Shown one piece after another: positions 1-64,000 of a stretch of DNA of 64,000 nucleotides (position 1 is the stretch's first letter; each line of letters begins with the position of its first letter). Both the position numbers and the translations under genes were made by a program. Below the pieces are notes generated by a model. That model saw only the letters and a list, made by a program, of their open reading frames with translations, was not told where the DNA came from and ran no database searches. The stretch lies in contig NZ_CP019980.1 in assembly GCF_002982115.1 (NCBI RefSeq), forward strand, positions 4,100,001-4,164,000. The letters run 5' to 3'. This stretch comes from Lysinibacillus sphaericus. Lineage in GTDB: Bacteria > Bacillota > Bacilli > Bacillales_A > Planococcaceae.

Positions 1-532
1 CTTTCTTTTCTTCCTTTTTTTCCTCTTGTTCAGGTTCACAAATAGATGGGAAAATGCTGCACCACCAGTTATCGCCACGCGCATCACCAATTTTCACGAC
101 AATTGAATGATACATATTTTGTGGGTAAAACATTGCTTCCTGTCTTTTCGGTGGAAATAAGTTATCCCCAAGTACAACTTGTGTATGCAATTGTGGATAA
201 TTTTCTTTTAATTGTGCTTCAATATTCTTTTTTAATGTCGCAATGCTGTCATTATCCACATCTGTAGTAGCACCTACTTGTAATAAATAAGGCTTTAAGT
301 CTTTTACAAGTTGCTCTTTTTCTAGTTGATCATTCGTTGTATTGCTATTTGCTATAACTCTTATACGAAAATCTTTTTCTTGTTGATGATTCATAGCTTG
401 CTGTGCAGAACCTATTAATGATGGAATATATAAAATACATAGTTGTAAAGCTATCGCAATGATTACTAGTCTAGCAAAGGCTAGTACACTATTTTGTTTT
501 GGAAATCTAACAATCTTGTATTCGTTTAACAT
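1..532 (-). CDS. spoIIR: Stage II sporulation protein R (SpoIIR), 3' end beyond window
   Basis: SpoIIR is the forespore-made, secreted signal that triggers SpoIIGA-dependent processing of pro-sigma E in the mother cell. Reading down from the ATG at 530-532, the frame stays open to the window edge (about 177 codons). It starts with a short basic N-terminus and one hydrophobic segment (residues about 17-35, signal anchor). The family motif FRIRVIANSNT follows, and then GDNWWCSIFPSICEP. The start has a strong ribosome binding site (AAGGAGGGA) just upstream. The gene lies 44 bp downstream of prmC in the same direction, as in B. subtilis where spoIIR follows prfA-prmC-ywkF; ywkF is absent here. 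The highly acidic/lysine-rich last visible residues are the run-out of the C-terminus. Identification rests on motif recall and gene order. Confidence 0.9.
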   Translation of the reverse strand, partial: MLNEYKIVRFPKQNSVLAFARLVIIAIALQLCILYIPSLIGSAQQAMNHQQEKDFRIRVIANSNTTNDQLEKEQLVKDLKPYLLQVGATTDVDNDSIATLKKNIEAQLKENYPQLHTQVVLGDNLFPPKRQEAMFYPQNMYHSIVVKIGDARGDNWWCSIFPSICEPEQEEKKEEKK

Positions 533-576
533 AAAAATCCCTCCTTGCTCAACATTGTGGTCAAGAAGGATAATCT

Positions 577-1437
577 TTATACATGAATTTCACAAAAAAC
601 CATACGAGGTTTTCCATTAATATCTTTTTCCACGGTAATACTAGCCTGTGGAAAACTTTCTTTAAAAAATTCCGCTACTTGCTCTCCCTGTGTATAACCA
701 ATTTCCAGTCCAATTAAAGCTGGCTTGTTCATTAGGGCCGGAAGCTGTTGTGCTAGTTTTCGATATAACACAAGCCCGTCCTCTTCTGCAAAAAGAGCGC
801 TATGCGGTTCATGCTCCAACACAATGCTAGACATCTCCTTCGCTTCTTCAAAGGCGATATATGGAGGGTTCGATAACACAATATCAAACTTTTCCCCAAC
901 TAAAGGTGCTGTTAAATCGCCTAGACGGAAATCAATATCCGCAGCTAGTAATTGTGCATTTTTTTGGGCAGTAGCTAATGCCGCAACAGATACATCGGTT
1001 GCTACAACTGTTAATTCTGGACATTCTAGCTTCATAGAAATGGCAATAGCACCGCTACCTGTTCCTATATCTGCTAGCTTTAGCGTTCTGTTTTCAAATA
1101 ATTGGCCAATTCGATTGGTTGTTGCCAGCACTAATTCTTCGGTTTCAGGTCTCGGAATAAGCACCGACTCATCTACTATAAATGTACGTCCGTAAAATTC
1201 TTCGCTACCAATACAATACTGCACAGGTCGGCCACTTGCATGCTCTTCAATCAATTTTTCAAACCGTTCACTTTGCTCAAAGGTTAAGGTGTCTTGCAAG
1301 TGTAACATCACAGCCGAATACGTTGTGCCGAGTACATGCTGCATGACAATACGAGCAGCAGTCTCTTCGCGTCCATTATCCACTAAAAAAGAAGAAGCCC
1401 AATCAAGGGCCTCCATTACATTTTTATAGGTCATCAT
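577..1437 (-). CDS. prmC: Release factor glutamine methyltransferase PrmC (HemK)
   Basis: PrmC methylates the glutamine of the GGQ motif in peptide-chain release factors, using S-adenosylmethionine. The 286-residue length is normal. The SAM-binding GTGSG motif is at residues 125-129 and the catalytic NPPY motif that grips the target glutamine is at 190-193. Its substrate RF1 is encoded immediately upstream, and the two genes overlap by 14 bp, so translation is probably coupled. Two adjacent ATG codons (1437 and 1434) could serve as start; neither has a strong ribosome binding site, which fits coupling to prfA. Confidence 0.97.
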
Positions 1438-2500
1438 TAAGTCGCTCTAACTTCGATGCTTGCTCTTCTAAGATTAGCGCATCAATAATTTCGTCTAGTC
1501 TACCCTCAACGATTTGATCTAGCTTTTGAATTGTTAAGCCAATGCGATGATCTGTGACACGGTTTTGTGGATAATTGTATGTGCGGATACGCTCTGAACG
1601 GTCTCCCGAACCTACTGCTGACTTACGTGTTGCATCAATTTCTTTTTGTGCTTCTTGTAAATACATATCTGCTACACGTGCACGAAGAATTTTCATCGCT
1701 TTTTCACGGTTTTTAATTTGTGAACGTTCATCCTGCATGGATACAACAACACCTGTTGGTAAATGGGTCATACGAACAGCTGACATCGTTGTATTTACCG
1801 ATTGCCCACCTGCGCCTGAAGATGCAAATGTATCGACACGGATATCTTTTTCGTGAATTTCAACATCCACTTCTTCAACTTCCGGTAAGCAAGCCACTGT
1901 CGCTGTTGATGTATGAATACGTCCTTGTGATTCAGTTGCTGGTACACGTTGTACACGGTGTGCACCATTTTCAAATTTAAATTTAGAATAAGCGCCTTGC
2001 CCGTTAATCATAAAGATTACTTCTTTGTAGCCGCCCATTGGGTTTGGTGTTGCTTCCATAATATCGATTTTCCAGCCTTGTGTTTCAGCATAGCGAGAAT
2101 ACATACGGAATAAGTCACCTGCGAAAATATTTGCCTCATCACCGCCGGCTGCACCACGAATCTCCATAATAACGTTTTTATTGTCATTCGGATCTTTCGG
2201 AATTAATAAAACACGAAGACGTTCTTCCAACTCTTCTTGCTGTTCTTTTAATGAGTTGAATTCTTCTTTTACCATCTCGTGCATATCCGGATCTTTTTCA
2301 TTCTCTAACATTTCTCGTGTATCAACTAGTTGATCTTTAACACTTTTATATTCACGATAAGCATCCACTGTCTCTTGAATATCCGATTGTTCCTTTGAAT
2401 ATTCACGTAATTTTTTACTGTCGTTTACAATATCAGGATCACTTAAAAGCTCATTTAGCCTTTCATAACGATCCTCTACTGCTTGTAGTCTATCAAACAT
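1424..2500 (-). CDS. prfA: Peptide chain release factor 1 (RF1)
   Basis: RF1 recognises UAA and UAG and triggers peptide release on the ribosome. From the ATG at 2498-2500 the protein has 358 residues, the usual size. The stop-codon-reading PAT tripeptide sits at about residues 187-189 and the catalytic GGQ at about 231-233, inside GAGGQSVNT. The frame is open three codons further upstream to a GTG, but that GTG is part of the Shine-Dalgarno sequence GAGGTG, so the ATG is preferred. First gene of a prfA-prmC-spoIIR run. A 257-bp gap separates it from tdk; I see no gene or clear terminator in it. Confidence 0.98.
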
Positions 2501-2766
2501 GGGCTTCACCTCTATTTAGTTCATTTATCTATATTCAAGTAGAAGTTCGCCTCTCTTTAAAGTGAATGAGACGAACACTATTTTCCTCTATTTGTTAATT
2601 ATTCCGGCTACGGATTACGTTAGGCGTAATTATATGCATGGAATATTTCCCTTACTTAGTATAAGGAAAATTCCGCGTGTATGCTACAATTATTCGGTGG
2701 ATTGCTTAAAATCATGATAGCCATACGATGAAATTAACAATAGTCCACTTCCATGTTAACACAACT

Positions 2767-3339
2767 TTAAAGCGGTGGATGTGCGTGGCACTTTCGACAA
2801 ACAGGATAGTAAGAATCGTTACCTCCGATTTTTATTTGATCGCCTGTATACACAGGTTTACCATTATCATCGACACGTAAATTCATCGTTGCTTTTTTAT
2901 GGCAGAACCAGCAAATCGTTTTCATTTCTTCAATTTTATCTGCATATGTAAGCATATACTGACTACCCTCAAATAATTCATTTTGGAAATCATTCTTTAG
3001 GCCAAAGCCCATCACAGGAATATCTAGTTCATCCACAATATTCGCTAATTGTAGCACATGTGCCTTTTTTAAAAATTGCACTTCATCTACAAGCACGCAG
3101 TATGGCTTTACTTCATTATTTTTTACAAGTTCAAAAATATTTGTATCCTCATAAATTGGAATAGCCTCTTGTCTTAAGCCTACTCGACTTGAAACAAATC
3201 CAACCTCATCACGTGTATCAAGACCTGACGTAAAGATCATGACAGGCTTTTGCTGTTCTTCATAGTTATGGGCAACTTTTAAGATTTCTATTGATTTGCC
3301 ACTATTCATCGCGCCATGTTTATAGTATAGCTGTGCCAT
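2767..3339 (-). CDS. tdk: Thymidine kinase, type II
   Basis: Phosphorylates thymidine with ATP in the nucleotide salvage pathway. The 190 residues contain the P-loop GAMNSGKS (9-16), the catalytic DEVQF segment with Glu86, and four zinc-binding cysteines (143, 146, 181, 184). The N-terminus ([16 protein letters not shown]) and the spacing of motifs resemble the E. coli enzyme more than the B. subtilis one, which begins with a different leader and has a MFSGKSEEL-type P-loop region. The gene nevertheless occupies the B. subtilis position between rpmE and prfA. Ribosome binding site GGGAGGGAG lies upstream of the ATG. Confidence 0.96.
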
Positions 3340-3540
3340 TGTATTTTCTCCCTCCCTGTTGTCATTGGATTTTGAAAGGAATTATTTAAGCAATTAGCTT
3401 TAAGCCCGAACGATTATAGCTGTGGGTTGGCTTAAAATTTCAAAATCCGCTCTACTGCTGTTATATATTAAACGCCCGCAACGTTGCGAAAGAAACCTAT
3501 ACTCTAAGACGCAATGATTGCTTGCACTTTTTAAATACTG

Positions 3541-3577
3541 AAAAAAATACCTGCCAAGCACATGCTTGGCAGGTATT
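3541..3577 (-). terminator. Intrinsic terminator of rpmE
   Basis: A perfect 15-bp stem (3546-3560 with 3563-3577, containing ACCTGCCAAGCA) with a two-base spacer is followed on the minus strand by seven T residues. It lies ten bases beyond the rpmE stop codon. Confidence 0.9.
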
Positions 3578-3586
3578 AAACTAACA

Positions 3587-3790
3587 TTAGTTTTTAAGAC
3601 CGTATTTTTTGTTGAAACGATCCACGCGACCATCAGCAGACGCGAATTTTTGACGGCCAGTATAGAATGGGTGACATTCGTTGCAGAACTCGACAACGAT
3701 GTTTTCTTTTACTGAACCAGTTTTGAAAGTGTTACCACAAGAGCAAGTTACTGTTGCTTCTTTGTAGTCTGGATGAATTCCTTGTTTCAT
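3587..3790 (-). CDS. rpmE: 50S ribosomal protein L31 (zinc-binding form)
   Basis: L31 is a small protein of the large ribosomal subunit that bridges the two subunits. The 67 residues carry the zinc-binding cysteines of the C+ type: CSC at 16-18 and CNEC at about 36-39. Zinc-bound L31 is the form used under zinc sufficiency in Bacillus. The gene has its own likely promoter (3898-3927), an RBS (GAGAGGAG) and its own terminator, so it seems monocistronic. The roughly 100-nt leader holds an imperfect hairpin (about 3851-3871); whether it has an autoregulatory role is unknown. Confidence 0.97.
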
Positions 3791-3897
3791 ATTCGTTTTC
3801 TCCTCTCGCCCTGAACCATCTGGAACAGAGTAATTCGAACTGTACCTTACATAGCCCGAATATGTCGGCTACATATGTACACGTTGCATACTTTTGA

Positions 3898-3927
3898 AGT
3901 ATAACATAGTTATTTTATTGTTTTCAA
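3898..3927 (-). promoter_or_regulatory. Predicted sigma-A promoter of rpmE
   Basis: On the minus strand TTGAAA (3922-3927) and TATACT (3898-3903) are separated by 18 bp. This places the transcription start about 100 nt before the rpmE start codon. Confidence 0.6.
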
Positions 3928-4145
3928 GCAAAAAATATTGAAAACTATTTTCATGTCATTACCCACGAACTTCGCAAAATAGCTTGGCACTATTTAACGC
4001 TAAAAGCCATCTGCAAATGCACCCGCAATTAATCTTACTTTACTAGAATGCAATAAAATCTAATGTTCTGTGCTCTTTTAAAAGCTCTACTTCAAGTAGT
4101 ATTCACTTCGTAGCCAAAAGAAATACGTTCTTCTTAAACACTTAT

Positions 4146-4160
4146 TGATAATGATTATCA
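4146..4160. promoter_or_regulatory. Fur-box-like palindrome
   Basis: TGATAATGATTATCA is a perfect 7-1-7 inverted repeat identical to the Bacillus Fur core TGATAATNATTATCA. It lies in the 480-bp gap between rho and rpmE, about 220 bp upstream of the predicted rpmE promoter. No iron-related gene is adjacent; no open frame of note lies in the gap. It may be an orphan site or control an unseen transcript. Confidence 0.55.
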
Positions 4161-4185
4161 TTTTAGCTATACTTTTATTGAAGCC

Positions 4186-4223
4186 GTAAAAAAACACCAG
4201 TAACGACAATCGTTACTGGTGTT
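4186..4223 (-). terminator. Intrinsic terminator of rho
   Basis: A perfect 14-bp stem (4193-4206 with 4210-4223, containing ACACCAGTAACGA) and three-base loop, followed by a seven-T run on the minus strand, 47 bp beyond the rho stop codon. Confidence 0.9.
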
Positions 4224-4236
4224 TCCGAGTGTAGAT

Positions 4237-4270
4237 AAATTGTTTGAGAATTGTTTGAGTGACTGGCACC
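4237..4270. repeat. 34-bp dispersed repeat, copy 1
   Basis: Contains two TTGTTTGAG units and ends in GTGACTGGCACC directly against the rho stop codon. The same 34 bases occur in inverse orientation at 34539-34572, and a related palindromic version lies at 39538-39568. Confidence 0.75.
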
Positions 4271-5554
4271 TTAAAGTAGGCCTTTACCTTTAGTGGCTTT
4301 TTTCATATCTTCATTTAACTTTTCGAAAAATTCTTCGTTTGATTTTGTTGTGCGTAGCTTTTTCAAGAAACGCTCTGCAAAATCTGGCGCATCTGAAAAT
4401 GTTTTTCGGATTGCCCATAGTTTTTCAAGTTGTTCTGGCTCAAGAAGCAATTCTTCCTTACGTGTACCTGAACGACGAATATCAAGCGCAGGGAAAATAC
4501 GACGCTCTGCTAATTGACGATCTAAGTGCAACTCTAAGTTACCCGTCCCTTTAAACTCTTCATAAATAACTTCGTCCATACGTGAACCTGTATCTACTAA
4601 AGCTGTAGCTAAAATTGTTAAGCTACCACCTTCTTCAATATTACGAGCAGAACCGAAGAATCGTTTTGGTCTATGGAAGGCCGCAGGATCGATACCACCT
4701 GACAGCGTACGACCACTTGGCGGAATAACTAAGTTGTATGCACGAGCAAGACGTGTAATGGAGTCCATTAAAATAATCACATCACGTTTATGCTCTACTA
4801 AGCGGCGTGCACGTTCTAACACAATTTCTGCTACCTTCACATGATTTTCCGGAACTTCATCGAAAGTAGAACTTACGACATCCGCATTTACAGAACGCTC
4901 AATATCCGTTACTTCCTCAGGACGTTCATCGATCAGTAATACGATTAACTCTGCCTCTGGATGATTTGTTGTAATAGCGTTAGCAATTTCTTTTAATAAT
5001 GATGTTTTACCAGCCTTTGGTGGCGCAACGATTAATCCACGTTGACCAAATCCTACTGGCGCTACTAAATCCATAATTCGAGTCGATAGATTGCGCTGTG
5101 TAGTTTCAAGCTTGATTTGGCGATCAGGATATAACGGCGTCAATGCTGGGAAGTGAACACGTTCTTTTGCCACTTCAGGATCTTCTCCATTTACAGCATC
5201 CACCTGTAGTAATCCATAGTAACGTTCATTTTCTTTAGGGGGACGCACTTTACCAGACACTTTATCCCCATTACGAAGATCAAAACGACGTATTTGAGAA
5301 GCAGAAATATAAATATCCTCTTTACTTGGTGAGTAATTAATTGGTCGAAGGAAGCCAAAGCCCTCTTGCGATACAATCTCAAGTACCCCTTCCATAAAGA
5401 AATAACCCTCTTGCTCTGAACGCGTTTTCAAAATAGCAAAAATTAATTCCTTTTTCGTTAGTTTGCTATAATACGAAATTTTGTATTGGCGTGCGAGGGC
5501 GTAAAGCTCCTTTAACGTCATGTTTTCTAATTGAGCGATTGTCAATGTAGACAT
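4271..5554 (-). CDS. rho: Transcription termination factor Rho
   Basis: Hexameric RNA-dependent ATPase/helicase that ends transcription of untranslated RNA. From the ATG at 5552-5554 it has 427 residues, the length of the B. subtilis protein. The N-terminal Rho helical domain and cold-shock-like RNA-binding domain span about 1-120. The Walker A motif APPKAGKTS is near 177-185, followed by Walker B and the Q-/R-loop region ([17 protein letters not shown]). The frame is open 12 codons further upstream, but only the chosen ATG has a GGAG sequence in front. Followed by its own terminator. Confidence 0.98.
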
Positions 5555-5654
5555 ATGCACAACTCCAGTCTTTTTCAAAATATAATGCATGTATTGGGGT
5601 AAACATAGAAGTTTTAAAGTAAAACTATGGGATGGTTTAAATGAAGAAGAAGGT

Positions 5655-5680
5655 ACCTAGTGCAAATAGTTGCACTAGGT
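5655..5680 (-). terminator. Hairpin downstream of glpX, probable terminator
   Basis: An 11-bp perfect stem (ACCTAGTGCAA with TTGCACTAGGT) and four-base loop, 22 bp beyond the glpX stop. The following minus-strand sequence is CTTCTTCTTC rather than a clean T run, so termination may be inefficient. Confidence 0.5.
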
Positions 5681-5701
5681 ATATTTTAGAAGAAAATATT
5701 A

Positions 5702-6658
5702 TTAATAGCTAGGTTTTTTATCAAGAGCGTGACGACCTTCTACAAAACGCACAGTACCTGACTTCGCTCGCATAACGACTGAATGCGTTAAAGCATAAGC
5801 ACCTTTGTACTGCACACCTTTTAATAGCTCACAATCTGTAACAGCGGTTGCTGCAAAAATTGCATCGTCACCTTTTACTAAATCATCTAAGTAAAGAACT
5901 TTATCTACATCTACGCCCATTTGTTTACAGCGTTCTAACTGTTCTTCATCTTCTGGCACTAATTTAGCCTGGAAGTCTCCGCCAAGGCATTTTAATGCAA
6001 CAGCCGATATAACACCCTCAGGTGCACCGCCCATACCAAACATAATGTCGATGCCTGTTTCATCAAAGGCAGTGTTAATCGCTGCTCCCACATCACCATC
6101 TTGAATAAATTTAATACGAGCTCCCGCTTCACGAATCTCATCTACTATCGCTTGATGGCGTGGGCGATCTAATAGAGTAGCTACTACATCTGAAATATCT
6201 TTATTTTTTGCTTTTGCTACTTGTAATAAATTATAAGTAACAGAGGCGTTAATATCAACTTTTCCTGCCGCTTCTGGTCCTACAGCAATTTTCTCCATGT
6301 ACATATCTGGTGCATTTAATAGATTACCTTTATCAGCAATTGCTAATACAGTCATAGCACCGTTTGTACCTTTTGCCACTATATTAGTACCTTCTAAAGG
6401 ATCGACTGCTATATCTACTTTGGGACCGCCATTACGAAGACCAAGCTCCTCACCAATATAAAGCATTGGTGCTTCGTCCATTTCGCCTTCCCCAATTACT
6501 ACTGTAGCATGCATTGGAATCGTATCGAACATTGAGCGCATTGCTGTCGTTGCTGCATCATCTGCCTCAATTTTCAAACCGCGACCCATCCATTTCCCGG
6601 ATGCGATTGCTGCTGCCTCTGTTACTCGTACTACTTCCATCGATAAACTGCGTTCCAT
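5702..6658 (-). CDS. glpX: Class II fructose-1,6-bisphosphatase GlpX
   Basis: Hydrolyses fructose 1,6-bisphosphate to fructose 6-phosphate in gluconeogenesis. The start [17 protein letters not shown] matches the family N-terminus, and the metal- and substrate-binding motifs [14 protein letters not shown] and DPLEGTN are present, as is the MGMGG-like FGMGGAPEG segment. The chosen ATG (6656-6658) gives 318 residues and follows a GGGAGG ribosome binding site; nine extra codons upstream in the track of open reading are not supported. Sits between murA2 and rho as in B. subtilis. Confidence 0.97.
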
Positions 6659-6754
6659 TGTTGTTTTGCCTCCCGTTATCGGCATGTTTTATTTTACCGA
6701 AACATTCAAATTACCTTTATTGTAACATAATTGGCTCAAAACTTTTACCTTACA

Positions 6755-8041
6755 TTACTCCTTTGCCTCTGCAACGCTAACCATAATTGTTTCACGTCGA
6801 ATATCTGCGCCTAAGTCACGTAATTTTTCAATAAGTGAGCTATAGCCACGTTCAATATGATAGATATCATGAATTTCAGTTTCACCTTCAGCTAATAAGC
6901 CAGCTAGAACTAATGCTGCACCTGCGCGAAGGTCTGTCGCAGTGACACTTGAGCCATGTAATTTACTTGGACCAGTAATTATCGCTGTATTTCCTTCTAC
7001 ACGTGCGTTGGCATTCATACGACGTAGTTCATCAATATGCTTAAAACGAGCCGTATAAATGGTATCTGTGATCTTTGAAGAGCCAAGAGCTTGCGTCATT
7101 AACACAGAAAGTGGTTGCTGAATATCCGTAGGGAACCCAGGATAAACTATCGTTTTGACGTCAACCGCTTGCAATGTAGATAGGTCTGTTTTAGGAACAA
7201 AAATACTTTCCTCGTCTATGTCAATCTTGACGCCCATTTCACGAAGCTTTGCTGTAATTGCCTCTAAATGCAATGGAATGACATTATCTATCGTAATGCC
7301 GTCGCCAACTGCTGCTGCCATTATCATAAATGTAGCGGCTTCAATACGGTCTGGAATAATTGTATGTTCCGTTCCATGCAGTTCCTCAACACCTTCAATG
7401 CGAATAACACTTGTACCCGCACCTTTAATATTGGCACCCATATTCGTCAGGAGTGTGGCTACGTCAATTATTTCAGGTTCTTTTGCGGCATTTTCAATAA
7501 CTGTACGTCCCTTTGCACGTACCGCAGCAAGCATAATATTGATTGTTGCACCAACGCTTGCGACGTCTAAATAAATTTTAGCGCCGATTAATTCTTCAGC
7601 ACGCAAATAAATCGCACCATGCTCGTTAGTAATTTTAGCGCCAAGGGCTTCAAACCCTTTAATGTGTTGATCGATTGGACGCGGCCCTAAGAAACAGCCA
7701 CCCGGCAAACCGATGACAGCCTTTTTAAAGCGACCAAGCATGGCACCCATTAAATAATAAGAGGCGCGGAGTTTTTTTACATTACCATTTGGCAACGGTA
7801 GTGCAACCATATCGGATGGATCAATAATCATTTTGCCATCCTCAAATTGCACTTCTCCACCAATCTCTTCTAACAAGGCTTTTAAAGTCCAAGCATCTGA
7901 AATTTCGGGAATCCCTCCAATTGTCACTGGAGAGTTCGCCAAAATTGATGCTGGAATTAAGGCGACTGCACTATTTTTTGCACCACTAACTTTAATTGTA
8001 CCCTTTAGACGATTTTCGCCTGTAATTTTATAAACATCCAT
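6755..8041 (-). CDS. murAB: UDP-N-acetylglucosamine 1-carboxyvinyltransferase (second MurA, MurAB/MurZ)
   Basis: Transfers enolpyruvate from PEP to UDP-GlcNAc, the first committed step of peptidoglycan synthesis. The 428 residues include the KN pair (22-23, in VSGAKNSAV) and the PEP-binding loop [14 protein letters not shown] with the reactive Cys116, the residue that fosfomycin attacks. Position next to tal, fbaA and glpX identifies the second MurA paralogue rather than the one near atp genes. ATG at 8039-8041 is preceded by GAGGGAGA; the longer open frame lacks an RBS. Confidence 0.96.
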
Positions 8042-8101
8042 TTCGCGTTCTCCCTCATGATTGGAAAGTAATTTTTGCATTTGACTCACTTTATAATCTT
8101 A

Positions 8102-8752
8102 TTATTCACCTTTTCGCTTATTCCAATCCGCTAAAAATCCTTCAATTCCTTTTTCCGTTAATGGATGGTGGAAAAGTTGTTTTAACACTTTGAAAGGAGT
8201 TGTTGAAATATGTGCGCCAGCAAGAGCTGCTGCCGTTACATGTTGCGGGTGACGAATAGAAGCAGCAATAATTTGTGTTTCGATATTATGGATTGTGAAA
8301 ATATCTGAAATTGTTTCGATAAGTTCAACACCATTTTGACCAATATCATCTAAACGGCCGATAAATGGTGATACATATGTAGCACCTGCACGCGCAGCCA
8401 TTAATGCTTGGTTGGCACTGAAAATAAGTGTTACGTTTGTTTTAATGCCTTTGTTTGCAAAGAAGCGACACGCTTCTAAACCAGCGGGTGTCATTGGTAA
8501 TTTCACTGTAATATTCGGTGCAATAGCCGCTAATTCTAGACCTTCTTTAATCATACCTTCAGCATCTAATGCAATAACTTCTCCACTTACTGAGCCATCA
8601 ACTAGCTCGGCAATTTCACGTAGACGATCATGGAAAGATACGTTCTCCTCTTTTGCCACTAATGATGGGTTTGTTGTAACGCCTGATAAAATGCCCCATG
8701 CGTGTGCTTCTTTAATTTCATCAAAGTTTGCTGTATCAATAAAAAATTTCAT
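8102..8752 (-). CDS. tal: Transaldolase (small MipB/TalC type)
   Basis: Transfers a dihydroxyacetone unit between sugar phosphates in the non-oxidative pentose phosphate pathway. The 216 residues show the TTNPS motif near 27 and the Schiff-base lysine in ITVKLPMT. Where fructose-6-phosphate aldolases have Gln and Tyr (FAQVMA, APYVNRID), this protein has Glu (SGEVIA) and Phe (SPFIGRLD). These are the residues typical of true transaldolases. That makes transaldolase the better call than FSA. Lies 12 codons or so upstream of murAB and downstream of fbaA, as in B. subtilis (ywjH). Confidence 0.92.
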
Positions 8753-8812
8753 AATATTTCCTCCCTAACCCTATTTATTTATATTATTAATTTTTTTCAA
8801 AAAAGTTATGAT

Positions 8813-8857
8813 TTCAAAAACAAGAGAAGGTCGATTGCTAGCATCAACACTTCTCTT
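8813..8857 (-). terminator. Intrinsic terminator of fbaA
   Basis: Minus-strand stem AAGAGAAG/CTTCTCTT (8822-8857) with an inner 5-bp helix, followed by TTGTTTTTG. Confidence 0.7.
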
Positions 8858-8903
8858 ATTATGTGTATTCATCTATGCTTTTGTACCATATGTGAAGCAA
8901 AAA

Positions 8904-9758
8904 TTATGCTTTTTGTGCACTACCAAATTCACGGATTTTACCGATAACTGTTGTTTTAATTGCTTCACGTGCTGGTGCTAGGAATTTACGTGGATCGTAA
9001 ACAACTTTATCGTTGTCAAGGATTTCACGAATCACTTTAGTCGCAGCGATTTGATTTTCAGTATTCACGTTAATTTTAGCGGTACCTAATGAAATGGAAC
9101 GTTGAATATCTTTTGTTGGAATACCTGTACCACCATGTAATACTAAAGGAAGATCTGCTAATTTAGAGATTTCTTCCATTTCTTTGAAACCTAAGTTTGG
9201 TTCACCTTTGTATGGACCATGAACAGAGCCAAGCGCTGGTGCTAAGCAATCAATATCTGTTAATTCAACCATTTTACGGCACTCTTCTGGATCAGCGTAC
9301 ATAATACCACCAATTACGCCATCTTCGTCTCCGCCAACTGTTCCAAGCTCAGCTTCTACAGAAACGCCTTTCGCATGTGCATATTCAACTACTTTTGAAG
9401 TAATTGCAATATTTTCTTCGAAAGGATGATGTGATGCATCAATCATAACAGAAGTAAATCCTGCATCAATCGCTTCTTTACATTTTTCAAAGCTTGAACC
9501 ATGGTCAAGGTGAATAGCTACTGGCACTGTCGTACCATAAGATTCCATTAAACCTTTTACCATGTGTACAACTGAAATAAATCCGCCCATATATTTACCT
9601 GCGCCCTCAGATACGCCAAGGATAACCGGTGATTTTTCTTCTTCTGCTGCTTGTAAAATTGCTTGCGTCCATTCAAGGTTGTTGATGTTGAATTGACCAA
9701 CTGCATAACCTTCTGCCTTTGCTTTAATTAACATCTCTTTCATAGATACTAACGCCAT
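8904..9758 (-). CDS. fbaA: Class II fructose-bisphosphate aldolase
   Basis: Zinc-dependent cleavage of fructose 1,6-bisphosphate to the two triose phosphates in glycolysis, and the reverse in gluconeogenesis. The 284 residues contain the family motifs HLDHGS (zinc and catalytic residues, near 82), [19 protein letters not shown], and the phosphate-binding [10 protein letters not shown] and NVNTENQ segments. AGGAGG lies eight bases before the ATG. It has its own terminator and is separated from spo0F by a repeat-rich 500-bp gap. Confidence 0.98.
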
Positions 9759-9822
9759 ACTAAAAATCCTCCTTTTAGGACCATTCTTTATACATAATTG
9801 TGCTATTCAATCATAGCAAAAA

Positions 9823-10038
9823 TATAAGCCCCTGAAAAGAAATTTCAGGGGCTTATATTTTTGCCCCGATAGCGAAGTGCAACGCAGCGACAGGGGCACT
9901 TTTTTTCTATAAGCCTCTGAAAAGAAATTTCAGGGGCTACTATTTTTGCCCCGATAGCGAAGTGCAACGCAGCGACAGGGGCACTTTTTTTCTATAAGCC
10001 TCTGAAAAGAAATTTCAGGGGCTACTATTTTTGCACCG
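9823..10038. repeat. 85-bp tandem repeat (2.5 copies) with hairpins
   Basis: Units begin at 9823, 9908 and 9993, exactly 85 bp apart; the third is cut off after about 45 bp. The copies are nearly identical. Each full unit holds two hairpins: CCCCTGAAA/TTTCAGGGG and a long-loop GCCCC/GGGGC stem followed by seven T residues on the plus strand. The unit therefore looks like a duplicated terminator pair in the fbaA upstream gap. Confidence 0.9.
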
Positions 10039-10067
10039 AAAGTGGAGAGTAACGTAGCAGTTAGTCT

Positions 10068-10202
10068 GAGTTGATGGTAGCGGAGACGTCGGCTTCTGCG
10101 GGAACGCACACAACGTAAGACGCGGGCATTCTGCGCGTTAGCGAGTGTTGCGGCTTACGTGTGTGCCCGCGGAAAGCGTCCGTTGTAGCACACATCAACA
10201 GC
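10068..10202. repeat. GC-rich palindromic repeat element
   Basis: A 135-bp imperfect inverted repeat. The left arm (GTTGATGGTAGCGGAGACG..., CTGCGGGAACGCACAC, ACGTAAG) mirrors the right arm (CTTACGTGTGTGCCCGCGG, AAAGCGTCCG, ATCAAC). It is clearly richer in G+C than its surroundings and has no coding frame. It resembles the dispersed palindromic elements seen in intergenic DNA of Bacillaceae. Confidence 0.7.
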
Positions 10203-10234
10203 ACTAGCATGCGCAACAAATAACACCTATGTAT

Positions 10235-10264
10235 AAAAAAACAGGCGGTGTTTGCCACTGCCTG
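10235..10264 (-). terminator. Intrinsic terminator of spo0F
   Basis: Minus-strand stem CAGGCAGTG/CACCGCCTG with one mismatch and GCAAA loop, followed by seven T residues, just beyond the spo0F stop codon. Confidence 0.85.
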
Positions 10265-10269
10265 CTTAA

Positions 10270-10629
10270 CTATGTTTTTAACGTTTTATTTACTTCGTCA
10301 CGCACTTCAAAAATATCAAATGGCTTCGTAAAATATCGAATTGCCCCTAATTCCAACGCCTCCTGAACAACATCTAATTCACCGTATGCTGTCATCATAA
10401 AGACAGGTAATTCAGGCCATTTCTCTTTTAAACGCTTTAAAATTTCTATGCCATCCATGCCAGGAATCTTCATGTCTAGCAATACACAGTCTATCGATTC
10501 TTCCTCTGCATAACGTAGTGCCTCAGCGCCATTCGCTGCTAAATATGTAACGTAACCTTCTTTTTTTAATACTTCATTTAATAGCAAACGAATTCCCTGC
10601 TGATCATCAACAATTAGTAATCGTTTCAC
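10270..10629 (-). CDS. spo0F: Sporulation phosphorelay response regulator Spo0F
   Basis: Single-domain receiver that takes phosphate from sporulation kinases and passes it through Spo0B to Spo0A. The family pattern is complete: the acidic pair in LLIVDDQQGIRLLLNEV, the phospho-acceptor Asp in VLLDMKIPGMDG, the Thr of MTAYGE and the Lys of TKPFD. A GTG start at 10627-10629 gives 119 residues and aligns with the Spo0F N-terminus; GGGCGGA lies seven bases upstream. The frame runs 13 codons further up to a TTG without a fitting RBS. Divergent from ywjG. Confidence 0.95.
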   Translation of the reverse strand: MKRLLIVDDQQGIRLLLNEVLKKEGYVTYLAANGAEALRYAEEESIDCVLLDMKIPGMDGIEILKRLKEKWPELPVFMMTAYGELDVVQEALELGAIRYFTKPFDIFEVRDEVNKTLKT

Positions 10630-10738
10630 ATTGCATTCCGCCCTTTTTGAATTATTATTCTTGCACAAAAAGATCTATATATGTAATATTCTCCTTTTAC
10701 AGCTTAATACCTTCTAGTATTATAAATTATCTACTCTT

Positions 10739-10767
10739 TTGCTTTATGCTTCACACATCCATATAAT
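10739..10767 (+). promoter_or_regulatory. Predicted sigma-A promoter of ywjG
   Basis: TTGCTT and a perfect TATAAT separated by 17 bp, 18 bp before the ywjG start codon region and its GAGGTGG ribosome binding site. Confidence 0.7.
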
Positions 10768-10785
10768 ATTGATTGAGGTGGAATC

Positions 10786-11313
10786 ATGTCAAAAATTCTA
10801 ACAACACAGTTGAGCGGATTATTACAAAGAATAACACAAAATGAAGAAGAAGCTATTGAAGAAACAGCACGATTACTTGCACAAGCTGCGATAGGCGAAG
10901 GCAATGTCTATTTTGCTTGCTTTGGTGAAATGCAAGTTGTCGAATTAAATGCACTTCAGGGTGTTGAGCGTTTTTCTAAGCTACTCCCTTGGACCGAGCA
11001 TACAGTCGTTAGCGAAGCAGATCGCATCTGTATTTTTACACGCAGTGCACATGATCAGGAAGCATTAGCCTTAGCACAAAAATTGAGTGCTCAATTTATA
11101 CCATTTGCAGCAGTGGCGAGTGAAGTAGCAAATAACGAAAATCCATTAGCCGATTTAGCGTATACATATATCTCTACTCGTATGCGCGGTGGTTTAATGC
11201 CTAATGATTTAGGTGAGCGTATTGTTGTACCGCATGCAATAGCTGCACTGTTCATTTATGAAGCTGTTAAAGTAATTTATGATGAAATGCTTGGCTTGGA
11301 TGAGGAACTATAA
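10786..11313 (+). CDS. ywjG: YwjG-like protein (DUF2529)
   Basis: A 175-residue soluble protein of unknown biochemical function, placed between spo0F and pyrG exactly as ywjG is in B. subtilis, and the only plus-strand gene of the first 36 kb. The sequence has a central segment resembling a sugar-phosphate-isomerase-like fold (alternating hydrophobic strands such as VYFACFGEMQVVEL and RICIFTRSAHD), but no catalytic motif I can name. GAGGTGG precedes the ATG. It shares a bidirectional terminator with pyrG. Confidence 0.85.
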   Translation: MSKILTTQLSGLLQRITQNEEEAIEETARLLAQAAIGEGNVYFACFGEMQVVELNALQGVERFSKLLPWTEHTVVSEADRICIFTRSAHDQEALALAQKLSAQFIPFAAVASEVANNENPLADLAYTYISTRMRGGLMPNDLGERIVVPHAIAALFIYEAVKVIYDEMLGLDEEL

Positions 11314-11349
11314 TCGTTTCTTAAATATGCACACAAAAAAGCTATAAAC

Positions 11350-11385
11350 AAAAGGATGTCTCGTCATAACGAGACATCCTTTTTA
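11350..11385. terminator. Bidirectional terminator between ywjG and pyrG
   Basis: Fourteen-bp stem AAAAGGATGTCTCG/CGAGACATCCTTTT with a six-base loop. T runs are present on both strands, serving both convergent genes. Confidence 0.92.
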
Positions 11386-11388
11386 GTA

Positions 11389-12981
11389 TTATTTAAATGT
11401 TGCACCAATGAAATCACGGAATAATGGTTGTGGACGGTTTGGACGTGACACGAACTCTGGGTGGAATTGGCATGCTACAAAGAAATTGTTTTCTGGTAGT
11501 TCAATGATTTCCACTAATTTTCCATCTGGGCTTGTTCCTGAGAACACAAGACCTTCTGCTTCCATTGCTTCACGGTATTCATTGTTAAATTCATAACGAT
11601 GACGGTGACGTTCATAGACAAGCTCTTTGCCATAAGCATCACTTGCTTTTGAGCCTTCTTTTAACTTACATGGATATAAACCTAAACGTAATGTTCCACC
11701 AATATCTACGCTATCGTTTTGATCTGGTAGGAAATCAATAATAGGATATTGTGTTTCTGCATCAAGCTCTGTAGAATGTGCTCCTTTTAAGCCTAGTACG
11801 TTACGAGCAAATTCAATTGTTGCTAATTGCATACCTAAGCAAATTCCTAAGAATGGTACATTATTCTCACGAGCATATTGCGTAGCTAAAATTTTGCCCT
11901 CAACCCCGCGATCACCAAAGCCACCAGGAACTAAAATAGCATCTGCACCTTTAAGTAACGATACAACATTATCAGCATCTACATGCTCTGCATTAATCCA
12001 ATCAATATCAATATCAGAGTTAAACGCATAACCTGCATGTTTTAACGCTTCTACTACTGAAATATAAGCATCTTGTAGCTCAACATATTTCCCTACTAAT
12101 GCCACTCTGCGTTTATTTGGTAAGCTCTTCACTTTTGCCACAAGGTCACGCCATTCTTCCATATCTGCCTCTGGCGCTTTAATGCCGAAATGATCAAGCA
12201 CGATATCATCGAAATCTTGTGCATGGAGATTTAAAGGTACTTCATATAAGTGCTCTGCATCACGAGATTCAATAATTTCATGAGGTTGTACGTCACAGAA
12301 CAATGCTAGTTTTTCTTTCATATCTTGTGGTACTTCTTGTTCTGTACGCACAACGATAATATTTGGTTGAATCCCTAAAGAACGTAATTCTTTAACAGAA
12401 TGTTGCGTTGGTTTTGTTTTTAATTCACCAGCAGCTTTAATGTAAGGAATTAGTGTACAGTGTACATACATGACATTGTTATGACCTAAGTTTGTTTTCA
12501 TTTGACGAATGGCTTCTAGGAATGGTAGTGATTCAATATCGCCTACCGTTCCCCCAACCTCTGTAATAACAACATCTGCGTTTGTTTCACGTCCAGCGCG
12601 TTGGATACGATCTTTAATTTCATTTGTAATATGAGGAATTACTTGGACTGTTCCACCGTTGTAATCACCACGACGTTCTTTTTGTAAAACAGATTGATAA
12701 ACGCGACCAGATGTCACAGTTGAATGTTTTCCTAGGTTAATGTCAATGAAGCGTTCATAGTGACCTAAGTCTAAGTCAGCCTCTGCACCATCATCTGTTA
12801 CAAATACCTCACCATGTTGATAAGGACTCATTGTACCTGGGTCGATATTGATATATGGGTCAAATTTTTGAATTGTAACTTCTAACCCACGGTTTTTTAA
12901 TAAACGTCCTAGAGATGCTGCAACAATCCCTTTTCCAAGTGATGACACTACCCCACCTGTTACAAAAATATACTTTGTCAT
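11389..12981 (-). CDS. pyrG: CTP synthase
   Basis: Makes CTP from UTP, ATP and glutamine. The 530 residues have the N-terminal synthase domain ([17 protein letters not shown] at the start; UTP/ATP sites such as [13 protein letters not shown]) and a C-terminal class I glutamine amidotransferase domain. In the latter, the nucleophile Cys381 lies in GICLGMQ and the His/Glu pair in FHPEF near 508. Control is likely by the GGGCUC-initiated leader and attenuator at 13532-13651. The distance from attenuator to start codon (about 550 bp) is unusually long. Confidence 0.98.
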
Positions 12982-13531
12982 GAAAAATTCCTCCTTATGT
13001 TGTTCTAGATCTTGTTAGTAAAAAAAGTATATTGCGTCCATCCAATGTGTCACTTATGTTTACCGATTCGCCTAATTGCAGGAAGGTAATGTAAACGTTC
13101 AACACCGTTGTATGGACCTGAATAAGAAACATCTATGCTTTCCTATCCCTAAAATAAGAAAAGCCGAGAATGCCTACATAAGATGCAGTCAATTCGAAGC
13201 TGTAATCGTTTCTATCTCTTTTTTACTTTCCTTTTCTACATTGTCCTTCATCGTAAAGTGATTTTGCATTCCTCTCTTGTGAGCAATTTCATTATCCCTC
13301 CACTAGAAGCACTAACATATTCTCAGTCACCGATTTACTATACAGAAAGAATGTTCTGCAACATATAGCTTGCTATCCTTATCTATACGTATGGGAGTGC
13401 TTGACTGAATATTGATCAATTACTCTCTCGGCGTATGCGTCCAGATTTATTCAAACCTGCTAAAAAAGCGGATTTTAAAACTGTACCTTCTGCCAAGCCT
13501 TTAACTTAATTTAGCTTCCCAAAGTAAGTTA
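12982..13531. other. Long untranslated stretch of the pyrG leader
   Basis: About 550 bp between the pyrG attenuator and the pyrG start codon. No open frame with a credible start and ribosome binding site was found on either strand, and no second strong terminator. If the predicted promoter at 13623-13651 is the only one, this is transcribed leader; alternatively a second promoter lies here unseen. Confidence 0.4.
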
Positions 13532-13651
13532 AAAACAAAAAAAACGCCCCTCCTGCATAGGTTTGCAGGGGGAGCGTATTATATACACGGTCTTTCTCCT
13601 TTTTTTAAGGAGCCCAAGTAAAAGATTAAACGTAACCGTGATAGAAGTCAA
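13532..13651 (-). promoter_or_regulatory. pyrG promoter and reiterative-transcription attenuator
   Basis: Minus-strand TTGACT (13646-13651) and TAATCT (13623-13628) are 17 bp apart. The expected start is at 13615, where the transcript begins GGGCUCC. Some 40 nt on, a 14-bp terminator stem (13564-13577 with 13544-13557) carries CUCCCCCU in its 5' arm and is followed by eight T residues. In B. subtilis pyrG, low CTP makes RNA polymerase slip and add extra G residues at a GGGCUC start. The poly(G) then pairs with the C/U-rich arm and prevents termination. All of the required parts are present here. Confidence 0.88.
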
Positions 13652-13700
13652 GAATTTTTACTACATGTAAAAAAGTAAGAAAATTCAAAGCAAGTTAGTC

Positions 13701-14237
13701 TTACACTTCTTCCTCTTCTTCTTCTTCAAATTCTTCATCATCTTCAATGAAATCTTCATCTATTTCTTCATCAATATCTTCTATATCTTCTTCATCAAAG
13801 TCGATATCTTCTTTTTCTTCATCGATTTCTTCTTCAACAAATTCTTCATAGTCTTCATCGAAGTCAATTTCTTCTTCGTCCAAATCTTCCTCTATATCAT
13901 CTTCATCATCAAGAGCAGCTTTAGATTTTTTCTTATGTGTTTTCACAGAAGGAGCTGTTTCTTCTTCGATTTGTTCAACTTTAAACCATTCACGTAAGCC
14001 CCAACCAGTTTCTTGATTGAATAAGAAACGTCCATCAATGTTCATATCTGTGTAAAATTGTAGTAAGCGTGATTTTATTTCTTCATCGCTATAGCCAACA
14101 AGCTCTTTAATAATTGTAAGCAGGTCATTAAATGACACTGAAGCACGTTTTTCTGTTAAAATTGCATAAGCTAAGTTAATTAACGATTCTTCCGCTAATT
14201 GTTCCTTTGTCATTTCACGAAAATTCAATTCGTGCAC
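13701..14237 (-). CDS. rpoE: RNA polymerase delta subunit RpoE
   Basis: Gram-positive RNA polymerase accessory subunit that helps recycle polymerase and sharpen promoter selection. The 178 residues show the folded N-terminal HARE-HTH domain (to about 90, with FYTDMNIDGRFL) and a disordered, extremely acidic C-terminus made almost only of Glu, Asp and Ile/Phe. The start is a GTG with AGGAAGG immediately upstream. Next to pyrG as in B. subtilis. Confidence 0.97.
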   Translation of the reverse strand: MHELNFREMTKEQLAEESLINLAYAILTEKRASVSFNDLLTIIKELVGYSDEEIKSRLLQFYTDMNIDGRFLFNQETGWGLREWFKVEQIEEETAPSVKTHKKKSKAALDDEDDIEEDLDEEEIDFDEDYEEFVEEEIDEEKEDIDFDEEDIEDIDEEIDEDFIEDDEEFEEEEEEEV

Positions 14238-14382
14238 TTCCTTCCTCTCATCACAATGGACGTTTTAAAATTAAATAGTGCTTTATTTTCGGAGCGCAGC
14301 TAAAAAAGACCGCACAAAAGTAACTTTCCATACCATAAGCATAATACCCATTATATACAATGTTTTAGTCTCTTTGCTACCT

Positions 14383-14541
14383 TCAATTACTGTTTTTTAT
14401 ATTACACATTTTTTTTATCCCTAGAAAAAACAAATATATCGATAATAAAAGTAAAGGAATAGCGCCAATTTGCTTATTATACAGGAAAATGACTCCTAAT
14501 ACTAAAGCTAAAACAATAATGTAGTGAATTATTGATTTCAT
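14383..14541 (-). CDS. Small two-segment membrane protein (52 residues), hypothetical
   Basis: An open frame too short for routine gene calls. It begins MKSIIHYIIVLALVLG, is strongly hydrophobic (segments about 5-20 and 26-41), has a basic loop between them and a lysine/asparagine-rich tail. A purine-rich AGGGGGG lies about 11 bases before the ATG, and a second GGAGG abuts it. It sits alone between the icmF terminator and rpoE, in the same direction. The composition argues for a real membrane peptide, but I recognise no family. Confidence 0.5.
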   Translation of the reverse strand: MKSIIHYIIVLALVLGVIFLYNKQIGAIPLLLLSIYLFFLGIKKMCNIKNSN

Positions 14542-14581
14542 CCTCCGCTGCGCCCCCCTCTTTTTTACATTTCTATTATAA

Positions 14582-14620
14582 CGAAAATAAAAAGAAGTGC
14601 CTAATCGTATGACTAGACAC
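14582..14620 (-). terminator. Probable terminator of icmF
   Basis: Minus-strand stem GTGTCTA/TAGGCAC (one G-U pair) followed by TTCTTTTTATTTT, about 70 bp beyond the icmF stop. Confidence 0.6.
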
Positions 14621-14691
14621 TAAAAAATTAGCAGTTTTTCGGATAGACTAGCATTGCCGTTCCTCATTAAGCAAATTCACAGTCTTTTGTT

Positions 14692-17600
14692 TTACATATT
14701 GCGACGGAATTGTCCTCCGACTTCATATAAAGCCTTTGTAATTTGTCCTAGACTCGCTACTTTTACAGTTTCCATTAGCTCTTCGAAAATATTGCCATTG
14801 TTTACAGCTACCTCTTGTAAGCGGGCTATCGCTGCTTCTGTTGCCCCCTCATGCTGTTGCCAGAATAACTGTAAATTGCGAATTTGTGTTTCTTTTTCTT
14901 CTGATGACGCACGAGCAATTTCCATATTATCAATCGCATCATCTGTAGGCGGATTCGGGTTTAAGTATGTGTTAACACCGATGATTGGTAATTCACCTGA
15001 ATGCTTTAACATTTCATAATGCATCGATTCTTCTTGAATTTTACCGCGTTGATATTGGGTTTCCATCGCACCCAGTACACCGCCACGATCATTAATACGA
15101 TCAAACTCTTCTAACACAGCTTCCTCTACTAAATCCGTCAATTCCTCTACGATAAATGCACCTTGTAATGGATTTTCATTTTTCGCTAAGCCATGTTCTT
15201 TTGTAATAATCATTTGTATTGCCATTGCCCGTCTTACTGATTCCTCTGTTGGCGTAGTAATGGCTTCATCATATGCATTTGTATGCAAAGAGTTACAATT
15301 ATCTTGCAATGCCATAAGTGCCTGTAATGTTGTTCGAATATCATTAAAATCTATTTCTTGAGCATGCAAACTTCGCCCAGAAGTTTGGATATGATATTTA
15401 AGCTTTTGTGCACGGTCATTTGCACCGTATTTATCACGCATGACAACTGCCCAAATACGACGTGCTACACGGCCAATTACTGTATACTCCGGATCTAAAC
15501 CGTTTGAGAAGAAGAATGATAAATTTGGTGCGAAATCATCAATATTCATACCTCGGCTTAAATAATATTCAACATACGTAAAGCCGTTTGCAAGTGTAAA
15601 TGCTAGCTGTGAAATTGGGTTCGCTCCTGCTTCTGCAATATGATAGCCCGAAATAGAGACAGAATAGTAGTTACGCACTTTTTTGTCGATAAAATATTGT
15701 TGAATATCGCCCATCATGCGAAGCGCAAATTCCGTAGAGAAAATACATGTATTTTGCCCTTGATCTTCTTTTAAAATATCAGCCTGTACTGTACCACGCA
15801 CAACCTGCAATGTTTTCTCACGCGTCTCTGTAAATTCTTCAACTGTTAATGGTCTTCCTAGTTCTTTTTCTCGTAATTGAACTTGTTGTTCAATAGCTGT
15901 ATTCATAAACATCGCCAAAATAATTGGCGCTGGTCCATTAATTGTCATAGATACAGAGGTTGAAGGTGCACAAAGGTCAAAGCCTGCATAGAGCTTTTTC
16001 ATATCCTCAAGCGTACAAATAGAGACGCCTGATTCACCAACTTTACCGTAAATATCCGGACGGTAATCAGGATCCTCGCCATAGAGCGTTACCGAGTCAA
16101 ACGCGGTTGATAAACGTTTCGCATCATCATCTTTCGATAAATAGTGGAAGCGTTTATTTGTACGTTCTGGCGTACCCTCGCCGGCAAATTGTCGTTTCGG
16201 ATCCTCTCCTTCACGCTTGAACTGGAATACACCTGCTGTATAAGGGAATTCTCCTGGTACATTTTCACGATATACCCAACGTAAAATTTCACCGTAGTCC
16301 ACAAACTTCGGCAGTACAACTTTCGGTATTTTTGTGCCTGAAAGACTCGTTGTCGTTAAAATTGTACGAATTTCCTTATCGCGCACTTTGGTTACAAACT
16401 CATCCCCAGCATAAGCTTGTTTCAATGCTTGCCAATTATCTAAAATACGCTTCGATTCTGCTGTTAATTCATCTCGTACACCTTCCGCTAAAGAAGTAAG
16501 TGATGCAACAAGGGCATCATCTGGCGCCTTTTCCATTACTGCTGCGATGGCACCTTCTAATTGGAATAAGCGACGAGCAAATGCAACCTGCTGCTCTGTT
16601 TTTTTATGATAGCCACGCACTGTATCAGTTATTTCACGAAGATAATAGCGACGATCATTCGGAATAATAACATCCTGCTTTTGCGTTTTGGCAAATTGTT
16701 CATAACCTGTTTCCCAATCGCTTCCTGTTTTTTGGTTAATAATCTGAACCAATGCAGCAAATAACGCATTCGTTCCTTTATCATTAAATTGACTGGCAAT
16801 CGTGCCGTAAACAGGCATTTTATCGATTGGTTCATCCCAAAGCTCTCGAGAACGTTGGTATTGCTTCTGTACTTGACGTAGTGCATCTTCTGAGCCTTTT
16901 CGTTCAAATTTATTGATGGCAATGACATCAGCAAAATCAATCATATCGATTTTCTCAAGCTGTGTCGGTGCTCCAAATTCGCTCGTCATTACATACATGG
17001 ATAAATCAGTGAATTTTGTAATTTCTGCATCGCCTTGACCAATACCACTCGTTTCAACGATGATTAAATCATAGCCTGCCACACGTACAACATCCAATAC
17101 ATCGCCAATAGAAGCCGAAAGCTCCGTACGAGAACCACGTGTTGCTAAACTTCGCATATAGACACGATTATTGAAAATAGCATTCATACGAATACGATCT
17201 CCAAGTAAAGCGCCACCTGTTTTTTGCTTTGTTGGATCCACCGATAAAATTGCTACACGCTTTTCTGGGAATTCTTTTAAAAAACGACGGATAAGCTCAT
17301 CCGTTAAAGAGGATTTACCAGCACCACCTGTACCTGTAATCCCTAAAATCGGTGTTCCTTTTGAGCGCTTACGTGCTTCCTCTAGCATTCTTTTCGTTTC
17401 TTCATCGTTATTCGATTCAGCTGCGGTTATTAAATTTGCTAAAATTTCTGGTGTTTCAGTTGTTAAAGCATCTAGCTTTTCTAAATAGTCACCAGTTGCA
17501 GTTGGAAAATCTGTACCTTTAATTTGCTCATTAATCATACCTTGCAGCCCTAATACACGACCATCTTCTGGTGAGAAAATACCTGCAACGCCGTAAGCAT

Positions 17601-17940
17601 GTAATTCTTTAATTTCACGAGGCAAGATTACACCGCCACCGCCGCCGTATATTTTAATATGCGGTGCACCTTTCTCACGCAGTAAATCATACATATATTT
17701 AAAGTATTCCATATGGCCGCCTTGATAAGAAGATACAGCAATGCCTTGTGCATCCTCTTGAATCGCAGCATTGACGACTTCTTCTACAGAGCGATTATGT
17801 CCCAAATGAATGACTTCCACACCGCTCGATTGTAAAATCCGTCGCATAATATTGACCGAAGCATCATGACCATCAAAAAGACTTGATGCTGTAACAAAAC
17901 GTACGTGATTTTTTGGACGATACACTTCTACCTTTGTCAT
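14692..17940 (-). CDS. icmF: Fused isobutyryl-CoA mutase (IcmF)
   Basis: Adenosylcobalamin-dependent interconversion of isobutyryl-CoA and n-butyryl-CoA, with a built-in GTPase chaperone. The 1,082 residues show three parts in order. First is a B12-binding domain with the DGHDAS base-off histidine motif (His25). Second is a MeaB-like G domain with P-loop GTGGAGKSS (202-210). Third is a C-terminal mutase barrel, from about residue 560, including [10 protein letters not shown] and the substrate segment [12 protein letters not shown]. This order is diagnostic of IcmF rather than methylmalonyl-CoA mutase, which lacks the internal G domain. It lies next to the fatty-acid breakdown genes and near cobalamin uptake and adenosylation genes, which supply its cofactor. 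Confidence 0.96.
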
Positions 17941-18173
17941 ATGAAACCCCTACTTTCTCCCCTTAGTAAATCTTTTCATCAATGTTTGCAATGATTTCAT
18001 CATTTAAAAAGTACAAACACAGAACAATTTTGCTTCGTACCGATGCTTTGCTAGCAAGCAGTGAATCACTGTTAAATGCCAGCTTCCGACTCGTTCAAAT
18101 GAAAAATCGACACATTGTATGGGCTTCTTGAGCCTAGTGAAATACCATCAGCTCTGCGCCATACGCCATTATG

Positions 18174-18215
18174 AAAAAAATCGGTAATTGCAATGTCGCA
18201 TTATGCAATTACCGA
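18174..18215 (-). terminator. Intrinsic terminator after the tetR gene
   Basis: Perfect 12-bp stem TCGGTAATTGCA/TGCAATTACCGA, followed by seven T residues on the minus strand, 20 bp beyond the regulator's stop codon. It closes the acyl-CoA operon. Confidence 0.9.
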
Positions 18216-18234
18216 CAAACCCCTTTGGAACTTA

Positions 18235-18867
18235 TTAAAACCCCTTAATGCCTGAAATGAACAATGTTGTTTGCATTTCAATATACTCGTCAAGCGTATG
18301 TTGACGGTGAAGCGCCCATTTGCGGAACGCCCAGCTTTGACCTTGAACAACTAAATTATTTGCTGCTAAATGAATTTGCTGATCAGTCATTGTTAGTTCC
18401 CCTGACTGTACGCACCGTTTTAACAATCGTTCAAAAGTGGCAACCATCTCAAACTCTTTACTAAAAACATAACGCTGTGCTTCTTTGGATAATGATTTCG
18501 TTTCCTGATACATGATTGTTAATTCATCTACCATGCTATCGATTTGTAAAAAATACTCACGAATCATTTCTTTTAACTCTTCTATCGTTCCTGCCTTTAT
18601 CTCATAGCTTGATAGACGTTCCATCGCATGGTGGTAGATGCTATCACAAACGAGGTATAGTACATCTTCTTTTGTACGAATATATTCATATAATGTACCG
18701 ATACTAAAACCTGCTGCTTTAGCGATTTCTCTTGTAGTAGCACGATGGAATCCTTTTTCTTTAAATAATTTAATAGCACCTTGAATCATTTGTTCTCGGC
18801 GAATGGCAATGAGATTTTCGTCTTTCACGGTTGACTGGACTTGGGGTCTTTTGTTCTTTTCTGTCAT
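18235..18867 (-). CDS. TetR-family regulator of the acyl-CoA operon
   Basis: A 210-residue TetR repressor. The helix-turn-helix domain spans about 25-70, with the typical REIAKAAGFSIGTLYEYIRTKEDVLY motif region. The C-terminal ligand domain is family-variable. It starts three bases after the acdA stop codon, so it is probably the last gene of that operon. By position and family it likely senses acyl-CoA, like B. subtilis FadR, and could act at the shared TGAAYGCTCRCTC sites near 23.56 and 26.05 kb; this is inference. Confidence 0.85.
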   Translation of the reverse strand: MTEKNKRPQVQSTVKDENLIAIRREQMIQGAIKLFKEKGFHRATTREIAKAAGFSIGTLYEYIRTKEDVLYLVCDSIYHHAMERLSSYEIKAGTIEELKEMIREYFLQIDSMVDELTIMYQETKSLSKEAQRYVFSKEFEMVATFERLLKRCVQSGELTMTDQQIHLAANNLVVQGQSWAFRKWALHRQHTLDEYIEMQTTLFISGIKGF

Positions 18868-18870
18868 AAA

Positions 18871-20007
18871 TTATTTCGTCAACATACGCGAGATAACAAG
18901 ACGTTGAATCTCTTGTGTACCTTCGTAAATTTGAGTGATTTTCGCATCACGCATAAAGCGTTCTACTGGATAATCTTTCGTGTAACCATAACCACCAAAG
19001 ACTTGAACTGCCTCAGTTGTGACGCTCATTGCTGTATCACCAGCCATTAACTTTGCCATTGCCGATGCCTTACCGTAAGGAAGATTGTTTGTCTCTAACC
19101 AAGCAGCTTGGTATGTAAGCAGACGAGATGCTTCAATTTGCGTTGCCATATCCGCTAATTTAAAGGACACACCTTGGTTTGCAGTAATTGGCTTACCGAA
19201 TTGTACACGCTCTTTGGCATATTCAACCGCAGCATCTAAAGCACCTTGCGCAATTCCTACTGCTTGAGCTGCAATGCCGTTACGTCCACCATCAAGTGTT
19301 GTCATTGCAATTTTAAAGCCGTCTCCTTCAGCCCCAAGTAAGTTTTCTTTTGGTACACGGCAGTTATCGAAAATAATTTCTGTTGTCGGTGATGAACGAA
19401 TCCCTAGTTTTTTCTCCTTTTTACCGACTGAAAAACCTGCAAAACCTGCTTCAACGATAAAAGCGGACGTGCCGTTTTTCGCTTCTGGGTCTGTTACTGC
19501 AAATACGATATATGTATCTGCTACGCCACCGTTTGTAATAAAAATCTTTGAACCATTTAGAATATAATCATCGCCATCGCGTTTTGCATACGTTCTCATA
19601 CCACCAGCATCCGAACCAGAACCTGGCTCTGTTAAACCATAAGCACCGATATGTTTGCCTTCTGCCATTGGTCGCAGGTACTTTTGTTTTTGTTCTTCAG
19701 TACCAAATTTATATAGCGGCCAACCTGCTAAAGAAGTATGAGCAGATAATGTTACCCCTGTCGAAGCACATACACGAGATAATTCTTCAACAGCAATGAC
19801 ATAGGCAAGGTAGTCAAAGCCTGCACCACCATATTCTTCTGGCCACGGAATACCTGTTAAGCCTAATTCAGCCATCTTATCAAAAATGGCACGATCAAAT
19901 TCTTCATTTTCATCGCGTTCTGCGGCTGTTGGTGCTACCTCATTTAAAGCAAAGTCGCGAATCATTTCACGTAATTGTTCATGTTCTTCTGTTAATTGAA
20001 AGTTCAT
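18871..20007 (-). CDS. acdA: Acyl-CoA dehydrogenase AcdA
   Basis: FAD enzyme that introduces the alpha-beta double bond in acyl-CoA, feeding electrons to ETF. The 378 residues match the family length and closely resemble B. subtilis AcdA from the first residues ([14 protein letters not shown]) through [16 protein letters not shown] (flavin/substrate contact). The catalytic Glu lies in [13 protein letters not shown] at the C-terminus. Its place in the rpoE-acdA-fadF neighbourhood is also conserved. Substrate chain length cannot be read from the sequence. Confidence 0.94.
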
Positions 20008-20112
20008 TGTCCATTTCCCCTTTAATTTTAATGAAGTTCGCCTGTTCCTTTATTGAATTGCCTATAAATACGTGTGCATAAACTAAATTCTTTTACGAAT
20101 GTTGGCACTCTA

Positions 20113-21246
20113 TTAAATTAAATATTTACTAATCACTAGTTTTTGAATTTCACTTGTACCTTCGTAAATTTCTGTCACTTTAGCATCACGGAAATAACGT
20201 TCTACTGGATAATCCTCGGTGTAACCGTAGCCACCAAAAATTTGTACGGCTTCAATCGCTGTTTGTACAGCTGTTCGAGAAGCAAAGAGTTTTGCCATTG
20301 ATGCCTCTGCTCCACATGGTAAACCTTTCGCACGTAAATCAGCTGCACGATACACAAGCAATTTTGCCGCTTCTACAGCCGTTGCCATATCGGCTAGCTT
20401 AAAGCCAACTCCTTGCTGTACGGCGATTGGTTTGCCAAATTGCACACGCTCTTTGGCGTATGCAGTCGCTGCTTCAAGAGCTGCTTCAGCGATTCCTAAA
20501 GCTTGTGCCGCGATTCCTATGCGCCCCACATCCAAATTTGCCATTGCGATTTTGAAGCCCTCTCCTTCTTCCCCTAGAAGGTTAGCGACCGGAATTCGAC
20601 AGTTATCAAATGTTAATTGGACCGTACGTGAACCATGTAGCCCCATTTTGTGCTCATCCTTGCCTATAATTAGGCCCGGCGTACCCTTTTCAACAATAAA
20701 TGCTGAAATGCCACGTGTTTTTGCAGCTTGATTAGTGGAGGCAAAAACGATATAAACATCTGCTTCGCCTCCGTTTGTAATAAATACTTTTGAGCCGTTA
20801 ATGACATATTCATCACCATCACGTACTGCTTTTGACTGTAAAGAGCCTGCATCCGAACCCGCACTTGGCTCTGTTAAACAAAATGCCCCTAAATATTCAC
20901 CTGCTGCTAGCTTCGGAACATAACGTTGTTTTTGCTCATCGTTACCAAAATAAATAATTGGGTTTGTACCTACAGACGTATGTACTGATAATATAACACC
21001 CATCACTGCGCTCACTTTTGATAATTCATTGATTGCGATAATATACGAAGTAAAATCCATCGCAGAGCCACCTAGTTCTTCTGGGGTTGTGATGCCCATT
21101 AAACCTAATTCACCCATTTGTGTAAGCAGTTCACGCGGAAACTCACCAGCCTCCATTCGTTCTACCCACGGTGCGATTTTCTCCTGTGAGAAATCGCGCA
21201 CCATATCACGCATCATTAATTGCTCATCCGTAAATTGTAAATGCAT
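20113..21246 (-). CDS. Acyl-CoA dehydrogenase, MmgC-like (short/branched-chain)
   Basis: A second FAD-dependent acyl-CoA dehydrogenase of 377 residues. It shows the same signature segments (FCLTEPSAGSDAGS; EGTSEIQKLVIS at the C-terminus with the catalytic Glu). It follows hbd and the thiolase in an arrangement like the B. subtilis mmg operon, so a short- or branched-chain substrate is plausible, for example isobutyryl- or butyryl-CoA linked to IcmF. It has diverged well from the AcdA downstream, so the pair is not a recent duplication. Confidence 0.9.
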   Translation of the reverse strand: MHLQFTDEQLMMRDMVRDFSQEKIAPWVERMEAGEFPRELLTQMGELGLMGITTPEELGGSAMDFTSYIIAINELSKVSAVMGVILSVHTSVGTNPIIYFGNDEQKQRYVPKLAAGEYLGAFCLTEPSAGSDAGSLQSKAVRDGDEYVINGSKVFITNGGEADVYIVFASTNQAAKTRGISAFIVEKGTPGLIIGKDEHKMGLHGSRTVQLTFDNCRIPVANLLGEEGEGFKIAMANLDVGRIGIAAQALGIAEAALEAATAYAKERVQFGKPIAVQQGVGFKLADMATAVEAAKLLVYRAADLRAKGLPCGAEASMAKLFASRTAVQTAIEAVQIFGGYGYTEDYPVERYFRDAKVTEIYEGTSEIQKLVISKYLI

Positions 21247-21443
21247 CTATAATGTCACCCCTCTATGCTGTCACGTAGCATTACACATTAACATACTTTT
21301 AGCAAAAGCCCTCTAAATGTAACGCCTAGCTAAAGTAAGTTAAGACCTCGATGGCTAGCACAAATTTTATTGAGCCTGCACTCCAAAATCTGAACACCAT
21401 TACGCCTAGGTGTAATTATTCTGAATATCCCATCCCCATAGGA

Positions 21444-22295
21444 CTATTCGTAAACGTAAAAGCCTCTTCCTGATTTTTTACCTAGCCAACCTGCTGCTAC
21501 ATATTTGCGTAATAAAGGACAAGGTCTGTACTTACTATCACCTAGGCCCTCATGTAAAATTTCCATAATAGATAAACATGTATCTAAGCCGATAAAGTCT
21601 GCTAATGTTAATGGCCCCATCGGATGATTCATGCCCAGCTTCATCACATCGTCGATCGCTTCTTTCGATGCAACTCCCTCATATAATGCATAAATTGCTT
21701 CATTAATCATCGGCAGTAAAATGCGGTTTGCAATAAAGCCTGGGAAATCATTTACTTCCACTGGTGTTTTTGCTAACTTTACAGTCATTTCTTCCACAGC
21801 TTTGTAAACCTCGTCAGCCGTCGCTAAACCTCTAATAATTTCGACAAGCTTCATAACAGGTACTGGGTTCATAAAGTGCATCCCGATTACTTGCTCTGGC
21901 CGGTTTGTGACTGCTGCAATTTCTGTAATCGGCAGAGATGATGTATTTGTCGCCAGTATGGCGTGAGCAGGTGCAATTGTATCTAATTGCTTGAAAATGG
22001 ATTGCTTCACTTCCATATTTTCAACTGCTGCCTCGATAATAATATCAACATCACTAGCATCCTTTAAATCTAGTGACATCTGAATGCGACTTAGAATAGC
22101 CATTTTTTCATCTGCTGTTTTACGACCCTTTTCAACATCACGTGTTAAGTTTTTTGTGATAACGCTTAATCCACGCTCAAAAAAGGATTGCTGTATATCA
22201 TTCAATAACACGTCATAGCCAGCTTGTGCACAAACTTGCGCAATCCCTGAACCCATTTGCCCTGCACCAATTACCATTACTTTTTGAATTCCCAT
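21444..22295 (-). CDS. hbd: 3-hydroxybutyryl-CoA dehydrogenase
   Basis: Oxidises 3-hydroxyacyl-CoA with NAD(P). The 283 residues start with the Rossmann motif GAGQMGSGIAQ, continue with ATNTSSLPITEIA and the family signature HFMNPVPVMKLVEIIRG (catalytic His), then the dimerising C-terminal domain with DFPGFIANRILLPMINEA. The start ATG overlaps the thiolase stop codon (TAATG), so the two are translationally coupled. Corresponds to MmgB. Confidence 0.95.
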   Translation of the reverse strand: MGIQKVMVIGAGQMGSGIAQVCAQAGYDVLLNDIQQSFFERGLSVITKNLTRDVEKGRKTADEKMAILSRIQMSLDLKDASDVDIIIEAAVENMEVKQSIFKQLDTIAPAHAILATNTSSLPITEIAAVTNRPEQVIGMHFMNPVPVMKLVEIIRGLATADEVYKAVEEMTVKLAKTPVEVNDFPGFIANRILLPMINEAIYALYEGVASKEAIDDVMKLGMNHPMGPLTLADFIGLDTCLSIMEILHEGLGDSKYRPCPLLRKYVAAGWLGKKSGRGFYVYE

Positions 22296-23509
22296 TATTC
22301 ATGTCCCCTTTGTTTTGGTACTTCAATCATTATGGCATCGCCTTGCCCGCCACCTGAACAAATTGCCGCAATCCCGATTCCACCACCACGGCGTTTTAAT
22401 TCATGTGCCAGTGTTAAGATAATGCGTGCACCGGATGCGCCAATCGGATGACCTAGGGCTACTGCACCACCGTTGACATTTACTTTTTCTGCATCAAGAT
22501 TTGCCAACTGATTGCTAATAAGCGCTACTGCTGCAAAGGCTTCGTTGATTTCAATTAAATCGATGTCTGCTAATGATTTCCCCGTCTTTTTTAGTAGGCT
22601 GTTAATCACAAGACCTGGTGTTTGCGGGAAATTTTCTGGTTCAATTGCCAGTTCTGCATGACCGATAATGACAGCAAGTGGCTCTCTACCTTCCCGTATT
22701 GCGCGGTCTTCATTCATGATGACAAGAGCACATGCGCCATCATTGACACCTGGTGCATTGCCTGCTGTTATGGAACCATCCTTTTCAAAGGCTGGCTTGA
22801 GCTTAGAGAGCACTTCCTGCGTAGTGCCAGGTCTTGGTGCTTCGTCGGTATTGACTACAAGCGGATCACCCTTACGTTGTGCGATTTGTACAGGCACAAT
22901 CTCCTCGGCAAAATAACCTTGTTCAATGGCTGCAATCGCACGTTCATGACTGCGGACAGCCCACGCATCTTGTTCTTGACGACTTAAGGAAAATTCACCT
23001 GCTGCCTTATTACCGTAGCTCCCCATAGGTGGTCTTGCCTGATTAAAGGCACAAGTTAAACCGTCATAAAGCATGCCGTCTACCATTGTTGAATCGCCCA
23101 TTCGTAAACCTGTGCGACCATTTTGAAGATAATACGGTGCATTTGACATCGATTCCATACCACCAGCAATCATTACTTCTTCGTCCCCTAAACGAATTAA
23201 CTGATCGGCTAATGTTACTGCGCGCATCCCCGACGCACAAACTTTATTAATCGTTTCAGTTTTGACTGCTACTGGTAATTCTGCCTTCAGTGAAGCCTGT
23301 CTTGATGGTATTTGTCCTTGCCCACCTTGTAAAACTGACCCTAAAATTACTTCACCTACTGCATCTGGAGCGATATTTGCCTTTTCCAATGCGCCTTTAA
23401 TGGCGATAGCACCTAAGTCACTGGCGCTAAGAGTGGAAAGTGAACCACCAAATTTACCAAATGCCGTTCTTGCTCCTGCTAATATTACAGCTCTATTCAA
23501 GTAAAACAC
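22295..23509 (-). CDS. Acetyl-CoA acetyltransferase (thiolase)
   Basis: Cleaves acetoacetyl-CoA or longer 3-ketoacyl-CoA. It has the nucleophile Cys in INKVCASGMRA, the His in GGAVALGHPIGASGAR and the second Cys in AICSGGGQGDA, giving a complete active site in 404 residues. The longest frame begins at a GTG that overlaps the ribosome binding site AAAAGGGGTG. A TTG at 23498-23500 (then NRAVILAGARTAFG) has better spacing and may be the real start. Equivalent to MmgA. Confidence 0.93.
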   Translation of the reverse strand: MFYLNRAVILAGARTAFGKFGGSLSTLSASDLGAIAIKGALEKANIAPDAVGEVILGSVLQGGQGQIPSRQASLKAELPVAVKTETINKVCASGMRAVTLADQLIRLGDEEVMIAGGMESMSNAPYYLQNGRTGLRMGDSTMVDGMLYDGLTCAFNQARPPMGSYGNKAAGEFSLSRQEQDAWAVRSHERAIAAIEQGYFAEEIVPVQIAQRKGDPLVVNTDEAPRPGTTQEVLSKLKPAFEKDGSITAGNAPGVNDGACALVIMNEDRAIREGREPLAVIIGHAELAIEPENFPQTPGLVINSLLKKTGKSLADIDLIEINEAFAAVALISNQLANLDAEKVNVNGGAVALGHPIGASGARIILTLAHELKRRGGGIGIAAICSGGGQGDAIMIEVPKQRGHE

Positions 23510-23559
23510 CCCTTTTGTTTTACGTTACTCGAAGAAGTATCAAAGCGATCATTGTTGAC

Positions 23560-23572
23560 TGAACGCTCGCTC
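23560..23572. promoter_or_regulatory. Candidate operator upstream of the thiolase gene
   Basis: TGAACGCTCGCTC in the 190-bp gap between fadF and the thiolase gene matches 11 of 13 positions, with only C/T and G/A changes, to the motif inside the fadF promoter (opposite strand, 26043-26055). A shared TetR-family operator is the likely reading. Confidence 0.4.
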
Positions 23573-23699
23573 GACTCTTCTCGATAAAAAATGGGAGTTT
23601 TTTAATAACTCCCATTTCCAATTAATCTTATTCTACAAAACAATTAATTATTGTGCAATTTATATTTTTCAGATAAAGAAAATATTTCTACAATAATTA

Positions 23700-25934
23700 T
23701 CATTTCTCTGCGTTTAGCTCTTCATTCTTGTCTTGCTCTTGTGAGTCAACAGATGCTACCACTTCTTCTAGCATTTCTTCTGTTAGTTCATCAACATTGT
23801 CTGCAACAGTTTTCACTTTTTCCCCAAACACAGAGCGTTCTAGTAATTCTGCTACATCGAATGTGCTGATAGTATCTTCAACCTCTTTTGCCTTTGTACC
23901 GTCCTCTAACATCGTTAAACAGTATGGGCATCCTGAAGAAATAACTGAAGCATTCGTTGCTAACGCCTGCTCTGTTCGTGCTACATTGATGCGATTGCCA
24001 ACATGCTCTTCCATCCACATTAAGCCACCACCTGCGCCACAGCACATGGCTGTTTCACGATTGCGTTCCATTTCCACCAGCTTCACACCTGGAATGCCTC
24101 GTAAAATTTCACGTGGCGCATCGTAGACATCATTGTAACGACCTAAATAACAAGAGTCGTGGAAGACAATTGTTTCCTCTACTTCATAGTTCAGTACTAA
24201 ACGATTTTCTTCAATCAATTGATTTAGTAATTCCGTATGGTGATAGACTTCGCCTTTCCAACCAAAATCTTGATATTCATTTTTAAAGATATTATATGCG
24301 TGCGGATCAATTGTGACGATTTTCTTTACATCATTTTTCTCAAACTCATCAATATTGGCTGTTGCCAACTCTTGGAATAAAAATTCATTTCCTAAACGAC
24401 GTGGTGTATCCCCTGAGTTTTTCTCTTTATTTCCTAGAATTGCAAACTTCACGCCCGCTTCGTTCATTAGACGGCAGAAAGCTAAAGCAATTTTTTGAGA
24501 GCGATTATCAAAAGCACCCATAGAGCCTACCCACAACAAGTACTCCATTTCCTCGCCTGATTTTTTCAGTTCCTTCACGGTTGGAATATGGATTGTTGGG
24601 TCTAAATCACGCCAGTTTTCTTTTTCTTTTCGATTTAGTCCCCAAGGATTTCCTTGGCGTTCAATGTTTGTCATTGCTCGCTGTGCATCTGAGTTTACTT
24701 TTCCTTCCGTCATCGTTAAGTAGCGACGTAAGTCAATGATTTTATCGACATGCTCGTTCATAACAGGACATTGATCTTCACAGTTACGGCAAGTCGTACA
24801 TGCCCAAATCTCTTCCTCGGTAATGACATCCCCGATTAATGATGGACTATAAATATCCTCAATTACTGCCCCTTCAGCACCTGCTGCCATTGCAAGCTGA
24901 TTGCCCTTTGTATTTGCAAAAAATTGATAAGGCACCCACGGTTTTTGCTTTGTTACAACCGCACCCGTAAATGTTAAATGATCCCGAAGCTTGACGATTA
25001 AATCCATTGGTGAAAGCATTTTGCCAGTTCCTGTTGCTGGGCACATATTTGTACAACGGCCACATTCTACACAAGAATATAAATCTAGCATTTGTTTTTG
25101 CGTAAAGTCTTGAATACGTCCTACCCCGATAGATGGGATATCGTCTTCACTTTCAGCATTTTCACCAGCTTCCTCAAGCGCCTCGAAGTCGATTGGCGTT
25201 AACGTACCTGTGCGATCTAAGCGGTTCATATACACATTGATAGGGCTGACAATCAAGTGGAAATGCTTCGATTGCGGTACATAAATTAAAAACGTTAATA
25301 ATATTAATAAATGAGCCCACCATGCTATATAGAAAACAGTTGCTGCTGCAGACGTTGGTAAAAAACTAAAAATTGCTGCAATGCTAGAAGCAACAGGCTC
25401 TGTGTACGTTAAACCTTCGCCATGCCAGATAAGACCCATACCGTTTGCCAGCAATGTTGAAAGCATTAAGCCACCAATAAAAATCAATACAAGACCATTT
25501 TTCCAGCCTCGTTTTAGACGTACTAGTTTTTCCACATAGCGACGATAAAATGCCCAGACAACCGCCACTAAAATCATTAATACTACTAGCTCTTGGAAGA
25601 ATGTGAATACACCATAGAACATGCCAAGTGGTAAATGAGAGCCTGGTACTAACCCCTTCCAAATTAAATCGATAGCCCCTAACTGAACCATTAAGAAACC
25701 ATAAAAGAACATCACGTGAATTAAACCACTTTTAGGATCCTTTAACAGCTTATTTTGACCAAACACATTCACCATTAAATAACGAATGCGTTCTTGGACA
25801 CTTTCATCAAACTCAACCTTTTTCCCCAATTGCACAAATTTATAGCGTGTTTTTAACAGATAGATAAATAACCCTACTGCATAAAGCACAACCACGACTG
25901 TTAGAACAATGTTTGCAATTACTAATGGACTCAT
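23700..25934 (-). CDS. fadF: Membrane-bound Fe-S oxidoreductase of fatty-acid breakdown (FadF)
   Basis: Thought to carry electrons from acyl-CoA dehydrogenases via ETF to menaquinone. The 744 residues begin with about five membrane segments (to about 270, nitrate-reductase-gamma-like). Two ferredoxin-type clusters follow (CVECGRCTNMCP and CTTCRNCEDQCP), and then heterodisulfide-reductase-like CCG domains with CCGAGGGLMWMEE and a CPYC. The ATG at 25932-25934 follows AAGGGGGGA; the frame is open 32 codons further upstream without support. The ETF genes are not in this window. Confidence 0.9.
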   Translation of the reverse strand: MSPLVIANIVLTVVVVLYAVGLFIYLLKTRYKFVQLGKKVEFDESVQERIRYLMVNVFGQNKLLKDPKSGLIHVMFFYGFLMVQLGAIDLIWKGLVPGSHLPLGMFYGVFTFFQELVVLMILVAVVWAFYRRYVEKLVRLKRGWKNGLVLIFIGGLMLSTLLANGMGLIWHGEGLTYTEPVASSIAAIFSFLPTSAAATVFYIAWWAHLLILLTFLIYVPQSKHFHLIVSPINVYMNRLDRTGTLTPIDFEALEEAGENAESEDDIPSIGVGRIQDFTQKQMLDLYSCVECGRCTNMCPATGTGKMLSPMDLIVKLRDHLTFTGAVVTKQKPWVPYQFFANTKGNQLAMAAGAEGAVIEDIYSPSLIGDVITEEEIWACTTCRNCEDQCPVMNEHVDKIIDLRRYLTMTEGKVNSDAQRAMTNIERQGNPWGLNRKEKENWRDLDPTIHIPTVKELKKSGEEMEYLLWVGSMGAFDNRSQKIALAFCRLMNEAGVKFAILGNKEKNSGDTPRRLGNEFLFQELATANIDEFEKNDVKKIVTIDPHAYNIFKNEYQDFGWKGEVYHHTELLNQLIEENRLVLNYEVEETIVFHDSCYLGRYNDVYDAPREILRGIPGVKLVEMERNRETAMCCGAGGGLMWMEEHVGNRINVARTEQALATNASVISSGCPYCLTMLEDGTKAKEVEDTISTFDVAELLERSVFGEKVKTVADNVDELTEEMLEEVVASVDSQEQDKNEELNAEK

Positions 25935-26030
25935 GGTTGGTCCCCCCTTTAGTTTGTCGTAAATTTTCTCTCTTTGTGTTAATATTTCTAGCTCAAACGT
26001 AAATGTATGACATTTCACCACTATATCCAC

Positions 26031-26060
26031 ATTCTAATAAATGAGTGAGCATTCAGTCAA
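26031..26060 (-). promoter_or_regulatory. fadF promoter with overlapping operator-like palindrome
   Basis: Minus-strand TTGACT (26055-26060) and TAGAAT (26031-26036) are 18 bp apart. The spacer contains TGAATGCTCACTCATTTA (26038-26055), which agrees at 13 of 16 defined positions with the Bacillus FadR consensus as I recall it (TGAATGANTANTCATTCA). Binding here would block the promoter. Confidence 0.6.
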
Positions 26061-26106
26061 CATAAAACGAAAAAATTTCTGATAATTTTATATTCTTACA
26101 TTTTAT

Positions 26107-26150
26107 AAGCAAAAAAGCTACCCTGATTTTTACTTTCGGAGTAGCTTTTT
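26107..26150 (-). terminator. Terminator of the pduO/btu operon
   Basis: Ten-bp stem AAAAAGCTAC/GTAGCTTTTT (26112-26121 with 26141-26150), with T runs on both strands. The remaining gap to pduO (26151-26309) is AT-rich and shows nothing I can name. Confidence 0.75.
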
Positions 26151-26309
26151 GGCATTTGAATTTATCGTTTTATCTTACAATTACTTGTATTCATCGTCAT
26201 AAATTCCACTTAAAATATTTATTTTAAAAATGGTTCTTTTTTTGCATCGTTAGGCTCAAATCTTTTGTTTATTTGCTGTTATGCGTTGCTGCCTTCTTCT
26301 CTACTTAAG

Positions 26310-26873
26310 TTATTTTTTAAAGACATTGCCACTACGAATATATTCAATATCAGGTAAGTTTAAACGTGCATTCACAACACGTGCTGCGGCAAATAAATAA
26401 TCTGATAATCGATTTAAATATTTTTGTACAATAGTCGGTACATCTTCAATTTCTTTCATTAGCGTTACCATTTGGCGCTCTGCTCGGCGTGCAACTGTAC
26501 GTGCGATGTGTAATGTTGCAGCGGCCGGCGCTCCACCAGGTAAGATAAATTTCTCTAATGGTGGCGCTTCGTCTGACAATGCATCTATACGCGCCTCTAG
26601 TACTTCAATCGGTGCTTCCGTTAACTTATAATGACGTTCCTTCATAACATTTGCTAAATCACCGCCTGCATCAAAAAGCTCATGTTGAATCGTTTCTAAA
26701 TCCACTAAAATATCTTTAAATAACGCGCGATCTAATTCACTAACAGCCTTGCCGATAAATGAATTTAATTCATCAATTGCCCCGTATGTTTCCACACGTA
26801 GACTATCTTTGTCGACACGCCCACCAATTAAGCTTGTTTTCCCTGTATCGCCTGTTTTTGTGTAAAGTTTCAT
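26310..26873 (-). CDS. pduO: Cob(I)alamin adenosyltransferase, PduO type
   Basis: Transfers the adenosyl group of ATP to reduced cobalamin, giving adenosylcobalamin, the cofactor IcmF needs. The 187 residues start with the ATP-binding MKLYTKTGDTGKTSLIGG, and the later conserved segments FILPGGAPAAATLHIARTVARRAER and YLNRLSDYLFAAARVVN are intact. Twelve bases downstream of btuD, probably the last gene of the riboswitch-controlled operon. Equivalent to B. subtilis YvqK. Confidence 0.95.
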   Translation of the reverse strand: MKLYTKTGDTGKTSLIGGRVDKDSLRVETYGAIDELNSFIGKAVSELDRALFKDILVDLETIQHELFDAGGDLANVMKERHYKLTEAPIEVLEARIDALSDEAPPLEKFILPGGAPAAATLHIARTVARRAERQMVTLMKEIEDVPTIVQKYLNRLSDYLFAAARVVNARLNLPDIEYIRSGNVFKK

Positions 26874-26885
26874 CTTGTTCCACTC

Positions 26886-28346
26886 CTATGCTTTATTTTT
26901 ATAATTTTGAATTGCTTGCACCGTCGTCTCATAAACACCTTTACCAATAATCTTACCAACAGCCGTAATCGGTCCACCATAGCGCATTTCCTCACCCTTT
27001 TGCGTTGCCGCAATAAGCAAACTATCGGTCGCAGTACCAGTCGCAATCGTATCAGTTAAATGATCCCGAATGTTTTCTGATTGTAAAGCCTTTGTTTTAG
27101 CTTCATTTGCAGTCATCAATGCTTGAAAAAATGCCTCTTCCGATAAACAGCCATTGATGACAACCCACGTATTGATAGTACCAATATATGGCGTATCCTG
27201 CCGTTCGTGTGTACGAGAGACATCTACAGCATTGCCAACACCTGCTGTTACCACAACAAACACACTCCCAAAGGCAGTGCTATATTCATTAAGTGCAAAC
27301 AGTTGTGTAGGAACAGCCGTTAACATAACAACTGTGCTTGTCGGTGAAAAATGCTCCCTTTGTAAAAAGTCCGCAACTTCTTGTTTAACATCACTAATAA
27401 CATAATCTCCTGGTACTGAACGATTTAATAGACAGTCATACCATCCTATACCGGGATTATGAACAGCCGAAGAAACGGTTTTTAAAGGAATGGTTGATTT
27501 TAGTTGAATATAATCTGGCGTTACTCGAAAGTCTTCTTTTACGATGTCAGCGCGTTGCTGATATTCATTGGTTGATGGCATAATTGTAATTTGCGGTTTC
27601 GGTATTTCAGGGTGGGCATAGGTTGTTACCCGTGCCTGATATACATCCTCAATTTGTGAAGCTATTAACACCTTATGTGGTACACCTAAAGCACGTACAG
27701 AGCCACTCTCCATTAACAATAATTCATCACAATAAAGAGAAGCTAAATTCATGTCATGTAGCACCATAATAACTGTTAAACCGCACTCGATTGCTTCCTT
27801 ACGCACCATATCCAAAAGTTGACGTTGATGGGCAATATCTAAGTGATTGGTCGGCTCATCTAGCAATAATACTTCTGCTGTTTGCGCCAAAGCTTGCGCT
27901 ACAAAAACCCGTTGTTGCTCGCCGCCCGATAGAAATTCCATCGATGTATGCTCATAGCGTGCTACGCCTGTTTGATCCATGGCATATTGAACAGCTCGTT
28001 CATCCTGCTCTGACCAATTGGAAAAAAAACCAGTTTGATGCGGATAACGACCGAGCGATACCGCTTCCCTCACGGTATTTGAAAATGCATTGGCATGTAA
28101 TTGTGGTAAGACGGCCATCTTTTTCGCCAGCGCGCGTGGACTATAGTGTTTAATATTTTTGCCATCTAAAAAAACCGTTCCTGCTGTTGCAGGCAATAGA
28201 CCACTAATGACTTTCAATAATGTCGATTTACCACTACCATTCGGTCCTAAAATGCCAAGGATTTTCCCCTTTTCAACGGTAAAACTAACATCTTTGACGA
28301 TAGGTACGTCCTCATAGCCACCCGATAGGTGTTCAACGATAATCAT
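26886..28346 (-). CDS. btuD: Cobalamin ABC transporter ATPase fused to CbiZ amidohydrolase
   Basis: Two functions in one 486-residue chain. The N-terminal part (to about 255) is an ABC ATPase with Walker A GPNGSGKST, signature LSGGEQQ and Walker B VLLLDEPTN. The C-terminal part (from about 285) has the CbiZ hallmarks VTAGVGNAVDVSRTHE and TATDSLLIAATQKGEE, an adenosylcobinamide amidohydrolase that opens imported corrinoids for rebuilding. The B. subtilis YvrA protein has the same fusion. The start overlaps btuC by four bases (ATGA). Confidence 0.93.
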   Translation of the reverse strand: MIIVEHLSGGYEDVPIVKDVSFTVEKGKILGILGPNGSGKSTLLKVISGLLPATAGTVFLDGKNIKHYSPRALAKKMAVLPQLHANAFSNTVREAVSLGRYPHQTGFFSNWSEQDERAVQYAMDQTGVARYEHTSMEFLSGGEQQRVFVAQALAQTAEVLLLDEPTNHLDIAHQRQLLDMVRKEAIECGLTVIMVLHDMNLASLYCDELLLMESGSVRALGVPHKVLIASQIEDVYQARVTTYAHPEIPKPQITIMPSTNEYQQRADIVKEDFRVTPDYIQLKSTIPLKTVSSAVHNPGIGWYDCLLNRSVPGDYVISDVKQEVADFLQREHFSPTSTVVMLTAVPTQLFALNEYSTAFGSVFVVVTAGVGNAVDVSRTHERQDTPYIGTINTWVVINGCLSEEAFFQALMTANEAKTKALQSENIRDHLTDTIATGTATDSLLIAATQKGEEMRYGGPITAVGKIIGKGVYETTVQAIQNYKNKA

Positions 28347-29344
28347 ACACGTACCCCCTTGCTTCTACGTTGCTTATAGAAAATATAAGAAAAGACAGGA
28401 GCACCGATAAATGCAGTAATAACGCCTATTGGTAATTCCCGAGGGATAATGATCGTTCGCGCCACTAAATCACAAATAATTAGCAATGTTGCGCCGTTGA
28501 TAAATGATAACGGCAATAGATGACGGTGATCAGAACCCCAAATCATGCGTGTCATATGTGGCACAACTAAACCGACAAAACCGATTGTGCCAGAAACAGC
28601 AACAGCCGCACCAGTCAGCATGGAGCCCCCTACTAAAATTAAATATTTACTACGCTTTACATTGACACCTAAATGCTTTGCACGTTCTTCTCCGTATAAT
28701 AGAACATTGAGCTCTCGTCTTTGCGTCCACAGAATAGCAGAGCCTATGACAACAAATGGTGTAATCATCTGCACATACGGCCAGCCCCGCATCGAAACTG
28801 AACCAAGCAACCAGCCTATCACTTGGCGGAGCTCTTCTCCTGATAATGCAATCATTAAGGATATAAGAGATCCTAAAAAAGAACTAAAAATAACGCCTGT
28901 TAAAATAAGTGTTTCCATTTTCAGTGCACGGTCGACTATTCTGGCAAAGCTCATGACAGCTACCATTGTTAGTACCGCACCCACCATACTAAGCGTTGGT
29001 AATGCATACAACCCGACAACCGGTATCGAGATACCAAAAAATAATGTCACCACAGCACCTACTGACGCTCCCGAAGATACACCTAGCGTATAAGGGTCTG
29101 CCAATGGATTCTTTAACAACCCTTGGAAGGCTGCCCCTGCAATCGCCAACGATGCGCCAACAAGTCCTGCCAGCAATACGCGTGGCAACCTAATTTTCCA
29201 TAAAATATTAGCGGCTGTTTCATCTGCCGCCCTATTCCAAAATACTTCAAATGGAATATGAACCGAGCCTATTGATACGCCACACCAGATGCTAACAAGA
29301 AGTAACGTAATGGCTGTAATATAGGCTAATAATGCTCTACTCAC
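28343..29344 (-). CDS. btuC: Cobalamin ABC transporter permease
   Basis: A 333-residue FecCD/BtuC-family permease with about ten membrane helices. Family motifs include ILWKIRLPRVLLAGLVGASL, AGAAFQGLLKNPLADPYTLG, and GLVVPHMTRMIWGSDHR (the ATPase-coupling region). It overlaps both neighbours by four bases, in a tight btuF-btuC-btuD unit. Substrate assignment comes from the riboswitch and CbiZ fusion, since the family also serves siderophores. Confidence 0.93.
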   Translation of the reverse strand: MSRALLAYITAITLLLVSIWCGVSIGSVHIPFEVFWNRAADETAANILWKIRLPRVLLAGLVGASLAIAGAAFQGLLKNPLADPYTLGVSSGASVGAVVTLFFGISIPVVGLYALPTLSMVGAVLTMVAVMSFARIVDRALKMETLILTGVIFSSFLGSLISLMIALSGEELRQVIGWLLGSVSMRGWPYVQMITPFVVIGSAILWTQRRELNVLLYGEERAKHLGVNVKRSKYLILVGGSMLTGAAVAVSGTIGFVGLVVPHMTRMIWGSDHRHLLPLSFINGATLLIICDLVARTIIIPRELPIGVITAFIGAPVFSYIFYKQRRSKGVRV

Positions 29345-30306
29345 TCGAAAGCCTCTGGATAGATGGCTTTCGCTAACTCTTCAAGCCCATCTGCTAAACG
29401 CGGGCCTTGACGACTTGTTAAATTTTCATCTACTTGTACAATTGCTTTATTTTTTACAGCTGTAATAGTATCAAAGCCTGCACGTTGTGGAATTTTCGTT
29501 AAAATATTTGGCACATAATCGTATGTGACAACGATGACATCTGGATTTTTTGTAATAATTTGCTCCGCATCAATTTTGAACCAACCAGTTGTATCGGCTG
29601 CAATATTTTCAGCATGAATCATATTTAGCATTTCCTGCATAAATGTATCCTTACCAGGTGTGTAGATTTCAGGCTCATCTGACGTTTCGACAAAGACTTT
29701 CTTTGGTTCCACATCCTGCAATTTCGCTTGGATTTCTTCCACTTTGGCTTTCATATTAGCAATAATTTTTTGTGCCTCCGGTAACTTACCAGTTGCGCGT
29801 CCTAATTGCTCAATCGTCGTATAAGTTTCATTAAAATCGCTTGCATTCGCCACTACAAATACCTTTACACCTGCTGCCTCAAGCTGCTCCATCGCTCCAT
29901 CTAAAGAAGCCATTCCTGATTCATGAGCAAACACAATATCTGGCTGTAAGGCGATAATTTGTTCAATATTGAACTCCATACTGCCGACTTTTTCTTTTTT
30001 AGCTGCCTCCGGTGGATAATCATCATAATCATTGACGCCGACAATTTCGTCATCTAGGCCAAGCCCAAATAATATTTCTGTATTACTCGGAATAAGAGAA
30101 ACAATTTTTTCAGGCGGTGCTTCTAGCACGATATCTTTGCCAGTAGCATCTTTTATTGTCACTGGAAATGTTGCTTCTTCTTGTTTGGTTACTTGTTGCT
30201 CCTGCTGCTCTGATGCAGATTGCTCGTTTTTCGGTTGTGCTCCACATGCTGCAAGTAAACCCATTGCCAAAAATGCTGATAATCCTATCTTCCAATACTT
30301 TTTCAT
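29341..30306 (-). CDS. btuF: Cobalamin-binding lipoprotein
   Basis: Substrate-binding component of the transporter, anchored outside the membrane. The 321 residues open with a lipoprotein signal ending in LLAACG (lipobox Cys about 21) and a Gln/Glu-rich linker. The BtuF/FhuD-type two-lobe fold follows, with KIVSLIPSNTEILFGLGLDDEIVG near residue 66. First gene after the cobalamin riboswitch. Equivalent to YvrC. Confidence 0.93.
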   Translation of the reverse strand: MKKYWKIGLSAFLAMGLLAACGAQPKNEQSASEQQEQQVTKQEEATFPVTIKDATGKDIVLEAPPEKIVSLIPSNTEILFGLGLDDEIVGVNDYDDYPPEAAKKEKVGSMEFNIEQIIALQPDIVFAHESGMASLDGAMEQLEAAGVKVFVVANASDFNETYTTIEQLGRATGKLPEAQKIIANMKAKVEEIQAKLQDVEPKKVFVETSDEPEIYTPGKDTFMQEMLNMIHAENIAADTTGWFKIDAEQIITKNPDVIVVTYDYVPNILTKIPQRAGFDTITAVKNKAIVQVDENLTSRQGPRLADGLEELAKAIYPEAFE

Positions 30307-30448
30307 TGTGAATCCTCCTTAGATTGTATGTGCATTTTTTAGCTCTGTTAACTTGATTGATCGATAGTATAGGGATTGTCATTATTAAATATGGAGATTG
30401 CTCACCTTTATTTTCAATGGTTATCGATAGTCGCCTTACAAAACATAA

Positions 30449-30691
30449 AAAAAGCCCTCGTCCATTTAACGAGAGGCGGGCTTGCACAAAAAAACCACCA
30501 TCCTATCCTCGTAGGCTGAAATGTAATGTTCTATAAAGGCAGGTCTCCTGGCTCGTGCTCCAAATGCTTTTTCATGCCTTCCCAAAATAGCTTTCAGTGG
30601 CATCCATTGAAAAAACTCACACTTACAGTGGCGGGACCGCATCGGAATTACACCGATTTCCCTTTTCACTTTACTTAAGTAAAGAACCTTT
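30449..30691 (-). ncRNA. Cobalamin riboswitch with terminator expression platform
   Basis: Read on the minus strand, the B12-riboswitch core is plain: GGGAAATCGGTGTAATTCCG, GCGGTCCCGCCACTGTAAG, then ATGCCACTG, GGGAAGGC and GAGCCAGGAGACCTGCC. The aptamer spans about 30528-30691 and is closed by GTTCT/AGAAC. About 45 nt on, a GC-rich stem (CTCTCGT/ACGAG inside AGCCC/GGGCT) followed by seven T residues (30449-30484) forms the terminator. B12 binding should switch off btuFCD-pduO. Confidence 0.96.
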
Positions 30692-30800
30692 ATAATATTC
30701 AGTTGATTTTATTATACATGAAAATAGAAATAGGGAACGATAAAAAAAGTGACACCATTCTATGTGCTTCAAAAATTGTGTGCGTGCCTGACACCCTAAA

Positions 30801-30842
30801 GACGGTAGATAAACTCACAAAAATTTGAGTTTATCTACCGTC
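30801..30842. terminator. Strong hairpin downstream of the AidB-like gene
   Basis: A perfect 17-bp stem (GACGGTAGATAAACTCA and its complement) with eight-base loop, 28 bp beyond the dehydrogenase stop codon. The minus-strand T run is short (TCTTTAG). It may terminate transcription before the riboswitch region. Confidence 0.55.
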
Positions 30843-30870
30843 TGAAAACTTTCTAAAAAGGCTTATTTCC

Positions 30871-32538
30871 TTACATAATATCTGAAAAATACTGGACCGT
30901 TTTCATGGGTGCGCCAATTTCGCGTAATGCCCATGTATTTTCTAAATATATATCTGCTAGCTTTTCGTATTTGCCACCAAATTTAGCTGCCCATTCGACT
31001 GCTACTACACTTTCATAGAGATGAGCCATTTTTTCGGCTACTCCCTTTGCCTCGTATGATTTAGTAGCTTCATCCAGACGACTAAATGTTTGTAATGTAC
31101 CTTCTAATTTCGCTAGTTGCTCTTCCACAATTTGCACTAATGAGCCATTTGCTAATTTAATCAACCGCTCGTGCATTACTCGTACAAATAATTCATGGGC
31201 AAAATATTTATCGACTAAGCGAATAAGCTCTAATGCTAAAATATTCGCTGTACCTTCCCACACCGTAAGTACTTGCGCATCTCTAAGCAAACGAGGCGTA
31301 ACAAAATCTTCAATATAGCCATTTCCCCCATGTAATTCAATCGCTTCGCTTGCATAATGTACCGCTTGTTCAGCCGTTTCTTTCTTCATAATGGCGATAT
31401 TCAAGCGATTAAGAATCATATCCTGCTCATCGCCCTGACCACTCGTTACCCTGTCATACAATTGAATAAGGTCGAAAACAGTAGCCACTTCTACATGGAC
31501 CTTCGCCGCATATTTCCCTAGTGTATCTTGAATCATAGGATATTGAATTAAAGGTTGCCCAAATGCATTCCGATTAGTCACATAATGCTTCGCCTCTAAA
31601 AATCCGCGACGCATAATACCGATAGAAGCCACTGCATTGCAAATTCTAGATAAATTAAGCGCCTCTAGCATATAATAGATTCCTTTATTTGGTTCTCCAA
31701 CGACATATGCTAACGAACCATCCAACTCTACCTCACCTGATGGCACTGCTCTCACACCGAGCTTATCTTTTAAACGACGAATGCGAAGGTTGTTTATCTT
31801 ACCATTGTCTAGACGCCAAGGGACCGCAAATAATGTTAAACCTTTCGAACCTGTAGATGCGCCCTCAATGCGTGCTAAAACCATTGCCACACCACACATT
31901 CCTACATTTGATGCAAAATATTTTTCTCCGTACATAAGATAATGCTGTCCATCTTGTCTAGCCTTTACAATATTTGCGCCAACATCTGAACCACCTTGCC
32001 GCTCTGTTAAAAATGTTGCTCCCTCATATAGCTCTGTATCTCCTGTTGCACAAACATGTGGTAAAAATCGTTGCTTCAACTCTTCACTTGCATAATGATC
32101 CAGCAAATAGGCTGTTGCCATCGTTAACGTGACGGGGCAATAGAAGCCTGGCTCCGCATGAGATAGTAAATAGCCTTGCGCAAAGCTATAGACATAATTC
32201 CCCTTCCTACCTAACTGCGGAATGTTCTTATGCACATAGCCTACAATTCCCGTGTTGTATGTTTCTTCAATGGTTTTTTTGTAGCCTTCATTGACCCAAA
32301 CTTCCGAAACTTCCTCACCATATGCATTATAGCGTTGCAATCGAGGTTCGCCCTCTCGATCAGTATGCTTCGCCCTTACGTCAATAGCACCTGCACAAAG
32401 CTCACCAAAATTCGTTAATTCTCGCTTAGCATAGACGAATAACTCTTTATCTAGCATCATGTCTAATAGTTGATGGAGCGTCTCATCCTCTGTGAAAAAA
32501 TTAGTGGTCTGTCTTGCATCCTGCTGTAGCACTTTCAT
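30871..32538 (-). CDS. AidB-like acyl-CoA dehydrogenase
   Basis: A 555-residue member of the AidB branch, longer than ordinary acyl-CoA dehydrogenases (about 380) because of an N-terminal extension and an extra C-terminal helical domain. Flavin-contact segment FLTERQGGSDVGAN lies near 175 and the C-terminal VWEGTANILALELIR carries the catalytic Glu of the family. AidB in E. coli is induced by DNA alkylation, but many relatives are plain dehydrogenases. The partner gene two bases upstream is an acyl-CoA ligase, which argues for fatty- or branched-chain acid catabolism. Confidence 0.88.
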   Translation of the reverse strand: MKVLQQDARQTTNFFTEDETLHQLLDMMLDKELFVYAKRELTNFGELCAGAIDVRAKHTDREGEPRLQRYNAYGEEVSEVWVNEGYKKTIEETYNTGIVGYVHKNIPQLGRKGNYVYSFAQGYLLSHAEPGFYCPVTLTMATAYLLDHYASEELKQRFLPHVCATGDTELYEGATFLTERQGGSDVGANIVKARQDGQHYLMYGEKYFASNVGMCGVAMVLARIEGASTGSKGLTLFAVPWRLDNGKINNLRIRRLKDKLGVRAVPSGEVELDGSLAYVVGEPNKGIYYMLEALNLSRICNAVASIGIMRRGFLEAKHYVTNRNAFGQPLIQYPMIQDTLGKYAAKVHVEVATVFDLIQLYDRVTSGQGDEQDMILNRLNIAIMKKETAEQAVHYASEAIELHGGNGYIEDFVTPRLLRDAQVLTVWEGTANILALELIRLVDKYFAHELFVRVMHERLIKLANGSLVQIVEEQLAKLEGTLQTFSRLDEATKSYEAKGVAEKMAHLYESVVAVEWAAKFGGKYEKLADIYLENTWALREIGAPMKTVQYFSDIM

Positions 32539-32540
32539 AG

Positions 32541-34043
32541 CTATCTCACCCCTTGTTCCTTCAATGATTGTTTAAGTATTTTCCCGGAAGCATTTCTCGG
32601 AAGCGCTTCCACGCGTTCAAATAGACGTGGAATTTTATATTTTGCTAGATGCTCCTCTAAATACGCCTTAAGTGCGCTCTCATCAATCTCTATCTTTGTA
32701 GCATACACAGCCTTTACGGTTTCGCCCCACTGCGGATGTGGAACTCCGATAACAGCCACCTCAAATATGCCGTCATAGCTTAAAAGCAAATCTTCAATCT
32801 CTTTCGGATATATATTGACGCCGCCTGAAATAATCACATCTTTTTTTCGATCAACAATCCAAATAAAGCCGTCTTCATCTTTCCGCGCTAAATCTCCCGT
32901 TTTCAACCAACCATCCACAAACGCTGCCTTTGTAGCGATTTCATCTTTGTAATAGCCCATCATGTTGCCTTCACCGAATAACACAATCTCCCCGACCTCA
33001 TTCACACCAACTTCTTCCCCACTATCGTTAATAATGCGTAGCTCCGTACCGAGTGGTGCACGTTGACCAATACTCCCTGCTTTCGCTATATGCTCTTGCC
33101 CGAACATTAAAGAACCACTTGGCCCAGCCTCTGTTAAACCATAAACACATGTTAGATTTTCTGTTCGAAAAGCTTTTTGTATATGACGAATTTCATTTTG
33201 TGATAATGGTGCCCCTCCGTAAACCCACCATTTCATTGAAGATAAATCTGCCGTTTGCAGTCTCTTTGTTTGAGCAGTTAATAAGTAAGCGACTGGTGCC
33301 CCGAAAAAATGCGTCGTCTTTTCTTGTTCTACCATGTCTAGTAACAAATCTGGTGTAAAGGTTGGCGTTAATACATTTGTGGAGCCAACAAGGACGCCTG
33401 CCATTAAAAATAAATGTAATGGGGCTGAATGCGTTAACGGCATCATAAGAAGAATACGGCTTGCAGGCTTTACTTCCATTTCCACGGCAATCATCTGTGC
33501 TACTGTTAATATATTACGATAGCTAAATAGCACACCCTTTGGTTTTCCTGTTGTGCCTGAAGTATATAAAATCGTTGAGGCATCCTCTTCATTTAGCTGG
33601 CAATCTATTGTTTGTGTACTTGCATGTTGTATTAACGTCTCATAATGAAGCCACCCTGCCTCCATATGACCCGTCTTAATCTTTAAAGGCACGACGTTGA
33701 TATGCTCGACAGTAGCAAATATAGCTTCATGTACTAAAATGGCTTTAGCCTCAGCATGCTGTGCAACATACTCAACCTCCTGCAATGTAAATTTGGCATT
33801 TACAGGAACGACAATAGCGCCTATACGCTGAATCGCAAAATAACTAACAACAAACTCTACAACATTAGGCATAAAAATAATCACTTTATCATTTTGGCGA
33901 ACACCCTGTTCCATCAAAGCATGACCAAGTCGCGTCACTTGCTCATCTAATTCGCGGTAAGTCACGCTTTTCCCATGACAAACAACAGCTTCTTTCATAG
34001 GGTACTTTCGGGCATTTCGCGCTAACAAATTTGAACTATTCAT
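32541..34043 (-). CDS. Acyl-CoA ligase (AMP-forming)
   Basis: Activates a carboxylic acid to acyl-AMP and then acyl-CoA. The 500 residues have the P-loop-like YTSGTTGKPKG (near 160), VYGLTEAGPSG, the hinge WLKTGDLARKDEDGFIWIVDRKKD and the catalytic Lys in NASGKILKQ at the C-terminus. The start overlaps the MerR gene's stop region by eight bases and the stop is two bases from the AidB-like gene, so all three are one operon. The exact substrate is not readable. Confidence 0.92.
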   Translation of the reverse strand: MNSSNLLARNARKYPMKEAVVCHGKSVTYRELDEQVTRLGHALMEQGVRQNDKVIIFMPNVVEFVVSYFAIQRIGAIVVPVNAKFTLQEVEYVAQHAEAKAILVHEAIFATVEHINVVPLKIKTGHMEAGWLHYETLIQHASTQTIDCQLNEEDASTILYTSGTTGKPKGVLFSYRNILTVAQMIAVEMEVKPASRILLMMPLTHSAPLHLFLMAGVLVGSTNVLTPTFTPDLLLDMVEQEKTTHFFGAPVAYLLTAQTKRLQTADLSSMKWWVYGGAPLSQNEIRHIQKAFRTENLTCVYGLTEAGPSGSLMFGQEHIAKAGSIGQRAPLGTELRIINDSGEEVGVNEVGEIVLFGEGNMMGYYKDEIATKAAFVDGWLKTGDLARKDEDGFIWIVDRKKDVIISGGVNIYPKEIEDLLLSYDGIFEVAVIGVPHPQWGETVKAVYATKIEIDESALKAYLEEHLAKYKIPRLFERVEALPRNASGKILKQSLKEQGVR

Positions 34044-34425
34044 CGTGCATCTCTCCCTTTAAAGTCAATAATTTTTCACTAAACATGCCATGTAATTGCT
34101 GTAATTCCTTTTTCATTTGTGTAAGCTCAGCTATTTTACTCTCAATTTCTTGTATTTTTTGATTTCCGTATGCCACAGTTCGTTCCAATTGTTGAATCCC
34201 TGAACGATCAAAATCAAAGAGCAACACCATCTCCTTGATTTCTTCCAATGAGAAACCATAACGCTTTCCTCTAAAAATAAGCTTGAGCTTCGCCATTTCC
34301 TTTTTGGAAAAGGTTCGTTGATTCGTAGAAGATCGATGTGGACTTAGTAGCCCCAACTCCTCGTAATAACGAATCGTACGTGTAGAAACATTAAATTGCT
34401 TCGCTACTTCCTGAATCGTTTTCAA
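34036..34425 (-). CDS. MerR-family regulator of the acyl-CoA ligase operon
   Basis: A 129-residue MerR protein: N-terminal winged helix (TIQEVAKQFNVSTRTIRYYEELGLL) and a coiled-coil dimer helix, no sizeable effector domain and no cysteine cluster. The best start is a TTG at 34423-34425 with AAGGGGGAG six bases upstream; the frame continues six codons further to a GTG. Its own promoter contains a palindrome in a 19-bp spacer. Small MerR proteins of this kind (LiuR in proteobacteria) control branched-chain and fatty-acid degradation; the match in function is inference. Confidence 0.88.
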   Translation of the reverse strand: MKTIQEVAKQFNVSTRTIRYYEELGLLSPHRSSTNQRTFSKKEMAKLKLIFRGKRYGFSLEEIKEMVLLFDFDRSGIQQLERTVAYGNQKIQEIESKIAELTQMKKELQQLHGMFSEKLLTLKGEMHDE

Positions 34426-34454
34426 AACCAACTCCCCCTTCACAATTTTTCATC

Positions 34455-34485
34455 AGTATATCATTAACGTTAACGTCAACTTCAA
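34455..34485 (-). promoter_or_regulatory. MerR-type promoter with 19-bp spacer and ACGT palindrome
   Basis: TTGAAG (34480-34485) and TATACT (34455-34460) are 19 bp apart, the stretched spacing typical of MerR-controlled promoters. The spacer holds TTGACGTTAACGTTAA (34464-34479), a 16-bp inverted repeat with a single mismatched pair. Confidence 0.75.
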
Positions 34486-34538
34486 CAGAAAATTAGAAAT
34501 AAACAGAAAAATACATACACAAAACACAAAAAAAAAAC

Positions 34539-34572
34539 GGTGCCAGTCACTCAAACAATTCTCAAACAATTT
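34539..34572. repeat. 34-bp dispersed repeat, copy 2
   Basis: Identical over 34 bases to the reverse complement of 4237-4270; begins GGTGCCAGTCACTCAAAC, with a run of A residues before it. It lies between the argS terminator and the MerR operon. Confidence 0.75.
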
Positions 34573-34586
34573 TGTTCGTAAAAACA

Positions 34587-34618
34587 GAAAAAACCCCGAC
34601 ACGCAATTGTGTCGGGGT
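34587..34618 (-). terminator. Intrinsic terminator of argS
   Basis: Ten-bp stem ACCCCGACAC/GTGTCGGGGT with a six-base loop, followed by six T residues on the minus strand. Confidence 0.9.
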
Positions 34619-34632
34619 GATAATCATGTACA

Positions 34633-36300
34633 TTACATTTTTTCTGGTGCAGATACGCCAATTAGACGTAGTGCGTTGGCAATCGTTGTACGAACAGCTG
34701 TAATCAGTGCTAAACGCGCTTCTGTTAGCTCTTTATTCGATGCATCTAACACTTTTTCAGCGTTATAGAAGCTATGGAATGCAGCTGCTGTTTCTTGAAT
34801 ATAGTTAGCGATACGGTGTGGTGTACGGTGTTTTGCAGCATCCGCCACTACTTTCGGGAAATCACCAATTTTTTTCAATAAATCAATCTCTTTTTCAGCA
34901 GTTAACAGGCTTAAATTTGCTGTTGAAGTAGCGAAGCCTTGTTCTGTCGCTGAACGTAAAATAGAAGAAATACGCGCATGTGCATATTGTGCATAGTACA
35001 CTGGGTTTTCATTTGATTGTGAAACCGCTAAGTCAAGGTCAAAGTCCATATGTGAATCACCAGCTGTTTTCACAAAGAAGTAACGCACAGCATCTAGACC
35101 AACCTCTTCCACAAGCTCACGCATCGTTACAGCATTCCCTGTACGTTTGGACATTTTGAATTTCTCGCCGTTTTTGTATAACTGCACCATTTGGATAATT
35201 TCCACTTCTAGTGTGTCACGGTCATAGCCAAGTGCTTGAATAGCCGCTTTCATACGTGGAATATAGCCGTGGTGGTCTGCTCCCCAAATGTTAATTAGTT
35301 TATCGAATCCACGAACAATTTTATCCTCATGGTAAGCGATATCTGGTGTCAGATATGTGAAAGAGCCATCGTTTTTAATTAGTACACGGTCTTTATCGTC
35401 ACCGAATGTTGTTGAACGGAACCAAGTCGCACCGTCCTCTTCAAATACATGACCATTCGCTTTTAATTTATCTAATGCTACTTCGATTTTGCCGTTGTCA
35501 TATAATGATGTTTCAGAATACCACACATCAAAATTCACGCGGAAGTTCGCTAAGTCTGTTTTTAATTTATCTAATTCTAAAGCAAGACCATGTTGACGGA
35601 AAAATGCAAAACGTTCTTCATCCGGTTTTGATAAAATCGAATCGCCATGCTCGCTCGCTAATTTACCTGCAATGTCGATAATATCTTGACCATGATAGCC
35701 ATCTTCAGGCATATCAGCAGCAAGGCCTAATGCTTGCTTATAGCGCGCTTCCAGCGAATAAGCCAAGTTATTAATTTGATTACCAGCATCGTTAATATAG
35801 TACTCACGAGATACAGCATAACCAGCCATATCTAAAACATTACACAATGAATCCCCTACAGATGCTCCACGTGCATGACCTAAGTGTAGGTCGCCAGTTG
35901 GATTTGCTGAAACAAATTCAACTTGCACTTTTTCACCAGCTCCTGCGTTAGAGCGACCATAATCAGCACCTTGTTCAAGGATAGCTGTTACAACTTCTGT
36001 TAAGAAATCTTTACGAACAGTTATATTCATAAAACCAGGACCTGCGATGTCGATTTTTTCGATATCAGTTCCTGCTGTTTCAAGGTTTTCTAAAATTGCC
36101 TCTGCAATTGCACGCGGTGGCTTTTTCGCTAATTTCGTTAATTGCATGGCAATATTTGTTGCATAATCACCGTTTGCTTTGTCTTTTGGTGTTTCAAGGT
36201 GAATCGTTAACTCTGTGCCAGCTTCGACTAAGCCTGCTTTGTCAACAGCCTGCGCAATTGCCGTTTTAATGGCTTGTTGTACTTGTTCTACTGCGTTCAT
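34633..36300 (-). CDS. argS: Arginyl-tRNA synthetase
   Basis: Charges tRNA-Arg. The 556-residue protein (from [12 protein letters not shown]) has the N-terminal Arg-tRNA recognition domain, the class I HIGH-type motif [12 protein letters not shown] near 130, KMSKRTG near 372, and a C-terminal anticodon-binding domain ending in [10 protein letters not shown]. Two ATG codons in tandem (36303, 36300) follow GGAGGTACA; the second has ideal spacing. The ywiB stop TGA overlaps them (ATGATGA), so translation is coupled. Confidence 0.98.
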
Positions 36301-36734
36301 CATTGTACCTCCGTAAATGTAATGTCTAATGTATAATTGCCAACGCTTTGTCCACCCATTAATAAATCGTATTGCACATGAAAATCTCCGCACATTTCAT
36401 GTCTAGTAAATAGCATGTTTTTTGTTTGTGTTACGAGTGGCATCGAACCTAATTCACTTTCATAATGGCCAATTTGTTGTTCAAAAATATTGAGTGGTAA
36501 GCGCATTTTGACTGCTCCAGCGCGCATAATAAGTGCCCGTTCCGTGTCTAACTTCATCGTCGTGCGGATTGTTTTATCATCCTGCATCTCTTCATATTTT
36601 AAATATAGGGAATCTGCTTTATTGATTAGCTGCCCATCCAACCACATTTCCAAGGTTTCGGACTCCCCATCAATCGGACGAATCGTCGAAATGAGCTTAA
36701 TGTTCACTTGCGATTTTATTTCGTTCACCTTCAT
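36300..36734 (-). CDS. ywiB: DUF1934 protein (YwiB)
   Basis: A 144-residue beta-rich protein, calycin-like by family description, function unknown, found next to argS throughout the Bacillaceae. Visible features include a predicted string of antiparallel strands ([40 protein letters not shown]) and no signal peptide. AAGGGAGC precedes the ATG. Overlap with argS suggests a shared transcript. Confidence 0.88.
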
Positions 36735-36828
36735 GGACGCTCCCTTTTAATCTTTTTACTATAACCTTTTTATTATAGGATAAATGTCCGCTTTTTTTCA
36801 AGATACAAGTGCGTATTGTTTTCAAGCA

Positions 36829-36857
36829 TTGGCAGAGAAAGTGAAAAGATTTACTAT
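36829..36857 (+). promoter_or_regulatory. Predicted promoter of the GGDEF gene
   Basis: TTGGCA and TACTAT separated by 17 bp, about 40 bp before the start codon. Confidence 0.45.
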
Positions 36858-36895
36858 TATCTATATATGTTCGAGAAAGGAACTACTATTAATAG

Positions 36896-38005
36896 ATGTT
36901 ACTTCATATTTATGTCAGCTTTTGTATTACCTTTACTTTAATTATTTTAACGTATTGGCCATTTACTCATCCGACTCGAAGAAAATCATTTATCAAAGAT
37001 TTTAAACCAATTTTAGTCGGCATTATTTTTGGTATGACAGGCCTTGTATTAAGTGCTATATCGTTACGTTTTTTACAAGGGACGCTTATAAACATTCATA
37101 TTGTACCGCTACTATACAGTGGGCTGATTGGTGGTCCGTGGTCAATTATTATAAGCGGTGCAATTATGGGGGTAGGGAGTCTATATATCATTCCTACACA
37201 ATCTTTACTGTCCATATCAAGTTTATCAAACATTAATTTAATCGTTCTTTCGATTATCCTTGCCTTTGTCGCTTGTAAAAAGCCTATTACACTTCACACT
37301 TTAACAACTTATTTTTTTAGTGTCATGGCAGAAATTATTGTAATGCTTGTACTAGCAATCTGCATGCCACCTATACTGAAAATAGAGACCATTTTAGGAT
37401 TCATTGCCTATGCCCTATTTACATTTTTTACAATTTTCACTGTTATTACACGTTTACAAGCAACTAGTGAAAAAGTACAGCTCATTTATCGACTTAAGGA
37501 AAAAGACTATTTAACACAACTACCAAATAATTTGGCGATACGATCATTTGCACAAGAAATGGTACTAGAAACGGACAATTTTTCTGTACTCCATTTTGAT
37601 GTCGACAATATGAAAGATATAAATATTAAGTATGGCCATTTAGCTGGTGATGGGATTATTAAGCAACTCGCTACCATTATTCATCATTATATTGAAACGA
37701 AAAACGGAATGGCCGCACGTGTTGCTGGTGAGGAGTTTTATATTATTTTAAAAGATGCCCCACCTGCTATCGCCCTCTATCATGCTGAAAAACTAAGACA
37801 TGTAATTGCACATCACTCTTTTAAAATTAATGACAGGCAAACTACGCCATTGACGGTTTCTATTGGTATTAGTTCAAGTCCCGATAACGCTGTAGACTTT
37901 GATGAACTTACCATTATCGCCACACAGGTTACTACAGAAGTGAAAGCTTTAGGTGGCAACCAAGTAGTACATGCCAACAATAGTGAATTTCATAAAGGAT
38001 GCTAA
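36896..38005 (+). CDS. Membrane GGDEF-domain protein (probable diguanylate cyclase)
   Basis: A 369-residue protein with a 5TM-type sensory membrane region (residues about 1-190, including GTLINIHIVPLLYSGLIGG) and a C-terminal GGDEF domain. The active-site loop reads AGEEF instead of GGDEF, while the preceding metal/substrate segment FDVDNMKDINIKYGHLAGD is well kept. The inhibitory RxxD motif before the loop is missing. A/G and E/D changes at these positions occur in working cyclases, so activity is possible. The ribosome binding site (AAGGAA) is far from the ATG, so the start is uncertain. Confidence 0.85.
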   Translation: MLLHIYVSFCITFTLIILTYWPFTHPTRRKSFIKDFKPILVGIIFGMTGLVLSAISLRFLQGTLINIHIVPLLYSGLIGGPWSIIISGAIMGVGSLYIIPTQSLLSISSLSNINLIVLSIILAFVACKKPITLHTLTTYFFSVMAEIIVMLVLAICMPPILKIETILGFIAYALFTFFTIFTVITRLQATSEKVQLIYRLKEKDYLTQLPNNLAIRSFAQEMVLETDNFSVLHFDVDNMKDINIKYGHLAGDGIIKQLATIIHHYIETKNGMAARVAGEEFYIILKDAPPAIALYHAEKLRHVIAHHSFKINDRQTTPLTVSIGISSSPDNAVDFDELTIIATQVTTEVKALGGNQVVHANNSEFHKGC

Positions 38006-38023
38006 TGTTAGGTCCTCTATACC

Positions 38024-38074
38024 AGAAACTGCGAAACTTTGCGATATTTGCAAACGTCTTGCAGTTTCTTTTTA
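38024..38074 (+). terminator. Terminator of the GGDEF gene
   Basis: Stem AGAAACTGC/GCAGTTTCT with an inner hairpin, followed by TTTTTA on the plus strand. Confidence 0.75.
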
Positions 38075-38174
38075 TGTGCCATGCTAGCAAACATTGACAG
38101 ATATTAACTCTAATACTACATTTATATTATTATTTTAGAATTTTCAAATTGTTCAAAGAAATGAGGTATACTTT

Positions 38175-39116
38175 ATGCTATCGCTTGAAAAAATCCAAGC
38201 TGCCAAACTGAAAGTCGCACCTTATATTTATGAAACACCTGTTATTCGCTTGCAAGGACTCGATAATTTATTACATTGCAACGTTTCGATAAAAGCCGAA
38301 AATATGCAAAAAACCAACTCTTTTAAATTGCGTGGGGCTCTTAACAAACTGCTGTCGATGCCAGTTGAACAATTACAACATGGCGTTGTGGCAGCTTCCT
38401 CCGGTAATCATGGCAAAGGTGTGGCTTTTGCGGCTCAACTATTAAATATTCCAGCAACCATCGTTTTACCCGATTCAGCGCCATCTGTTAAAGTCGAAGG
38501 CATACGAGCCCTTGGTGCACGTATTGTCCAATGTACGCTTGCCGAAAGACATCAAGTGACTGAAGCCCTAAGCTTAGAACATGGTTATGCCATTGTGCAT
38601 CCTTATGATGATTACGATATTATGGCGGGGCAAGGGACAGTAGGATTGGAAATTTTAGAACAGTTCTCTCAGGTAAGTGCAATTGTTGTTCCTATTGGTG
38701 GTGGTGGTCTGCTAAGTGGTGTCGCAACTGCGGTAAAATCTTTAGCACCACATATTAAAATTTTTGGTGTTGAACCAGCCGTCGTCCCTCGCTATTCAGA
38801 AAGTATTCAAGTTGGTAAAAGATTACTATTAGCTGAACAACAATCGTTAGCGGATGCTCTATTAACTTTACAACCTGGGGAGCGAAACTTCCCGATTGTT
38901 GAAAAATTAGTTGATGACATTGTGCGTGTAGACGAGGCTTCCATACTTAATGGGATGAAAACATTGCTACTAGAAGGCAAAATATTAGCTGAACCCTCCT
39001 CTGCCATCGGGATAGGAGCAGCTCTTCGAGGCAATTTACCGATTACGAAAAACGACCATGTTTGCTTCCTTATTTCAGGTGGCAATATTGGGCTAAATCA
39101 ATTACAACGTTTATAA
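38175..39116 (+). CDS. Threonine/serine dehydratase (PLP fold type II)
   Basis: Deaminates threonine or serine to the 2-oxo acid through an aminoacrylate or aminocrotonate intermediate. The 313 residues have the PLP lysine in NSFKLRGA (about 51), the SSGNHGKGVA loop, the phosphate-binding GGGGLLSG and SGGNIG near the C-terminus. There is no C-terminal ACT-like regulatory domain, so it is the short catabolic type; serine racemase is an alternative because the two share these motifs. GAGG lies eight bases before the ATG. A ridA gene follows 13 bp on. Confidence 0.9.
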   Translation: MLSLEKIQAAKLKVAPYIYETPVIRLQGLDNLLHCNVSIKAENMQKTNSFKLRGALNKLLSMPVEQLQHGVVAASSGNHGKGVAFAAQLLNIPATIVLPDSAPSVKVEGIRALGARIVQCTLAERHQVTEALSLEHGYAIVHPYDDYDIMAGQGTVGLEILEQFSQVSAIVVPIGGGGLLSGVATAVKSLAPHIKIFGVEPAVVPRYSESIQVGKRLLLAEQQSLADALLTLQPGERNFPIVEKLVDDIVRVDEASILNGMKTLLLEGKILAEPSSAIGIGAALRGNLPITKNDHVCFLISGGNIGLNQLQRL

Positions 39117-39129
39117 GGAGGAACTTATT

Positions 39130-39504
39130 ATGAAGAAAGTTTTGATAGAACAAGAGCCAATCGGGCATTATACACCAGGCATGATTAGTAACGGGAATTT
39201 ATATATTTCGGGGCAAACTTCAGTCGATCCAGCTACAGGCAAACCTCCAACTGGTGGCATTCACGCTGAAACATTCATGGCGCTTCAAAAGATGGAAGTC
39301 GTGCTTCAAGCAAGCGGTCTTACGAAGGAGGCTGTTGTTATGTGTCGCGTCTATATAACATCTGCTGATTTATGGGCGGACGTAAATGAAACTTATGCAC
39401 AATTTTTCGGTAGTCATAAGCCTGCCCGCGCCATTATCCCAATTAAAGAATTAAGCCATGGCTGCTTAATTGAATTAGAGGCAATTGCAGAACTTGAAGG
39501 TTAG
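39130..39504 (+). CDS. ridA: Reactive enamine/imine deaminase RidA
   Basis: Hydrolyses the 2-aminoacrylate-type intermediates released by PLP dehydratases before they damage other PLP enzymes. The 124 residues are typical and retain the catalytic Arg in KPARAIIPIKELSHGCLIELEAI-type C-terminal region (ARAIIPI) and the final Glu. It lies 13 bp after the dehydratase with a strong AAGGAGGA, forming a two-gene unit in which the second enzyme cleans up after the first. Confidence 0.93.
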   Translation: MKKVLIEQEPIGHYTPGMISNGNLYISGQTSVDPATGKPPTGGIHAETFMALQKMEVVLQASGLTKEAVVMCRVYITSADLWADVNETYAQFFGSHKPARAIIPIKELSHGCLIELEAIAELEG

Positions 39505-39537
39505 TGCTATGTAATTAATAAGAAAAAGCAATCAAAA

Positions 39538-39568
39538 AATTGTTTGAGTGCCAGGCACTCAAACAATT
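39538..39568 (-). terminator. Palindromic repeat acting as bioF terminator
   Basis: A 15-bp perfect stem, AATTGTTTGAGTGCC and its complement, around a single central base. It overlaps the bioF stop codon and is followed by six T residues on the minus strand. The arm is related to the 34-bp repeat at 4237 and 34539. Confidence 0.75.
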
Positions 39569-40736
39569 ATACAATCCCCATTTCTTTTCCTATTTTCTTA
39601 ATTTTACTAATGACCATATCGAGCTGCTCTATTGTATGTGTAGCCATTACCGTTATACGCAACCGACTTGACCCTTTCGGCACTGTTGGTGGTCGAATCG
39701 CTGGAATAAAGACACCTTCATCCAGTAGTTTCGCAGAAAACTGCATGGCTTCATGAGAACCACCAATGATAAGAGAAATAATAGGTGTTTCCCCTTCTTT
39801 CATTACAAAACCAGATTCCTCTAATTTCAATCGTAAGTACTGCGCATTTTTCAGCAATTGCTTTCTCCGCTCGGGCTCATTCTGTATGATGGAAATGCCT
39901 TCTCGCGCTGCTTCAATCGCACTTGGCGATAAAGCTGTTTGGAAAATAAAAGATCGGGCGTTATTTAACAAATAGTTCTTAGCAATGGATGATGTCGATA
40001 CAAATCCACCCTCTGCACCAATCGCTTTACTCAACGTGCCTACTGTAAAATCAATCTCATCTTTCAAACCAAAATAATCAGCGGTACCACAACCATCATT
40101 GCCAAGAACACCTGTTGCATGCGCATCATCAATCATTATGTACGCTTTGTATTCCTTGGCTAACTCTACTATTTTTGGAAGTGGCGCAATATCACCATCC
40201 ATACTAAAAACGCCATCCGTTACGATGAACTTCAATCCATCCCCATGTGATTGCCTTAATTTCCGCTCTAAATCCACCATATCCGCATGTTCATAAACAA
40301 TCGTTTTGGCTTTACTTAATCGACAACCATCTATAATACTCGCGTGATTCCAAGCATCAGAAAAGATAGTATCTCCTGCCTTCATCACGCTCGAAATCAC
40401 ACCTACGTTCGCTAAATACCCACTGCTGAATACAATGGCCGCTTCAGTCTTTTTAAAATCTGCAATTTCAGATTCTAGCTGTTCATGAATGTCGAAGTTT
40501 CCAGTTGTAAGTCGAGAACCGCCAGCCCCTGTACCGTATTTACTAATGCCTTCAGTTGCTTTCTTTTTCAAACGACTATCTGTTGCAAGGCCTAAGTAGT
40601 TATTCGATGAAAATAGCAAAAATTTCTTACCATTCATCACTACCTCACTTTCATTTCCAGTTGAAAACAAACGTAACTTCCTTGTCAATCCTTGCTCTTC
40701 TATTACTTGCAGTTCCCTTCGAAAGCGATCATTCAT
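39567..40736 (-). CDS. bioF: 8-amino-7-oxononanoate synthase
   Basis: PLP enzyme that condenses pimeloyl-CoA with alanine in biotin synthesis. The 389 residues include FSSNNYLGLA near the start, GTGAGGSRLTTG, the DDAHATGVLG motif and the PLP lysine in GTLSKAIGAEGG. Relatives (glycine C-acetyltransferase) share these motifs, but the four-base overlap with bioW, which makes pimeloyl-CoA, settles the role. Confidence 0.95.
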   Translation of the reverse strand: MNDRFRRELQVIEEQGLTRKLRLFSTGNESEVVMNGKKFLLFSSNNYLGLATDSRLKKKATEGISKYGTGAGGSRLTTGNFDIHEQLESEIADFKKTEAAIVFSSGYLANVGVISSVMKAGDTIFSDAWNHASIIDGCRLSKAKTIVYEHADMVDLERKLRQSHGDGLKFIVTDGVFSMDGDIAPLPKIVELAKEYKAYIMIDDAHATGVLGNDGCGTADYFGLKDEIDFTVGTLSKAIGAEGGFVSTSSIAKNYLLNNARSFIFQTALSPSAIEAAREGISIIQNEPERRKQLLKNAQYLRLKLEESGFVMKEGETPIISLIIGGSHEAMQFSAKLLDEGVFIPAIRPPTVPKGSSRLRITVMATHTIEQLDMVISKIKKIGKEMGIV

Positions 40737-41470
40737 TTTAAATGCCCCCTAATGAGAATAGGTTCTCTTTCTAAATAGTGTATATATGATTCTAGCTCAA
40801 CTTCATCTGACACAAAAAAAATACGTCCGCCACTTTCACAGCCTTCCCTTTTTAAAGGCGTAATTCTGACATAACCAATCTCATGATTGCTTACATAGCC
40901 AGTAACGTATTCTGGATCATCTGACCAACATAATTCTGCGATGGTATACGGAGAATTTGCCACTTTCGTTGCCAGAGCTAGCGCTTCACGAACACGCTCA
41001 TTGTAACCTACATCAGCGTCTTGCCAATCGATTCGTGATACACGAACGCCTTTCAGTCCGCGATTGTCAAGTCGTAAGCCAGTTTGACTATGAAGGAGGA
41101 TAGCCCCACGAAGATTTTGATTACTAGCAAGTAGATGAAAAGCAACATTTTGTGCCTGCTTGGAAACACCTACTGAGGTTAATATACTCCTAGCTTCTTT
41201 ATGTGCCCTTTCAATTGAACTCTCATCAATTGTCGTTATTTCTAACGGTGGCATATACAGTATCTGATCACCTGTAAGTTTTTCAACGGTAATTTGAATA
41301 AAGTCAGCATCTCCGCGCGAATGATTCCTTGCTTTGTTCAATAACTGTTTTACAATTGGCTCTATTTGAAATTCACTCCCTATCCGTTCCCCACCAGATA
41401 TATGCTTTTCTCCTCCTTCGAGATTTTTTTCAGCTGCACGCATTCGAATGCTATAACACGTTTCTAACAT
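40733..41470 (-). CDS. bioW: 6-carboxyhexanoate-CoA ligase (pimeloyl-CoA synthetase)
   Basis: Activates pimelate to pimeloyl-CoA, the entry step of the Bacillus-type biotin pathway. The 245-residue protein begins MLETCYSIRMRAA and contains the family segments HISGGER, HSRGDADFIQI and RGAILLHSQTGLRLD...GVRVSRIDW. The ATG at 41468-41470 follows AGGTG with six bases spacing and overlaps the end of the membrane-protein gene by 20 bp. Confidence 0.95.
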   Translation of the reverse strand: MLETCYSIRMRAAEKNLEGGEKHISGGERIGSEFQIEPIVKQLLNKARNHSRGDADFIQITVEKLTGDQILYMPPLEITTIDESSIERAHKEARSILTSVGVSKQAQNVAFHLLASNQNLRGAILLHSQTGLRLDNRGLKGVRVSRIDWQDADVGYNERVREALALATKVANSPYTIAELCWSDDPEYVTGYVSNHEIGYVRITPLKREGCESGGRIFFVSDEVELESYIHYLEREPILIRGHLK

Positions 41471-41951
41471 GATGATCACCTGCTACTTTCTTATTAATTG
41501 CATATAACATTTTCGTTATTGGATAAACACTGACAGCCGTAATGACCATCCCTGGAATCGCCAAAACGAATAGTGGCAAAAACGGGGTCCCTAACGTAAA
41601 AGCCAATCCAAGTCTAGCAACCATTGTTCCAATCGGTCCTGCCACAACTAGTACCGGAATTGAAGTTCCTAATAAAACAATGATTAGACCAACAGTCAAT
41701 CGGAAAATTATTGAAATTTCAACATTTAAGATGGAGTGTATACCTAGTAAAAATAAGATTAGACTTGCAATGATTCCCGCAAGAAAATATCGCTTAAATC
41801 CAAATACTGCTGCAATCGCAACGGCAATCGGTGCTGATAATTGAAACTCAGATCCAGGAATACCTGTTGGAATCTTAAACATGCCTGTAACGATAATAAG
41901 ACAAGCTAGTAATGAAATCTGAGCAAGATCATATGTAGAAAACTTTCGCAT
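41451..41951 (-). CDS. Membrane protein of the biotin operon (possible ECF-type substrate-binding component)
   Basis: A 166-residue, very hydrophobic protein with about five to six membrane segments and short polar loops (size and pattern as in ECF-transporter S components). It lacks the BioY sequence pattern I know. It is the first gene behind a BirA-type operator and overlaps bioW, so uptake of biotin or of a precursor such as pimelate is a reasonable inference. The family itself I do not recognise. Confidence 0.7.
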   Translation of the reverse strand: MRKFSTYDLAQISLLACLIIVTGMFKIPTGIPGSEFQLSAPIAVAIAAVFGFKRYFLAGIIASLILFLLGIHSILNVEISIIFRLTVGLIIVLLGTSIPVLVVAGPIGTMVARLGLAFTLGTPFLPLFVLAIPGMVITAVSVYPITKMLYAINKKVAGDHHVRNVL

Positions 41952-41985
41952 CCTCCTATTCCTCCCATTCTAACTTCTTCAATTT

Positions 41986-42016
41986 GAGTTAACCTTAATA
42001 ATAATTAAGTTAACAC
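41986..42016. promoter_or_regulatory. BirA-type operator of the biotin operon
   Basis: Two GTTAAC half-sites (41988-41993 and 42009-42014) are separated by 15 bp within a larger AT-rich inverted repeat, 37 bp upstream of the first biotin gene. Spacing and half-site core fit the Firmicutes BirA box, which represses biotin genes when biotin is plentiful. Confidence 0.8.
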
Positions 42017-42187
42017 ATTTATAGATAGGAAGGTAGATTAAAATTGTTTTTCTATATTTTTTTCAAAAAAGGATAGAGCTTTAACAGTGCTTCGTCAAAA
42101 AGGAAAACGCCAGAAACCTATGAAACAAGAGGATTTCAAACCTCCAAGAAGGTGAAATAAGCGATTTATTATTGAATAGAGGAATGA

Positions 42188-42228
42188 TAAAAAAACACTC
42201 TCGGCTCATCATGCAGCTGAAAGTGTTT
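42188..42228 (-). terminator. Terminator of the C45-like gene pair
   Basis: Minus-strand stem AAACACTTTCAGCT with a partly mismatched partner (AGCCGAGAGTGTTT), followed by seven T residues. It lies 15 bp beyond the restored end of the first C45-like gene, not the early stop, which supports the longer reading. Confidence 0.75.
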
Positions 42229-42242
42229 CTTTGGCCATATTA

Positions 42243-43349
42243 TTATTTGATTAGCTTCCAGAAGTTTGGTCCATAGTTTGAGTTCTCTATGAAAACTTCT
42301 AATTCATTAAAAGGCAAGGTTTCTCCTACTTTTAATTTATAGATTTTATTATTTATAGGGGAACCGAAAGAAATATCTAATTGTTTGTCGTTAAGATTAA
42401 ATAGAATTGAATGAACAGTTCAGAAATTTTCTTCGAAATTGTGCACTGTTACACCATTAGGGTATTCATTAAACATTAATTGTTGTAATTTATTCTTTGT
42501 AAAAAAATCATCACTCTCTAAGTTATTTTTCAAAAAATTATAACGTATTTCAGATTGTTCTAATTTTCTGTCTTCTAACTTCATTATTTTGGGCATTACA
42601 GCGTGATTAGTTGCAATCAAAAATCCTGATTTTTGATTGCCCCTTTCTACGAACTTTTCTCCATCATACGTTTCTACTAAAGCTACATTCCCTTTGGCAT
42701 CTGACAGTAGCAAATTCATATTTGTTCCAATAGGCATATTCTCTAAATAAGTAATTCCTTCCTCAACATCTTTACAATTTTCAAGTAAAGCTCTTACTAT
42801 TACCATAAACTGAAGTCCTTTTAGGATAGGCTTTTTCATTCCTGGATGTTTTCCAACTGGAATACCGCATGAGGCAAAAGCTACACAGAATCCCTCTTCA
42901 TTTAAGCCTTCACTTCGACCAAAGTACGAAACAGAGAATCCAGTATGACTATATTTCCCTTTTACCTTAGTTGTACAAAGTCTCATATCAGATATAGCTG
43001 GTGACAAATCGTAATTTCTAAGGACATAAGTTTTACCATCACTTGTTTTAGATGGTAAAACAGCGCCTAAACTACATCCTCCTGGTTGTAGTAAAGCTTC
43101 ATCAAAAAAGTTAAGACAACTAGGCTTTATATTTAATGAATCTGCAAATCCTTGAAGCTCTTCGTTTAAACCAGGAGCATAGTGATCAATTAGTTGTTTC
43201 GTATCCTTATATTTTGTTTCATCTATTAATTCAGATGATAAAATGACATTCATTGCATTAGGATTCTTTTTTATTTCCTCTCCTTGCAGTCTACCAATTT
43301 CATAACTGGTGCCTTTAAGATAAGAAATAGAAGCTTGAATTGAATTCAT
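42243..43349 (-). pseudogene. C45-family acyltransferase-like gene with an in-frame stop
   Basis: An N-terminal-nucleophile hydrolase of the peptidase C45 / acyl-CoA:6-aminopenicillanic acid acyltransferase family. The nucleophile Cys sits in GGCSLGAVLP, followed by LRNYDLSP. The frame runs from the ATG at 43349 (GGAGA upstream) to TGA at 42420-42422, and then continues in the same frame for 58 more codons (TVHSILFNLNDKQLDIS...) to TAA at 42243. The continuation reads like the normal C-terminus of the family. A single change, probably GGA to TGA, thus removes the last ~58 residues. It could be a nonsense mutation, a read error or read-through. Confidence 0.8.
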
Positions 43350-43387
43350 ATTTATCACTCTCCAATTCGAATTTTCAATTAATGTAT

Positions 43388-44232
43388 TTATTTTAAAACA
43401 GCATCTGTCAATCGTTTATCTGATTTATATTTTGCTTTGTTTGGTTGACCTTCGGCTCTAAGTATATCTAATGTATTTAAGTTTGCTACAACAGAAAAGA
43501 GCGTACCAAAATTATATTCTTTTAAATTTAAACAAACATGTCCCTTGGTTTCTGACATAATTGATCGTGCAGTGGAAAGATTCATTTTATTGACGTTTTC
43601 TTTAAGAAGTATATCTAATGTTTCAAAACGTTCTTTTGATTTGCTCCAATTCCAACTTTCAGATAGTGATGTACTTTCGTGGTGATTTGTACAATGAATA
43701 TAATTATTTGTAGGAAGGCGGACTTGATAGTCATTAGGGGTAACTTCAACAACAGCCATATTCCCTAATGAGGAACTGATGTAATTCCTACAAATAGACC
43801 ATGTTGATTTATACCATCAACTTTTCCAATAAAACAATCTGAATGACCTACATACTTATTTTTCCCTTCAAAACAAACAAGTGAGGACTCTGTAAAATTT
43901 TTTAGATTAAAGAGCATATCATAATTTCGACCAATAATAATTTCTCTCCCGTTAAAAGCTGAGAAAATACTACATTGACCGGCCAATTCAAATACCCCTA
44001 TACTTAAAAGAAAAGAACTTACTTCTTCATAAGAAGTATGACAGCCTTCTGCAAATCCTTTTATTTCTTTCACAACATTAGGATCAAATTCTATAAGAAT
44101 ATGTTTGCATGACTCTCCAAATTTTAATTTTTCTTCGGATACTTTCGGAAACCGAAATCCATTTTTATAAAGAATTTCTGCATAATGCTTTCCTGCCTCA
44201 TAAGCATCTCCCTTTAATCTCGGATGATACAT
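43388..44232 (-). pseudogene. Second C45-family acyltransferase-like gene with internal deletion
   Basis: The 5' part (44232-43765) starts MYHPRLKGDAYEAGKHYAE and has the nucleophile Cys in GQCSIFSAF and GRNYDM, ending abruptly at TSVPH plus TAG. The 3' part (to 43388) resumes in another frame with GNMAVVEVTPNDYQVRLP and runs to the normal end. Compared with the neighbouring paralogue about 55 codons are missing at the joint, and the frame is lost. First gene behind the MerR-type promoter at 44264-44294, with GGAGGG before the ATG. Confidence 0.8.
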
Positions 44233-44263
44233 TTAATTCCCTCCAATGTATTAGTATATAAAA

Positions 44264-44294
44264 AGAATAAACCCTCCAGTTGGTGGAGAGTTTA
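44264..44294 (-). promoter_or_regulatory. MerR/BmrR-type promoter of the C45-like genes
   Basis: TAAACT (44289-44294) and TATTCT (44264-44269) are 19 bp apart. Across the spacer lies CTCTCCACCAACTGGAGGGT, an inverted repeat like those bound by BmrR-type activators. It lies between the MerR gene and the C45-like pair. Confidence 0.75.
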
Positions 44295-44325
44295 CCCTGT
44301 TTTTATATAAAACTATAAGTTAACT

Positions 44326-45171
44326 TTATTTCTTAATTACTGGTATACAAATTTTGGTAACAAACTCTGATGGATGTCTGTTTAAATCTGGTTTTATATC
44401 TCTACTATTAAAATTGACAGGTACAAGACCTTCTTCATAAATTTCTATCTCTTTCGCTATCTGAGTTAGATTTTGTTCGAAGATCCAACTATTCAATTTT
44501 TTATAGCCTTTATCCAACTCCGAATAGGGGCCTTTAACAGTAATACATGCGTATATCCCGCTGGATAAAGTCCTAAAGCCCGCTATTTTGTTCATATGTT
44601 CTACTGGAAGAAGCAGCTCTATATCAGCCTCTTTTTGACTAAATTCTCTTTCATGAAAGATAGCCATTAATTTCCCTGTAATCACGAGATTAAAAGCGTA
44701 AACTCGATTAAATAAATTTTTAACCAACTCATCAATAAATTGGACCTTTATCTTCTCACGTATCGTGTACACTAGGGTCTCCTCTCGGTTTTCAATAAAG
44801 CAATCGGATAAAAAAGGCCCTGGGATTATAGAAATTTCTTTCTCTATTTGCATGTTTAATCGTTTCAATTCTTCTATTTGTTCGGAGATTTGTTCTTTTT
44901 TTTCCTCAAGTTCATCAATCTTATATGCTAATATACTTTTTAGTTGTACTTGTTCTGTGCTGTTAATAAATTCCTTGACTGTAGATAAAGAAAATTGACA
45001 ACTCTTTAGAAGCATAATTTTTTTCATGATTTGAATTTTGTCATAGTCATAATACCGATAGTTTGTTACAGGATCTATGTAAGAAGGTTTTAGTAATCCA
45101 ATGTCACTATAATAACGTATTGTTTTAACTGGAATATCACATATTTTTGAAAATTCACCTATAGAATACAC
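44326..45171 (-). CDS. MerR-family regulator with GyrI-like effector domain
   Basis: A 281-residue activator of the BmrR/BltR type. It has an N-terminal MerR helix-turn-helix (MYSIGEFSKICDIPVKTIRYYSDIGLLKP), a long coiled coil (about 75-110) and a C-terminal GyrI-like domain that usually binds hydrophobic or drug-like molecules. GTG start with AAAGGGAG six bases upstream. Directly upstream of, and in line with, the C45-like genes, whose promoter has the matching 19-bp spacer. It appears intact although both targets are damaged. Confidence 0.88.
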   Translation of the reverse strand: MYSIGEFSKICDIPVKTIRYYSDIGLLKPSYIDPVTNYRYYDYDKIQIMKKIMLLKSCQFSLSTVKEFINSTEQVQLKSILAYKIDELEEKKEQISEQIEELKRLNMQIEKEISIIPGPFLSDCFIENREETLVYTIREKIKVQFIDELVKNLFNRVYAFNLVITGKLMAIFHEREFSQKEADIELLLPVEHMNKIAGFRTLSSGIYACITVKGPYSELDKGYKKLNSWIFEQNLTQIAKEIEIYEEGLVPVNFNSRDIKPDLNRHPSEFVTKICIPVIKK

Positions 45172-45252
45172 TGCATTCTCCCTTTACAATTAAAAAATTT
45201 TTATTTTAAATCACTAAATATTTAGTTTGTGATAAATCGAAGTCTTCGTCAG

Positions 45253-45287
45253 AGAGGGAATAAGCATAGAAGAAATCTATTCCCTCT
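45253..45287. repeat. Hairpin upstream of the MerR gene
   Basis: Perfect 10-bp inverted repeat AGAGGGAATA/TATTCCCTCT with a 15-base loop, followed by TCTTTAT on the plus strand. Role unclear; possibly a leftover terminator. Confidence 0.45.
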
Positions 45288-45302
45288 TCTTTATAACCCC
45301 TT

Positions 45303-45765
45303 TTACACCTTTAACTTCATCTTGCTACTATCATTACCGCATGCATCGGGATGAAACTTCTTGAATACCATGCGATAAATCCATGAAGAATCTTCTTTTC
45401 ATCATTGTTGTATTTCCTGTTTAAAGTAATTTGGTAATTACTATCATCATTTTTAAAATGTTCTTCGAAATGGCTCCAACTTATCATTGTTAGCTACGTC
45501 TTGTATATTCTTCACTAGCCTTTTTAGTGGCAATAACTTTCTTTATGTTTAAGTACTCCTCATTGCGTAGCGTACCAAATACATCGAAATTCGACTGTAA
45601 GTACAGCTCTCATATCGTTTTTCAAACTCATTAACATTTCTATGAGTAATTTGAATAGCCATGTGTTCTTAGTGTACCTTGTGTTCTTCTGTTTGTTCAT
45701 ATTCTGCCCTGATTACCTCCTCAATGGGATTTAATTTGTCGGAAATCACAGCATGTTATGATACA
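45303..45765 (-). pseudogene. Degenerate J-domain-like phage/plasmid gene
   Basis: No single frame is open, but joining three frames gives a coherent protein: SDKLNPIEEVIRAEYEQTEE, stop, MAIQITHRNVNEFEKRYES, shift, ELYLQSNFDVFGTLRNEEYL, stop, NDEKKILHGFIAWYS, shift, KKFHPDACGNDSSKMKLK. The end carries the HPD tripeptide and surrounding residues of J-domain co-chaperones. At least two frameshifts and two stops are present, so the gene is dead. I cannot name the full-length parent. Confidence 0.6.
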
Positions 45766-46249
45766 TGTATTCCATTAACAACTCCAGATGTAGCATTTTG
45801 CCTGCTTCCTACTCCTGTATTAAAATTAAGAAACGACCACAACAATAGTTGAAGCCGCTCTCTGTTTTTGCTATAGTCAATTTGCGTTATTTTCACTAGT
45901 CACTGTTCCAGCAGTGGCTTTTTTTATTGTGTGAGAGTGTCACTTACAAGACACATTGAATAGCTCGTTTGAAACACATTCAAGCGTGTTAACAGTTTCC
46001 TACATTGTAGCATATAGTGTATAAAAGCCCATATCAATCAAACATATGGTACATTTCTGTTCTCAATAACATGCACCGATTAGGCTTAGGTTGAAATGTA
46101 ATTAATTACCTGTTTAAGGGAACTGATGAAGAAAAATAGCAGTACAGAAAAAGCATCTACCTAATAGAAAGAATAAGCGACAACACCTCTGCTATAAATA
46201 GGATTAAAAGCGCCTTAAATTACGGGAACGCTCTTTTCCTATTTAGGTA
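45766..46249. other. Non-coding remnant DNA with one plus-strand terminator
   Basis: No credible frame on either strand. A plus-strand hairpin AGTCACTG/CAGTGGCT with seven T residues (45898-45926) looks like the terminator of a lost plus-strand gene. The rest is AT-rich and unremarkable. Confidence 0.5.
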
Positions 46250-46819
46250 CTACATTATAGACTCTCCCTCTTTCCGCTTTTTACTCTCACGTTTTAACGT
46301 ACTCATAGAAATGCCTGTAAACTCGGCAACTTGTTTAAATGAGTGGTCATCCAGCATTTGCATTGCATGGTCTAACTGTTTCTTAGTGTATTTATTTGGT
46401 CTTCCTTCTCGAAACCCCTCTTGTTGCTTGGCAATTACCTTCCCTTCCTGTGTACGTTCAATAATTAGATTACGTTCCATTTCAGCCACAGCAAGTAGTG
46501 TCTGTAAAAAGAAACAACCCATCGTCGTATTTTCAAGTAAACCCACATTCAACACATGAACCTTCACACCTTTTTCAAACAGTCCCTCGATGATTTCAAT
46601 ACCTTCTTTAGTGTTACGAGCTAATCTGTCTAATTTGGTTACAACAAGCTTATCTCCTTCTTCTAATTTAGATAGCAACTCATTTAATTGCGGTCGGTCT
46701 GTTTTTGTTCCAGTGAACTTCTCTTTGTAAATAACCGTTGCCCCTTCACTTTCCAATGATTGAAGCTGAACCTCTAATTCCTGTGATACAGTTGATACCC
46801 TCGCATAGCCATAAATCAT
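46250..46819 (-). CDS. Serine recombinase (resolvase/invertase family)
   Basis: A 189-residue small serine recombinase. It has the catalytic Ser in [14 protein letters not shown], the [13 protein letters not shown] region, [11 protein letters not shown] and a C-terminal helix-turn-helix ([20 protein letters not shown]) for site binding. All of the catalytic Arg-containing segments look intact, so it may be active. It is likely of plasmid or transposon origin, given the dead mobile DNA around it. A nested palindrome that could be its target lies just upstream (46866-46911). Confidence 0.92.
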
Positions 46820-46865
46820 AGAAAAACTCCCTCATTTCTACACCACACTTATGAACCTAAGTTGC

Positions 46866-46911
46866 GACACCATTTTATACCTTGATATTACTGTATCAAC
46901 ATAACGGTGTC
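46866..46911. promoter_or_regulatory. Nested palindrome upstream of the recombinase (possible res/operator site)
   Basis: GACACC and TTGATA are mirrored by TATCAA and GGTGTC around a six-base centre (46888-46893). It begins 47 bp before the recombinase start, the usual place of a recombination and autoregulation site for this enzyme class. Confidence 0.5.
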
Positions 46912-47173
46912 AATACTATTAAGTTTAGATACCATATAAATAAAAAATATCCCTTATGAACTGTTGTGGGATTTTTTAAAATAGATACAGCAAACTAGAG
47001 GTTTGATTTTTATCATCTTCTTTAGATTAAATATTGCCTAACACAGCTATATTCACTTAATAGAGGTTGCCGGAGAACCAATTGTTAAACAATCCCCTTG
47101 GCTATATAACGTTCATTCATCAGATATTATTTCCATATGATTCTAAGTAGATTCAAATTCTCAGAAACTCACG

Positions 47174-47221
47174 AATAAAAAACAATAGACAAAGTCGATT
47201 GTTTTTCGACTTTGTCTATTG
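47174..47221 (-). terminator. Terminator of the small secreted protein gene
   Basis: Sixteen-bp stem (CAATAGACAAAGTCGA and complement) followed by six T residues on the minus strand. The 250 bp between this and the recombinase's upstream palindrome hold nothing I can identify. Confidence 0.88.
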
Positions 47222-47254
47222 TCTGAAACTACGGATGAATACCATCCATAGTTT

Positions 47255-47611
47255 TTAATTGCATATGTTATACTTACACTCAGTCACAGTTCCACCATAT
47301 TCGTATAGTCCCCCGCTTTGTCCTAGATAACTAAGAACACCTCTATACATTTTACTGTTATAAAAAGTTGTTCTGACAATAGGATTACCTTGATATGTAT
47401 CATATCTCAATTCTACATACATTGAATGAAGACCATCTAATGCATAGGTATCTACTAACTGATTAGTAATTACAGTAAATTTTTCCGTATCGATAGAATT
47501 TAAATCAACTTCATCATTATTATTTAATTCTTGGGCTGAGGTAATAAGAGAACTTGATAAAAATACCGACAGAACTAGTAAAAAACCGGTTATTAATCTA
47601 GAAAATTTCAT
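47255..47611 (-). CDS. Small secreted protein, hypothetical
   Basis: A 118-residue protein starting MKFSRLITGFLLVLS with a clear signal peptide (cleavage likely after TSA, near 27). The mature part is polar, with two late cysteines (in TECKYNIC) that could pair outside the cell. GGAGG lies about 11 bases before the chosen ATG; an upstream frame extends further but has no better start. No family recognised. It is flanked by mobile DNA but has a well-formed terminator and an intact frame. Confidence 0.6.
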   Translation of the reverse strand: MKFSRLITGFLLVLSVFLSSSLITSAQELNNNDEVDLNSIDTEKFTVITNQLVDTYALDGLHSMYVELRYDTYQGNPIVRTTFYNSKMYRGVLSYLGQSGGLYEYGGTVTECKYNICN

Positions 47612-47885
47612 AATAGTTAAATCCTCCATTCGTTTGAATAATTTAACAATAATACATTTCACCACGGAAGTCAAATGGATATTAATTAAGACATATCCTT
47701 CTGCTGCCATTCATAATGCTTTCTTTTTTCATAATGTTTCACTGACGTCGCATAAATTTTGATTGTATTTTCTGTTTTCATCTTCTTCCGTTTTTGAAGA
47801 AAATGAAAGACACTTAATATAGAAATAGTAAACATTCATTTTTTTACTATAACCTTTGACTGGGGCAACTGCCAGTTCAAATTCC

Positions 47886-49008
47886 TTATGGTACTGTATT
47901 TCCTTCGATTTTCCGAAGCCAAATACGTGCTGGTTTCCATAGTACTGCTTTTAAGTACCTACTAATTTGTAAGTACGTCAGTGAACTGTTTGTGCGAATC
48001 TGTGCTAGCACGTTTAAGCAGTAAACAATCATGGCAATGTACACCTGATTATGCACAGCTTGCTCGCTTTGCCCGTAAATCTTTTTAATGTTCAGATGCT
48101 GTTTCATCCACTAAAAAAACAGTTCGATTGCCCAGCGTGACTTATACAGTTCAGCGACTTCATCTGCATTTAAATCAAAACGATTCGTAATCAGACGTAG
48201 CTCTTTACCATTTGGATCCAATACTTCGATACGGCGAAATACATTCTCAGCACGATTTTGCTTGTTGCCAATCAGAATCAATTCATCCGATAACACCGAT
48301 GACTGTTCAGGTACTTCAAATGATTCAACCACACGCGTTACGGCATTTTTCCGTAAGCGTGAGACAAAGAAAAATCCGTCATCTGTCATGCGGTCAAAAC
48401 GCTCATAATCTAAGTATCCTCGGTCAAACACGTACATGCACTCCCTGTCATCCACGAGAATTTCAAGCTGACCACGATCATGTTCTTTCGCATCTCATCA
48501 CCGCTTTATCAGGGTACGAACAACCTTTTTCTAGGTAAACAAGGCGCAAATGTAACTTCACACCTGATTTTGTTTTACGGAATTCAGCCCATCTATGATT
48601 GTTTAAGTTCAATGGCAGTGTGCTGGAATCAATGATTTTCAGTGGTGTTGTGGTTTTTCGGCGCTGCTCAAAATGCATTTTCTCATGAATTTGCCCGACT
48701 AAGTCTAGAAAAATTCGTTGGAAAAACTCAGTCGGGACTTGGTTTAATCGCCGACCTAACTGCGAAAAGCTGATGGATTTTAAATATGTTTCTTTTTGTA
48801 AGTCGTCTGATAACAGCGTGTCACTCAGGGCACGTAGACTTTCGGTTTCATTTAGCTGCGCAAACAGTAATAACCTCAAGAATGAAGCGATGTGAAGCTT
48901 CTTTGTATAGTAATTTAATTGATGAATTTCGACTAATTTCTCTATTTGTGTAGAAGAAATAGGTGAGAACCATTGTTCAAATGATGTTTTTCGTGTAAAC
49001 TTATCCAT
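47886..49008 (-). pseudogene. IS4-family transposase, disrupted
   Basis: Three adjoining fragments make one IS4-type transposase. The start is MDKFTRKTSFEQWFSPIS (ATG at 49006-49008, AAGGAC upstream). The DDE residues appear in IIDSSTLPLNL, VFDRGYLDYERFD and YKSRWAIELFF, the last being the YREK motif. A frameshift near 48485 (consistent with loss of two bases: total 1,123 nt against 1,125 expected) and a TAG at 48111-48113 inside the YREK motif inactivate it. I could not find convincing terminal inverted repeats. Confidence 0.9.
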
Positions 49009-49444
49009 GCTTATGTCCTTTATTTTGGATTTGGATGGTTTACTATCACCCAACCATTATAAAGGCTTTTTTTACGCATGGATAACATTACGGAAAATTC
49101 AGTTTTTTAAAATACATTAAATTATTTTAATGCGACGCTAGTGACGTTAAATAAATTAAATAAAACTCTATTTAATTAAATTAATAAACTGATGTTGACT
49201 ATAATTTTCTTAAATTTTATTGTCTTCAATCGTTGCATTATCAACTTTTTACACTTTATTCCATAATTTGAATCACTTGCTACTACTGACTTTGTTTCAT
49301 CCTGCATTCTACATAACATAATACATATTCTGTTAAGGTCATAAAACCCCTATAAAGTTATATGCATCAAGGGTTTCCATTACTTCCCTAAGATTAACTT
49401 TACATGTCCGAAATATGTTAAGTTCAAGGATAAAGTTTAACTTA
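49009..49444. other. AT-rich gap between IS4 remnant and phage fragments
   Basis: About 430 bp with no coding frame, hairpin or repeat I can support. A sequence CTGAATTTTCCG (minus strand, about 49091-49102) might be an end of the IS4 element, but its partner was not found. Confidence 0.3.
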
Positions 49445-49668
49445 CTATTTTAATTTTAGTATAGCCTCATCCAATTTTGATACAGCTTCATCATATCGTT
49501 TTTGCTTCTCCTGAATATCGTCAATAACTAATTTTAAATTTGTATCTGCGAAAACTGTAATTTCTCTATTATGCTTATGTTGTCAATCATTCATACTCGT
49601 AATAATTCGTAGTGCTAACTGTTTTTCTAAACTTAAATCTCCAGCTAGATATTATTCTCCATATTCAT
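49445..49668 (-). pseudogene. Fragment of a small phage gene
   Basis: Starting at an ATG that overlaps the stop of the preceding replication fragment (ATGA), a joined reading gives MNMENNI, shift, LAGDLSLEKQLALRIITSMND, stop, QHKHNREITVFADTNLK and on to a lysine-rich end. One frameshift and one internal TGA disrupt it. The protein family is not known to me; the overlap with the upstream gene indicates an old phage operon. Confidence 0.5.
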
Positions 49669-50053
49669 GGGTCTCTAAACTTATTTAGATTAAACAATGT
49701 ATTTGGTTGCAAGTATTTATTCATTTTTAGATCATGTATCCATTGTTTTACTTTATTATCTATCACTCTCTTAAAATCTTTGATTATGTACCCTTCTGTT
49801 ATGCGTTCATTAATTAATCGTTTCGTAGTTGCAGTTGTTGCCTTAAAATTTTTTGATGCTTTATGATTTAGATACTCGATAATTTCCTGTACCGTGTCGA
49901 TGAACTCTTTATTTTTTTTCGTATTAGTAATATGTTTATTTAGTATTTGGTTATTATCAGAGTATTTAGTAGTTTGCTGCTTTGTACATCTTCATTCTCT
50001 ACATGTTCATAACCGCCAAGTAGAGAATTTTCTTGAGGTACTTCGTGTACAAT
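49665..50053 (-). pseudogene. Phage replication protein remnant (conserved phage C-terminal domain)
   Basis: The last about 100 codons read VQEIIEYLNHKASKNFKA, TTKRLINERITEGY, IIKDFKRVIDNKVKQW and MNKYLQPNTLFN. These match the C-terminal domain found in replisome-organiser/DnaD-like proteins of Gram-positive phages. Upstream (EVPQENSLLGGYEHVENEDVQS) the frame is shifted by one base and the N-terminal DNA-binding part is missing. Confidence 0.75.
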
Positions 50054-50064
50054 AGTTTCCCATC

Positions 50065-50625
50065 CCACAATTCGTTGCCCTTGCCTTACTGGCATTGGGG
50101 CTTCAATGGCGAAATATCGACTTTGCCAATCAAACGATTACCATTGAGAGAACCAGAGGGAATAACGGTGTAGGATCCATTAAAACCAAAAATAGTGAGC
50201 GTACTATAAAAGTAGATGATGTGGTGTTACAAAACCTTCAAAGCTATCGAACAGCTGTTAAAGCGTTGCTATTTTCACATGGTCGTAAGCTGCATAGCGA
50301 TATAGCAAAAGATGATTCATTTATTTTTCTATCACCTCACACTGCAGAGCCTTTTGTTTCCACAGGGTTAAATGCAATATTTAATCGCTTTGTAGAAGCG
50401 GCTGGACTACCAGCAACAACGATACATGGTTTAAGGCACACACATGCCACCATACTTATGAATAACAGTATTCCTGTCAAGGCGATTGCCGAACGATTAG
50501 GAAATACTCCAGAGATGATCCACACCGTTTATGGTCACGTTCTCCAAGAGATGGAGGCACAAACAGTATCCGTATTTAGTGAAAGTTTAAAGGCGATTGG
50601 GGCTAAAAGTGGGGCTAGCTCATAG
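50065..50625 (+). pseudogene. Truncated phage integrase (tyrosine recombinase), C-terminal part
   Basis: About 176 residues of the catalytic domain: LGLQWRNIDFANQTITI, the HGLRHTHA box with the His and Arg, and VYGHVLQEM with the nucleophile Tyr. The SAM-like and core N-terminal parts are absent. The first catalytic Arg, normally in a TGMRRGE-type segment just before GLQW, is deleted (the text runs LALLALGLQW). The usual LGH is LGN. It cannot be a working integrase by itself. It abuts the phage replication remnant at about 50.06 kb, so the junction is a deletion point. Confidence 0.88.
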
Positions 50626-50637
50626 CTAAACCCCACT
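50608..50637 (-). terminator. Probable terminator of speB
   Basis: AGTGGGG-TAGCT hairpin overlapping the integrase remnant's stop codon; on the minus strand it is followed by only four T residues. Placed 36 bp beyond the speB stop. Confidence 0.45.
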
Positions 50638-50672
50638 CAAACCGCTTTCTAACAACCTATACAAAGCCTGTA

Positions 50673-51545
50673 TTATTTTACCCAGCCTAAAATCATTTCT
50701 CTTAATAATTTACTTGCTGTATTGGCTGTCATTTCTGATGTGTCATAGATTGGTGCTACTTCAACTAAATCAAAGCCTACTACATTGACGCCACTTGCAG
50801 CAATTGCATGAATAGAAGCTAATAATTCTTTCGACGTAATGCCTCCACAATCTACAGTACCAGTACCAGGTGCATGTGCTGGATCTAGTACATCGATATC
50901 AATTGTTACGTAGACATTGCGGCCTGCTAATGTTGGTAACACTTCTTTTAACGGCTCTAGTACTTCAAATTTTGAAATATGCATACCGTTTTCTTTCGCC
51001 CATTCAAATTCTTCCTTCATACCTGAACGAATGCCAAATGAATAGACATTTTTAGGCCCAATATGCTCGGCAATTTTACGAATCGGTGTTGAATGGGAAA
51101 GTGGCTCCCCTTCATATTCCACACGTAAATCTGTATGTGCATCGAAATGAATAATGGCTAAGTCATCGTACTTTGCAGCAACTGCCTTCATTACAGGCCA
51201 AGACACTAAATGCTCGCCGCCCATGCCGACAGGAATTTTACCATCTTCTAATAATTTCACAATGAATTTCTCAATTTCATCTAAAGAACGTTGAGCATTG
51301 CCGAATGGTAATGGAATATCCCCTGCATCAAAATACTTTACCTCTTCTAATTCGCGATCTAAATATGGGCTATACTCTTCTAGGCCAATCGACACTTCAC
51401 GAATACGTTGTGGACCAAAACGTGACCCTGGACGGTAACTTACTGTCCAGTCCATCGGCATGCCATAAATAACTGCCTGTGCATCCTCATATGTAGGATG
51501 ACTTTTTATAAAAACATTTCCTGAATAAGCTTCATCAAATCTCAT
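50673..51545 (-). CDS. speB: Agmatinase
   Basis: Hydrolyses agmatine to putrescine and urea in polyamine synthesis. The 290 residues equal the B. subtilis length, and all manganese-binding motifs of the ureohydrolase family are present: GMGGEHLVS, FDAHTDLR and DIDVLDPAHAPGTGT. In B. subtilis speE (spermidine synthase) lies between pbpG and speB; here it is absent and a 310-bp divergent gap takes its place. That gap shows no other gene. Confidence 0.96.
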   Translation of the reverse strand: MRFDEAYSGNVFIKSHPTYEDAQAVIYGMPMDWTVSYRPGSRFGPQRIREVSIGLEEYSPYLDRELEEVKYFDAGDIPLPFGNAQRSLDEIEKFIVKLLEDGKIPVGMGGEHLVSWPVMKAVAAKYDDLAIIHFDAHTDLRVEYEGEPLSHSTPIRKIAEHIGPKNVYSFGIRSGMKEEFEWAKENGMHISKFEVLEPLKEVLPTLAGRNVYVTIDIDVLDPAHAPGTGTVDCGGITSKELLASIHAIAASGVNVVGFDLVEVAPIYDTSEMTANTASKLLREMILGWVK

Positions 51546-51792
51546 ATCTAGCCTCCATTAATCTCTGAACTTCCTATGAAATTCAGTTGTTATAGTTATT
51601 ACGACGAAGGACTTACAGGTTTGTAATGAAACCTCACTCAGCAAATCCTCGTATACATTATTGGAACGTCTAGCAAAATTCATTTAAAATCTACAAAATG
51701 CAATGCTGTTGTCGAAAGCTAGCGTTTCATATCAGTACAAAAAAAGTATAGATGTTTTTGAATAAAGTGCAATAGTTTTTGCTTACAATTCC

Positions 51793-51822
51793 GATTAAAG
51801 AATAATATTCAGACACATACTA
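51793..51822 (+). promoter_or_regulatory. Candidate sigma-G promoter of pbpG
   Basis: GATTA and CATACTA 18 bp apart. The -10 matches the sigma-G consensus fully and the -35 differs by one base. This fits forespore expression known for pbpG. Confidence 0.5.
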
Positions 51823-51855
51823 AACGCAAGTTGTTAGAAATCGAGGTGAAGTCGG

Positions 51856-53910
51856 ATGAAAAGAAAAAGCTATCAACGTAAGCAAAAGCGTATAAAGCGT
51901 ACACGCAAAACGCTTACACTTTTTGTCGCCTTTGCATCTGCAATAGTAGTAGCATTTATTGCCCTACGCGTCTATGTTCAAGTGGCTGGTGCACCGCCAT
52001 TAACTGTACCGAAAGCCTCTATTTTCTTAGATGAAAACGAGAACCAAATAGGAGACCATTTTACAAATGAACGTCGCTATTGGGTAAGTCTTGATGAGAT
52101 GTCACCCTATTTAGTAAAGGCAGCCGTCGCTGTAGAGGATAAAGATTTCTACAAACATAGCGGTTTTGACTTTTCTCGTATTGCCGGTGCGTTATTAGTT
52201 GATATTAAAGCTGGTAGTAAGGTGCAAGGTGCAAGTACAATCACCCAACAATATGCTCGAAACTTATATTTATCCCATGAAAAGTCATGGACTCGAAAAG
52301 CAAACGAGGCATTGTATGCTTATAGATTAGAAGTTTTTTATAACAAAGACGAAATATTAGAAGGTTATTTAAACACAGTTTACTACGGACATGGTATGTA
52401 TGGCGTAGAAGCTGCAAGTCGCTACTATTATGGAAAATCAGCAAAAGATTTGACGTTAGCGGAGGCATCCATGCTGGCAGGTGTACCGAAAGGACCAAGT
52501 ATTTACTCACCCATTGCCAATCTTGAAAAGGCAACAAATCGCCAGCACGTCATTTTAAAACTGATGGCAGATCAAGGCGCAATAACACAAGAAGAGAAAA
52601 CGCGTGCACAAGAAGAGCAACTTGTTTTGAAGAACGATATGTGGGTTGCCTCTAAATCCGTAGCACCTTATTTCTTGGATGTAGCATGGCAAGAAGCTAG
52701 TGAAATTTTAAAAGCAAAAAATCTTGATATTAGCGAAGGCGGTTGGACAATTCAAACAACGCTTAACCTAGGTCATCAAAAAGCAGCAGAAGAAGCTGTA
52801 GCTAAAAATATGCCTGCTAATGATTTGCAAACAGGGTTTGTCAGTATGCAATCGAAAACAGGAGCTGTTACAGCGCTTGTTGGAGGGAAAGATTATGCCG
52901 CAAGCTCATTTAACCGTGTAACACAAGCTAAACGTCAACCAGGGTCAACGATTAAGCCCGTTTTATATGCAGCAGCGTTAGAAAATGGCTATACGCCTTT
53001 AACGTATTTAGATGTCGGACAAACTACGTTCACTATTGATAACGGACGCAGCACTTACTCTCCTAAAAACGTCAACGGTGAATTCGCAGACCATGACATG
53101 TCAATGGCTCAGGCAATTGCAATTTCCGATAATATCTATGCAGTTAAAACGTTAGAGGATATTGGATTTAAAGCATTTCATAATATAGCAGACCGTTTTG
53201 GTGTAAATATAGGCTCAAAAGACAATCTATCACTTGCTCTTGGAACGATGGAAACAACACTGTACGATATGACAAATGCTTATAATATTTTAGCGTCACA
53301 AGGACAAAAAACTGTGCCGACAACGATTATCTCCATTAAAAATGCCAATGGAGAAGTTATTTACGATAATAAAAACGTTGAAAAACAAAATGAAACGGTG
53401 CTGTCAAAAGAAAATACCTATATACTAACAGAAATGATGACTGGTATTTTCGATCCTGTATTTAGTGACTACTCACCTGCTACAGGGATTAGTATTCGTT
53501 CACGTATGACACATACGTATGCCGCAAAATCTGGTTCTACCAATAGTGATCAGTGGCTTATCGGCTTTACACCAAATTTAACAGCGGGTGTTTGGAACGG
53601 CTACGACCAAGGTAAAAACCTTACTTCGAAAGAAGATTCGGCTGCAACAAAGCAAATTTGGATCGACTTTATGGAAAGCGTGAATAAAGGAACTAAAAAC
53701 GAAGACTTCACAAAACCAAATGGCGTTAAAGGAGTAGTAATTGATATTGAAACAGGAAAGCTTGCAACAGATGCCTGCCCTAAACAACGTCTTGTATATT
53801 TAGAAACGAAAGATGTACCTAGTGAAAAATGTACAAACTTTGATATTCTGGATAGCAATACGTGGGGAGAATTTTGGAATATGCTACCGTTTTTCAACAA
53901 TAAACAATAA
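51856..53910 (+). CDS. pbpG: Class A penicillin-binding protein, PbpG-like
   Basis: Bifunctional peptidoglycan synthase. The 684 residues have a basic cytoplasmic tail and one membrane anchor (about 20-42). A glycosyltransferase domain follows, with catalytic Glu94 in AVEDKDFYKHSGFD and the QGASTITQQYARNLYL motif. The transpeptidase domain has the Ser-x-x-Lys in GSTIKP (about 360), SDN and KSGST (about 560). Length and place (between speB and ywhD) match B. subtilis PbpG, a sporulation-specific enzyme with a role in oriented septal and spore wall synthesis. GAGGTGAAG precedes the ATG. Confidence 0.95.
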   Translation: MKRKSYQRKQKRIKRTRKTLTLFVAFASAIVVAFIALRVYVQVAGAPPLTVPKASIFLDENENQIGDHFTNERRYWVSLDEMSPYLVKAAVAVEDKDFYKHSGFDFSRIAGALLVDIKAGSKVQGASTITQQYARNLYLSHEKSWTRKANEALYAYRLEVFYNKDEILEGYLNTVYYGHGMYGVEAASRYYYGKSAKDLTLAEASMLAGVPKGPSIYSPIANLEKATNRQHVILKLMADQGAITQEEKTRAQEEQLVLKNDMWVASKSVAPYFLDVAWQEASEILKAKNLDISEGGWTIQTTLNLGHQKAAEEAVAKNMPANDLQTGFVSMQSKTGAVTALVGGKDYAASSFNRVTQAKRQPGSTIKPVLYAAALENGYTPLTYLDVGQTTFTIDNGRSTYSPKNVNGEFADHDMSMAQAIAISDNIYAVKTLEDIGFKAFHNIADRFGVNIGSKDNLSLALGTMETTLYDMTNAYNILASQGQKTVPTTIISIKNANGEVIYDNKNVEKQNETVLSKENTYILTEMMTGIFDPVFSDYSPATGISIRSRMTHTYAAKSGSTNSDQWLIGFTPNLTAGVWNGYDQGKNLTSKEDSAATKQIWIDFMESVNKGTKNEDFTKPNGVKGVVIDIETGKLATDACPKQRLVYLETKDVPSEKCTNFDILDSNTWGEFWNMLPFFNNKQ

Positions 53911-53985
53911 TGCGCAACCTTTAACGGGGCATCATCGTTTTATTTAATGAAAGCTCTCGACAAAGGCTATAGACATAAAGCGAAA

Positions 53986-54046
53986 AAGAAAAGCTTTCTC
54001 TTCCCCGGAGACGTGTCCGTGGGAACAGAAAGCTTTTCTTATTTTT
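53986..54046 (+). terminator. Terminator of pbpG
   Basis: Fourteen-bp stem AAGAAAAGCTTTCT/AGAAAGCTTTTCTT with a 27-base GC-rich loop containing GGAGACG, followed by ATTTTTGG. The loop sequence echoes the palindromic element at 10.07 kb. The rest of the gap to ywhD (54047-54255) contains a small hairpin AGCTTAC/GTAAGCT and no gene. Confidence 0.85.
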
Positions 54047-54255
54047 GGTCCTGGAAAGGATGAGAATCATGGGGCATTTGGCTTGGGTTTGGGTTGTTCA
54101 AATGCCGCATAGCACTCATCACATTCTGGGACCAAGTGTCCTAGCTTACTAAAATGTAAGCTCTGAATCAAGTGTACTTTTTTTCATATCTACTTTCAAC
54201 CTTATATCGAAAGCGATTGCAAAATGTCACAGATTGTTCAATCATTGTAGGTCTA

Positions 54256-54771
54256 TTATACAAATAAGTCTTGACGTAATTGCTCCTCACTGCGCATCCA
54301 TAGCTCTGGATTCAGCTCCTCTAGGAAAGAAGCTAATACTTTTTTAGACGCTTCATCCATATGGTCTACAATAATTTGTCGTTTCATCGACTTATCCATT
54401 TTATTAACGTGATCCGCCAAAATTTTATATCCACGGCGTTTTTCACGATTTACTACCATTTCACAAGCTGTTACACCAGCATAGTACGGTCCATCTGCTT
54501 TATGGTCAATCGTTACCCAAACCAACCAGTAAGGCTTCCCACCTTCTGAATCAGCACGATCGGTCGTAAATTTAATGCCCCGTTCTACATCGCTACGTGC
54601 ATGCATCGCCCCAATTTCAACTGAAGCTTTCCCTTCTTCTATATCAATAATGACTGGTGACACGTTTTCAAGTGAAAGCGAACCAATACCAAATCCTTTA
54701 TGGCCGTCTGTCGGGTCATTTTTTATAATGGTAAAGCCCATTTTTTGTTTTGGTTTCTCTTCATTTGCCAT
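54256..54771 (-). CDS. ywhD: YwhD family protein
   Basis: A 171-residue soluble protein conserved in spore-forming Bacillaceae next to pbpG; function unknown. It starts MANEEKPKQKMGFTIIKNDP, has a beta-rich middle (YWLVWVTIDHKADGPYYAGVTACEM) and a helical, charged C-terminus. No signal peptide or membrane segment. The B. subtilis homologue is in the same place. Confidence 0.88.
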   Translation of the reverse strand: MANEEKPKQKMGFTIIKNDPTDGHKGFGIGSLSLENVSPVIIDIEEGKASVEIGAMHARSDVERGIKFTTDRADSEGGKPYWLVWVTIDHKADGPYYAGVTACEMVVNREKRRGYKILADHVNKMDKSMKRQIIVDHMDEASKKVLASFLEELNPELWMRSEEQLRQDLFV

Positions 54772-54896
54772 ACTTTAATTCCCTCCATTCTGCTATTATA
54801 AAGTAAAGCATATTCTTGCGCTTTTGTGCATAAGTAAGAAGTTTATAATTTCTTATAAACTAACTATACAACATAATTCTAAAAGGAGGCACTATT

Positions 54897-55082
54897 ATGC
54901 CATATGTAACAGTAAAAATGATTGAAGGCCGTACCGAGGAACAAAAACGCGCACTAGTAAAAGAAGTAACAGAAGCCGTTTCACGTACAGTAAACGCACC
55001 TGTTGAAAACGTAACAGTTTTCATTGAAGAAATGTCCAAAAACCATTATGGTGTGGCAGGCGTCCGCTTCAGCGATAAATAA
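54897..55082 (+). CDS. ywhB: 4-oxalocrotonate tautomerase family protein (YwhB)
   Basis: A 61-residue tautomerase subunit; the enzyme is a small hexamer in the family. The catalytic proline follows the initiator Met (MPYVTVKMIEGRTEEQK) and must be exposed by Met removal; the conserved Arg residues near 11 and 39-40 positions are partly kept, with FIEEMSKNHYGVAG at the C-terminal half. Strong AAAAGGAGG before the ATG. The physiological substrate in Bacillus is unknown. Confidence 0.93.
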   Translation: MPYVTVKMIEGRTEEQKRALVKEVTEAVSRTVNAPVENVTVFIEEMSKNHYGVAGVRFSDK

Positions 55083-55091
55083 CTATAATTC

Positions 55092-55125
55092 GGGTAGAGC
55101 AACAGTCCGCTCTACCCATTTTTTT
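55092..55125 (+). terminator. Terminator of ywhB
   Basis: Nine-bp stem GGGTAGAGC/GCTCTACCC followed by ATTTTTTT. Confidence 0.92.
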
Positions 55126-55184
55126 AGCCAAAGCATTCACGTTGCTATCCTCGATTCTTTCATATAAGGAGGTGACCTTACAAT

Positions 55185-55853
55185 ATGAACAAGCTGAAAA
55201 TATCAGTACTTATTTGTTTATTGATAATCGGTCTACTACTTATTTTTATTAATCCGATTCAAAATGCAGTTATTGCGCACTTAAGTCAACAATTAAATAC
55301 AACCGATTACAGTGCCAAAGATATCGAAAAGAACAATCAAGCGACAGCAGATTTTGCATTTGAAGATGTTCAATCCCTGTCCATAGCTGAAGTTTTAAAA
55401 GCACAGACACAGTTGGATAACTTACCGGTCATCGGTAGTATTGCCGTACCGACTGTAGAGCTGTCTCTTCCTATAATTAAAGGCGTCGGGAATGCCTCCC
55501 TTGCTGTTGGCGCAGGTACGATGAAGGCAAACCAAACGTTTGGGCAAGGAAATTACGCCTTAGCAGGTCATTATTTTGAAAATAAAGATATATTATTTAG
55601 TCCATTGTATAATGCAAATATTGGTGATGCGATTTACGTAACGGATTTAACAACTATTTATGAATACAAATTAACAACTAAAAAAGTGATTGCAGCAACA
55701 GATGTCTATGTCATTGACGATATCCCAAATCAAACTATTTTAACGCTTATTACATGTGCAGATAATGGCACAAAACGCCTGGCTATCCATGCAGATTTTG
55801 TGGAGCAATATCCTTTAAACGATGCACCTGCCAAGCTATCAGAAGCTTTTTAG
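55185..55853 (+). CDS. srtA: Class A-like sortase
   Basis: Membrane-anchored transpeptidase that links surface proteins to the cell wall. The 222 residues have an N-terminal membrane segment (about 5-23), then the beta-barrel with catalytic His129 in ALAGHYF, Cys191 in LTLITCADN and Arg198 in TKRLAIHADF. Near-perfect ribosome binding site AAGGAGGTGA. The gene is convergent with a giant surface protein whose sorting signal is LPQTD, an obvious substrate candidate. Class A is the best fit by the TLITC and LAGH patterns. Confidence 0.93.
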   Translation: MNKLKISVLICLLIIGLLLIFINPIQNAVIAHLSQQLNTTDYSAKDIEKNNQATADFAFEDVQSLSIAEVLKAQTQLDNLPVIGSIAVPTVELSLPIIKGVGNASLAVGAGTMKANQTFGQGNYALAGHYFENKDILFSPLYNANIGDAIYVTDLTTIYEYKLTTKKVIAATDVYVIDDIPNQTILTLITCADNGTKRLAIHADFVEQYPLNDAPAKLSEAF

Positions 55854-55860
55854 TATAGGA

Positions 55861-55897
55861 AACCCCCCAAGACTGAATGGTCATGGGGGGTTATTTT
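55861..55897 (+). terminator. Terminator between srtA and the adhesin gene
   Basis: Nine-bp stem AACCCCCCA/TGGGGGGTT followed by ATTTTAT on the plus strand. The minus strand lacks a good T run, so it mainly serves srtA. Confidence 0.7.
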
Positions 55898-55902
55898 ATA
55901 CA

Positions 55903-58900
55903 TTATTTCATTTCTGCCTTACGACGACGTAAGAAGAACAATGCGCCTAAAACAAGCGCTACACCCGTTAGAGTAAGAGCTGTTTGATTGGCTCCATCTG
56001 TTTGAGGCAACTTACCTTGTGCCTGTAATTGCGTTTCTAAACGTTTTGCATCTGCTTTGATTTTATCTACATCAAGTGATTTTGCAATTTCTTCCTGCTC
56101 TTCTTTTGATAATTGGTTATAGTTATCAATGAAATCTTTATACGCATCTAGCGTATCTTTATTTGCAGTAGAAGTATTAATTGACGGCAAGTTTTTCCCT
56201 TGATCAATAACATCTTGTACAGTTGGTTTAGACGTATCTGTTTTTCCAGGAGCCGTTGGATCTTTTGAATCTGTTGAAGGATTCCCTGGATTACTTGGCT
56301 CTTCTGTATTTGTTGATGGATTTTCAGGATTCACCGGTTGTTCTGGATCTGGTGTTGGCTTGTTCGGATCCACCGGTTTACCTGGTTCTGGTGTTGGCTT
56401 GTTTGGATCCACCGGTTTACCTGGTTCTGGTGTTGGCTTGTTTGGATCCACTGGTTTACCTGGATCTGGTGTTGGCTTGTTCGGATCCACCGGTTTACCT
56501 GGTTCTGGTGTTGGCTTGTTTGGATCCACTGGTTTACCTGGTTCTGGTGGTGTTGAACCACCGCCACCGCCTCCACCGTTATCACCTGGTAATGACGGTT
56601 TTACAAGTGCCGAACATGTATCTTTTACAACGAAAGAGCCAATTAAACGACTTCCTTCATATACATTGTACGTTCCTTGTTGAATTGCTTTATCTGGTAA
56701 AACAATAGTTCCAGCAACAGACGTTGTTAGCTTGTCGTTACCATTCGCATCTTTAATTGTATTTCCTTTCACATCTTTCACAGTGACTATCGCATTTGCA
56801 AGAGGTGTACCAAATGCAGTTTGTACAGTCAATGTAAACGAAGGACATGTAGGTGCTGCTACAATTTCCGCATGACAATTAACGGAATATTGAACTGTAA
56901 TTTGACCAATAAATAGGTCACCTTGATACACGCTATAGTCCCCTGAAGGAATATCTTGAGATGGCATCGTCACTTGACCTAGTGCGTCTGTTGTTTTGTT
57001 TGAAGCAATTGTTGCGCCGTTTTTATCTTTAATCATAATGTTACTTACATTCGGGCGAACATTACCGTTTTCATCTTTCACCGTTAATGTAAAGATTGGA
57101 CAAGACGGTGCTGGTTGCACTGTTGCTGCACAGTCAACATTCGATTGGAAGCTACCATTTTCTTTGCCATTGACTTCAACTTTATAAATACCTGGTTGCA
57201 GATTTGTTAATTCCAGCACACCATTCGTTGTTGTTTTTGTCGCAACAATTTTATCATCTGCATCTTTCACTGTTACAGAAGTACCGTCCGCAACTAAGTT
57301 GCCATCAACATCCTTAACAGTTAGTTTAAACGTTTCACATTTTGGTGCTTGTGTAATCGCAGTTTCACAATTCCCTTTGTATGAGATATCAACTGTACTT
57401 AAAAATTGATTGCCCTCATATAAATAGTATTCTCCTGCTTTAACACCATTTACATCTTGAATTGACGGCACTGTAAACTTACCGTCTTTATCAGTTGTTA
57501 CAGTTACAATTTCGCTACCCGTTGAATCTTTCAACGTGACAGTTACTCCTGCACGAGGTACATCAACTCCAGCTTTTTTCTCATTTAATGTAATTGTAAA
57601 TGCTGGACAAGCTGGTATTGGTGCAATTTCATCTTTACAGCCATCTGTATATTTCACAGTTACATTTCCAATTTTTGTATCATTCGCATCATAAACATCG
57701 TATTGTCCTGCTAATACAGTGTTCGGCACTTTTACAACACCATTAGTAGTTGCACCCGTGTATTTCACTGTACCGTTTGCATCTTTCAATGTTACATTTT
57801 GGTCTGCTATTGCAGAACCATCTAGATCTTTAATTGTTAATTCAAATTCTTTACACGCATTTGCTGGTGGCGCAATATCTTCAACGTTAACAATTGTATA
57901 AGGTTTCTTTGTAACCTCGAAGTTGTTGCTATCATTAAACCTTACTTCAACTGTTGAAACTGCTTTATAGCCTGCAGGTGTTGTTTCTTCTAGTTTATAA
58001 ATACCGTAGCGTAAATTTTCGAATGAAAGTTCACCATCAACTGTCGACCCTTCTGCTAAGACAATGGATTTGTCACGGTTATATAACTTGAATTCTACGC
58101 CATCAAGTGTTTTTGTTGCACCTGTATTCGGATTTACACCTTGTTTCTTAATTTTAAACGTTCCCTTTTTAGCTGAAGCGTTTGTATCAGATGTACTGTA
58201 CTTAAATAACTTGTTATCTCCACCTGTAGCGGATGTACCTGCGGAAGTAGCACCTGCATAGTTAATGGATGCATTATTCGATACATTTTCACCCGCGTTC
58301 GGGTCACCCATAAAGTACGTTTTGTATTTAATAATATAGCCCTTACCATCGACATTTCCTAAATCTAATGTAAAGGTACCATCTGGCTGTACTTGAATAT
58401 CGCTAGGACTAATCGCAGTTGCTGTACCAACGTTTTGTGATTTTCCTGTGGCATTTAACTTAATTTCTTGCTTTGTAAATGTGTTAGTTAATAGCTTTTG
58501 GTTAGCTGAAGGCGTATCCGTTAACGTAATATTACCTAGCTTTGAGTTGGATTCGTTAATCGTGACTGTCCATTCAATCGTATCTGATGTTGGTTGAGGA
58601 CTAGCTGTCTTAGTAATTAACTTGTTCGCTTTATCTGTAATCGTTGCGATTGCATCATACGAATATTTACCATTATCTGGAGTATCTAAAACGGCACTAT
58701 TCGTATATTTTCGAGCATCCGTACTTCCATTTCCATAAACATCATCTGAATCTTTTGATTTGTACTCTATTAGGTACGCTTCATTATTTTCTCCAGCCGT
58801 TAACCCTGTAAATGTAAGTTCATAACTTGTCACATTGCCTTGGGCATCTTGTGTAACAGATTTCACATCCCATTTAGTAGGATCTAATGGCGCATCTTTT

Positions 58901-61344
58901 GTTCCTCTTTCATCATTCACACCTAATTTTAAAAGATTTACAGTAATAGCATCTTTTAAACTTTGACCATCTGGAACAATAATATGGTGTCCTGTACCTA
59001 ATGTATCTATTAGTTTTGCACCTTCGATGTTTTGCTTATTAATGTTAATACCAATTTTCCAAGAAAATTCTTGTTTACTATTATCGACAATTGCATTGTC
59101 TTTATAACCATTTTTACCTGTAGGCGATGTTGCGGATGGTTTATAGCTAGCATTTTTTTGTGCTTTATTATTTGTACTTGTTTGACCATCCCACGTAGCA
59201 TCTGCTACATTGTCATAGCTTTGTGCCACGCCACCGTTTGATTCAATATCAAACTTTGTTTTGTATTCAATTGTTACAGTTCCTGAAGGGATCGATGAGA
59301 ATGTCATTGTAAATGCTTCGTCTCCGATTTCTCCTCCATTATTAATTGTTGGTGCACTACTATTTGTAACATGGAATACTTTACTCGAACCATCCCACGA
59401 TGTTAACTTATGCTTTAACGTTTTACCGCTCGCGTTTTTCGTTGAAATAGTATCTGCAATGACAAAGTTTGTTAATGGTTTTTCAGCATTAATTGTTAGT
59501 TTCCAAGTAATTGTTTTATTGACATAGTCAATTGCGAAACGCTCTTTACTAAAGATATTTGATTCAATATTTACAGTTGCTGATTTTGAACTATCATCAT
59601 CTAAACGCTTTACAGTATTTGTGATACTCCCTGCATTTGCATCTGTGACAAATTCTTGATCAAACTCTGTATTATACTTAATCAAATAAGCTGCACGCGG
59701 ATTAGCAGCAACATCTTTAGAAAAATCAATAGTAAATCCTTGCGCAGTATCATCACTTAATGCATAATCTGTATCTTTCGTTAACAGTGTTTCTGACGCT
59801 GCTGTTTGACCATCATCATTTAACGTTACACGATACACTTGGAAATTAGCATCATATTGTATATTGTGCTTTGCCCCATTATTGTTTGCTGGAATGGTAT
59901 CAGTTAATGATTGGGAAGATTTTTTGCTAAGATCTTCTCCTAACCAGTTATACTTAATCTCCCAAGATGCTTCGTATTTATTATTCGATTTAATAGTTTT
60001 TAGTAAAGCTGGGCCATACGGGATATTTACTTGTCCTGGACTTGTCTTAGTAACGCCGTTATTTGTGAATTCTGCTGTGTTCTTATACGTCATATTGGAG
60101 CTTGTTGGATCTGCTGTAACTTTCGTTTTATACGTTAGTTTGTAGGCAAAACCTCCCGCATCCAAATTGACAGGGAATGCTGTTGAACCAATGTCATAAC
60201 TTACTGGCGCTCCTGGATTACTTTTGTTAATACCATTTAAGCCGATTGGATATTTCTCAACTACTAAACTACCTGCTATAAATGCATGATTTGCATCTGG
60301 CGTATCGTCTACTGTAGCACCTGAAACAATTGGTTTACCTTCTGTGTTGACCCAGACTGTCCAATCAATTTCAGCGCCATCCGCTTCACGTGTAATTGTA
60401 CCGGAAGATTTAGTGATCGGCTCACCACTACCAGTAGGCTGAAATATGAACGGTAACGTAATATCTGCTTTGCCTAACACAGGCATTACTAATTCTTGAT
60501 CAAGTTTAGACTCGTCTTGGAAATTACCAAACTTGGCCATAAAATCAAATTCAATCTCTCCATCAACACCGTCTTCGATGTCACTCTCTAATGTTACGAG
60601 TATTTTACCAGCAGAATAGCTATACGAATATGTAGCGTATTCCGTAGTTTTCGAACCTGAAAACGAGTTACCTACTTGCTCAATCATATATTGTGGTAAA
60701 TCAAACGTAAATGTAGAACCTACACCATAGCCCTGCGTAGGCTTCACATCAAATACATAGTTTAAATAAACTGTGTCACCTTTTTTTGGTGCAGCGTCGG
60801 CTGGAATTTGTGATGAGTTCTCGATTACCTCGCCTGTTGGACCAGTTAGTCGAATACCTGCAGATACAGCACTTACATCACCTTGCATATCACCAGCAGT
60901 TAACGCTAATGGTGCTATGTTCATAGGTGCTATTTCCGGTGTCGTTGCGTCAGTCGCCTCTTCACTTGGCTTTGCTTCACCTTCAGCTCCGTCAACTTTG
61001 TCAGATTCATCCGGTGGTGTCACGGTTGAATTATCCGTGCCCCCCGTATTAGCATCTGTCCCATCAACTTCCCCTGTATCACCAGGTGTTGGCACTGTTG
61101 CATCCGGATTACCTGTGTCACCAGGTGTCGGTACTGTTGCATCTGGATTGCCTGCGTCACCAGGTGTCGGCACTGTTGCATCTAGATTGCCTGTGTCCGG
61201 CGAATTAGACGTAGTTTCACCATTTCCAGCTTCAACTGCTGGAGGTACAGAAGAACCTGTATCTTCTGCAAATACGGAAATCGGTGACAGTACCGTTTGG
61301 AACACTAGCAACAATGTAATGATTGCTAAATTTAATTTTTTCAT
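55903..61344 (-). CDS. Large cell-wall-anchored adhesin with collagen-adhesin-like and SpaA-type domains
   Basis: An 1,813-residue surface protein. In order: signal peptide (cleavage after VFA, about 26); a Thr/Pro/Asp-rich region with three 13-residue repeats (ATVPTPGD...); and a collagen-adhesin-type head (from about 150, with many isopeptide-prone beta domains such as KSATVNIES and ANSRS-like units repeated several times). Next is a SpaA/CnaB-type domain (about 1080-1160, KIKKQGVNPNTGATKTLDG, YKLEETTPAGY). Then come five to six CarboxypepD-reg-like repeats that each end in a Cys (for example PACPAFTITL, PKCETFKLTV). A Pro-rich wall spacer follows with five to six 13-residue repeats, and the end is LPQTDG, hydrophobic helix and RRRK tail. 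The anchor motif is LPQTD rather than LPXTG. RBS GGGAGAG. Confidence 0.9.
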   Translation of the reverse strand: MKKLNLAIITLLLVFQTVLSPISVFAEDTGSSVPPAVEAGNGETTSNSPDTGNLDATVPTPGDAGNPDATVPTPGDTGNPDATVPTPGDTGEVDGTDANTGGTDNSTVTPPDESDKVDGAEGEAKPSEEATDATTPEIAPMNIAPLALTAGDMQGDVSAVSAGIRLTGPTGEVIENSSQIPADAAPKKGDTVYLNYVFDVKPTQGYGVGSTFTFDLPQYMIEQVGNSFSGSKTTEYATYSYSYSAGKILVTLESDIEDGVDGEIEFDFMAKFGNFQDESKLDQELVMPVLGKADITLPFIFQPTGSGEPITKSSGTITREADGAEIDWTVWVNTEGKPIVSGATVDDTPDANHAFIAGSLVVEKYPIGLNGINKSNPGAPVSYDIGSTAFPVNLDAGGFAYKLTYKTKVTADPTSSNMTYKNTAEFTNNGVTKTSPGQVNIPYGPALLKTIKSNNKYEASWEIKYNWLGEDLSKKSSQSLTDTIPANNNGAKHNIQYDANFQVYRVTLNDDGQTAASETLLTKDTDYALSDDTAQGFTIDFSKDVAANPRAAYLIKYNTEFDQEFVTDANAGSITNTVKRLDDDSSKSATVNIESNIFSKERFAIDYVNKTITWKLTINAEKPLTNFVIADTISTKNASGKTLKHKLTSWDGSSKVFHVTNSSAPTINNGGEIGDEAFTMTFSSIPSGTVTIEYKTKFDIESNGGVAQSYDNVADATWDGQTSTNNKAQKNASYKPSATSPTGKNGYKDNAIVDNSKQEFSWKIGININKQNIEGAKLIDTLGTGHHIIVPDGQSLKDAITVNLLKLGVNDERGTKDAPLDPTKWDVKSVTQDAQGNVTSYELTFTGLTAGENNEAYLIEYKSKDSDDVYGNGSTDARKYTNSAVLDTPDNGKYSYDAIATITDKANKLITKTASPQPTSDTIEWTVTINESNSKLGNITLTDTPSANQKLLTNTFTKQEIKLNATGKSQNVGTATAISPSDIQVQPDGTFTLDLGNVDGKGYIIKYKTYFMGDPNAGENVSNNASINYAGATSAGTSATGGDNKLFKYSTSDTNASAKKGTFKIKKQGVNPNTGATKTLDGVEFKLYNRDKSIVLAEGSTVDGELSFENLRYGIYKLEETTPAGYKAVSTVEVRFNDSNNFEVTKKPYTIVNVEDIAPPANACKEFELTIKDLDGSAIADQNVTLKDANGTVKYTGATTNGVVKVPNTVLAGQYDVYDANDTKIGNVTVKYTDGCKDEIAPIPACPAFTITLNEKKAGVDVPRAGVTVTLKDSTGSEIVTVTTDKDGKFTVPSIQDVNGVKAGEYYLYEGNQFLSTVDISYKGNCETAITQAPKCETFKLTVKDVDGNLVADGTSVTVKDADDKIVATKTTTNGVLELTNLQPGIYKVEVNGKENGSFQSNVDCAATVQPAPSCPIFTLTVKDENGNVRPNVSNIMIKDKNGATIASNKTTDALGQVTMPSQDIPSGDYSVYQGDLFIGQITVQYSVNCHAEIVAAPTCPSFTLTVQTAFGTPLANAIVTVKDVKGNTIKDANGNDKLTTSVAGTIVLPDKAIQQGTYNVYEGSRLIGSFVVKDTCSALVKPSLPGDNGGGGGGGSTPPEPGKPVDPNKPTPEPGKPVDPNKPTPDPGKPVDPNKPTPEPGKPVDPNKPTPEPGKPVDPNKPTPDPEQPVNPENPSTNTEEPSNPGNPSTDSKDPTAPGKTDTSKPTVQDVIDQGKNLPSINTSTANKDTLDAYKDFIDNYNQLSKEEQEEIAKSLDVDKIKADAKRLETQLQAQGKLPQTDGANQTALTLTGVALVLGALFFLRRRKAEMK
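56335..56550. repeat. 39-bp tandem repeats coding the wall-spanning proline region
   Basis: Five nearly identical 39-bp units and one diverged unit, encoding 13-residue repeats of the type PEPGKPVDPNKPT. Unit-to-unit changes are mostly Glu/Asp swaps and synonymous. Such arrays readily change copy number. Confidence 0.93.
61075..61200. repeat. 39-bp tandem repeats near the adhesin N-terminus
   Basis: Three 39-bp units encoding ATVPTPGD[A/T]GNPD-type 13-residue repeats just after the signal peptide region of the surface protein. Confidence 0.85.
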
Positions 61345-61584
61345 GTTTCTCTCCCTTTTTAAGTTCAGAGAGATCCCTTAAAGTGTTTGCGGACGACATG
61401 TAAGTTTTCACACTATGCGAAAACTTTGCTACAAACATTCGGTTTGCCCCTCTTCCCCTCTGATAACGTGTCGTCTCATTGATACATAAGAACCTTTCAT
61501 CACTCGGTACACATACCGTTTTTGTATCGAAAACTGGTGTGTGGCGCCTCTGCTGTATAGAATGGCCTCACCCCCTTTTGGTTT
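61345..61584 (-). ncRNA. Structured 5' leader of the adhesin gene (unclassified)
   Basis: About 240 nt between the predicted start site and the adhesin ATG fold into several helices. GATACA/TGTATC encloses GGTA/TACC. GACGACA/TGTCGTC encloses CAAAC/GTTTG and an eight-pair helix AAGTTTTC/GAAAACTT. A final hairpin pairs CTCTC with the ribosome binding site GGGAGAG. I checked c-di-GMP and c-di-AMP riboswitch consensus from memory and found no convincing match, so the class, if any, is open. Confidence 0.45.
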
Positions 61585-61590
61585 TCATTC

Positions 61591-61624
61591 ATTATAAGAA
61601 ATGATTCTAAACAAATTCTAAACA
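61591..61624 (-). promoter_or_regulatory. Adhesin promoter with response-regulator-type direct repeat
   Basis: TATAAT on the minus strand (61591-61596) lacks a good -35. In its place are two copies of TGTTTAGAAT (61604-61613 and 61615-61624), 11 bp apart. That period is the one used by OmpR-family regulators, suggesting an activator-dependent promoter. Confidence 0.5.
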
Positions 61625-61696
61625 TTGCCATTTTTTTCATTAACAATTCCTATATTAATGACATCTTCACTAATCGAATATGTATTTGTGCACAAG

Positions 61697-61742
61697 AAAA
61701 AGCACTAAACCGTAACTATTTTCTAGTTAGTTTAGTGCTTTT
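61697..61742 (-). terminator. Terminator of ywfO
   Basis: Thirteen-bp stem AAAAGCACTAAAC/GTTTAGTGCTTTT with T runs on both strands, 60 bp beyond the ywfO stop. Confidence 0.85.
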
Positions 61743-61805
61743 GTATTACTAATATAAAATAAGGCGTTTATATATAACCAAATTAGATAGATTTACACTT
61801 GATTT

Positions 61806-63110
61806 TTAATGTATTTGTAATAACTTTATAATTTGCTGTTTCACTGATGCTTGTGTACTAGAATCCTCTAATATATCAAGTGGAAAATATACTTTATGAT
61901 CTCGTTTCATGCGTCCTGAAATGGAATCAACGATAATAGATTCGCGTGATAATTCACGTAATTCTCCGTTTTTCATTTCTAAAAAGATAGGGACTCGTAC
62001 TTCTTCCTCACCTGGTCGATAAAAATCGTAAGGGAGATCTGCCGTTGTATCATGGACAAGGTAGTAGTCTGGATTGATGTCTGCTTGTTTAAATAACGCT
62101 TGTAACTTTTGATATTTTTCCAGTTCTACTCCTGGATCTAAATCAATGTATTGGAATAGCTTACGATTCACAAAACGGCGACTTAAATCACTTAATATCG
62201 CATCATCCTCTTGCATCCATAATTGAAAATATGTAAACAGAATACTTTCATCTAGGGCAAGGTAATCTTCCAACGTAATCGTATTTTGGAAAAATGCCAA
62301 AAAATGTGTAGGCTCATGCTTAAACTTATAGCCTGCATTACTTAATTGCTTCGCTCGCTTTAAAATATTATTCAAAATTACTTCTGCACTTCGCGATACA
62401 GGATGGAAATAGATTTGTAAGTACATTTGATAGCGACTCATAATATAATCTTCTACAGCATGCATGCCGGTTGCTTTAATTACTACTTGATTTTTACGTG
62501 GACGCATTACGCGTAATATACGTTCCATATCAAAATGACCATAGCTTACACCTGTAAAATAGGCGTCACGTTGTAAGTAATCCATACGATCCGCATCAAT
62601 TTGGCTTGATATTAAGCTAATAACTTGTTTGTTCGGATACGTTTTTTCAATTACTTGTGATACTTTTTCAGGAAAGTCGGGTGCAACTTTTTTTAGCACC
62701 GCATGTACTTCCGTATCCCCAAGCAAAATTTGTCTTGTGTAAAATTCATGATCTAACTCAAACACATTTTCAAATGCATGTGAAAATGGACCATGTCCTA
62801 AATCATGTAATAGGGCTGCACAAAGCACTAGCAGTCGCTCGTCTTCATCCCAATCAGGGCGACCTACAAAAACATCATCGATAATGCGACGCACAATTTC
62901 ATAAACACCAAGTGAATGACTAAAGCGACTATGCTCTGCTCCGTGGAATACTAAAAACGTAGTGCCTAGTTGGCGAATTCTACGCAAACGTTGAAATTCT
63001 CTTGTTCCTACTAAATCCCAAATAACTTGATCTCGTACATGTACATAACGATGTACAGGATCTTTAAATACTTTTTCTTCTTGTAATTTTGCCTTTGCAT
63101 AATGTGTCAT
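61806..63110 (-). CDS. ywfO: HD-domain phosphohydrolase (YwfO-like)
   Basis: A 434-residue metal-dependent phosphohydrolase related to dGTP triphosphohydrolases. The HD motif is intact: His in EHSRFSHSLGVYE, then LLHDLGHGPFSHAFE with the His-Asp pair, and the distant Asp in SSQIDADRMDYLQRD. Family members hydrolyse dNTPs or related nucleotides; the exact substrate is uncertain. It sits beside rsfA as in B. subtilis (ywfO-ywfN). Confidence 0.92.
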   Translation of the reverse strand: MTHYAKAKLQEEKVFKDPVHRYVHVRDQVIWDLVGTREFQRLRRIRQLGTTFLVFHGAEHSRFSHSLGVYEIVRRIIDDVFVGRPDWDEDERLLVLCAALLHDLGHGPFSHAFENVFELDHEFYTRQILLGDTEVHAVLKKVAPDFPEKVSQVIEKTYPNKQVISLISSQIDADRMDYLQRDAYFTGVSYGHFDMERILRVMRPRKNQVVIKATGMHAVEDYIMSRYQMYLQIYFHPVSRSAEVILNNILKRAKQLSNAGYKFKHEPTHFLAFFQNTITLEDYLALDESILFTYFQLWMQEDDAILSDLSRRFVNRKLFQYIDLDPGVELEKYQKLQALFKQADINPDYYLVHDTTADLPYDFYRPGEEEVRVPIFLEMKNGELRELSRESIIVDSISGRMKRDHKVYFPLDILEDSSTQASVKQQIIKLLQIH

Positions 63111-63253
63111 TTGTACAGCACCTCCATTTCATCTTTCTTCTATTATATGCAAACATTATAGAACTAGCATAGAGATTACACTGTAATTATAGAGACTATC
63201 AACCTAATTAAACGTAATTTCCACTTCATACAGGTTATTATCGTCCTAAAACA

Positions 63254-63286
63254 AACAAAAACTACCTTCAGCCGTGTGAAGATAGT
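63254..63286 (-). terminator. Terminator of the DUF1450 gene
   Basis: Nine-bp stem ACTATCTTC/GAAGGTAGT (one G-U pair) followed by TTTTTG on the minus strand. Confidence 0.75.
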
Positions 63287-63292
63287 CTTTTA

Positions 63293-63520
63293 TTACTTAT
63301 TCTTTAATTTAGCTAAAACTTTTTCCATTAGTTCTTCTTCCGTTAATGCAGCAACAGGGCGACTATTTACAAATGTAAATGTTTTTTTACGACCTGGGCC
63401 ACAATAAGAGTGACAGCCAATTTCGATGGTTGCATCAGGATCGATTTCCTTTAATTTTGGAATTAACGTTTTTAAGTTAACGGCCTGACATTCATCGCAA
63501 ACTTTAAATTCGTTTGCCAT
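63293..63520 (-). CDS. DUF1450 family protein (YuzB-like)
   Basis: A 75-residue protein with two paired cysteines near the start (CDECQ) and two more in [14 protein letters not shown], a layout reminiscent of small thioredoxin-fold [2Fe-2S] proteins. Function unknown. The ATG at 63518-63520 ([11 protein letters not shown]) follows AAGGG at 11 bases; the frame is open about 31 codons further upstream without an RBS, so the short form is preferred. Confidence 0.85.
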
Positions 63521-63752
63521 TTTGTCAACAACCCTTTCTATATAGTATTTTTCAATAAAATTATCTAATGTCCGCATAACCTTCACATATTTAAGTATGT
63601 AGCATACGCACAAACCTACAATCGGTATTGTATCGTATTATTCCCCTTGTATTCAAGCATAATTCCTTTCACATAGATGAATAAAAGGTTAAAAGATTGG
63701 TCATGCTAGACATAAATAAAGAAATTCCAAATAAAGGTGGGAGGATTTTATA

Positions 63753-64000
63753 ATGAGTAAAGTAAGACAAGATGCTTGGTTAGAAGAAAATGATGAATTG
63801 CTAGCAGAGGCAGTAATTCGTCACGTAACGGAAGGTAGTACACAATTAAATGCTTTTGAAGAAGCTGGTGATGCGTTAAATCGTACGGCGGCTGCATGTG
63901 GTTTCCGTTGGAATGCAGTTGTCCGTAAAGCTTATGAGGAGCAACTAGCTGAGGCGAAAAAAGAAAGAAAAGAGAGAATGCGAGTGTTGGGTGCACCAGC
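63753..64000 (+). CDS. rsfA: Prespore-specific transcription regulator RsfA, 3' end beyond window
   Basis: Regulates sigma-F- and sigma-G-dependent genes in the forespore. The visible 82 codons hold the Myb/SANT-like N-terminal domain: [56 protein letters not shown], then a charged Lys/Glu/Arg stretch. The ATG follows GGGAGGA at seven bases. The next gene over is ywfO, as in B. subtilis. The frame is open to the window end. Confidence 0.93.

What the first reader, a model, noticed from the sequence alone, without database searches (positions are those of the whole stretch)
42243..44294. Twin C45/penicillin-acyltransferase-like genes under a BmrR-type regulator, both damaged in different ways
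A MerR/GyrI sensor, a 19-bp-spacer promoter and two tandem N-terminal-nucleophile acyltransferase-like genes form a compact inducible unit. The upstream gene lost about 55 codons and its frame; the downstream one has a single in-frame TGA at 42420 with a perfectly readable 58-codon continuation ending just before a terminator. A drug- or lipid-sensing regulator coupled to C45 enzymes is not a unit I know. It may have modified beta-lactams, acyl-homoserine lactones or acylated peptides (inference). The intact regulator suggests the decay is recent.
Basis: partly seen in the sequence, partly recalled or inferred. Interest (0 to 1): 0.72.

Follow-up and report, generated by a model that had tools for sequence, protein, structure and literature searches.

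The report
Drug-sensor-controlled amide-cutting enzymes, decayed here
A soil-type bacterium carries a broken copy of a small unit, intact in related bacteria, in which a drug-sensing switch appears to turn on penicillin-acyltransferase-like enzymes, which hints at an uncharacterised way for bacteria to sense and chemically modify small molecules.

Summary
On the minus strand of a Lysinibacillus-group chromosome lie an intact MerR-GyrI regulator, a BmrR-type promoter with a 19-bp spacer, and two C45 (isopenicillin-N-acyltransferase-fold) genes. The first has a 139-bp deletion and frameshift; the second an in-frame TGA before a 58-codon tail that relatives conserve.

The unit is real. The operator was found at 24 places (18 of 261 family genomes and 5 of 398 class genomes, overlapping samples); all 24 lie before a C45 gene or remnant. 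Of 31 relatives found by the second enzyme alone, 28 have a GyrI-domain regulator within 3 kb: 14 MerR-type, 14 AraC-type. Only 1 of 22 control loci does, and it belongs to the same clade. In a class-wide sample the link is weaker: 10 of 17 genomes.

The enzymes are not recent twins (25-27% identical); each also occurs alone under this operator. They are damaged repeatedly elsewhere while the regulator mostly survives. Intact copies at the same locus in relatives suggest recent decay here.

Most likely an inducible sense-and-cut unit: GyrI binds a small amphipathic compound and a C45 enzyme hydrolyses an amide in it or a relative. The substrate is unknown.

The parts
44329..45171 (-). MerR-family regulator with GyrI-like ligand-binding domain, undamaged (281 aa, GTG start)
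44264..44294 (-). BmrR-type operator/promoter: TAAACT - 19 bp with dyad - TATTCT
   Evidence: present in 15 of 17 relatives found without using it (L005-L020, L034); only site in its own genome at up to 3 mismatches; reversed-pattern control 0 in the 261- and 398-genome samples
43388..44232 (-). C45a: C45 acyltransferase/hydrolase gene, broken by an internal 139-bp deletion and frameshift (pieces 44232-43768 and 43759-43391)
   Evidence: NF040521 1.7e-24 and 3.8e-12; alignment with undamaged L005 and L071; flanking repeat in L005
42420..43358 (-). C45b: C45 acyltransferase/hydrolase gene, 312 codons up to an in-frame TGA at 42420-42422
   Evidence: NF040521 4.2e-61, AAT 3.1e-31; sense codon at this place in 30 of 31 relatives, the 31st not comparable
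42246..42419 (-). C45b tail of 58 codons, cut off by the TGA; holds the last predicted strands of the fold
   Evidence: tail protein 100% identical in L005 and L006; strands at 313-321, 326-331, 340-343, 352-357 of the model of the intact L006 protein
42175..42240 (-). Intrinsic terminator of the operon
   Evidence: hairpin plus U-run, -20.4 kcal/mol, z -4.0
45190..45240 (-). Leader region upstream of the regulator with an ACTAAATATTTAGT palindrome; not conserved in relatives, so probably no operator
   Evidence: palindrome changed in L005 and L071, not seen in L006 and the other upstream regions printed

Best explanation
A decayed 'sense-and-cut' operon. The MerR-GyrI regulator binds a small, probably amphipathic or cationic molecule in its GyrI domain and remodels the 19-bp-spacer promoter so that RNA polymerase transcribes the downstream C45 gene(s). 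Each C45 protein is made as a precursor, cleaves itself to expose an N-terminal Cys (residue 95 in C45b), and hydrolyses or transfers an acyl group at an amide bond of the inducer or of something chemically close to it, detoxifying or using it. Shown here: gene families, promoter anatomy, conservation, linkage of the enzymes with GyrI sensors, breakage. Inferred: activation by ligand, autoproteolysis, that inducer and substrate are the same or related, and a protective or catabolic role. In the window strain both enzymes are most likely dead and the regulator controls nothing useful.
Against: No substrate or inducer is known. In the class-wide sample only 10 of 17 genomes with a match to the enzyme alignment have a GyrI regulator near it (1 more has the operator alone, 6 have neither). 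L018, the only row of the b-only clade in the regulator alignment, lacks the Glu at position 246. Frequent damage to the enzymes suggests that the function is dispensable in many strains.
Confidence: 0.58

Rival explanations
1. The C45 enzymes are general catabolic amidases or acylases (peptide or fatty-amide use) and the GyrI regulator senses an unrelated stress signal; sensed ligand and substrate are different.
For: GyrI domains accept diverse ligands (PMC8113463 passages); C45 genes of other subfamilies in related genomes have no GyrI neighbour; 6 of 17 class genomes have the enzyme with neither GyrI regulator nor operator.
Against: The same sensor fold is linked to several distinct branches of C45 enzymes, with MerR or AraC DNA-binding parts, and in its own genome no second operator was found.
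Confidence: 0.22
2. Signal-related: the enzymes acylate or deacylate a signal or peptide product (quorum quenching or biosynthesis) rather than detoxify.
Against: No gene other than the regulator was seen to recur beside the units outside close relatives, judged by eye from the ORF lists; structural distance to AHL acylases is much greater than to isopenicillin N acyltransferase.
Confidence: 0.12
3. The second gene is not dead: the TGA is read through or is a sequencing error, so C45b still works.
For: The tail protein is 100% identical to L005 and L006; C45b differences from L005 are 13 silent against 10 amino-acid changing, the stop included. No reads were available to check the base.
Against: The genome is a single contig; the upstream enzyme of the same operon is broken by a deletion; C45b is also damaged in 5 other units.
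Confidence: 0.1
4. The conserved dyad is the regulator gene's own terminator, not an operator.
For: The simple terminator scan lists it.
Against: Sequence, not only pairing, is conserved: 8 of 35 rows (one clade, so perhaps one event) break a stem pair at position 23 and lack the T-run, but keep both hexamers and the 19-bp spacing. No copy was found away from a C45 gene in the samples scanned.
Confidence: 0.04

Closest known systems
BmrR / EcmrR (MerR-GyrI multidrug-sensing activators)
   Same: Domain order, 19-bp-spacer promoter with dyad, fold, Glu246 aligned with BmrR Glu253
   Different: Target is a C45 enzyme, not an efflux pump (efflux as BmrR target: recalled, and in the PDB names)
Isopenicillin N acyltransferase (Penicillium, C45; 2X1C)
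   Different: 16% identical; bacterial; under a drug-sensor type regulator; no penicillin pathway genes noticed beside it
STM3175/YgiV and CtaZ (GyrI-domain albicidin and closthioamide binders)
   Different: STM3175 protects by trapping albicidin (PMC10414762 passages); here an enzyme gene is attached
MacQ / PvdQ acylases
   Same: Ntn-hydrolase fold, amide cleavage (MacQ abstract seen in search listing)

Membership tests
C45 acyltransferase/hydrolase (NF040521, PF03417) | Profile match over the curated cut-off | tested here: met
   NF040521 cut-off 85 bits: C45b 207; C45a pieces 86.8 and 46.2
C45 acyltransferase/hydrolase (NF040521, PF03417) | Conserved nucleophile Cys at the cleavage site | tested here: met
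   Cys95 invariant in 29 of 29; first aligned residue against residue 1 of penicillin V acylase
C45 acyltransferase/hydrolase (NF040521, PF03417) | Autoproteolysis and amidase/acyltransferase activity | not testable with these tools
   needs purified intact homologue
MerR-GyrI multidrug-type activator (BmrR/EcmrR) | MerR HTH plus GyrI-like C-terminal domain | tested here: met
   window regulator and 5 of 5 orthologues scanned; fold
MerR-GyrI multidrug-type activator (BmrR/EcmrR) | Target promoter with 19-20 bp spacer and a dyad between the hexamers | tested here: met
   feature described in PMC8113463 (passages)
MerR-GyrI multidrug-type activator (BmrR/EcmrR) | Activation by drug-like ligands | not testable with these tools
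   only the Glu246/Glu253 alignment
BmrR-type efflux unit | Regulated gene is a multidrug efflux pump | tested here: not met
   24 of 24 operators precede a C45 gene or remnant
Beta-lactam acylase / resistance gene | Acts on a beta-lactam | not testable with these tools
   fold only
AHL quorum-quenching acylase (PvdQ, MacQ) | Acts on AHLs | not testable with these tools
   distant fold match only

The most novel reading that the evidence does not exclude
GyrI-sensor/C45-enzyme pairs are an undescribed, scattered class of inducible small-molecule-modifying units in Bacilli, Clostridia and at least one spirochaete. The same kind of ligand sensor has been coupled more than once, through MerR or AraC DNA-binding parts, to distantly related Ntn amide-cleaving enzymes, so the sensor's ligand would predict the enzyme's unknown substrate.
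Probability: 0.42. Interest if true: 0.68.

Novelty: new variant of a known kind. Interest (0 to 1): 0.52.

Why it matters
My searches showed no paper with a substrate for a bacterial C45 enzyme of this clade (listings only, see Tried and rejected). A dedicated drug-sensor turns the substrate question into a simple reporter screen: whatever switches the promoter on is the first candidate substrate. If inducer and substrate coincide, the pair is an enzymatic counterpart of BmrR-efflux and of GyrI drug-trapping.

Tried and rejected
Chance neighbourhood: rejected. Terminator instead of operator: unlikely. Recent tandem duplication of the two genes: rejected (25-27% identity; tree). Obligate two-enzyme complex: unlikely, since among 36 distinct units 5 have an undamaged C45a and no C45b, and 14 have C45b (damaged in L034, unclear start in L068) and no trace of C45a. 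Anti-phage defence: PADLOC gave nothing for intact C45a and C45b and only a helix-turn-helix hit (mad1) for the regulator. Plasmid relatives: none at megablast level. Regulator self-operator: the palindrome upstream of the regulator is not conserved. Papers: none of the listed papers of seven searches was seen to link C45 enzymes with MerR or GyrI regulators. I saw listings only, capped (20 of 131; 10 of 39; 10 of 33); the one hit was not opened; the library is open-licence PMC only. Structure searches: absence of a family from the lists is not taken as evidence. Domain orientation in the regulator model is unsure (pTM 0.46).

Results against the reading: L135 and L160 are fairly close C45b relatives (41% and 48%) without a GyrI gene within 4 kb; only 10 of 17 class genomes have one. 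Three of 31 loci (L015, L020, L034) have none either (L034 keeps a regulator's DNA-binding part). Limits: 19 of the 35 operator rows (those from L058 onward) were found by the operator itself, so their having it is no independent test; the 17 loci found by protein are. Control loci are 22 of the 26 places outside the units; four short fragments (G049:C53, G039:C109, two in G039:C78) were not fetched. Duplicate loci L059, L062, L063, L072 and L075 (same genomes as L006, L007, L016, L018 and L015) are left out of the 36 units; still holds both L015 and L075. The GyrI profiles were built from the units themselves, which may favour them; the Pfam scans do not share this. Some breaks in draft genomes may be sequencing errors.

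Full report
Where it is. The window is 64 kb of a single-contig 4.68-Mb chromosome. The nearest named relatives of the unit are Lysinibacillus mangiferihumi and an uncultured 'Bacillus' MAG at 97% protein identity in C45b, so the host belongs to the Lysinibacillus sphaericus group (inference). On the minus strand, in order: regulator 45171-44329, promoter 44294-44264, C45a 44232-43388, C45b 43358-42420, tail 42419-42246, terminator 42240-42175.

What is broken. Against undamaged relatives C45a lacks 139 bp, placed at an imperfect 11-bp direct repeat spaced 139 bp in L005, and its frame is lost; a further 19-bp gap lies at the end of C45a or in the spacer. C45b stops at 42420. At that position 30 of the 31 relatives have a sense codon and go on for about 58 residues or more; the match of the other (L020) ends earlier and cannot be compared. 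The residue there is invariant in the 29 proteins. In the model of the intact L. mangiferihumi protein (mean pLDDT 88.6, pTM 0.91) the lost part holds the last four strands, so the truncated enzyme very probably does not fold (inference). In two close relatives (L005, L071) the same locus beside bioW has both enzymes undamaged, so the damage looks young.

The unit is conserved. The 31-bp promoter element, with 19 bp between the hexamers and the dyad in the spacer, is present in 15 of the 17 MerR-type or related loci found by protein alone (L005-L020, L034; L020 and L034 lack it) and in the window. It was then used to find genes: 18 of 261 genomes of the family have it (21 sites), reversed-pattern control 0, and 5 of 398 genomes of the class, control 0 (two of these five were already known). 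I fetched the 20 other family sites and the 3 new class sites. With the window's own, 24 of 24 lie in front of a C45 gene or its remnant, and 21 of 24 have the MerR gene upstream, two of these damaged. The window's own genome has no other copy at up to 3 mismatches (its second row is the same site read on the other strand).

The link to GyrI is wider than MerR. C45b alone was used to find 31 loci in named species genomes. Fourteen have a full-length MerR-GyrI gene upstream (GyrI domain by Pfam in the 5 of these scanned, and by a home-made profile in 14 of 14); one (L034) keeps only the regulator's first 137 residues; two (L015, L020) have none. The other fourteen, mostly Clostridia, with Paenibacillus turicensis and the spirochaete Breznakiella, have an AraC-type gene within 3 kb on the same strand, ten of them within 200 bp, and Pfam finds a GyrI-like/Cass2 domain in 14 of 14. 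Controls: the window genome has 7 GyrI genes in all, about a 1% chance of one within 4 kb of a given gene. Of 22 loci of other PF03417 genes, 1 has a GyrI gene within 4 kb, and that one (L134) is itself of the C45b clade. In a class sample 17 of 398 genomes have a match to the enzyme alignment at 1e-60: 10 have a GyrI regulator beside it (G000, G055, G408, G590, G271, G331, G329, G363, G393, G567), G390 has the operator without a regulator, and 6 (G273, G263, G398, G322, G529, G608) have neither (the contig of G322 ends 0.3 kb after the gene). So the link is strong near this clade but not universal.

Two enzymes, one switch. C45a and C45b are 25-27% identical and lie far apart in a tree of 47 C45 proteins. 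There regulator type needs 8 changes in all, against a shuffled mean of 21.6 (0 of 200 as low); AraC and MerR need 4 changes each. Several long branches make details unsure, but coupling of GyrI sensors to C45 enzymes more than once is the simplest reading (inference). In 36 distinct units C45a is undamaged in 12, damaged or a remnant in 10, absent in 14; C45b undamaged in 23, damaged in 6, unclear at its start in 1, absent in 6; the regulator undamaged in 29, damaged in 3, absent in 4. (The C45a remnant of L010 is seen, not.) Closely related regulators (L016, L060, L067) sit over different sets of undamaged enzymes, so loss is recurrent and recent. This suits a trait that is useful only where a particular compound occurs (inference).

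Literature. In seven searches no listed paper was seen to join C45 enzymes with MerR or GyrI regulators; only listings were seen and three were capped. Two hits for 'C45 family peptidase' (listing and abstract starts) concern azaserine biosynthesis and a kanamycin gene's origin. The library is incomplete, so novelty in print is likely, not proven.

Verdict. New variant of a known kind: inducible GyrI-sensor units are known, C45 enzymes are known, and their coupling appears new.

Noticed in passing
45750-50546: About 4.8 kb present in the window but absent between the agmatinase-like gene 50673-51545 and the unit in L005, L006 and L071; holds a resolvase (46250-46819, Pfam) and, judged by eye, transposase pieces (48111-49053) and an integrase-like piece (50095-50625).
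   Followed up: partly
43358-42420: C45b carries more window-specific differences than the regulator or C45a (about 19 of 1113, against 6 of 846 and 5 of 838, worked out from the counts); perhaps an imported allele or relaxed selection.
   Followed up: no
G000:C1:2976976-2977578 (L001, L133): A third C45-family gene of another subfamily, open reading frame undamaged, with relatives in other Lysinibacillus genomes and no GyrI neighbour.
   Followed up: partly
45317-45487: Small ORF upstream of the regulator, 80-82% alike in L005 and L071, perhaps a gene remnant of unknown kind.
   Followed up: no
L015/L075 upstream of C45b: In Ureibacillus xyleni transposase-like ORFs (by eye, recalled likeness to IS66) lie upstream where the regulator would be; the operator and undamaged C45b remain.
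   Followed up: no
L034 7395-8495: In Oceanobacillus sojae the regulator's DNA-binding part runs into the middle of C45b: apparently a deletion across the promoter.
   Followed up: no
L013: A record named Roseburia sp. carries a C45b 95% identical to that of Siminovitchia thermophila; perhaps a mislabelled or contaminated assembly.
   Followed up: no
55903-61344: 1813-aa repetitive surface-type protein ending in an LPXTG-like sorting signal (motif recalled).
   Followed up: no
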